This document shows, one piece after another, positions 1-36,412 of a DNA stretch of 36,412 nucleotides. Source of the DNA: Planctomycetota bacterium (GTDB lineage: Bacteria; Planctomycetota; Phycisphaerae; Sedimentisphaerales; Anaerohalosphaeraceae); assembly GCA_016873215.1 (NCBI GenBank), contig VGXU01000024.1, positions 1 to 36,412 of the forward strand, written 5' to 3'. Below the pieces are notes generated by a model, which had not been told where the DNA came from, searched no databases, and saw nothing but the letters and a program-made list of their open reading frames with translations. The stretch's first letter is position 1. Each line of letters opens with the position of its first letter. The translations under genes were made by a program, and so were the position numbers.

Positions 1-99
1 AAGCGGGCGTGTCTGGGATTCTTTGCCAATATCAAGGACCATCGAGTGGCGCTGCGAACTCTGCTAACCGAAAATTTCGAAATCATTGCGGCCGCCTAA
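1..99 (+). CDS. C-terminal end of an unidentified protein, possibly a transposase
   Basis: An open frame enters from the left edge and stops at TAA 97-99, leaving 32 residues that end in FEIIAAA. The fragment (FFANIKDHRVALRTLLTENF) has the feel of the last helix of IS630-type DDE transposases, which often end in a similar aromatic and leucine-rich segment. The fragment is too short for a firm call. No terminal inverted repeat could be recognised after the stop. The real gene lies mostly outside the window. Confidence 0.35.
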   Translation, partial: KRACLGFFANIKDHRVALRTLLTENFEIIAAA

Positions 100-438
100 C
101 TGGACATTTCCAGGTGGAATGGGTATAATTATACAAAATTGACGCTTGACTAAGCAACAAGATTCCCTTTTTTCGATATGAAAGCAAACTACTATCATCG
201 ATATCAGACTTATTCAGTCGACAATGACCAATCGAAAAACGTCAATTTAAAGGCAAATCTTTCATAATCCGCATGTAAATGCTTCCCTATCGGTTTTGGG
301 TTGACAGGGCCAGCCGGACTGGCTATATTTGTCGCTCTTTGACTGTATGGAAAACAGAAACAATACCCCGGCGGTCGGGGACTATACCGAAAACGCCATA
401 ACAAACAGTTTGTTTTTAAGAATAGGAGAAACAGAAAC
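100..438. other. Intergenic region upstream of ppdK
   Basis: This stretch holds no gene I can support. Its right half carries the ppdK promoter (301-329) and a predicted 5' leader of about 100 bases. The leader contains a short hairpin (CCCCG 368-372 with CGGGG 378-382) and an AGGAGA ribosome binding site at about 424-429. The left half is A/T-rich and holds nothing recognisable. Short open frames here overlap the promoter or have no ribosome binding site. Confidence 0.6.
301..329 (+). promoter_or_regulatory. Sigma70-type promoter of ppdK with an inverted repeat in the spacer
   Basis: TTGACA (301-306) and TATATT (324-329) are separated by exactly 17 bases. The spacer contains a perfect inverted repeat, GCCAG (309-313) and CTGGC (319-323), separated by five bases. 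A regulator bound there would sit between the two promoter boxes. Transcription would start near 336. Confidence 0.7.
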
Positions 439-3183
<2,745 letters not shown>

Positions 3184-3207
3184 GCGGCTACCCCGTTTAT
3201 TCTGAAT

Positions 3208-3246
3208 AAAAAAAGGCCTGTCGGCAACCCCGTCAGGCCTTTTTTG
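3208..3246 (+). terminator. Rho-independent terminator of ppdK
   Basis: The inverted repeat AAAAAGGCCTG / CAGGCCTTTTT lies 25 bases after the ppdK stop. It has a loop of about a dozen bases and a T run on the plus strand. The A run on the left arm means it could also work for transcripts arriving on the minus strand. Confidence 0.9.
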
Positions 3247-3279
3247 TTAACGGCACAACACATATTGGGGTTCTTCCAA

Positions 3280-3560
3280 ATTGGGTTAAATGGGTTTGTT
3301 TGGGTTTGCTTTTTTTGGGCGATTTTTGGATTAGTCCTTTCTGTGTAATAAGTTATCAATTTTTGAATTGGGTTTGTTTTGTCAAAAAAACTTTTTTGAC
3401 AGGATTTACCCTGCTTCGCCAAGGCTTCGCAGGGCAGGCAGGATAAACAGGATTTAGATATTTCATTTTTGCCGCAGAGAACACAGGGGACACAGAGATA
3501 GAAAAGAAGAAGAATACAGGTATACAGGAATACAAGTATACAAGAATTAGGACGGCCCGC
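3280..3560. repeat. Cluster of dispersed intergenic repeat phrases
   Basis: No gene is supported here. The stretch is built of short phrases: repeated TTGGGTT/TGGGTTTG units (3280-3320), a 9-bp perfect palindrome arm pair GTCAAAAAA/TTTTTTGAC (3381-3400), a CCTGC...GCAGG hairpin region around 3410-3440, and alternating ATACAGG/ATACAAG units (3517-3547). The minus-strand open frame across it reads as low-complexity Lys/Asn/Pro and Cys/Leu runs, as expected of translated repeats. I recognise this style from planctomycete genomes by memory only. Confidence 0.55.
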
Positions 3561-3579
3561 GGCCGGGGTAAAATTCACA

Positions 3580-4075
3580 CCTATATTTCAAAGAACCACG
3601 GGGGCGGAAAAACGGCCCACTGTAATTACCATGGACTTGCGTGGCGGTGTCGAAAATTCGTGATTTTTGGATGGCGTAAAAACTGTAAGTCTTTATAGGA
3701 AAACGAGTTAAAATTTTTCGGAATACTTAAATATAGCAGGATAGTGAAATCGCAATTGTGTTGAAATAACATAAACCACAGATTGACGCAGATTGTCACA
3801 GAGAGAAAAAAGGGAGAAGGCGATAGACAAAAGGTATGTAGATATACAGGTATACAGGTATGCAGGGATGAGGAGGTGCAAGAACTTAACTCAAGAGGAT
3901 AAAACGTGTTGCGAATTGAGAATGCAGAATTGAGAATTGAGAAATTAACAGTATAAACAAGAAAATTTCAGGCGGGGTAGGACTAATGGGGCTTATAGGT
4001 CTAATAGGACCGATGGAACAGGATGGAGAAATAGAAATTTAAGCAATGGTTTTATAAAGGGTTTACAAAAAAAAT
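3580..4075. other. Gene-free region with further short repeats
   Basis: This stretch carries no supportable gene. It includes an A/T-rich segment (about 3650-3760) that could be an old leader or RNA element, but I see no convincing fold. A second run of TATACAGG units lies at about 3845-3868. At 3911-3950 there is a run of GAATTGAGAA-type units. The right end (about 4065-4085) belongs to the repeat into which the next element is inserted. Confidence 0.4.
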
Positions 4076-4076
4076 G

Positions 4077-4235
4077 TACCTGACCTGCTCTGTAGAAAAG
4101 CTGAACATGTGCCGCCCCTTCGGTGCTCAAAAAAAGGAAAGGAATCCATTCTTTCCGGGGGTTTCCACCACCGGCTATTTTATTTAAACCCTTCGGGGCT
4201 CCAAAACACAGGTTTTCTACAGAGCATACCTGACC
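4077..4235. mobile_element. MITE-like element with 14-bp terminal inverted repeats and 9-bp target duplication
   Basis: The element proper is 4086-4226 (141 bp). Its ends are perfect inverted repeats: TGCTCTGTAGAAAA (4086-4099) and TTTTCTACAGAGCA (4213-4226). It is flanked on both sides, with no gap, by the 9-bp direct repeat TACCTGACC (4077-4085 and 4227-4235), as expected of a target-site duplication. It has no credible coding capacity, so it would need a transposase in trans. Removing it and one duplication restores an uninterrupted A-run...TACCTGACCCCTTTA sequence. That resembles a GGGGTCAGGTA-type repeat I remember from other genomes (not checked). A structured RNA is the alternative, but the flanking duplication argues for transposition. 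Confidence 0.7.
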
Positions 4236-4261
4236 CCTTTATTTCTCCCTCTTTATTTCTC

Positions 4262-5563
4262 CTATCCGCCTGCGGCGGACCTTGGTGCGATTATTTGAAA
4301 TTTCAAAGAATTGCTGACGGCTTCCGCCGCCGGGGAGTCCGGCCGGGGCATTGTTTTGTACTTTACCCGGATACTATGAGTTCCTAAAGATAAAGGAATG
4401 GTTTGACTTTTATCCTCTTTTGTCGAGGGCGATTTTAATCCCCAATTTTCAGTCAGTTTAATGACGAGGAAATCGTAATTCACATTTTTAGGTTTTAACA
4501 TTCCGGCAAGCACGTCTGCCGCCGCAGGGCCGTTCCATTTATACCACTTTCCATCCACTCCAACCTCACAGAATTGTTCTAATGCAGCGCAGGCAAACGT
4601 TTTGTCGCCTGTGTTCAATAAATCTATTTTAAAGACCGGAATTTTATCAGAATAAAATGCTCTTCTTCCTGAATCTCCTTCGATTCTGATTTGAAAGCCG
4701 CTTGCTTCTTCGCCCCATTCGGCTTCCGTATCATAATCATCCTCCTCTTTTTCCTTTAGCCACCATGGAGTGCTCATGAGCCTTTCGGCTTCATTTAGGT
4801 CTTTGCAAAAAGTATGGTTTTGGCTCTTATAATAATCCCAGAATAAATCTTCCGCGTCTTTATTGAAAAACTTAAATTTGCTCTTTCTCTGCTGCTCCTC
4901 AAAAAAGAGTCTGAAAGCGTCAAGGGGTTCGGGGCCGGCCTGCTGGAAAATGACCCGCCCCTTATACTGTTTATACAATTCTTTCCTGATCTTCCAATCC
5001 AGAATGAATGATTTAGTTGAATCATCAATCAATTTAGCAGTATTACTATCGGCGCTATGATAAATACTTTCCGTATCAGGCGTTCTTTCAATAAGCCCTT
5101 TGTACAAATTGAAACTTTTTTCAAGCTGCGCTTTTTTGTCATCCTTCAGATTTTCAGCAATAAGCTCTTTTGCCAGATCATCTTTTTTTCTGTTCCATTT
5201 CTCCTTTTGGTCCGTCATAAAATGAATCATTCTTTCCTTGTATTCATTCACCTCCCGGTCTGTTACTTCCAGCCCTTTTTCCTTTGCATAATCATCCCAT
5301 AAAGGCCTGAAATAACGGCCCAGGTTTGACGCCCTGGTTTGTTTTAACCACAGACTGAAACCGCCGGCCGCATCCTGATGTTTTTCCTTTACCTCAGAAC
5401 CAGGCTCTATATCTTTAAGGCACACTTTTTGGCCGAGAACTTCCGCAAGAACCGTATCCTGCGGCAAATTTTCAAAAGGCTGGGTTGCCCCAACAATACC
5501 CATACCGAAGACCAGTATTGAAATTCCACATATCCACAGAGTGACATTTTGTTTGGCTTTCAT
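4262..5563 (-). CDS. Exported protein with SurA-N-like segment and C-terminal beta-sandwich-like domain
   Basis: This 433-residue protein has no function I can name. The start at 5563 (MKAKQNV) is chosen because AAGGAGAT lies about seven bases upstream; the longer frame to 5608 has no such site. A Sec signal or anchor (LWICGISILVFGMGIVGA) ends near residue 27. The next segment (VLAEVLGQKVCLKDIEP, then helices with the phrase GLEVTDREVNEYKERM) resembles the N-terminal chaperone part of SurA/parvulin proteins, but no isomerase domain follows. A charged helical middle leads into a beta-rich C-terminus with the phrases PVFKIDLLNTGDKTF and GTHSIRVKYKT, which look like an Ig-like sandwich. It probably acts outside the inner membrane. 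Downstream it ends just beside the MITE-like element. Confidence 0.75.
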   Translation of the reverse strand: MKAKQNVTLWICGISILVFGMGIVGATQPFENLPQDTVLAEVLGQKVCLKDIEPGSEVKEKHQDAAGGFSLWLKQTRASNLGRYFRPLWDDYAKEKGLEVTDREVNEYKERMIHFMTDQKEKWNRKKDDLAKELIAENLKDDKKAQLEKSFNLYKGLIERTPDTESIYHSADSNTAKLIDDSTKSFILDWKIRKELYKQYKGRVIFQQAGPEPLDAFRLFFEEQQRKSKFKFFNKDAEDLFWDYYKSQNHTFCKDLNEAERLMSTPWWLKEKEEDDYDTEAEWGEEASGFQIRIEGDSGRRAFYSDKIPVFKIDLLNTGDKTFACAALEQFCEVGVDGKWYKWNGPAAADVLAGMLKPKNVNYDFLVIKLTENWGLKSPSTKEDKSQTIPLSLGTHSIRVKYKTMPRPDSPAAEAVSNSLKFQIIAPRSAAGG

Positions 5564-5927
5564 ATTTGTATCTCCTTTTTGAACGGAAACAGTGGAATTA
5601 TACCGCAAAAAAGGGGAAAAGGGAAAAGGATAAAATTGTAAATTGACAATAGTGGATTGTAAAATGGAGAGTGGATTCCGGCTTTCGCTGGAATGACATG
5701 GACAGAAACGGGGGACGAATCGGGGTGACTGTCCTTCGTTTGAACCTTTGCTTGCCGCTTTTTTAGAAATCAGCTTGAATAATAACCCAGAACTTCAGTT
5801 ATTACAAGAACTTGCAAGAAAGTATGCTTAACGGTTATTTCGCTTTTTGACATCTTTTAAGAGGCGCAGATTGCAGTTAAGCAGAAACTGTCGGCAAAAT
5901 AAAGAGTTTTACTGAAATACTTTATAA
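5564..5927. other. Intergenic region with a REP-like hairpin and a possible gene remnant
   Basis: No intact gene is visible. At 5672-5697 lies a near-palindromic unit (ATTCCGGC 5675-5682 against GCTGGAAT 5687-5694, one mismatch). It resembles the widespread GGATTCCGGCTTTCGCCGGAATGAC-type intergenic repeat, recalled from memory. At 5739-5831 the plus strand reads 30 residues of plausible protein (FEPLLAAFLEISLNNNPEL... then LARKYA) before TAA. It has no start, and the codons before it look like repeat sequence. I read it as a possible C-terminal gene remnant, with low certainty. Confidence 0.4.
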
Positions 5928-7970
5928 TTAGCTTTTTTCATTTCTGCTTAGTTCATCAACTACGACGAGCTCATGGAGCTTTGGCAGGACAAAGCAGAAA
6001 TTACTTCCACAGCCTGGAGTGCTTTCGACCCAGATGCGCCCGCCATGCATATCGACAAGGCTCTTTGAAATTGAAAGCCCCAAACCTGTGCCATGCTGAC
6101 CGGAACCCACAATCTGCTCTATCTGCACAAAGCGGCTGAATATTTTGTCTATGTCATTATTTGCAATTCCAATTCCATTATCCTCGACTTCAACGGCGGC
6201 TTCCGTATCGAGGTCTTTAACCCTGATGATTATTTGGCCGTTGTTTGGAGTGAATTTGACGGCGTTGCCGATTAGGTTGGTCAGAACCTGAATTATGCGG
6301 TCGTAGTCGGCATCAACAATCAACGGATATTCCGGCGCCATTATATTTAGCCGAATATTTTTTTCCTCGCCAAGCAGACAAAACGCTTTTACGGTTTTTT
6401 CAATGGCCGTTTGTATGGCAAATTTCTTACAATGCAACTGCATTTTTCCGGCATCAATTTTTGCAGTGTCCATAAAATCGGAGACAATTCCGGCAAGCCT
6501 GTTTACCGCTTCATCAGCCATAACAAGATTGCTTCGGAGCTTTGGCGAGATTTCCCCCATTACGCCGGCAAGTGCATTGGATATAATATTTTTGAATATG
6601 CAAAGCGGCGTGCGCAGTTCATGCGTAACGGTGTCAATAATTTTGCTCTTTAGCTTATTCTGTTCTATAAGCTGCCAATTGGCCTTTTGCAGCGTTTCCT
6701 CTGCCAACTTTTCCTCACAGATGTCTCTTACCGTTGCCTGCAAAAGCTGCTTACCTTCTAAAAAAATGGCAGTCAGCAACACCGTGGCGGGGAATTCTTC
6801 TCCGTCAAGCCGTTTGTGCCGCCACTCAAAGAAATTAGAACCATTCATCATTGCCTGTTCTATCATCTTCTTAGCCTTTTGTAAGGAAGGCTGCCCATCA
6901 GGCTGATACTCAGGTGAAACCTCCCAAGGGGCATGACTAATGAAGTCCGGTTCGTCTTTGGCTCTAAACAATTCGACTGTCGCGGCATTGCCCGCTATAA
7001 AACTCCATGTTGGAGGAGCAAGCATCATGATTGCGTCCCGCGACGACTGATAAAGTGTCTTGTATTTGGCTTCGTTCTGCCTCAGTAATTTTTCGACGGC
7101 TCTGTGTTTGGCATCCAATCTGTTGAGATAAATGGAAAAAATATACACGCATACGCTGATTAACAGAATATTTAAAACTCCAGTCAGGGCTTCTGCAGTG
7201 TCTGGATCATCATATTTTGCCAACTTGTTTATGAGAATTTCCAATCCGCCGATAATAATCGGCATTATAATAATTACCGGCAGCAGCCGCCGGATCATCA
7301 TTCCGCCAAAGTAATCACTGGCGACATTTTTCATCAATCCCTGCTCAGGTTTTGCAAACAGACAGCCTATGCAGGACGTCATAAATAATACGGTGGTGTG
7401 CAGCGCCATGGCTGTACTAAAGCGCGAGCCGATATAGAGAAGACTTGCTCCATACAAATATCCCACAAATGATAAAAGGGCAATGATGCCAGTCAAAAGA
7501 ATCAGAAACTGGGCGAGATACTGAAAGAATACGGACTTGGACCATATCATAAATAGCACAATGCCTGTTACTGTAAAGACGACTGAAGTATTTAACGCCA
7601 TCCTTCCCGGTGAGCTCGTTAAGACAGCGGCGGCCGACTCTTTAAATAAAAGCTGGTCGATGCCAAGATTCCATCCAAATATATATTCAGTGAATGTAAG
7701 AAATCCTGTAACAAAAATGATAAATGAGCAGAGAGTGGCGATTAAGCGGCATAACCGGCTGGCCATACGTTTTTCCTGCGACAGCCATAGCGATAAGCCA
7801 ATCAAAATAAAACAGATAGCCGTATTTGCTTTCATTGTAACGAATTTAGGCGATATGCTTTTTAAGATGGGGATATCAAGAATCCAGCCTATCAGTACGG
7901 TAAGACCTGCCAAGAATATACACACACTCAATACTTCTGAAACTCTTTTAAGGAGGTAAACTGTTTTCAT
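5928..7970 (-). CDS. Membrane-bound PAS-domain sensor histidine kinase
   Basis: This 680-residue protein is the sensor of a two-component system. Residues 1-280 hold about eight hydrophobic segments forming a membrane sensor of unknown type, with a short charged interruption at about 205-225. A PAS domain follows (about 295-420), then HisKA with the phospho-acceptor His450 in DTVTHELRTPL. The ATPase domain has the N box (NLIGNAVKF, Asn569), G1 (DNGIG, 597-601) and G2 (GTGLGL, 627-632). There is no receiver domain, so the cognate regulator must be separate. The neighbouring upstream gene is a LuxR-type protein without a receiver, so it is not an obvious partner. The ATG follows a GAGGT site by about seven bases. 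Confidence 0.93.
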   Translation of the reverse strand: MKTVYLLKRVSEVLSVCIFLAGLTVLIGWILDIPILKSISPKFVTMKANTAICFILIGLSLWLSQEKRMASRLCRLIATLCSFIIFVTGFLTFTEYIFGWNLGIDQLLFKESAAAVLTSSPGRMALNTSVVFTVTGIVLFMIWSKSVFFQYLAQFLILLTGIIALLSFVGYLYGASLLYIGSRFSTAMALHTTVLFMTSCIGCLFAKPEQGLMKNVASDYFGGMMIRRLLPVIIIMPIIIGGLEILINKLAKYDDPDTAEALTGVLNILLISVCVYIFSIYLNRLDAKHRAVEKLLRQNEAKYKTLYQSSRDAIMMLAPPTWSFIAGNAATVELFRAKDEPDFISHAPWEVSPEYQPDGQPSLQKAKKMIEQAMMNGSNFFEWRHKRLDGEEFPATVLLTAIFLEGKQLLQATVRDICEEKLAEETLQKANWQLIEQNKLKSKIIDTVTHELRTPLCIFKNIISNALAGVMGEISPKLRSNLVMADEAVNRLAGIVSDFMDTAKIDAGKMQLHCKKFAIQTAIEKTVKAFCLLGEEKNIRLNIMAPEYPLIVDADYDRIIQVLTNLIGNAVKFTPNNGQIIIRVKDLDTEAAVEVEDNGIGIANNDIDKIFSRFVQIEQIVGSGQHGTGLGLSISKSLVDMHGGRIWVESTPGCGSNFCFVLPKLHELVVVDELSRNEKS

Positions 7971-8132
7971 TTTTGTACCTCGATTCCAGTTAGCAATTAC
8001 GGCATAGCCTATATTGTCTATCGGACTTTGAATATCTAACAGTACGCTCTATTTTGATTTTAAGTGCTTCTATTTTGGTAGATTGCAGTACCGTACCGAC
8101 AGAAAAAGACAGGGAAAAATCTACTGTTTGGC

Positions 8133-10055
8133 TCACGTAGATTTTATGGCCAACTCGGCAAGTTCGACTGTCGAGGATACTTGTATTTTCTTGAGAATAT
8201 GAGTGCGGTGAAAAGATATGGCACGCTGGGTTACGCCAAGTTCGGCAGCAATTTGTTTGTCGGATTTTCCGGCGATTATAAGCTCCATCACCTGCCGTTC
8301 ACGGTTGGTAAGAAGAGAAACTTTGTTTTGGAAAACTGCGCGCCGGGTAATATCGTGGAAAACGGCTGCGAAACGCCTCACACCTGCCCGCCACGCATAA
8401 ACCTCAAAATGCTTTCCAAGCTCTTTCACTTCATTGTAAAAGCGCTCGCCCTGACCAGTTTCTATCACATGGCTGTACGCCTCTATCCGGAACGGCTCGA
8501 TGGCCGGCAGAATTTCTTTGATAGTTCGACCAAGCACCCGTTCAACAGGCAAACCACTTATCCGCGCAAAAGCAGTGTTCCCATTCAAATAACGAAAATC
8601 GACAGGCTTGCCTGTTTGGTCGTATATCATCTCACAAAGAGCAAAACCTTCATTCATCGATTCAAAAAGGTTGCGATAGCGCTCTTCGCTTTCAGCCAGC
8701 TCCTTTTCTGCCATCTTGTGATCAGTAATATCCACCACAGCCCCCAGCATTCGCACGGCTTCACCTTTACTGTCATAATAATACTGTCCGCGCCCATATA
8801 TCCAATGAATACTTCCGTCGGGCCAGATAACGCGGTATTCTGCCTCATAAACCGTGTGCTCCGCTTTCGCGCGGCGGATTTTTTCTTCGACAGCAGCGAG
8901 GTCGTCAGGGTGAACTCGCTGCGCAAAGTCTTCGTAAGTGTGAGCCGTAGTAGTAGTAGTAGTAGTAGCAGTAGGAAGATAGCCGAAAATAATTTCATGC
9001 TGCAGCGTCCAAAATGTTTCATCAGTCAAAATGTTCCACTCGAACAATCCAATTCGCCCCGCGTTGACTGATAGAGCAAACCGCTCCTGTGTATTCAGCA
9101 GCATTTCTTCCGTCAGCTTTTGTTCGGTGATATCGCGTATAAAGGCAACCTGAAATCGCATGCCATCTTGTTCAAAATAACCTCCGGTAATCTCGACTGG
9201 AAAAATCGTACCATTCTTCTTTTTGTGAAAACGCAGAGAAATTCTGCAATCACCGTTCTTTATGGATAGTTTGCTTCGGATAAGTTCTGCGGAAATATCA
9301 ATAATGCTGAGCTGTAAAAATTCATTGTGCGTGTAACCATAGAGTTCAGAGGCGGCTTTATTGGCATCAACTACTCTGAGGCTCTGGCAGTCAACAACGA
9401 AAATAGAATCGTTTGCGGTTTCAAAGAGTGACCGATAGATTTGACTGCTTTTTGTTGCCGCATCGCTGCTGCGAAGCTGCATGAGTGCCAGAGCGATATT
9501 ATCGGCAAGCTGTTCGAAGGACGCAATCATTGCTGGCGTAAAGAGATTTTTTCGCCTGTCGTTAAATTGCAGTAAGCCGAAAGTCTCGTTTCTTACTCGA
9601 AGGGCGATCAATGCTACAGATTCATATCCTTCTCCATGGCATCTGTTACGAGTTCGAGCCTGTCTATCTATTTCTGTTGCAGTTGCGAGCAATTCGGTAG
9701 TGCTATTTGTCCAGAAACTTCCCCGTTCGGTGAAGAACGGTTTCGATGGGTTGAAGCGGTTGCACAATACATTGCCGCACATACATTCAACAAAAGGATT
9801 GCCATTGCTGTCACGAATCAGCTCAGCTTTTTGATCTCTGGCACAAAGTTTATTTTCTCGCAAAATAAAATCGTCGGGAAACCCTATCGTTTCATAGTAC
9901 GGAAAATCCTCGCCTTCTCGGAGCCGTATCCCCACGGCTTCGCAGCCCGTTTTGTTCCTGATAAGCTCAATTATTTTCTTCATTAGTTCGCGCAGAGAGT
10001 GCGTGGAATTGATGATATGCAGTAACTCGATTATTGTTTCAATCTCAAAATTCAT
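8133..10055 (-). CDS. GAF-PAS-PAS-PAS one-component regulator with LuxR DNA-binding domain
   Basis: This 640-residue cytoplasmic protein links sensing directly to DNA binding. Order: a GAF domain with an inserted cysteine cluster (1-195; Cys71, 91, 93, 98 and 139), a PAS domain (about 205-315), a second PAS/PAC domain (about 320-450), a third PAS domain (about 455-575), and a C-terminal LuxR helix-turn-helix (LLTNRERQVMELIIAGKS, then VTQRAISFHRTHILKK; 581-640). There is no kinase or receiver domain and no membrane segment. The CxC...C...C pattern in the GAF suggests metal, heme or redox sensing (inference). The second PAS contains a run of seven threonines (364-370) encoded by a triplet repeat. 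The histidine kinase gene lies 162 bases downstream on the same strand, so the two may be co-transcribed. A promoter is visible at 10084-10112. Confidence 0.9.
   Translation of the reverse strand: MNFEIETIIELLHIINSTHSLRELMKKIIELIRNKTGCEAVGIRLREGEDFPYYETIGFPDDFILRENKLCARDQKAELIRDSNGNPFVECMCGNVLCNRFNPSKPFFTERGSFWTNSTTELLATATEIDRQARTRNRCHGEGYESVALIALRVRNETFGLLQFNDRRKNLFTPAMIASFEQLADNIALALMQLRSSDAATKSSQIYRSLFETANDSIFVVDCQSLRVVDANKAASELYGYTHNEFLQLSIIDISAELIRSKLSIKNGDCRISLRFHKKKNGTIFPVEITGGYFEQDGMRFQVAFIRDITEQKLTEEMLLNTQERFALSVNAGRIGLFEWNILTDETFWTLQHEIIFGYLPTATTTTTTTAHTYEDFAQRVHPDDLAAVEEKIRRAKAEHTVYEAEYRVIWPDGSIHWIYGRGQYYYDSKGEAVRMLGAVVDITDHKMAEKELAESEERYRNLFESMNEGFALCEMIYDQTGKPVDFRYLNGNTAFARISGLPVERVLGRTIKEILPAIEPFRIEAYSHVIETGQGERFYNEVKELGKHFEVYAWRAGVRRFAAVFHDITRRAVFQNKVSLLTNRERQVMELIIAGKSDKQIAAELGVTQRAISFHRTHILKKIQVSSTVELAELAIKST
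8947..8973. repeat. Trinucleotide microsatellite inside the PAS regulator gene
   Basis: Seven perfect GTA units (8947-8967) are followed by GCA and GTA. On the coding strand this reads as ACT codons, giving the run of seven threonines in the second PAS domain. Units of three keep the frame, so slippage would change the length of the threonine tract without switching the gene off. Confidence 0.9.
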
Positions 10056-10083
10056 ACATTAAATTCCGAAGTGCTCTCTCTAA

Positions 10084-10112
10084 ATCATATGCTAAACAAT
10101 ATTCCTTCACAA
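10084..10112 (-). promoter_or_regulatory. Promoter of the GAF-PAS-LuxR gene
   Basis: On the minus strand TTGTGA (10112-10107) and TATGAT (10089-10084) are separated by 17 bases. Transcription would start near 10077, leaving a leader of about 20 bases before the ATG at 10055. No palindrome that would serve as an operator was seen. Confidence 0.5.
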
Positions 10113-10291
10113 AAAGAAAATAGCAGCTTTTTTAACGCAACATTCATTATGGTGTACTTATAACAAGACATGAAAATGATGCAACTTCTAATTTGGCAGT
10201 GCTTGCTGTTATATGGACGCTCAATACGGTATACAAAAACGTGCCATGATGTCTTGAACCGTTCTGCTAATAACGCAAATTTGGAAAGAAA

Positions 10292-10367
10292 TCGGAGAGA
10301 CAGGATTTGAACCTGCGACCTCTGCGTCCCGAACGCAGCGCTCTAATCCAAGCTGAGCTACTCTCCG
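10292..10367 (-). tRNA. tRNA-Pro (anticodon CGG)
   Basis: The minus strand folds into a complete cloverleaf of 76 bases. The acceptor arms CGGAGAG and CTCTCCG are fully paired and the discriminator is A. The D arm is GCTC/GAGC with GG in the loop. The anticodon stem CTGCG/CGCAG encloses the loop TTCGGGA (anticodon CGG at 10329-10331), and the T arm GCAGG/CCTGT encloses TTCAAAT. It reads CCG proline codons. The CCA end is not encoded. Confidence 0.96.
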
Positions 10368-10387
10368 CAATTACAACAGCAATTTTT

Positions 10388-10444
10388 CATGCCCACGCCA
10401 GCGTGGGCATGGCACCCTTTAGGGGCACCTGCGGTAAAAGGGTG
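10388..10444. repeat. Two palindromes between priA and tRNA-Pro
   Basis: A perfect 11-bp inverted repeat, CATGCCCACGC (10388-10398) and GCGTGGGCATG (10401-10411), has a 2-base centre. Directly beside it is a second pair, CACCCTTT (10413-10420) and AAAGGGTG (10437-10444). Both lie just after the priA stop on the minus strand. They could cap the priA transcript, but there is no T run. A REP-like dispersed palindrome is equally possible. Confidence 0.6.
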
Positions 10445-10476
10445 ATACTATACACGAGAGCGTGGAAAAATGCAAG

Positions 10477-12831
10477 CTACAATACATAAATGGGGTCCAC
10501 ATCGTAATAGACCTGTGCCGCTGGCCGGATGGGGGCCTGGATGCGGAGGTCGGCAAAGAGGGTTTGCAAGTCCGCCGCCGTCGGGGCCTCAAGGATAATC
10601 TGGATGCGGTGATAGCTCTGTATCCGGCTGATAATAGCGGGCATCGGGCCGCGAACGCGGATTTCGAGGCCGAGGCGGGCGATTGTCTGGGCCAGACGCT
10701 CGCTCATCACTTTGGCGGCGGCGTCCAATTGCTCATATTTTGCCCCCCGCATCTGGATGATGGCCATCCGCCAGACGGGCGGGAGGCAGCAGGATTTGCG
10801 ATGCTGCATCTCGTCTTTAACAAAGCCGGCGAAATCGTACTTGAGGGCGTACTTGATGACGGGTGCGTCGGGCAGCCAGGTCTGGACGATGACCCGGCCG
10901 GGGGCGTCGCCTCTGCCGGCACGGCCGGCGACCTGATTGATGAGCTGGAAGGTGCGTTCGTTGGCGCGGAAGTCCGGCAGGGAAAGCGAGGTGTCGGCGC
11001 TGACGATGCCGACGAGTGTGACGTTGGGAAAATGCAGACCCTTGGCGAGGATTTGCGTGCCGGCGAGGATGTCGATTGAGCCTGCGGCGAAGTCGTCGAG
11101 GACACGGTAGTAGTCCCGTCCGCTCATGGAGTCGCTATCGACGCGGCGGATGCGGGCGTGCGGGAGTCTGGCGGCCAGTTCCTCTTCGAGCCGCTGGGAG
11201 CCGAGGCCGAGCATCATCATTCGTTTGCCGCAGAGCGGACACTTGTCGGGGACGAGCGTTTTGGACAGGCAATAATGGCAGACGGCATAGCCGCCTTTGA
11301 CGTGGGCGCCGAAGGCGGTGTCTTCGGGGGTGTTCATCCGGCGTTCTTTATGAAACGTCAGTGTGACGTCGCAATTCATACAATGCAGTGAATGGCGGCA
11401 CGAGGGACAATAGATGTAATTGCTGTAGCCGCGGCGGTTGAGGAGGAGGATAGCCTGTTGGCCTCGCTCGAGCGTGTTTTTTAATTCGGCCAGCAATGCC
11501 GGGCTGAGGATGTGCGGCGATTTTTGTCCTGTGCCTTCAAAGGCGACAGTCATATCGACAAGCTGCATCTGCGGCATCGGCTGTTTCGTCACGCGGTGCG
11601 GCAGTTCGAGCATCGTATAGAACGATTTGCTTTGGCAATTGGCGAGGGTTTCGAGCGACGGGGTTGCCGAGCCGAGAAGGCAATGGGCGCCGGCGAGCTG
11701 GGCACGTTTGATAGCAGTGTCGCGGCCGTGGTAGCGCGGAACAGTGTCCTGTTTGTAGGACGGTTCGTGTTCTTCATCGACGACGATGAGGCCGAGGCGC
11801 TGCAGCGGCGCGAAGACGGCGGAGCGGGCGCCGATGACAACATCGGCGTCGCCGGCTTTAATCATTTGCCACTGGGCGTTGCGCTGGGAATCGGTAAGGG
11901 CGGAGTGGAGGACGGCGATTTTTTTGAAGCGTTTTTCGAAGCGTTCGACGGTCTGGGCGGTCAGGGTGATTTCGGGCAGGAGAACGATGGCCTGTTTGCC
12001 CATTTGGATGCAGGCGTCGATGGCGCGGATATAGACTTCGGTTTTGCCGCTGTCGGTGACACCGAAAAGCAGGGTTGCGCCGAAGCGGTCGGAGCGGACC
12101 TGCCTGGTGATGTGGTCGAAAGCTCTTTGCTGTTCGGCGTTGAGTATGATTTGTTTGGGTTCGGCGGCAAATTCTTTTGGGACGGCCGGCAGCGCGGCGA
12201 TAGTCCGGCGGGCAATGACTTTTACAAGACCATTGCGGATGAGCTGTTTTAACGGGGCGTCGGTACATTGTGCGTCGTGCAGGAGGGATTTTTTTTCTAT
12301 CGCGGCGGATCCGCCGATGGCCTGATGCGTGCGGAGAAATTCGATGATGGCTTTTTGTTTTTTGCTTTTGGGGGCCGGGGCTTTGGTGTCGGCCGGGGCC
12401 AGGTAAATACAGTGTTCGGTTTTTGCGCCGGCGTCTTTTTTGACGGCGGCGGGGACAATCGCGGCCAGCACCTGGCCGAGCGGACAGACATAGTACTCGG
12501 CAATCCACCGGGCAAGGGCCATCTGCCGGTCATCGAGCAGCGGTGCGGGATCGATGATTTTTTTGACGGCTTTGAGTCTGAAGCGTTTACTTTTTTCGAT
12601 TTCGTCGGGGTCGGTGAGGACTTTGACGACGAAGGCGGCGACGAGTTTATTATTTTTGCCGAATGGGATCTCGACGCGCCAGCCGGGGGCAATACTGCCC
12701 ATCCCGTCGGGGAGGAGATAATCAAATTCGCTGTCGGCGCCGGTATCGACGGCCACACGGATGACTTTACCCGGAGGCAAATCCGGTTTATTCATAGATT
12801 CAAACAGATTTTTCGTCGCATCTTTTTTCAT
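10477..12831 (-). CDS. priA: Primosomal protein N' (replication restart helicase PriA)
   Basis: This 784-residue 3'-to-5' DNA helicase binds stalled forks and D-loops and starts reloading of the replicative helicase. An N-terminal DNA-binding domain (about 20-130) is followed by a superfamily 2 helicase core: Walker A GVTDSGKT (257-264, Asp where many homologues have Gly, but the GX4GKT rule is kept), DEEH (352-355), and late motifs GTQILAKGL and VAGRAGRG. The zinc-binding insertion has four Cys pairs: C475/C478, C484/C487, C518/C521 and C531/C534. About 20 extra residues (497-515) sit between the second and third pairs. The start at 12831 has no clear ribosome binding site. The ATG at 12792 (MNKPDLPP) is an alternative that keeps all conserved parts. 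Confidence 0.96.
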   Translation of the reverse strand: MKKDATKNLFESMNKPDLPPGKVIRVAVDTGADSEFDYLLPDGMGSIAPGWRVEIPFGKNNKLVAAFVVKVLTDPDEIEKSKRFRLKAVKKIIDPAPLLDDRQMALARWIAEYYVCPLGQVLAAIVPAAVKKDAGAKTEHCIYLAPADTKAPAPKSKKQKAIIEFLRTHQAIGGSAAIEKKSLLHDAQCTDAPLKQLIRNGLVKVIARRTIAALPAVPKEFAAEPKQIILNAEQQRAFDHITRQVRSDRFGATLLFGVTDSGKTEVYIRAIDACIQMGKQAIVLLPEITLTAQTVERFEKRFKKIAVLHSALTDSQRNAQWQMIKAGDADVVIGARSAVFAPLQRLGLIVVDEEHEPSYKQDTVPRYHGRDTAIKRAQLAGAHCLLGSATPSLETLANCQSKSFYTMLELPHRVTKQPMPQMQLVDMTVAFEGTGQKSPHILSPALLAELKNTLERGQQAILLLNRRGYSNYIYCPSCRHSLHCMNCDVTLTFHKERRMNTPEDTAFGAHVKGGYAVCHYCLSKTLVPDKCPLCGKRMMMLGLGSQRLEEELAARLPHARIRRVDSDSMSGRDYYRVLDDFAAGSIDILAGTQILAKGLHFPNVTLVGIVSADTSLSLPDFRANERTFQLINQVAGRAGRGDAPGRVIVQTWLPDAPVIKYALKYDFAGFVKDEMQHRKSCCLPPVWRMAIIQMRGAKYEQLDAAAKVMSERLAQTIARLGLEIRVRGPMPAIISRIQSYHRIQIILEAPTAADLQTLFADLRIQAPIRPAAQVYYDVDPIYVL

Positions 12832-12917
12832 AAATGCTGAAACTTTGATACGTTTAAAGTCGGCATTTTATACACCTGTAAAATCGGATGTTTTTTTAAA
12901 TTGGTTCGATGTCCGCC

Positions 12918-14555
12918 TCAACGTCCCTTGATACGTTCAAATAGAACGACCACGAAAGGCGAATCGATGGAGGCCGGAATATTCGGAGCCCAATGAAAAA
13001 CCGTCTGATTTTCATAGATCGCAACAACCCCCATCATCTGAAAGTTCTTTTGATAACGGTCGAACCACTCAAATAGAAACATATGAGAGTTGTGTTGCAC
13101 CAGCCATGACGCAGGGATATCAACAAAAATCATATATTTTGGATTTTTAGCCTCCGTCTCCCGGATAAACTCTTTCTGCATCTGGAGTGCAAAGGGATGA
13201 TTTTCCATCAGCGGGTACATGTAAATGTGGCCGCTGGCGGAACGACGCTGCGCATAAAAGCAAATCTGAGGCTCCGAACCTAAAATGGCAATCGTATCGC
13301 CGGGTACTGTATTACTTTGGATAAAAGAAGCGATTTCAAGCGACTCCGGAAATGGATTAGGACCGTATCTGAAACGACACGCCTCCGCGGGCGTCATCAG
13401 GAACAGGAACTGACGCTGCAGATAGACTGTCTGTCCAAGACAGACAATAATCAGTGCCGTCGGGACCAGTTTAGACAGCCAGGCAATCCGCGGCCGAGAT
13501 TGCGAAATTGCATAGATTGCCGCCCCCCCCAGCAGAGCCGCACAGGGTAATAAAAGAACAAAATAATGCGGCCGGAAATAAAATCCGGGACAGATGGCCA
13601 CAAGCGACAAAATAGCATACACCAGTAAAAATAGTCTTACACGTCCGCAAAGGATCCGTGTCGCCAGGCAGATAATTCCAAGACCAATCAGAATCCACAG
13701 CAGTACGGCACAGCCGACAATCGGAGTAAAACTGTTAGTAAAACAATTCCATGCCTCGCTGAGCGGTATCTGAGCCACATAAGTCCTGGCGTAATCGACC
13801 ATCCAAAACCAGAATTTCTCAAAAACGCCCATCCAAACCATCGCCAGGAAAAGCCCCGCAACGACAACGGCAATCCCACCCGTCAGCGACAGCAATCTGA
13901 GAATTAATTTACGCCATGAAACCGGTTTTTGTATCCAGGCATCCAGCAGAATATACCCCCCTGCGGCCGCACTAAACGCAAACCCGTGCTGTTTTATAAT
14001 AAAAGCGATTCCCAGTAGAATTCCCGCGACAAAGAGTCTCCACTGGCTGTCTTTGGACATCGCCTGCCAGAGCATCAGCAGACCGCCAACAGCAAAAACT
14101 ATAACAAAATGCTCTGCATTGGCGAATACCCCATCGACCGGTCCACTGACCGACAGCAAGGCGAATATAGCCGCCGATGCCGCCGCCGCCAGCGGATTGA
14201 ATAATCGCCGGGCCAGCAAAAACACAAATAGCAGCGTTGCCTGATTGGCCAGCAGAAGCCCTATGTGAATTCCCTGATGGGTCTGCCCGAAGACCGCCAT
14301 AATCCCCGCATAGATGGCATAAATCCCCGGCAGTTTCATATTATAGACTTCCTGATAAGGTGGAATCCCTTGAAGCATCAGTTGTCCGGCATAAGCATAT
14401 TCCCCCTCATCGCGTTCCATCGGAACTTCAAGCAGACGATATCGAACCAAGCCTGTGAAAATCATAATAAGGAGTAATGCGAACCATGTGATACGGTTGG
14501 TCAAAACGGACTCCTTGATCGCATTAAAACCTGTCTTTTCTATATTTTTTTTCAC
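12918..14555 (-). CDS. GT-C family membrane glycosyltransferase (PMT/ArnT-like)
   Basis: This 545-residue multi-spanning membrane protein probably moves a sugar from a polyprenyl-phosphate donor onto an envelope acceptor on the outer face of the inner membrane. After the first membrane helix (ITWFALLLIMIFTGLVRY) comes the family's acidic motif in the first periplasmic loop (VPMERDEGEYAYAGQ), then about ten further hydrophobic helices. A soluble C-terminal domain begins near the phrase GDTIAILGSEPQICFYAQ. The frame extends to an ATG at 14660, but that start has no ribosome binding site. I prefer GTG at 14555 (VKKNIEK), which has AGGA nine bases upstream and starts just before the first helix. 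Donor and acceptor cannot be read from the sequence. Confidence 0.85.
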   Translation of the reverse strand: MKKNIEKTGFNAIKESVLTNRITWFALLLIMIFTGLVRYRLLEVPMERDEGEYAYAGQLMLQGIPPYQEVYNMKLPGIYAIYAGIMAVFGQTHQGIHIGLLLANQATLLFVFLLARRLFNPLAAAASAAIFALLSVSGPVDGVFANAEHFVIVFAVGGLLMLWQAMSKDSQWRLFVAGILLGIAFIIKQHGFAFSAAAGGYILLDAWIQKPVSWRKLILRLLSLTGGIAVVVAGLFLAMVWMGVFEKFWFWMVDYARTYVAQIPLSEAWNCFTNSFTPIVGCAVLLWILIGLGIICLATRILCGRVRLFLLVYAILSLVAICPGFYFRPHYFVLLLPCAALLGGAAIYAISQSRPRIAWLSKLVPTALIIVCLGQTVYLQRQFLFLMTPAEACRFRYGPNPFPESLEIASFIQSNTVPGDTIAILGSEPQICFYAQRRSASGHIYMYPLMENHPFALQMQKEFIRETEAKNPKYMIFVDIPASWLVQHNSHMFLFEWFDRYQKNFQMMGVVAIYENQTVFHWAPNIPASIDSPFVVVLFERIKGR

Positions 14556-14763
14556 GATTGTTTTTCCTGAATATTTTGAGCAAACACATACAATAACCCT
14601 CGACAACCCGTACTGTAACAGAATTTGACGTAAATGTGAATTTCTTTTCTGCCGCGTCATGGCATAACCGTACGCTAAATGGATACATTGAAGATATGGG
14701 ATAGGGGCGCTGTACGAAAAATCGATTGGTCAAAAATAATCTTCTCCGGCGTCACGACGAGAA

Positions 14764-16308
14764 TTACCCGCCTTGCTGTGTCGGTTTGGTGTAAATGATT
14801 TTGTCGTCGCCGGGGGCGTAGAAATCCTTCACGACTGAGGCGATCGTATAGCCGATGCGTTCATAAAATGCACGCGTCGGCAGATAGCTGTCCCGGCCGG
14901 AGGTTTCGACGAAAAATAGCCTGCCGCCGGCGCTACGGATTTTTTCCTCGGCAAAATCCATCAGTTTTCGTCCCAGCCCCAGCCCCTGACATTTCGGCGT
15001 GACACCCAGCCAGTAAATATCGAAGCTGCCGACGGTACATGGTGTCGGTCCCCAGCAGACCCAGCCGATGACAGCCCCGCCGCGTTCCAATACGTACGAT
15101 TGATACGGTCCATCAGGACCATGCTTAATCGCGTCGGTAATGACTTCCTCGGCAACAAGCATCTCTTCGTGCCGGAAAAATTTCGTATCCTCAAGAAATT
15201 TCAACACCATGTGTACATCTTCCGGTTCGGCCAGGCGAATAACGTCTCCCGATGCGGCCGGTTTTCTATTTCTGATTTTTGATTCTTGATTTTTTATTTT
15301 AAATTTTTTCATTCTCGCCAGGGCGTTATCCAAAACAATTTTTACAAACTGATGGTATTGGATTCCGGCCGCATGGACTGCCGCGGCGACGCCATCCTGG
15401 GGGCAAAGGTCGGGATTGGCGTTGACTTCGAGAATGAGGGGGCGATTTTTTTTGTCCACGCGGAAATCGACCCTGCAATAATCGGTGCAGCCGACAGCAG
15501 CGGCGGCCTTTGCGGCAAGCATGGTCAATTGTTTAGCCAGCGCTATTGAGATTTTGGCCGGGACGACACGGGGCGTATTGTTAAATTCGAAACTGCCCGC
15601 TATCCATTTGGCCTCGTAGCCGATAATGCGGGGTTTGCCGGGCGGGAAAGCGGCAAAATCAATTTCGGCGACGGGCATGACGGCGGTTTTACCGTTTTTA
15701 TTCAAGACAGTGATATTAAATTCACGGCCGTCCACAAATTGCTCGACAATGGCTGTTTGTTTGAATTGCGTATGAACGCGACGGACGGCTTTATTCAGAG
15801 CGGCTCCCTGCGTTTTAATGATGGCGGCATCGTCAATGCCTTCGCTGCCGTCGGCGGCGACGGGCTTAACGATATATGGCCCGTTGAAATTCGGTCTGGC
15901 TCTTTGCCCCGGCTCGACCAGAAACGCCCGCGGTACTGGCAGAGCGGCGGCGGCCAGTACAGCCTTGCTTTGCCATTTATCCGTGGTCAGCATCAAACTC
16001 CGTGTATTGCAGCCCGTGCAGGCCTTCTCAAACGCTTTGCACAATGAAGGGACAAGTCCGGCTTTCATAGAAGAGCCTTCGAGGATTTCGACGAGATTAA
16101 ATATGGTCGTTTCCGGTGCACGGGACAGTACCTCGATTATTTCCTTTACCGAACCTATGGATTGAATACGATAGCGTAACCGCAGTTTTTTTAACGCCGC
16201 CGTGACAGCCTCGACCTCCTCAAGAACGCCGGCATCGCTTTCGGAGCAGCCGATCTGATTGAGGCTGCTGTCGGGACGATTGTAGAGAATAAGTAAAGTC
16301 TTCTTCAT
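14764..16308 (-). CDS. ATP-grasp ligase fused to a GNAT acetyltransferase
   Basis: This 514-residue protein starts at the ATG at 16308, which shares the ATGA overlap with the stop of the upstream ATP-grasp gene; the longer frame to 16497 lies inside that gene. Residues 1-330 are a D-Ala-D-Ala-ligase-like ATP-grasp fold (YIVKPVAADGSEGID phosphate loop, Asp281 in VDFRVD, Glu294/Asn296 in LEVNANPD as metal ligands). Such enzymes join a carboxylate to an amine through an acyl phosphate. Residues 355-514 are a GNAT domain with the acetyl-CoA loop CQGLGLGRKL (440-449). The linker (332-350, KKFKIKNQESKIRNRK) is lysine/asparagine-rich and looks like translated intergenic repeat. The substrate is unknown. 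Context beside a lysine aminomutase suggests an amino acid or its beta isomer (inference). Confidence 0.85.
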   Translation of the reverse strand: MKKTLLILYNRPDSSLNQIGCSESDAGVLEEVEAVTAALKKLRLRYRIQSIGSVKEIIEVLSRAPETTIFNLVEILEGSSMKAGLVPSLCKAFEKACTGCNTRSLMLTTDKWQSKAVLAAAALPVPRAFLVEPGQRARPNFNGPYIVKPVAADGSEGIDDAAIIKTQGAALNKAVRRVHTQFKQTAIVEQFVDGREFNITVLNKNGKTAVMPVAEIDFAAFPPGKPRIIGYEAKWIAGSFEFNNTPRVVPAKISIALAKQLTMLAAKAAAAVGCTDYCRVDFRVDKKNRPLILEVNANPDLCPQDGVAAAVHAAGIQYHQFVKIVLDNALARMKKFKIKNQESKIRNRKPAASGDVIRLAEPEDVHMVLKFLEDTKFFRHEEMLVAEEVITDAIKHGPDGPYQSYVLERGGAVIGWVCWGPTPCTVGSFDIYWLGVTPKCQGLGLGRKLMDFAEEKIRSAGGRLFFVETSGRDSYLPTRAFYERIGYTIASVVKDFYAPGDDKIIYTKPTQQGG

Positions 16309-17300
16309 AAATTTTCTCTCTCCAACGCGCTGGCTAAAATTTCGGACAGAAGCTGCGGGTAGCTCATGCCTTCCTGTGTGGCGATCATCGGCAGGTCGGA
16401 ATGGAGCGGGTGCAGGCCGGGCAGTGGGTTGATCTCGATGAACGAGGGGCTGCCGTTGGCGTCCATGCGGATATCGACGCGGGCGGTGTCGCAGCATTCA
16501 AGCGCACGATAACAGGCCAGGGCCAACTCTTCGACTTTTTGCCGGGTGCCGTCTTTGGGCATCGGGAAATAATGGACGAATTCTTCGCACAGTTCCTTGA
16601 CTTCATAGGAATAGTCCTGCGCGGGGGCGCCTTCCTTGACGCGAATTTCCATGGTGCCGAGGACGCGGGCTTTTGAGCCGGTGCCGAGAATGGCGGTGGT
16701 GGATTCCCGGCCGGGGAGATACTCTTCGACGAGGACGGGCTGATGAAACTGCTTGAGAAGTGCTTTGCAGACTTCGGCAAGCTGGGCGGGCGAGGTGATT
16801 TTGGAGCGGGCGTCCACGCCTTTGCCTGTTCCTTCGGCGACGGGTTTGGCGAAAAGCGGATAATTCAATTTTACATTGGCGATGTCCGCATCGAATTGCA
16901 CGAGATACGATTTTGGGGTATTGAGGCCGGCGTCGCGGATGATTTTTTTGGCCATTTCCTTATCGAGTGTCATCGCGCAGACCAGCGGGTCGGAAAAGGT
17001 ATAGGGAATATCGTAGAGTTCGAGAATGGCCGGGACCTGGGCCTCGCGGCTGCGGCCTTTAACGCCTTCGGCGATGGTGAAGACCAAATCCCACCGTTTG
17101 CCGGCGACGATTTGTTTTACGAGGGCTTTGGCGTTGCCGACACGGTCAACTTTGCAGCCCAGTTCGGTCAATCCCCGCGTGATGGATGAGATGGTGGATT
17201 CGGTGTCAAATTCGGCGACCTGCTCGGACGTAAAACCTTCTTTGAGATAGTCATCCCGCAGGTCATAGACGAAACCGATATTGAGATTATTAAAGTTCAT
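16305..17300 (-). CDS. D-alanine--D-alanine ligase-like ATP-grasp protein
   Basis: This 331-residue protein has the Ddl order: N-terminal Rossmann-like domain (to about 115, with VFTIAEGVKGRSREAQVPA and IPYTFSDPLVCAMTLDK), then an ATP-grasp domain (LFAKPVAEGTGKGVDA, VEEYLPGRE, metal ligands Asp276, Glu289 and Asn291 in IEINPLPGLHP). True Ddl proteins carry a closely related LPG signature, but the phrase here differs, and a second ATP-grasp gene overlaps its end by four bases (ATGA). I read it as a specialised amino-acid or peptide ligase, not the cell-wall Ddl (inference). The ATG at 17300 is chosen; a GTG at 17321 adds seven residues from a repeat-like leader. No ribosome binding site is evident for either start. 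Confidence 0.85.
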   Translation of the reverse strand: MNFNNLNIGFVYDLRDDYLKEGFTSEQVAEFDTESTISSITRGLTELGCKVDRVGNAKALVKQIVAGKRWDLVFTIAEGVKGRSREAQVPAILELYDIPYTFSDPLVCAMTLDKEMAKKIIRDAGLNTPKSYLVQFDADIANVKLNYPLFAKPVAEGTGKGVDARSKITSPAQLAEVCKALLKQFHQPVLVEEYLPGRESTTAILGTGSKARVLGTMEIRVKEGAPAQDYSYEVKELCEEFVHYFPMPKDGTRQKVEELALACYRALECCDTARVDIRMDANGSPSFIEINPLPGLHPLHSDLPMIATQEGMSYPQLLSEILASALERENL

Positions 17301-17364
17301 AGCTGATAGTTTATAGTTCACAGAGAAATAGACAAGGGGTTAAAGAGAAATTTCGGGAAAAAAC

Positions 17365-17403
17365 AAAAAAAAAGTCCACGGCCCGTCGAACAGGCCGTGG
17401 ACC
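17365..17403 (-). terminator. Rho-independent terminator of kamA
   Basis: A perfect 10-bp stem, GTCCACGGCC (17374-17383) and GGCCGTGGAC (17393-17402), has a nine-base loop. On the minus strand it is followed by nine T residues. It begins about 16 bases after the kamA stop and should largely separate kamA from the two ATP-grasp genes downstream. Confidence 0.93.
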
Positions 17404-17418
17404 AAAAATATTCATATT

Positions 17419-18798
17419 TTACTGGCCGAGCAGTTCATTGGATTCCACGTGGTGACAGCAGGTCTGTCGGCGGGTCTGGCGGATGGTTTTGGCCGGCTGA
17501 ATGTGGCTGTATTGTCCATTGGCCAAGGCCCATACGCCCGGCGCCGAATCGCGGCTCGGCTCCGCACTCGGTATGGGTGTATCGCGATGTGCCGGCTCGG
17601 GATAGGAAATCAGCATCCCTTCAAAGTTGCGGATGACCGTATGTGTCGGACTGGTGGAGACGATATAGCTCGGCAGGATGGGGATTTTGCCGCCGCCGTG
17701 AGGGGCGTCCACCACAAACGTCGGTATCGCAAGACCCGACACTCTGCCGCGGAGATATTCCATAATCTCGATACCCCGGCTGACCGGCGTGCGGAAATGC
17801 TCAATGCCGCGGACGAGGTCGCACTGGTAGAGATAATACGGGCGAACCCGCATTCGCACCAGCGCCCGGCAAAGCTGCTCATAGACCCTTGGGTCGTCAT
17901 TGACGTTGCGGAGCAGTACGGACTGATTGCCCAGCGGAATCCCGGCGTCGGCCAGCTTGCGGCAGGCCTCGGCGGATTCGGGCGTAATCTCGTTGGGGTG
18001 ATTAAAGTGCATATTGATCCACAGCGGATGATATTTTTTGAGCATATTGACCAGCGCGTCGGTAATCCGCATCGGCAGTACAACGGGCATCCGCGTCCCG
18101 ATGCGAATAATCTGCACCGAGGGGACTTTTCGCAGGGCCGAGAGAATCATCTCGAGCGCCTCGTCGCTCATGGTGAGCGGGTCTCCGCCGGAAACGATGA
18201 CGTCGGAAATTTCCGGATGCGCCGTCAGATAGGCCGTAACCTGTTCGAGCCGGCGTGCGGAAATGCTTGTTTCCCGTGTGCCCGCGACACGTTTGCGCGT
18301 GCAGTGGCGGCAATACATCGAGCAGGTCGTCGTCGCGATTAACAGCGCCCTGTCCGGATAGCGGTGCACCAGCCCCGCCACGGGCATATCGTCGTGTTCT
18401 TCGAGCGGGTCGCTGGACAAAAACGGCGGGTCGTACAGCTCATTAAGCTGCGGCACGCACATTTGAAACACCGGGTCGGCCATATCAACCTTGCGAATCA
18501 GTGAGGCATAATAGGGCGTAATGGCCATCGGGTATTTTGCGACGACGGGTTCGATGGACTGACAATAGGATTTGTCCGGGAAGTAGCCGAACAATTGATC
18601 GACGGAGCGGATTCGATGGCTCATCTGCCATCGCCAATCGCTCCATCGGTTATGGATTTGAATCAAAGGCTTGACATTTATTGCCGGGGCGACGGATAAA
18701 ACGGGGGGAGGTTCATCATCACTGCCAACCATAGATTGAGACGGAGGTTTGTCGGACGCAGCAGCATCGGCGGCTTCCATCTTGAACGACTGTACCAT
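17419..18798 (-). CDS. kamA: Lysine 2,3-aminomutase (radical SAM, PLP)
   Basis: This 459-residue enzyme should convert L-lysine to beta-lysine using a 4Fe-4S cluster, S-adenosylmethionine and PLP. The cluster ligands are Cys159, 163 and 166 (CSMYCRHC). With a constant offset of 34 from the clostridial enzyme, the carboxylate-binding Arg (R168), both acidic residues holding the lysine side-chain amine (D327 in YQCD, D364 in VVDAP) and the PLP lysine (K371 in GGGKIPILP) are all in place. That supports lysine as substrate. The position of the clostridial zinc ligand Cys268 is Asp302, and the C-terminal zinc cysteines are missing. Instead the protein ends in a Ser/Pro-rich tail with TCCHH. The first 40 residues are low complexity. 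The ATG has AAGGA about ten bases upstream. It lies 41 bases after the TetR gene, so the two are likely one transcript, ended by the terminator at 17365-17403. Confidence 0.93.
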   Translation of the reverse strand: MVQSFKMEAADAAASDKPPSQSMVGSDDEPPPVLSVAPAINVKPLIQIHNRWSDWRWQMSHRIRSVDQLFGYFPDKSYCQSIEPVVAKYPMAITPYYASLIRKVDMADPVFQMCVPQLNELYDPPFLSSDPLEEHDDMPVAGLVHRYPDRALLIATTTCSMYCRHCTRKRVAGTRETSISARRLEQVTAYLTAHPEISDVIVSGGDPLTMSDEALEMILSALRKVPSVQIIRIGTRMPVVLPMRITDALVNMLKKYHPLWINMHFNHPNEITPESAEACRKLADAGIPLGNQSVLLRNVNDDPRVYEQLCRALVRMRVRPYYLYQCDLVRGIEHFRTPVSRGIEIMEYLRGRVSGLAIPTFVVDAPHGGGKIPILPSYIVSTSPTHTVIRNFEGMLISYPEPAHRDTPIPSAEPSRDSAPGVWALANGQYSHIQPAKTIRQTRRQTCCHHVESNELLGQ

Positions 18799-18839
18799 CT
18801 TTTTGTTTCCTTAAAAGAGTTTCTCTCTCGGTTACATTT

Positions 18840-19478
18840 CTATCTGGCCAAAAACTTTGCCATACTGTCCACAAAGGCCTTTCGTACAGGCCGAAGACTT
18901 TCTTCAATTTCTTCTTTCGTCAGGCCGATCATCGCAAACGAAAAGAAGCCGAATACAAACCCGGCGATGGCACAACTCAGCCCGCGAATTTTCGTCGGCT
19001 GCATTCCGTCCGGGAGAAACGTCGCCATCTGCCGTTCGAGCGTTTCAAGATACCGCAGATACGGGGCTTCTATCTCTCCGGTCAAATCGCGGCCCAGTTT
19101 TATAAACATCCGTCCCTGAAAAAGCAATATATATTGCCGGGGATACTGTAAAAAAAAATTCACATGTTCATCAAAAAGCCGTTCGAGCCGGGTTTCGAAA
19201 CCGCCAGGCGTTTCCGCATCATCCGTAATCCGGACATTGAGTTTTTCTATCGCTTCTTCAATCAGGGCCTGCAGCAGGCTGCGTTTATCGGCGAAATGCC
19301 GGTAAAAGGTTCCTTTTCCGACATCCGCTCTTTCGGTTATCTTCTCAATCGACGCTGCATCGACACCTATTTCGGTAAAAACCGCCAATGCCGCGTCGAG
19401 CAATTTCATCCTTGTTTTACCAGCTCTTCGCTGTGCCCGCCCCATCGGCCAAAGCGTGTTTTTATCTACACCATTCAT
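18840..19478 (-). CDS. TetR-family transcriptional regulator
   Basis: This 212-residue ligand-responsive repressor has its N-terminal helix-turn-helix in the typical form: LLDAALAVFTEIGVDAAS, then IEKITERADVGKGTFYRHF (about 26-62), followed by KRSLLQALIEEA. The C-terminal helical domain would bind the inducer and dimerise; its ligand is unknown. Two GACT-N4-AGTC palindromes overlie the promoter immediately upstream, so autoregulation is likely. kamA follows after 41 bases and would share that control. The promoter places the transcript start within a few bases of the ATG at 19478, implying a leaderless message. A downstream ATG at 19445 (MGRAQRR) is an alternative start that still contains the whole DNA-binding domain. 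Confidence 0.93.
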   Translation of the reverse strand: MNGVDKNTLWPMGRAQRRAGKTRMKLLDAALAVFTEIGVDAASIEKITERADVGKGTFYRHFADKRSLLQALIEEAIEKLNVRITDDAETPGGFETRLERLFDEHVNFFLQYPRQYILLFQGRMFIKLGRDLTGEIEAPYLRYLETLERQMATFLPDGMQPTKIRGLSCAIAGFVFGFFSFAMIGLTKEEIEESLRPVRKAFVDSMAKFLAR

Positions 19479-19482
19479 AAGT

Positions 19483-19514
19483 GACTATATAGTCGCTATC
19501 GACTAAAAAGTCAA
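19483..19514 (-). promoter_or_regulatory. TetR-kamA promoter with two operators covering -35 and -10
   Basis: On the minus strand TTGACT (19514-19509) and TATATA (19491-19486) are 17 bases apart. The perfect palindrome GACTATATAGTC (19483-19494) covers the -10 box. A second site with the same half-sites, GACTAAAAAGTC (19501-19512), covers the -35 box. Their centres are 18 bases apart. Binding of the TetR protein at either site would block polymerase. Confidence 0.75.
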
Positions 19515-19615
19515 ATATAAACTTTTATTTTGCAATTTTTTTTGAAAAATCAGTATTTTTAAGGATATAGAGGGGATGGAATTGCCTTTAAAGCGGTTTG
19601 TTATGAGTGAAAACT

Positions 19616-21874
19616 CTAAGGTTTGCAGCTTTTCTGGATGTACTTTTTTGCGTATTCGTAGCGGTCTTGTCCAAGCCGGCTGCAGAGGGGATAATCGGGG
19701 TACATTTCGGCGAATTGGCTGCGATACTGGTCTTCGATTTCGACGGCCCGACAGAAATGTTCGAGCGCTTTTTGCGGCTTATTCATTTTTTCAGCCAGAG
19801 TACCAAGGTTGAAAGCAATCCGGTCGGAACCGGGATAGAGCCGCTGGGCCTCAAGAAGAGCCTGATAGGCGGCGTCCAGATATTCAAGCTGACTATCCTT
19901 TCTAATTTCTGATTCCATCACATACAGCCTTGAAAGCGATCCGCTATAGATAAAATTTGCGATGTCGCGATGTCGGGCCTGCTGCATAAGCACCTGAGCG
20001 TCCTGAATAGACTTTGTATTGCCGGGTTCGGATGATTCAAGCCACTTGGCCGAATAAACCCATGGATTAGGATCGAAAGGATCGATTTGGATGGCCTGCT
20101 GAAAATACGGCAAGGGATTTCCATTTCTCAGGCCTGCCTGGAACTGTGTTCCCGCACGAACAGACACCCAGACACAGAAATATAAGGCGACTAACGCAAC
20201 CACAAGCACTCCGGCCGGAAATAGAATACGCAGCGGCTTCGGGGCCTGTGTGGATGGCGGCGTGGATGGGTAAATCGACATTATCAGCGCGATTAAAATC
20301 CAGAATATTGTCCAGACGCCCGGCTCGAAGAGGGCAAAGTCAATTAAGTTGTGAATTAGAATAGCGACGACGGCACAGATGAGGCCGGCGGCAAGTCCGC
20401 GGCGGGAAAAATCAGAGGGTGATTCTTTGGCCGTGGCCCACAAAAGGCCGAAGGGACAGACGAAGAAAAACACCGGCAAAAGATACATCACCACAAATAC
20501 GGATTGACGGACTACGGCGTTTTCACCGAGGAATCCGCCTTCACTGACAACGGGACAGAGAAATAAGAGTGCCGCCGTGGTAGCCAGGAGCATCCCAAAA
20601 GATATCGCTTTGGCCGGCTTGTCGGGTGGAATTATCGCGGCGGGATTTTCAAAGGTATTTTTCAGGCCACTCCATAATGGCGTGAAAACAGCCAATAGAA
20701 AACCGATTAGTCCGAGAAGGCCGAACTGGCACAAGATGGACAGGATGATATTATGGGGGTCGCTGACGGTTTCCGGGGCTGCGGGGACTTTGTACTGCGG
20801 ATAAAATGTCCCGAAGTTGCCGCCGCCAACGCCAAGGGGGTGTTCGGCGGCCATTTTCGCGGCGCCGGTCCAGTATTGCCAGCGGACGTACATGGCGTTT
20901 GGGCCGGGGAGCTTGCCGTGTTTTGTACCATACGCAATCGCAATCGCCCATACGGCAAGAAACGCCAGCAATAAAATCGGCAGAATCAACCAGCGGCGGC
21001 GCCAGAATTGCCGGCCGCAGCAAATCAGCACAATAAATAAAATTGCCAACAATGCGCCTGCCGCCATCGCTCCCCTGCTTTTGCCGAGGAATACCCCGGC
21101 CGACAGTATCAGCAGCGCCAGCGCCAGCACCACCAATCGGGAAACAACGCCGGGATCATTTTTGCGATGGCGGAAGGTGTCTATCAGCAGACCGGCGGCG
21201 ATGAAAACGCCGGCCAATAGAAATGTTCCCGTGGAATTGCTGGTGGTCAGAAAGCCGCGTATGTCTTTGGAATGCAGGCGATGTTCATATTGGAATTGCG
21301 CCAGGCTGTTGGGTTCGATGCCGAGCATTTGTAAATGCCGCTGCGGGTCGCGATGGTAATCTTCGATGACTTTTTGATTGCTGTCGAGATACTGGTCGGC
21401 GCTGGTATATACCGCCGCGCAGCCCATTGACAGAATCACCCATAGGACGACATCGATTCGACGGTTTGAATCCAGCCAGGCGGGCAGGATCAGCGCCGCC
21501 AGCATGGGGACAATCAGCGTAAAACCCGCGGTCATTGCAGTACGTTTGTCGGAGGCAGTAAAATAAGTGGAAATGACCGCCGCAAGGACAAAAAGAAGCC
21601 AGCCGATGACCCCCAGATTGGTACGCCATCGGCCCTGCAAAACCAGCAGCAGGAGGCCGAGCATTACAGGAACCAATATCGCCGCCGACAACAGGAGGCT
21701 TATTCCCCGCGGCGTGGTCCATAGCACGGCGTTTTGCATCGTGTTCTGGGGCGTTTCAATGAAACTGAGGCGCAGCGCCGCGACACACAGCACCACGACA
21801 AGCAAAATGCCTTCCAGCCAGCGGAAAGACCGATGCTTTTGTGAATCGCTTGTTTTTTTTACGGACATAGTCAT
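19616..21874 (-). CDS. O-antigen ligase/polymerase family protein with C-terminal TPR
   Basis: This 752-residue protein belongs to the Wzy/WaaL superfamily, which polymerises lipid-linked sugar units or transfers the finished polymer to its acceptor in the periplasm. About a dozen membrane helices span residues 15-560. The large periplasmic loop carries the family phrases HPLGVGGGNFGTFYP and SDPHNIILSILCQFGLLG. The last 190 residues are soluble and contain tetratricopeptide-like helices (YLDAAYQALLEAQRLYPGS, then IAFNLGTLAEKMNKPQKALEH). The start of the WecA-like gene product lies upstream; its stop is 41 bases before this gene's ATG, so the two are likely co-transcribed. Whether it is a ligase or a polymerase cannot be decided. 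Confidence 0.88.
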   Translation of the reverse strand: MTMSVKKTSDSQKHRSFRWLEGILLVVVLCVAALRLSFIETPQNTMQNAVLWTTPRGISLLLSAAILVPVMLGLLLLVLQGRWRTNLGVIGWLLFVLAAVISTYFTASDKRTAMTAGFTLIVPMLAALILPAWLDSNRRIDVVLWVILSMGCAAVYTSADQYLDSNQKVIEDYHRDPQRHLQMLGIEPNSLAQFQYEHRLHSKDIRGFLTTSNSTGTFLLAGVFIAAGLLIDTFRHRKNDPGVVSRLVVLALALLILSAGVFLGKSRGAMAAGALLAILFIVLICCGRQFWRRRWLILPILLLAFLAVWAIAIAYGTKHGKLPGPNAMYVRWQYWTGAAKMAAEHPLGVGGGNFGTFYPQYKVPAAPETVSDPHNIILSILCQFGLLGLIGFLLAVFTPLWSGLKNTFENPAAIIPPDKPAKAISFGMLLATTAALLFLCPVVSEGGFLGENAVVRQSVFVVMYLLPVFFFVCPFGLLWATAKESPSDFSRRGLAAGLICAVVAILIHNLIDFALFEPGVWTIFWILIALIMSIYPSTPPSTQAPKPLRILFPAGVLVVALVALYFCVWVSVRAGTQFQAGLRNGNPLPYFQQAIQIDPFDPNPWVYSAKWLESSEPGNTKSIQDAQVLMQQARHRDIANFIYSGSLSRLYVMESEIRKDSQLEYLDAAYQALLEAQRLYPGSDRIAFNLGTLAEKMNKPQKALEHFCRAVEIEDQYRSQFAEMYPDYPLCSRLGQDRYEYAKKYIQKSCKP

Positions 21875-21915
21875 AAACAGAATTGTCGATTGGATTTCAA
21901 ATGCAAGTTCAATCG

Positions 21916-23025
21916 TTAATCATTATTTTTGTGCCCGGCAGTTTCGAGAATCGCTATAATACCCAGCACCATCATTGTCTGGGTAAAGATTAAAATCGCG
22001 CCGACCAGATTAACCTGCCGCAGGAAGATTGCACCCAGGCCCGTACAGAGCGTGGCCAGGTATAACGTCAGCGCAACCTGGGCATCCGACAGGCCGCGTT
22101 TTCGCAGGCGGTGGGAGAAATGCTGCGTATCGCCGACGAAGGGGCTTTTGCCCTGTTTGATGCGCAAAAAAGTGACGCTGGCGAAATCATACAACGGTAC
22201 GGCCAGCGCCAGCAGCGGCATAAAGACAGCATATAAACTGCCGCTCCCGGCTTGATGATAATAGGTTGTCCGCATACTCAGCATCGCGACAAAGAATCCG
22301 ATGACCAATGAGCCGCAGTCTCCCATAAAGATTTTGGCCGGGGGGAAATTCCATATCCAAAAGCCGGCAACGGCACCCAGAAACAAAAGTCCCAGCCCCG
22401 TGATGAAGACCTGGCCGCTGCCGATGGCGGCGGTCAGAAGTGTGCCGGCGACGATGATGGCCATCCCCGACGAGAGGCCGTCCATATTGTCCAGGAAATT
22501 GAAGACATTCATAATGCCGACAATCCAAAACACGGACAAGATGGTCGTAATCACTTTATTCTGGATAAACATTTCGACGCGAATATCGGCAAAAACTGCA
22601 GCAACAACGGCGACGGCAAATTGCACCGCCAGCTTGGTATAGGGTCCGAGCCTGCGGACATCGTCCCATAGTCCCAGCAGATGCAGCGCTGCGGCGCAGG
22701 CCATAACCAGCAGCAAATCGTCGGTTTTGTTCAGAAATCCTTCGATATAAATCAAAATGGATCTATCGAAAAAGGAGAATTTGTCATCGGCGATGACCCA
22801 GTGAATCACCGCTGCCCCGGCCAGGATAAACAGGGCCATCGTCCAGAAGATGGCCATGCCGCCACCGAGCGCCACGACGCGCTGATGGTAGCGGTCCTGT
22901 GACGGGTATGCACAAAAGCCGGCACGCACGGCAATTCGCCGGACCAGTACGGTCAGAGCCGCCGAGACCGCGAACGCCGATATGGGCAAAACCAGCGATA
23001 GACAGGTTAAATTTGAAATTGTCAT
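21916..23025 (-). CDS. WecA/TagO-type undecaprenyl-phosphate sugar-1-phosphate transferase
   Basis: This 369-residue membrane enzyme of the MraY/WecA family starts synthesis of an envelope polymer by moving an N-acetylhexosamine-1-phosphate from UDP onto undecaprenyl phosphate at the inner membrane. It shows about ten membrane helices and the conserved cytoplasmic motifs: LLGLWDDVRRLGPYTKL (paired Asp), FNFLDNMDGLSSG, MGDCGSLVIGF, and the histidine loop GKSPFVGDTQHFSHRLRKRG. The histidine loop is typical of the WecA/TagO branch, not of MraY. The ATG follows GGGAG. Together with the O-antigen ligase just downstream it points to a lipid-linked polysaccharide route. Confidence 0.92.
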   Translation of the reverse strand: MTISNLTCLSLVLPISAFAVSAALTVLVRRIAVRAGFCAYPSQDRYHQRVVALGGGMAIFWTMALFILAGAAVIHWVIADDKFSFFDRSILIYIEGFLNKTDDLLLVMACAAALHLLGLWDDVRRLGPYTKLAVQFAVAVVAAVFADIRVEMFIQNKVITTILSVFWIVGIMNVFNFLDNMDGLSSGMAIIVAGTLLTAAIGSGQVFITGLGLLFLGAVAGFWIWNFPPAKIFMGDCGSLVIGFFVAMLSMRTTYYHQAGSGSLYAVFMPLLALAVPLYDFASVTFLRIKQGKSPFVGDTQHFSHRLRKRGLSDAQVALTLYLATLCTGLGAIFLRQVNLVGAILIFTQTMMVLGIIAILETAGHKNND

Positions 23026-23084
23026 ACTCCCGTAAGAACAAATGCTATTGTACTTGTTTTAATCTTTTATTCCATCGTAAATCA

Positions 23085-23627
23085 TCAATTTCCCTGTCGC
23101 AGTTGATGGACAAGTTTTTCCCTTACTTCAGACAGGAAATCATTATACCGCCCGCTTTTAAAGTCGGGAAAGGTATAGGGATAGACCTGCCAGAGGCCTT
23201 TGTTATAGGTGAGCGTAACTTCGGCCCATATTCCGGAACCGATATAGACCCGATGCGCGAAATTTTTGGTGGAGGCCAGCACGAGTTTGCTTGGCTCGAT
23301 ATACCCGGGATCAAGATTGACGGGACGCGGAAAAGGGGTATTCAAACGCCCGGCCATGTTTTTTTCCATTTGGTTGGTTTTGTGCTTGATGTCGGCCAGT
23401 TGTCCGGGGTCAATGGGCCGCTCGATACTGACAAATTGCCGCAGGATGCCCGCCCCGGTCTGGTCTTTATAGTATTCGGTCATATCAAACGGATAGGCAG
23501 GGCTGAGCAGGTCGGCTTGTCCGAAGATCTCCAGAATATCGGCACGGGCCGCATCGAGACATCGCGTGTCAGCGGCGAGAATTCCCACAATTAATTTTAC
23601 CGGCCGGGGCGTTTGTATTTCCCACAT
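23085..23627 (-). CDS. DUF4416 family protein
   Basis: This 180-residue cytoplasmic protein has no known reaction. The family signature begins at the chosen start (MWEIQTPRPVKLIVGILAA) and continues through DMTEYYKDQTG, then IERPIDPGQLADIKHKTNQME, GRLNTPFPRPVNLDPGYI and VLASTKNFAHRVYI. The longer frame to 23729 only adds residues overlapping the upstream small membrane protein gene, so the ATG at 23627 is preferred. It lies 17 bases after that gene's stop and is probably in the same transcript. The family's length (about 180) is matched. Confidence 0.85.
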   Translation of the reverse strand: MWEIQTPRPVKLIVGILAADTRCLDAARADILEIFGQADLLSPAYPFDMTEYYKDQTGAGILRQFVSIERPIDPGQLADIKHKTNQMEKNMAGRLNTPFPRPVNLDPGYIEPSKLVLASTKNFAHRVYIGSGIWAEVTLTYNKGLWQVYPYTFPDFKSGRYNDFLSEVREKLVHQLRQGN

Positions 23628-23644
23628 AAAAATTCCCGCTGGTA

Positions 23645-23920
23645 TTATAAATTCCGGAAGCTTTCTCGCGGGCCGTTCGGCGAAGCCAATTGCTGCTGAA
23701 GCTGTTTGACCTGCTTTTGAATCGGCCATTCGCTGAACGCCAGTATCAGCATCATAATGAAATTGACTATGGGAATCAGCATCAGAAATCCCATGGCCCA
23801 GGGGTAGCCGGCCCGTGAATAAATCTTGCAGAATACGACCAGGTTAAGGATACTGAACGCCAGGACAAAAAACAGAACGAAACATCCTCCGAATACCGGG
23901 GCCATCTCTTCAGCTCGCAT
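23645..23920 (-). CDS. Small two-helix membrane protein
   Basis: This 91-residue protein has two hydrophobic helices (GGCFVLFFVLAFSILNLVVF and AMGFLMLIPIVNFIMMLILAF), joined by a short loop with YSRAGYPW. A charged C-terminal tail (PIQKQVKQLQQQLAS) could form a short coiled coil. The ATG is well placed behind AAGGAGAT. I do not recognise a named family, though the YPW...IPIVN pattern occurs in many small bacterial inner-membrane proteins. It heads the minus-strand envelope group and is divergent from the gene pair on the plus strand. Confidence 0.8.
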   Translation of the reverse strand: MRAEEMAPVFGGCFVLFFVLAFSILNLVVFCKIYSRAGYPWAMGFLMLIPIVNFIMMLILAFSEWPIQKQVKQLQQQLASPNGPRESFRNL

Positions 23921-24025
23921 TTTTTATCTCCTTAATAAATTCGGTTTTTGCAAATTGTCTTTGAAAGTATAGCTCCATCGCTGTCCGGGAGCAAGAAAAA
24001 ACACACAGGTTGTCCGGAATCTGTT

Positions 24026-24054
24026 TTGACGGTGGTTTGACAAAATGATATGAT
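24026..24054 (+). promoter_or_regulatory. Promoter of the paralogous membrane-protein pair
   Basis: TTGACG (24026-24031) and TATGAT (24049-24054) are 17 bases apart, giving a start near 24061. This lies after the frame's first ATG at 24050. That excludes the longer start and supports ATG 24086 for the downstream gene. Confidence 0.65.
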
Positions 24055-24085
24055 ATTCTCAGAAAAACAGGCGGGTCGAAAACCA

Positions 24086-25690
24086 ATGACAACACAACAA
24101 AATAAATCATCGCTTAAGACACTCCATAAAATTCTTCGTTTTTCTTACGCCTTCATACGGTGGACGGCGGTGGCGGTGGCGCTGCTGCTGCTGCTGACGG
24201 GGCTGGCACTGGGTGTGCCGTGGCGGGTGTCGCTGGTCTTTACCGTCATCCCGGCGGTGGGGATTTTTATGCCGCGAGACCTGCAAAAATGGTGCTGGAT
24301 GGCGATGGCGACGGTCGCTGCCGGCATTTATGCCTGGATTCACATCCCCGAACAGGATGCCAGCCAGTGGCAGCCGTATGTTTTTAAAAAGAAAATCGCT
24401 GAATTTAACGCCCGGCGTCACATCCCCGATGAAGACAACGCCGCGATACGCTATGAAGCTCTTTTCGCCCGGCACGAAGAAGATTTATTCGCTTATCCGA
24501 TGGAGCAGGAGACGGATATCGCAACGTATCTTGAATCGTGGGATGAAGACGACCGGCCGGAACTGACCCAGTGGCTAAAAACGCTCGAGCCGGATATGAC
24601 GGCGCTGATTGCGATTGCTCAAATACCCGACTGCCGGTTTGAGCCGCCGGTGGATATGGCAAGCCTTCAGCGGCAGTTTAAACGCATCAATACAACCAAA
24701 GCTTTTGTCCGTGAGATGCTGCGCAGCGCCAACCAGGATTTATCGAAAGGCCGGCTGGACGCGGCCAAGAATAAACAAATGACCGTTCTGCGCATGGCCC
24801 GGCATCTCTGGCTGCAGGAAACGCTGCTGGACCAGGCGGCAGGGTATTTTCTCGAACGAATGGCTCGGCGAGCGATGAGCCGGTTTGTGATAGACTATGC
24901 CGCAGACGCAAACAGCTTACAAGCCATCGAGGAGGCATGGGACGAGGCGGACAGCCGCTGGCCGGGCAATTGGGCCGGGGTTCTGGACTGCGAGAAAATG
25001 CAGACTGTCAGCATCGCGGGGGCGGCCTATCAGCAAAATGACGCGGGACATATTCGTTTCAGCCGGAATATTTCGCAGACGCTGCGCTATCACTTCGGCT
25101 CCCGGATTCAGAAGTCCGCCCTGCCGCCGGAGATGTCGCGTACGATTGCGCTGGGGCTGGGGTTTGTTATCCCGACCGCGCCCGAGGGAACGGCCCGGCT
25201 GATCGAGGATCGATTTGACCGGATCTCGGCGATAGCCACAGCCGGTTTTGACATTGAGACGACAACGCCGGCCAACTGGTGGAATGATGGATTGAACGCC
25301 TCGGCAGCTATTGACTGGCACGCGCGCCGGCAGACGGCGTATTTTTATCCGCTGAATACGCAAGACCGGCAGTTCGAACAGGACCGCGCGGCGATGCGGA
25401 TTTTGATTGCGGTAAAACGATACCGGCTGGATAAAGGCAATTGGCCGGACAGGCTGGAGGATGTTTTCGGCGAGAAGTCTATTCCTGCCGACCCGCACAA
25501 TAAAAAAACATTCGTGTATAAAAAACAAACCGGCGGTTTTACATTTTACAGTCTCGGCGCAAACGGCATCGACGATGGCGGGGTCAAAAATTCTTATGTC
25601 AAACCCAAACTGGACGATATTCTCTTCTGGCCGGCAAAGACTTTGAATGGAGAAGAAGGCAATGGAATCACAGATGGAAACGGAAAATAA
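24086..25690 (+). CDS. Membrane protein with pseudopilin-like C-terminus, paralogue 1
   Basis: This 534-residue protein has unknown function. Three N-terminal membrane helices (about 15-95) are followed by a large, probably extracytoplasmic, helical domain. It is a paralogue of the next gene: both share QWQPY, then EFNARRHIPDEDNAA after the last helix, a helical middle, and a C-terminal module. That module (AVKRYRLDKGNWPDRLEDVF, then IPADP, TFVYKK, and LGANGIDDGG) follows the pattern of the C-terminal domain of type II secretion pseudopilin GspG, which folds around a DG-rich loop. No prepilin peptidase site is present, so it is not itself a pseudopilin. The ATG 24086 is used because the promoter lies over the upstream one. 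Confidence 0.8.
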   Translation: MTTQQNKSSLKTLHKILRFSYAFIRWTAVAVALLLLLTGLALGVPWRVSLVFTVIPAVGIFMPRDLQKWCWMAMATVAAGIYAWIHIPEQDASQWQPYVFKKKIAEFNARRHIPDEDNAAIRYEALFARHEEDLFAYPMEQETDIATYLESWDEDDRPELTQWLKTLEPDMTALIAIAQIPDCRFEPPVDMASLQRQFKRINTTKAFVREMLRSANQDLSKGRLDAAKNKQMTVLRMARHLWLQETLLDQAAGYFLERMARRAMSRFVIDYAADANSLQAIEEAWDEADSRWPGNWAGVLDCEKMQTVSIAGAAYQQNDAGHIRFSRNISQTLRYHFGSRIQKSALPPEMSRTIALGLGFVIPTAPEGTARLIEDRFDRISAIATAGFDIETTTPANWWNDGLNASAAIDWHARRQTAYFYPLNTQDRQFEQDRAAMRILIAVKRYRLDKGNWPDRLEDVFGEKSIPADPHNKKTFVYKKQTGGFTFYSLGANGIDDGGVKNSYVKPKLDDILFWPAKTLNGEEGNGITDGNGK

Positions 25691-27284
25691 ACCGAAGAAA
25701 ACGACCGGCTGTATCATCTGCGGCATCACACGCTGGTTTTTCATCGTTGCTTTGGGACTGCTGCTGGCGGTCGGGCTATGGTTTCAGGCACCATGGAAGA
25801 TATTGATTATTTTGGCAATTGTACTGGCCAGCCTGACAATTGTCCCAAAGATATTGCGTAAATGGGTCTGGCTGGGATTCGCTGTTGCTGTTGCAGCAGT
25901 CATCGTCTGGATTTTTATTCCCGAGAAAGATGACGGCCAATGGCAGCCTTACAATCTCGATAAAGAAATCGCCGCATTTAACGCAAAATATGCCGTCCCG
26001 GATGAAGACAATGCGGCGGTTCTCTACACGGCTATTATGAAGAATCAGAACTGGGAGGAAATTGACCGAAAACTTGATGAATTGGGCACTAAAGATCCGA
26101 ATTGCGTCGAACACTGGAGCGATGAGGATGGCCGCAAGCTGGCGGAATTGATTTTGCCGCTGGAGCCGGATTTAGATGCAATTCGGGAGGCCGCTAAAAA
26201 CAGCAAGTGCCGCTTCGAGACTCACCCGACGGTTCTGGGCCTTCAGAAAGATCTGGACCGCCTGCAGATTTTCAGAAGATGGGCTAACATTCTTAATATG
26301 ATATCCGAACATGTCGCCTCGCCGCAGGAACAGATCGACAACGGCATCACCCTGCTGCAGATGGGTAAACATCTTTCCGACCAGCCGAACCTGCTCAACC
26401 TGCTGTCAGGCCTTGCCGTCGCGGGGACTGGACAAAACCAGCTTAATAAGAATGTCATGGATAACGCGATCACTTTGCAGCAGATTGACGCCATAGAAAA
26501 CGCCCTGCAACAGAGTAAGTTTGATATGGCATCTCAATGGCCGCAAATACTGGAGTGTGAGAGATTTTACGTTAAAGATGTTTATGCACTCATGTATGAG
26601 GTGCATGCGTCCGGCAAAATCCGATTCACACACGGCCTATATCAAAATCTCTTTAATATCGCCAGGAAAGATCCGAATGAATTTCCTCGCTGGACAAAAT
26701 TCCAGAAAAAGATATTCCCTTTGTCTATGTGGTTTGTTCTGCCAGACAAGCCGGACAGCATTTTCCAGATGATCGATACTGCCTACCAGCCGTATTATGC
26801 AGCCAACTGGTCAGGCTGCTTTAATACAAAGCCAAAACGGCCTTTTTATCCCAATGCCGAATTCCAGAATTTTCCGTTTCATACATCACAATGGAATATT
26901 CGCGGATGTGTCGATCTGCTGGCGGCAATGACACAGTCAATCATTAACAATTTCCACTATACTCTTTCAAAAAGTGAGGCCGACCGGCGGGGCTGCTTGT
27001 TATTATGTGCGATGCAGCAATACCGGCATCAGCATCGGGACTGGCCGGGGAAGCTGGAGGATTTACTGCCAGCCGTTTCAGAAGAATTACTGACGGACCC
27101 GGTCAGCCAGGAACGATTTGTTTATAAAAATGCCGGCGATTCCATTATTCTGTATGGCAAAGGCGAGGACGGCATCGACTCCGGCGGAAAACGCAGGTCG
27201 GTTTATGATCCGAACAAATTAACTTACATCTGGGCGCAGGACGATAATCTCATCTGGCCGGAGGAATTACCGAAAACACTTTGA
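25662..27284 (+). CDS. Membrane protein with pseudopilin-like C-terminus, paralogue 2
   Basis: This 540-residue paralogue follows the preceding gene and overlaps its end by 29 bases, so they are translated together. The ATG at 25662 is preferred because GGAGA lies eight bases upstream; ATG 25647 is also in frame. It has N-terminal membrane helices (WFFIVALGLLLAVGLWF, then WKILIILAIVLASLTIV and LGFAVAVAAVIVWIF), the shared QWQPY and PDEDNAA motifs, a helical domain, and the same C-terminal pattern (MQQYRHQHRDWPGKLEDLLP, TDPVS, FVYKNAGD, KGEDGIDSGG). Residue identity with paralogue 1 is low outside the motifs, so the duplication is old. Function is unknown. Confidence 0.8.
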   Translation: MESQMETENKPKKTTGCIICGITRWFFIVALGLLLAVGLWFQAPWKILIILAIVLASLTIVPKILRKWVWLGFAVAVAAVIVWIFIPEKDDGQWQPYNLDKEIAAFNAKYAVPDEDNAAVLYTAIMKNQNWEEIDRKLDELGTKDPNCVEHWSDEDGRKLAELILPLEPDLDAIREAAKNSKCRFETHPTVLGLQKDLDRLQIFRRWANILNMISEHVASPQEQIDNGITLLQMGKHLSDQPNLLNLLSGLAVAGTGQNQLNKNVMDNAITLQQIDAIENALQQSKFDMASQWPQILECERFYVKDVYALMYEVHASGKIRFTHGLYQNLFNIARKDPNEFPRWTKFQKKIFPLSMWFVLPDKPDSIFQMIDTAYQPYYAANWSGCFNTKPKRPFYPNAEFQNFPFHTSQWNIRGCVDLLAAMTQSIINNFHYTLSKSEADRRGCLLLCAMQQYRHQHRDWPGKLEDLLPAVSEELLTDPVSQERFVYKNAGDSIILYGKGEDGIDSGGKRRSVYDPNKLTYIWAQDDNLIWPEELPKTL

Positions 27285-27359
27285 AAATTTGAGTTTTTGG
27301 GGTTAGAATTTGTTTCGGATTTCGTGTTTCGGATTTCGGATTTAAATTTTCAGGTTCTT

Positions 27360-28862
27360 ATGAAAACAACCATCAATAAACTCAGTGAATGTGTCGGTCA
27401 GGAAGCGGAATTGTCCGGCTGGGTGTATCACAGCCGGCACAGCGGCAAGGTGGCGTTTATCGTGCTGCGCGACGGCACGGGATTGTGCCAGTGTGTCATC
27501 GAAAAAGGCAAGGTCGCCGACGATGTGTTTGAACAGCTTATTCGGCTCGGGCAGGAATCTTCGCTGGTCATCGCCGGCGTCGTGCGGGCAGAACCCCGCA
27601 GCCCCGGCGGTTATGAACTGGCAGTCACAGCCGCACAAATTATCTGTCCGACGCAGGATTATCCCATCACGCCCAAAGAACACGGCACGGAATTCCTGAT
27701 GAAAAACCGGCACCTGCATCTGCGGAGTCAGCGGCCATGGTGCATCGGGCGAATTCGCCATACCGTCATCGACGCCATCCGGCGGTTTTTCAATGACAAC
27801 GGCTTTACGCTGGTCGATACGCCGATTTTCACGGCGGCGGCGGGCGAAGGCGAACAGACGCTGTTTGAGGTGGACTATTTCGGCAAGCCGATGTTTTTGT
27901 CACAGACGGGACAACTGTATCTCGAATGCGCGGCGATGAGCTTCGGCAAGGTATATTGTTTCGGACCGACGTTTCGCGCCGAAAAAAGCAAGACCCGCCG
28001 GCACCTGACGGAATTCTGGATGGTCGAGCCGGAGGTGGCGTATATTGACTTAGCCGGATTGCTCGAACTGGCGGAAAATTTTGTCAGCGGCATTGTCCGG
28101 CGGGTATTGAAAGACAACCGTGCGGAACTGGAGGCACTGGGCGCCGACATCGCAACGCTGGAAAAAATCGCCCCGCCATTTTACCGGCTGACTTATACCG
28201 AAGCGGCCCAAATTCTGACCAGCGAGCGGACGGTGAAATTTATGGCCGGGCAGCTTGAGACATTTAAAATGCAAAAGACGGCCATTGAAAAACAAATCGG
28301 CGATATTGAGGCGGCGGAAAAGGCCGGCGGGTTGAAACAGTGGCAAAAGGACAAAAACACCAAATTGCTGATTGACCTGCGAGCGGAACTGGCGGAACTG
28401 GAAATCAAAATTGAAAATAATCCAAGGCACGCACAGTTAGCCGCGGAATTTAAATGGGGCAAGGATTTGGGCGGGTCGGATGAGACGATTATTTCGCTGA
28501 TGCACGACAAGCCGGTCTTTGTGACGCATTACCCGCGCGCAGCGAAGGCGTTTTATATGAAGACCGACCGCGGCAACCGCAAGGTGGTGGAGAATTTTGA
28601 TTTGCTGGCATCGCAGGGCTTCGGTGAAATCATCGGCGGGTCGGTGCGCGAGGATGATTACCAATCCCTGCTGGACCGCATCGGCGAGGAAGGCTATAAG
28701 CCGGAAGATTATGCGTGGTATCTGGATTTACGGAAATACGGCTCCGTGCCGCATGGCGGCTTCGGACTGGGCGTCGAGCGGACAGTCGCGTGGATTACGG
28801 GCGAACGGCACATTCGCCAGTGCATCGCCTTTCCGCGTATGATGGATAACGTGTGCATATAA
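27360..28862 (+). CDS. asnS: Asparaginyl-tRNA synthetase with coiled-coil insertion
   Basis: This 500-residue class IIb synthetase charges tRNA-Asn. An OB-fold anticodon domain (1-100, GWVYHSRHSGKVAFIVLRDG) precedes the catalytic domain: motif 1 region (VIDAIRRFFNDNGFTLVDTP), motif 2 (FRAEKSKTRRHLTEFWMVEPE, 205-225), and motif 3 (GGFGLGVERTVAWITG, 466-481). Between residues about 288 and 362 there is an extra charged helical stretch (ETFKMQKTAIEKQIGDIEAA, then LLIDLRAELAELEIKIENN). It looks like an antiparallel coiled coil inserted before KWGKDLGGSDE. This explains the length of 500 against about 430-465 usually. The ATG 27360 begins exactly at the conserved N-terminus; the longer frame to 27297 consists of repeat-like sequence. 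Confidence 0.93.
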   Translation: MKTTINKLSECVGQEAELSGWVYHSRHSGKVAFIVLRDGTGLCQCVIEKGKVADDVFEQLIRLGQESSLVIAGVVRAEPRSPGGYELAVTAAQIICPTQDYPITPKEHGTEFLMKNRHLHLRSQRPWCIGRIRHTVIDAIRRFFNDNGFTLVDTPIFTAAAGEGEQTLFEVDYFGKPMFLSQTGQLYLECAAMSFGKVYCFGPTFRAEKSKTRRHLTEFWMVEPEVAYIDLAGLLELAENFVSGIVRRVLKDNRAELEALGADIATLEKIAPPFYRLTYTEAAQILTSERTVKFMAGQLETFKMQKTAIEKQIGDIEAAEKAGGLKQWQKDKNTKLLIDLRAELAELEIKIENNPRHAQLAAEFKWGKDLGGSDETIISLMHDKPVFVTHYPRAAKAFYMKTDRGNRKVVENFDLLASQGFGEIIGGSVREDDYQSLLDRIGEEGYKPEDYAWYLDLRKYGSVPHGGFGLGVERTVAWITGERHIRQCIAFPRMMDNVCI

Positions 28863-29042
28863 GAAAGCGGCGGCAGGCTTTATCTTTGTGTTTCTATACC
28901 ATAACGGCATTCCTATTCAAAATTTCCGGTCCCCCCAAGATTTTCGTAAATCGGGGTATCCGGCGCCCTAAATCCGGTTTTTTAGCATTAAAATCGGCGT
29001 TTTTTGTTCCTTTTCCGAGCAATATTTGGAAAAACGTTTTTA

Positions 29043-29071
29043 TTGACAGACCTCTTCTGATAGAGGACAAT
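29043..29071 (+). promoter_or_regulatory. Promoter of the parvulin lipoprotein gene
   Basis: TTGACA (29043-29048) and GACAAT (29066-29071) are 17 bases apart. The spacer contains the inverted repeat CCTCT (29051-29055) / AGAGG (29062-29066). The leader includes a five-codon open frame (ATG at 29087, stop 29102-29104) before the main ATG. Its role, if any, is not clear. Confidence 0.5.
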
Positions 29072-29129
29072 AAAGGTTTATGTATTATGGCGCAAAACAA
29101 CTAAAACATTTTTCAGAAAGGTAATAAGT

Positions 29130-30467
29130 ATGAAGTTTTTCGTGTCGCTTTTGCTCGGTGTCTCGCTGCTGTCCAGTGGATTGTTTATCAGCGGCTGCAA
29201 GGCAACGCCCGCAAAACCCGCTGAGACCAAAAAAGAAGTCGCACCGGCAAAGGAAGCTGTAAATGAAGCTGTAAAGGAAGCTGTAAAAGAAGCCGCGGCG
29301 GCGGAAACTGTCAAGCCGGTCGAAGTCAAAAAAGAAACCGTAACGGAATCCGTAAAAGAAGTAAAAGCGGAAGGGGTGAAGAAAACCCCGGCCGCCGCAA
29401 AAGAAACAACGCCCCCGGCCGTCTCCGAAGTCGCGGTCGATCCTGAAAAAGTCATAGTGACCATCAACGGCGTCGCCATCCAGGAAAAGCGAATCGCCGC
29501 TGAATGCGATAAAATCGTCGAAGCACAGGCGGCACAAATGACCGCAATGGGCTGGCAGGCCGATGAGACTTCCAAAAAGATGATGCGTGAGCAGTCGCGC
29601 GATAAAGTCCTGGATATGCTGACGGAAAAAACTCTTATTGCCGAACAGCTTAAAACCAACAAACTCGAAGTCGCGGACGCCGACGTGGATGCCCGTTTTC
29701 TTGATATTCTCAAAGATGCCGGCAAAACACTCGAGCAGGTCGAAGAAGAACTCAAGCAGCAGAACCGTTCCGTCAAAGAATTCAAAGAACAGCTTTACTG
29801 GCACGTCGCCATTGAGAAATTGTTCACCGCCAACTCCAAGGAAAAAGAAGTGACGGAGACCGATGCCAAACAGTTCTATGATGCCAATCCGCAATACTTT
29901 CAGCAGCCCGAACAGGTTCGCGCCAGCCATATTTTGATCAAGACCGAAGGCATGGACGACGCCGCCAAAGCGGAAGCAAAAAAGAAAATTGAAGATATTC
30001 TCAAAAAAGCACGCGACGGAGAAGATTTTGCAGCACTGGCCAAAACCTACACCGAAGACCCCGGCTCAAAAAATACCGGGGGAGAATACACGTTTCCGAA
30101 AGGCAAAATGGTCCCGGAATTCGAGGCCGCCGCATTTGCCCTTGAACCCGGCAAAATCAGCGATGTCGTGGAAACACAATTTGGTTATCATATCATCAAA
30201 CTCAGCGAAAAGATACCCGCCAAAACATGGGGCTTTGACGAAATCAAAACGCGGCTCATCGCGGATCTGAAACGCCAAAAGGTCGGCCAGTTCTGGCAGC
30301 AGTTCAGCGGCAACATCCGCAAAAACGCTAAAATCGAATGGTCGCCGGAAGAAAAGGCCCGCCGGGAACAGAAACAAAAAGAGCGCAAGGAACAGATGGC
30401 AATTCCACCACAGCCCCAACAGCCGTCCGAGCCGCAGCCCGTGCCGCCGCAGCCTGAACAGAAGTAA
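29130..30467 (+). CDS. Parvulin-type peptidyl-prolyl isomerase lipoprotein (SurA/PrsA-like)
   Basis: This 445-residue periplasmic folding factor has a lipoprotein signal with lipobox ISGC (Cys23). A low-complexity Ala/Lys/Glu/Val linker follows (24-100), then a SurA-N-like chaperone domain (VIVTINGVAIQEKRI, then ADVDARFLDILKDAGKT; 105-245). The rotamase domain spans about 262-358 (VRASHILIK, then FAALAKTYTEDPGSKNTGGE and VVETQFGYHIIKL). The C-terminal tail is rich in Pro, Gln and Glu. The linker DNA contains three 12-bp units, GAAGCTGTAAA plus one base (29253-29288). AGAAAGG lies about nine bases before the ATG. The gene has its own promoter and terminator and probably helps fold exported proteins. 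Confidence 0.93.
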   Translation: MKFFVSLLLGVSLLSSGLFISGCKATPAKPAETKKEVAPAKEAVNEAVKEAVKEAAAAETVKPVEVKKETVTESVKEVKAEGVKKTPAAAKETTPPAVSEVAVDPEKVIVTINGVAIQEKRIAAECDKIVEAQAAQMTAMGWQADETSKKMMREQSRDKVLDMLTEKTLIAEQLKTNKLEVADADVDARFLDILKDAGKTLEQVEEELKQQNRSVKEFKEQLYWHVAIEKLFTANSKEKEVTETDAKQFYDANPQYFQQPEQVRASHILIKTEGMDDAAKAEAKKKIEDILKKARDGEDFAALAKTYTEDPGSKNTGGEYTFPKGKMVPEFEAAAFALEPGKISDVVETQFGYHIIKLSEKIPAKTWGFDEIKTRLIADLKRQKVGQFWQQFSGNIRKNAKIEWSPEEKARREQKQKERKEQMAIPPQPQQPSEPQPVPPQPEQK

Positions 30468-30488
30468 TTAATTCCACGGATATATCAT

Positions 30489-30521
30489 GGGCCGTCGGGG
30501 TAATTCCCGGCGGCCTTTTTT
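30489..30521 (+). terminator. Rho-independent terminator of the parvulin gene
   Basis: The stem GGCCGTCGGG (30490-30499) pairs with CCCGGCGGCC (30506-30515) with one G-T wobble. A six-base centre and six T residues follow. It lies 22 bases after the stop and between two convergent genes. Confidence 0.9.
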
Positions 30522-30532
30522 GTGCGAAATAC

Positions 30533-32221
30533 TTACATGGTTTCCCGCCGGAGGCCCGTCCGCAGAAACAATGTTTTTGACGCCATATAAATTAAAAAAC
30601 AGCTCAGCACAAAAAGGACAATGCCGCAAATTCCTGAAATCATCACGTCCGTTTTGACCGCGCCTCCCTTGGCTATTTCACTCAGCGAACGAATAAACGG
30701 TATCACCTGCAGAATCAGCGCCGTCATCGTCATCACCATCATAAACATCATCGGCCAAATGACATAGTACGCTTTTTTCCCGGAATGGATAAGCCATGTC
30801 GCCAGCGCCAGCAGCGTCAGGCTGGCCAGCATCTGGTTGCTCGTACCGAAAATCGGCCATGCGACTAAGTACGCCTTTTCCTTGGTCAGCATCAGAAATA
30901 CCAGCGGGATGAGCAGACTGATTAACGTGGCCGCGACACCGCCCCAAAAACTCCGCCACCCGACCAGTTCCTGCAGGACATACCTCGCAAGACGCGTTGA
31001 CACATCGAGCGTATCATAAACAAATGTCGAAAACGCCAGCAGTGCGAATGGAAACGCCACCTGAAAACTGACCCCGAACAACCCCATATACGTGGATAAC
31101 CCCTTGGCATAGACAAGATTAGGGTCCGCCATCAGTTCCGCCGAGCCGCGAGGAATCATCATCACCGTCGCCAGCGCCAGGATGGCGACCACGCCCTCCA
31201 GCAGCATCGCCCCGTAACCGATGGACTTGACGTCCGACTCCTTGTTTAATTGCTTCGATGTCGTACCCGAAGAAACAATCGCGTGAAATCCCGAACACGC
31301 ACCGCAGGCGATGGTGATAAACAAAAACGGAAACAGCAGTTTGCCGTTGGCGATACTGTGCAGCCCCGACAGGTTGACCGCGGGATATTCAACTTTGAAT
31401 CCTCCGAACAACGCCCCCACCAACCCCACAATAATCGTCATATACAGCAGCCAGCCGCCGAGATAGCCGCGGGGCTGAAGCAATAACCACATTGGAATAA
31501 TGGACGCGACAAAACAATATACCAGCAGAAAAGCACCCCATTGTTTGGCCGAGATATTGCCAAGAGAGGTCAGAATGGACGCCGGCAGATGAGGCCCAAG
31601 CCAAACTGTAAATAACACCAGTGGAAGAAATATCGCCGTCAACAGGCCCAGCGGCAGTTTGAAACGATACAGCAGAATTCCCATGACCACGGCCAGCCCC
31701 AGATACAGTATCGAGGACGCCGCTACCGCCGGCCCGAACGCCGTATCCTGCGACACGGCCTTAAAGGTCTGCGCGGTAATATCCGTGAAGGCAATAATGA
31801 CATACAGCAGGGTAAGCCATACAAACACGAGGAAAAAAATGTGTGCCCCCGGGATGTGCAGCCGGACGATTTCGCCCACCGACGCCGCTTTATGTTTGAT
31901 CGACGCAAACAAGGTGAGAGAATCGTGGACTCCGCCGATGAAGATGGCCCCAAGAATAATCCACAACACCGCCGGCAGCCAGCCAAACCATATTCCCGCC
32001 AGAATCGGCCCGACGATGGGACCGGCCGCCGCAATCGCCGAAAAATGCTGCCCCAGCAGCAGCGATGCTTTGGCCGGGACGTAATCCACGCCGTCGTTGA
32101 TTTCATTGGCGGGCGTCATGCATTGATCATTCGGGTTCATTTGTCTGCTGATGAATCGACCGTAGGTAAGGTATGCAATTCCAAATATCAGCAATGATGT
32201 CACGACCACTGTGCTAATCAT
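30533..32221 (-). CDS. cstA: Carbon starvation protein CstA family transporter
   Basis: This 562-residue inner-membrane protein belongs to the CstA family, whose characterised members take up pyruvate or peptides. Signatures are the N-terminal NDGVDYVPAKASLLLGQHFS and AAAGPIVGPILAG, then GGVHDSLTLFASIKHKA. Later come SGFHAIVSSGTTSKQLNKES and FVYDTLDVSTRLARY. About 15 hydrophobic segments are visible. It is shorter than the E. coli proteins (about 700 residues) and matches the shorter branch common outside the Enterobacteria. The ATG has AGGAGA seven bases upstream. Pyruvate uptake would fit a genome with PPDK, but substrate choice cannot be read here. Confidence 0.94.
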   Translation of the reverse strand: MISTVVVTSLLIFGIAYLTYGRFISRQMNPNDQCMTPANEINDGVDYVPAKASLLLGQHFSAIAAAGPIVGPILAGIWFGWLPAVLWIILGAIFIGGVHDSLTLFASIKHKAASVGEIVRLHIPGAHIFFLVFVWLTLLYVIIAFTDITAQTFKAVSQDTAFGPAVAASSILYLGLAVVMGILLYRFKLPLGLLTAIFLPLVLFTVWLGPHLPASILTSLGNISAKQWGAFLLVYCFVASIIPMWLLLQPRGYLGGWLLYMTIIVGLVGALFGGFKVEYPAVNLSGLHSIANGKLLFPFLFITIACGACSGFHAIVSSGTTSKQLNKESDVKSIGYGAMLLEGVVAILALATVMMIPRGSAELMADPNLVYAKGLSTYMGLFGVSFQVAFPFALLAFSTFVYDTLDVSTRLARYVLQELVGWRSFWGGVAATLISLLIPLVFLMLTKEKAYLVAWPIFGTSNQMLASLTLLALATWLIHSGKKAYYVIWPMMFMMVMTMTALILQVIPFIRSLSEIAKGGAVKTDVMISGICGIVLFVLSCFLIYMASKTLFLRTGLRRETM

Positions 32222-32269
32222 AAAGTTTCTCCTGTTTGTAATAACGAATATCGAGTCAGATCTATTCCG

Positions 32270-32486
32270 TTAATCCGTTATTTCGCGCCGCGGCTCTTCC
32301 AGCCACGCCTTCTTGTTTTCATAGCATTGCTTTCTCTTCTTTATATCGGCAATTAAGTCGTGAATACTTTTCTTTTCGGCAATTTGAATAGCCCTGGATA
32401 CCGTTTAATCCCTGCAGCAGTTGCCGACCTAAAGAGCTTTTGTCGTTACTCCATAAACGCCGAATGTCCCACACTTGTTTTTCCAT
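32270..32486 (-). pseudogene. Possible frameshifted small gene between der and cstA
   Basis: The minus strand from ATG 32486 reads MEKQVWDIRRLWSNDKSSLG and on to LLQGLNG, then degrades. The other frame carries a plausible helical end (AIQIAEKKSIHDLIADIKKR, then CYENKKAWLEEPRREITD) up to the stop at 32270-32272, but has no start codon of its own. A single frameshift near 32400 would join them into a protein of about 70 residues. No family is recognised. It may instead be chance, so this is a weak call. Confidence 0.3.
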
Positions 32487-32522
32487 AAGCAAATATCTGT
32501 CAAATCATCGGCCGGAGAAAAT

Positions 32523-33845
32523 TTATTCCAACTTTCTTCGCATGCGTTCCCGCAGCAGTAATCGAATCGGCACTTCTTCCAGCCCCAGCAGCTCGGCCAG
32601 CCGATTCATCGCGTGCCGGCGAAAGTTATCGTCAAACAAACGGATTCGATTCACAAACAGCAGCAGCGACACCGGGCGGACGGAAACCTGTGTGCCGTAA
32701 TAAATCCGCGGCACGCCGCTTTTCCGGGTGGAGATTCTCTCCTCCCGCAGAATCTCGATGGCCTTGTTAAGTTTGGCGGTGGGGATTTTTACGGAAGCCT
32801 GCTTGTATAGTTCAGTCGCCAAATCGAGAACACTGGCGACATTTTTCTGATCTTTGGCGGTGGTGAACGCAATCGGCGCGTGCGGCATACCCGGAATCAT
32901 CTTGTTGAGATAATTCGCATAGTCATCCGTACCGGCAAACCCTTTGGCAAGGTCCCATTTATTGACCACCAGCACGCAGGGCTTGTATTCATCCACAATC
33001 AAGCTGACTAATTTTTTATCGACCTGCGAAACCGGCGTCGTCGCGTCCATCAGCAGCAGAATGACGTCGGCGCGTTTGACGCTGCGTTCGGCGCGGGTAT
33101 AGCCGTAAAATTCGACGCCGTCATCCATCTTGCCTTTTTTACGGACGCCAGCGGTGTCGATGATGATGACGGTGCGCCCGTCTTTTTCAAACCGCACATC
33201 AACCGCGTCGCGCGTCGTGCCGGGAACTTCGCTGACGATTACCCGATCCTGCCCGACGACGGCGTTGACAAAGGTGCTTTTGCCGGCGTTACGCTTGCCG
33301 ACAATCGCAATTTTCATCACCGCGTCTTTGGGCTTTTCTTTCGGCAGATGGTCCAGCTCCGCGCAGATACGTTCCAAAATCATCGTCTTGTTCAGATTGT
33401 GCGTTGTCGAAATGCAAATCGGCTCGCCGAATCCCAGCGACAAAAATTCCATCGCGTTATTGGTGTGCTGGGGCATGTCCGCCTTATTGGCCGCCAGAAT
33501 AACCTTGAGATTATATTTTCGCAAAAGTTCCGCGGTCGTCCGGTCAAGAGACGTCACCCCCTCCTGCACATCGACAACAAAAACGACCACCGCCGCCGAG
33601 GCTAAGGCCAGAAATATCTGGTTTTCGATATGCTCACTAAGGGCGTCGCTGTCGACAATGCCGTAGCCGCCGGTATCGACCAATTCAAAATAGCGGTCGT
33701 CATGGCAGACAATCGTCGAGACCCGGTCGCGGGTCACCCCCGCCATCGGGTCCACAATGCTGATCATCTGGCCGACGATGGCGTTAAATAAACTGCTTTT
33801 GCCCACATTCGGCCGGCCGACTATTGCAACTGTTGGCAGTGTCAT
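32523..33845 (-). CDS. der: Ribosome biogenesis GTPase Der (EngA)
   Basis: This 440-residue GTPase is needed for maturation of the 50S ribosomal subunit. It has the defining pair of tandem G domains. The first has GRPNVGKSSLFN, DTGGYG and AANKAD. The second has GKRNAGKSTFVN, DTAGVRKKGK and VNKWDL. A C-terminal KH-like domain follows (about 350-440, with phrases GVPRIYYGTQVSVRPVSLLL and FRRHAMNRLAELLGLEEVPI). Length and order match the family. The gene is divergent from the PH-domain gene and shows no obvious operon partner. Confidence 0.97.
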   Translation of the reverse strand: MTLPTVAIVGRPNVGKSSLFNAIVGQMISIVDPMAGVTRDRVSTIVCHDDRYFELVDTGGYGIVDSDALSEHIENQIFLALASAAVVVFVVDVQEGVTSLDRTTAELLRKYNLKVILAANKADMPQHTNNAMEFLSLGFGEPICISTTHNLNKTMILERICAELDHLPKEKPKDAVMKIAIVGKRNAGKSTFVNAVVGQDRVIVSEVPGTTRDAVDVRFEKDGRTVIIIDTAGVRKKGKMDDGVEFYGYTRAERSVKRADVILLLMDATTPVSQVDKKLVSLIVDEYKPCVLVVNKWDLAKGFAGTDDYANYLNKMIPGMPHAPIAFTTAKDQKNVASVLDLATELYKQASVKIPTAKLNKAIEILREERISTRKSGVPRIYYGTQVSVRPVSLLLFVNRIRLFDDNFRRHAMNRLAELLGLEEVPIRLLLRERMRRKLE

Positions 33846-34065
33846 AGGTTATCTTTCCGTCATAGACTATAAAACAGCCATTATAACACATCCCGGCGGG
33901 GAAAAAAGGGGATAGATAAATCCGCCGGATTTGCCATAAGAACTCGCAAGGAAGGTATTTTACAGCTATTCGACCGATTTGTCCGACAATAATACAGGCA
34001 GCCCTAAAAGTTGCCAAAAAGAAGCCCGGAGCGTCAGCGACGGGACAGAATGGATTGAAAAACCA

Positions 34066-34764
34066 ATGGAATCGACCAAAAAATGCCCGTTTTGCGGCGA
34101 GCGGATCAACGCCGAAGCGATTAAATGCCGTTTCTGCAAGGAATTCCTCGAAGACGATCGGGGCCTGCCGGTGTCCAACCACGCGCGGAAAAAACCTCTG
34201 GCCCGTCAGCAGGAGCCCCAGGATGAGCAGCCCGAAGAAAAGCCGGAAAGCATGGCCGCTTCGCCGTCGCTGTGGAGCATAACGGGGACACTTTTTTCAG
34301 GCGGCATATTTTTCGCTCTCGGATTGATACTGCTGCTTTGGCCGATGGCGGAACTGCTGCAGAAAATTCCCAATTTCCCGGAAGCCCGGAGATTGCAGGC
34401 CGAGCAATTTATTCACTATGCCGGGATGGGCCTAATACTTATCGTGCTTTTGGTCGTCGCGTATAAAATCGCCCGGCTCAAAAGCACCCGCTATGAAATC
34501 AGCCCCGACCGCATCGAGTGGATGCGCGGTATTTTCAATCGAAAAATCGACAACCTCGATATGTTCCGCATCGTGGATATCAAACTCCACCGCTCCCTGC
34601 TGGACTGCATCCTCGGCATCGGCACATTGACGCTGGTAACCAAAGACCCCTCCGACCCGACGTTTGAGTTTGAGAAAATTTCGAAACCGCGACAGGTCTA
34701 TGATTTTATCAAGAATGCCTCGCTGAACGCCGACCGCAAACAGGGCGTCATCCACATGGAATAA
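34066..34764 (+). CDS. Zinc-ribbon and PH-domain membrane protein
   Basis: This 232-residue protein begins with a zinc-ribbon (CPFCGERINAEAIKCRFCKE: two CxxC pairs), followed by a Pro/Glu-rich linker. Two membrane helices come next (GGIFFALGLILLLWPM and YAGMGLILIVLLVVAYKIA). The C-terminal bacterial PH (DUF304) domain has TRYEISPDRIEWMRGIFNRK, then NLDMFRIVDIKLHRSLLDCI. Such proteins sit in the membrane with no defined reaction. The ATG 34066 is preferred: the frame also opens at a TTG (33979), but the intervening residues (EARSVSDGTEW) read like a translated repeat. It ends before a strong hairpin. Confidence 0.85.
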   Translation: MESTKKCPFCGERINAEAIKCRFCKEFLEDDRGLPVSNHARKKPLARQQEPQDEQPEEKPESMAASPSLWSITGTLFSGGIFFALGLILLLWPMAELLQKIPNFPEARRLQAEQFIHYAGMGLILIVLLVVAYKIARLKSTRYEISPDRIEWMRGIFNRKIDNLDMFRIVDIKLHRSLLDCILGIGTLTLVTKDPSDPTFEFEKISKPRQVYDFIKNASLNADRKQGVIHME

Positions 34765-34780
34765 AAACCATCACCGTAGG

Positions 34781-34801
34781 GTGTGCAGCTTTGCTGCACA
34801 C
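34781..34801. repeat. Hairpin after the PH-domain gene
   Basis: A perfect 8-bp inverted repeat, GTGTGCAG (34781-34788) and CTGCACAC (34794-34801), has a five-base loop 17 bases after the stop. No T run follows, so it is more likely a dispersed palindrome or an RNA-stabilising stem than a classic terminator. Confidence 0.6.
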
Positions 34802-34823
34802 GCGGACAAAGTGCGGCATAACC

Positions 34824-35148
34824 GCCCCCGGCTGTGAAATTGATATCACGTTTTCCAACTGCGGCCTGTAGGGCCGGAATAACTCAGCCCAGCCCAACGG
34901 CCTGGGAAAACATCGACCCAATCCCATCCGCCCCCGGCGGATTCCTCAATTTTGCCTTTTGCATTTTAACTTTTGACTTTTTTATGCCCCCGGCTGTGAA
35001 ATTGATATCACGTTTTCCAACTGCGGCCTGTAGGGCCGGAATAACTCAGCCCAGCCCAACGGCCTGGGAAAACATCGACCCAATCCCATCCGCCCTTCGG
35101 CGGATCACTCAATTTTGCCTTTTGCATTTTAACTTTTGATTTTTTTAT
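34824..35148. repeat. Tandem direct duplication of a 162-bp unit
   Basis: Unit 1 (34824-34985) and unit 2 (34986-35148) are almost identical. They differ by a few bases in the CGCC...GGCGG segment and in one T-run (162 against 163 bases). A partial third start (GCCCCC) follows at 35149. The unit is not coding: open frames across it read as the same phrase twice. It contains the hairpin segment CCCAG/CTGGG (about 34887-34910 in unit 1) and an A/T-rich end (CCTTTTGCATTTTAACTTTTGA). Confidence 0.9.
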
Positions 35149-35170
35149 GCCCCCTTGCCCCGCATTTTAT

Positions 35171-35199
35171 TTGACAAGGCATAGCATAAATTATATAAT
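35171..35199 (+). promoter_or_regulatory. Perfect consensus promoter of the GLUG surface protein
   Basis: TTGACA (35171-35176) and TATAAT (35194-35199) match the sigma70 consensus at all twelve positions, with a 17-base spacer. Transcription would start near 35206, with a leader of about 47 bases ending in AAGGAGA before the ATG. High basal expression is expected. Confidence 0.85.
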
Positions 35200-35252
35200 G
35201 TATATCTTGTTTAGGGAGACCTTAAAAAAAGGGAAAAAAGGAGATTTGGGTA

Positions 35253-36412
35253 ATGAAAACGTTTGCTTTCATCACAATTGGGACGTTATTTTGTCTTTCT
35301 GTTAATCTCCCCGCCGCCACCTACTCCGGCGGGGACGGCACAGCGGCGAATCCATATCAAATTGCAAACAAGACTGACCTGTTGACATTAGCCGCCACAA
35401 CCGCAGATTACAACAAATGCTTTATTCTGACGGCGGACATTGACATGGGAGGACAGGTTTTTACCACCGCCATCATCGCGCCGGATACAGATTCTGTAAG
35501 GAGTGGTTTTCAGGGCACACAGTTCACCGGTATTTTTGATGGCACCGGTCATGTCATATCCAATCTGACCATTACCGCATCGACAAAAGATTACATCGGC
35601 TTGTTTGGCTATGTTGGCTCAGGCGGCCAAATACGGAATCTGGGCGTAGAGAATGCCAATATCACCGGCCACAGTTATGTCGGCGGGCTGGTGGGATATA
35701 ATGATTCTTATAGTGCGATAACCGATTGCTATACGACCGGTTCGGTCAGCGGAACAGGCAACTGTGTCGGCGGTCTGGTGGGGTATAAAAATGGTGGTAC
35801 GATAACGGAATGTTACGCCACGGGCGCCGTCAGCGGAACTAATTATGTCGGCGGCCTGTGCGGGTTGAATTGGGGTTGCACAATCACCTACTGCTATGCG
35901 ACCGGCTCGGTCAGCGGAACAGACAAAGTCGGCGGGCTGGTGGGATATAATGATTCTTATAGTGCGATAACCGATTGCTATACGACCGGTTCGGTCAGCG
36001 GAACAGGATCTTATGTCGGCGGGCTGGTGGGATATAATTCTTATGGTGGTACACTAATCTCCTGCTATGCGACAGGTTCAGTCAGTGGTATCTCCTATGT
36101 CGGCGGGTTGGTGGGGTGGAATAATGGTTCACTAATCTCCAGCTATTCGTCCGGGTCAGTCAGTGGTAACTCTAATGTCGGCGGGCTGGTGGGGTATAAT
36201 AATTGCGGTTCAATAACCTCCTGTTTCTGGGATATCCAGACCAGCGGACTGGAAGATGGAGTAGGCAATCTAAACCCGGATCCGATTGGAGTAACAGGCA
36301 AGAACACCGCCCAAATGAAAGAGATTCAGACCTATCTGGAAACTGGTTGGTCATTTATCCACGGAAATAAAACACTAGGCGATTGGATTATGCCGGACAA
36401 TGATTACCCAAA
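35253..36412 (+). CDS. GLUG-repeat surface protein (3' end outside the window)
   Basis: The open frame runs from ATG 35253 to the window end (386 complete codons) with no stop, so the gene is partial. A Sec signal peptide covers residues 1-22 (ends in LPAATYSGG). A beta-helix-like start (ILTADIDMGGQ, FTGIFDGTGHVISNLTI) precedes about eight GLUG units of about 27 residues, each built on VGGLVGYN...ITDCYTTGSVSGT. The unit at about 389-411 ends the repeat array with FWDIQTSG. Such repeats form right-handed beta-helices on exported adhesin-like proteins; planctomycetes often carry large families of them. AAGGAGA lies about ten bases before the ATG. The target is unknown. Confidence 0.93.
   Translation, partial: MKTFAFITIGTLFCLSVNLPAATYSGGDGTAANPYQIANKTDLLTLAATTADYNKCFILTADIDMGGQVFTTAIIAPDTDSVRSGFQGTQFTGIFDGTGHVISNLTITASTKDYIGLFGYVGSGGQIRNLGVENANITGHSYVGGLVGYNDSYSAITDCYTTGSVSGTGNCVGGLVGYKNGGTITECYATGAVSGTNYVGGLCGLNWGCTITYCYATGSVSGTDKVGGLVGYNDSYSAITDCYTTGSVSGTGSYVGGLVGYNSYGGTLISCYATGSVSGISYVGGLVGWNNGSLISSYSSGSVSGNSNVGGLVGYNNCGSITSCFWDIQTSGLEDGVGNLNPDPIGVTGKNTAQMKEIQTYLETGWSFIHGNKTLGDWIMPDNDYP
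35679..36007 (+). repeat. Two identical 80-bp blocks inside the GLUG gene
   Basis: The 80 bases at 35679-35758 recur unchanged at 35928-36007. The distance is 249 bases (83 codons), about three GLUG units, so recombination between them would delete or add whole units in frame. Other units in the array differ at many silent positions. Confidence 0.9.

Follow-up and report, generated by a model that had tools for sequence, protein, structure and literature searches.

A 141-bp candidate MITE with IS5-family (IS903-like) ends and its relatives in Planctomycetota

Insertion sequences of the IS903 group are listed with 9-bp duplications of their targets (in the available part of PMC3281130). A representative, IS903B of plasmid Rts1, is about 1 kb long, contains one transposase gene and has the same nonamer, cgttgtgtc, on both sides. 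Short, non-autonomous derivatives of insertion sequences are described as well, MITEAba12 being one of them (available part of PMC6382973), while ISPsy8, ISPa11, ISPpu9, ISPpu10 and ISRm22 target REP repeats and thus have a fixed insertion point within an interspersed palindromic repeat, some near its symmetry axis, with duplications of 0, 2, 3 or 6 bp (available part of Tobes and Pareja 2006, PMC1525189). The element considered here lies in the window, i.e., the whole 36,412-bp stretch of Planctomycetota DNA that was analysed, and it or its relatives have points in common with all three kinds of elements. Like MITEAba12, it is short, IS-derived and non-autonomous, although, compared with bacterial MITEs of that type as the cited part presents them, one terminal inverted repeat (TIR) is here combined with many unrelated interiors across the phylum. 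Like the REP-targeting insertion sequences, it enters an interspersed palindromic repeat at a fixed point; in contrast to what the cited part reports for them, its target is marked by A/T arms in symmetric positions, the GGTCAG repeat is bypassed by many of the insertions, and the duplication is 9 bp long. The kind of element is well known, while the family is new, being absent from the literature searched, and has two odd features: its interiors are exchanged, and its insertions follow a rule for the target. Searches for MITEs in Planctomycetes, IS5 MITEs and captured interiors returned no account of this family or of its end sequence, and a search with GGGGTCAGAC gave only papers with unrelated titles. 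In our judgement the 141 bp are very probably a non-coding MITE with IS5-family (IS903-like) ends, mobilised in trans by the DDE transposase that an element of this type encodes.

The 141-bp element and its copies in the same genome

The element occupies positions 4086-4226 of the window, and the order over 4077-4235 is TACCTGACC, TGCTCTGTAGAAAA, the interior, TTTTCTACAGAGCA and again TACCTGACC. Perfect 14-bp TIRs (left, TGCTCTGTAGAAAA, 4086-4099, plus strand; right, 4213-4226, minus strand) are abutted by perfect target-site duplications (TSDs) of 9 bp, matching 9/9 (4077-4085 and 4227-4235), and the repeat finder applied to this copy gave TIR arms of 18 nt with 94% complementarity. Scanning of inverted repeats with spans of 50-400 found a perfect 14-bp inverted repeat with an abutting perfect 9-bp direct repeat only once in the window, and this arrangement of TIRs and duplications appeared in none of 50 mononucleotide shuffles; direct reading together with the shuffle control confirms the first-pass annotation, which had described TIRs set directly against duplications, both perfect. 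The 141 bp hold no ORF of at least 100 aa, in agreement with the non-coding character of MITEs. On one side the element is neighboured by a 914-aa ORF (439-3183) containing PEP-utilising/PPDK domains, on the other by an ORF of 448 aa without a match in Pfam (4262-5608, minus strand).

The exact 14-bp end is present 18 times in the genome (10 forward, 8 reverse) against none for the reversed-pattern control. With the whole element as query, BLAST returned 24 places at E ≤ 0.01, eight of them full length including the copy in the window, so that seven full-length sister copies, 91-95% like the latter, are available. Identity over aligned bases was found for L020 and L009 (140/140) and for L020 and L023 (135/135), and since these three copies are mutually identical, some of the spread is recent; between the window copy and L020 there are 7 differences in 141 sites, and L026, L028 and L030 are degraded. 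L020, L021 and L024 are flanked by GGTCAGACA or its complement, L009 by the 8/9 pair GGAAACGCA/GGAAACACA, and a 68-bp short variant, adjoining an apparent tRNA gene (by eye), by TATCTAATT. The genome search for same-ended copies with varying 9-bp flanks, proposed as a check in the first-pass annotation, was thereby successful, the TSDs being different among sisters.

Distribution in the phylum and transposase-bearing elements with the same ends

In Planctomycetota the family is found widely but unevenly, since of 392 genomes drawn evenly from the phylum 19, counting the own genome, contain one exact end or more; the reversed control gave one match in each of 5 genomes among the matches listed. 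A scan of genome contigs for end pairs with 95-125 bp between the TIRs, a pattern that itself sets lengths to 123-153 bp, retrieved 26 loci, 25 titled as Planctomycetota or its subgroups and one as a Deltaproteobacteria MAG. The phage collection gave no match. From all loci collected, 74 distinct TIR pairs were harvested, with a TSD of 9/9 in 29 and of 8/9 in 9 of them; these 38 pairs, eight of which come from the own genome, have many different duplication sequences, so the earlier concern that other copies might lack flanking duplications is removed. The remaining 36 have TSDs below 8/9, some with hybrid or inverted flanks, and a few of them are probably chance pairings. Where one exact end was the starting point, the partner was sought within 3 kb and the TSD was at least 8/9, the elements measure 132, 147, 133, 132, 142, 131, 75, 349, 228 and 130 bp, giving a peak near 131 with exceptions.

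Search for the ends in 16 of the genomes behind the 26 loci led to a 1013-bp element (L092, the same as L132) with a transposase gene. The encoded protein contains the Pfam domain DDE_Tnp_1, and its best model is NF033579 (IS5 family), scoring 129.7 bits at a cut-off of 140. Homologues at E ≤ 1e-40 are present in 6 of the 392 phylum genomes, all six between matching or near-matching ends. One of these elements (L145, 1016 bp) has exact ends and a TSD of 9/9, another (L147, 985 bp) has a TSD of 9/9 and GGCTCTGTAGAAAA ends with one base changed per end, and the others, namely L146 (1004 bp), L148 (1000 bp, 2-3 changes per end), L150 (948 bp) and the broken L149 (1253 bp), are, like L092 itself, without an intact 9-bp duplication. 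An element on a plasmid of Paludisphaera borealis (NZ_CP019083.1, 108871-109841, 971 bp) combines exact ends and the TSD TCCCAATGT (9/9) with an annotated IS5 family transposase, which scores 149 on NF033579 (cut-off 140).

The planctomycete partner is similar to IS903B in size, in having one transposase gene and in the 9-bp TSDs (L145, L147 and P. borealis). NF033579 is the best NCBIfam model for both (356 for IS903B), the D, D and E residues of planctomycete transposases align with those of IS903B, and all four planctomycete proteins aligned have the spacing that we take to be the Y(2)R(3)E(6)K motif. The ends, GGCTTTGTTGAATAA in IS903B and TGCTCTGTAGAAAA in the MITE and its partner, are alike at 10 of 14 positions by eye. 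The transposases are, however, only 25% identical over 148 aa, and membership of the partner in the IS903 group is tentative; unlike IS903B, the partner has an end starting with T (G in L147), and the four intact planctomycete frames inspected stay open across the right TIR. In L092, L145, L146 and L183 the stop comes from flanking DNA. At L092:1135-2147 and L148:1143-2142 the flanking repeats are inverted rather than direct, as if two insertions in alike targets had recombined. Hybrid flanks could have arisen from recombination between copies, a source discussed for ISRm22 in the available part of Tobes and Pareja (2006, PMC1525189).

The protein search of the own assembly gave no match to a transposase of the L092 type, none of the five PF01609 (DDE_Tnp_1) matches in this genome lies between TIR pairs, and the same-genus genomes G001 and G002 gave no match to the partner transposase; one partner-type gene is present in G014, of the same family. 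The lack of a partner transposase in the own assembly counts against the reading, and mobilisation in trans is accordingly an inference. The search for a full-length, transposase-bearing element with these ends, suggested at the outset, was accordingly positive in other genomes (L092, L145, the P. borealis plasmid) and negative in the own assembly, and where the earlier reading had offered no named family, the partner can now be placed in the IS5 family as IS903-like, with the same ends on elements of 948-1253 bp. In this way a family and a partner transposase can be named for a group of short repeats that recur in many genomes of Planctomycetota, and TGCTCTGTAGAAAA ends with 9-bp duplications offer an easy handle for annotation. 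In the mechanism that we propose, the 14-bp ends would be the recognition ends of a Planctomycetota insertion sequence of about 1 kb from the IS5 family (IS903-like), the DDE transposase of which would move or copy the element in trans, presumably including the copy in the window; joining to cuts staggered by 9 nt would yield the 9-bp duplication, and the interior would ride as a passenger, being the three-hairpin repeat in the window copy and other repeats elsewhere.

The target site and the interrupted repeat

Joining of the flanks with the insert removed restores, on the minus strand, the target AAATAAAGGGGTCAGGTACATT, the left part of which (A-run ... TACCTGACC) is found at 4067-4085 and the right part (TACCTGACCCCTTTATTT) at 4227-4244, both on the minus strand. 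GGGTCAGRYA is present at 43 places in the own genome against 19 for the reversed control, and 6 of the 30 loci inspected hold the exact uninterrupted 22-mer, a seventh (L173) having one change. These uninterrupted copies establish the target as a real interspersed repeat, in accordance with the earlier claim that the restored target reads as a continuous repeat; together with the differing TSDs of the sisters and the transposase-bearing elements elsewhere, they support the interpretation of the 141 bp as a small non-autonomous element within another repeat. A second variant of the target repeat, AACCAAAGCGGGTCAGACACGCTTTT, is located in inverted orientation on both sides of a Y1_Tnp (RAYT-type) gene of the own genome, with one base changed once (repeats at C1:95276 and C1:96022, gene match at C1:95362-95709); the motif scan refers to this gene, L182, the genome having a second Y1_Tnp gene, L181. 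Over C1:95276-96031 the gene lies between inverted GGTCAGACA repeats, i.e., a favoured target of the MITE.

The 38 insertions with TSDs of 8/9 or 9/9 provide 76 arms, taken from both sides and read toward the duplication, in which position -5 is A in 75%, position -4 is A or T in 96% and position -1 is G in 64%, whereas each base makes up about 25% of the control; these pooled insertions are not independent, several coming from one genome. Of the 76 arms, 46 contain AAA within 8 bp, versus 9 of 75 control arms taken about 70-85 bp further out, and 35 of 60 arms do so after the copies of the own genome were left out; TCAG or CTGA is found within 18 of the 38 duplications. The insertions favour a symmetric A-rich/T-rich target, and in the own genome this is often the repeat that also flanks the RAYT-type gene. 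It is apparently the symmetric A/T arms that set the preference: the transposase would prefer approximately A A A A W N G G - N9 - C C N W T T T T, and in the own genome such sites would be supplied by interspersed repeats AAA..GGGTCAG(A/G)(C/T)A..TTT, which the copy in the window and several sisters would have entered. This target rule is testable.

Exchangeable interiors and competing readings

Interiors were clustered for 50 of the 74 pairs, leaving out those with TSDs below 7 and imperfect ends or with lengths of at least 400 bp, and fell into 16 blastn clusters with the same ends throughout; the clusters of L088 and L094 are N-masked and may join a larger one, so about 14-16 unrelated interiors are present. 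Most of the interiors are palindromic repeats. That of the window copy is a three-hairpin repeat, with plus-strand hairpins placed by alignment folding of cores at 4114-4126 (GCCCCTTCGGTGC), 4155-4174 (CCGGGGGTTTCCACCACCGG) and 4187-4199 (AACCCTTCGGGGC), and this repeat is found also without TIRs in the own genome and relatives. At L029, L032, L033 and L037-L039 the series GCCCCTTCGGGGC ... CCGGGGG..CCCCCGG ... GTCCCTTCGGGAC stands, whole or in part, without transposon ends. The TIR-less cores seem to include both sources of capture and decayed MITEs, and the interior is best regarded as passenger DNA, which may have been captured and would have no role in mobility.

Conservation of the hairpins raises the question whether the 141 bp are mainly a conserved structured RNA or a regulatory element, with the flanking direct repeats being incidental. 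Three hairpins are conserved across 21 cores taken from the own genome and from relatives, both sides having changed in 6 of 17 pairs, and the existence of cores without TIRs also speaks for such a view; against it, the covariation term contributes only -0.81 of -24.37 kcal/mol in alignment folding of these cores, the Rfam scan of the window gave no family at threshold in the element (one tRNA was found elsewhere), keeping of pairs is found in palindromic DNA repeats too, and unrelated interiors are enclosed by the same ends. A fold with covariation, which the first-pass annotation had set against its own interpretation, is therefore seen in part, in the hairpins and the both-side changes, but these changes leave the MITE reading intact because the same ends bear unrelated interiors elsewhere, and we hold a predominantly RNA nature of the element to be very improbable. 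Still harder to credit is that the ends and the GGTCAGACA flanks form one larger palindromic element of RAYT type (HUH), the 9-bp "duplications" being part of it. Several copies do have the common GGTCAGACA flank, and the motif is inverted on both sides of the Y1_Tnp gene, but the same ends are bordered elsewhere by the unrelated 9-bp repeats TATCTAATT, GCCGCGCAT, TGGCGGGAA, CTTCGTACT and TCCCAATGT, and the flank repeat also stands uninterrupted in the genome. We know of no direct duplications produced by RAYTs. As a general explanation the composite element is refuted by the varied duplications.

A different matter, concerning present activity only and compatible with a MITE mobilised in trans, is whether the copy in the window is a fossil and the family became immobile here after the lineage had lost the transposase; we rate this at slightly under an even chance. 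The own assembly without a partner transposase, the degraded copies and the seven sites at which the window copy departs from L020 are in its favour, whereas the perfect TIRs and TSD and the recent spread to which the identical L020, L009 and L023 point argue for the contrary. Besides, MAG assemblies often lose IS copies, and the missing transposase may reflect such a loss.

Returning to the MITE reading, the sharing of one set of transposon ends by unrelated palindromic repeats is the case of interest. We suggest, with considerable doubt, that one IS903-like pair of TIRs might act as a phylum-wide cassette, which repeatedly takes up whatever palindromic interspersed repeat is common in the host and spreads it, keeps a length of about 130 bp and inserts at symmetric A/T sites, RAYT repeats among them; if so, this element would account for the dispersal of some hairpin repeats of Planctomycetota. 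At L066, L067, L068, L090 and other loci, unrelated palindromic repeats lie between the same TIRs, with the total often being 129-133 bp.
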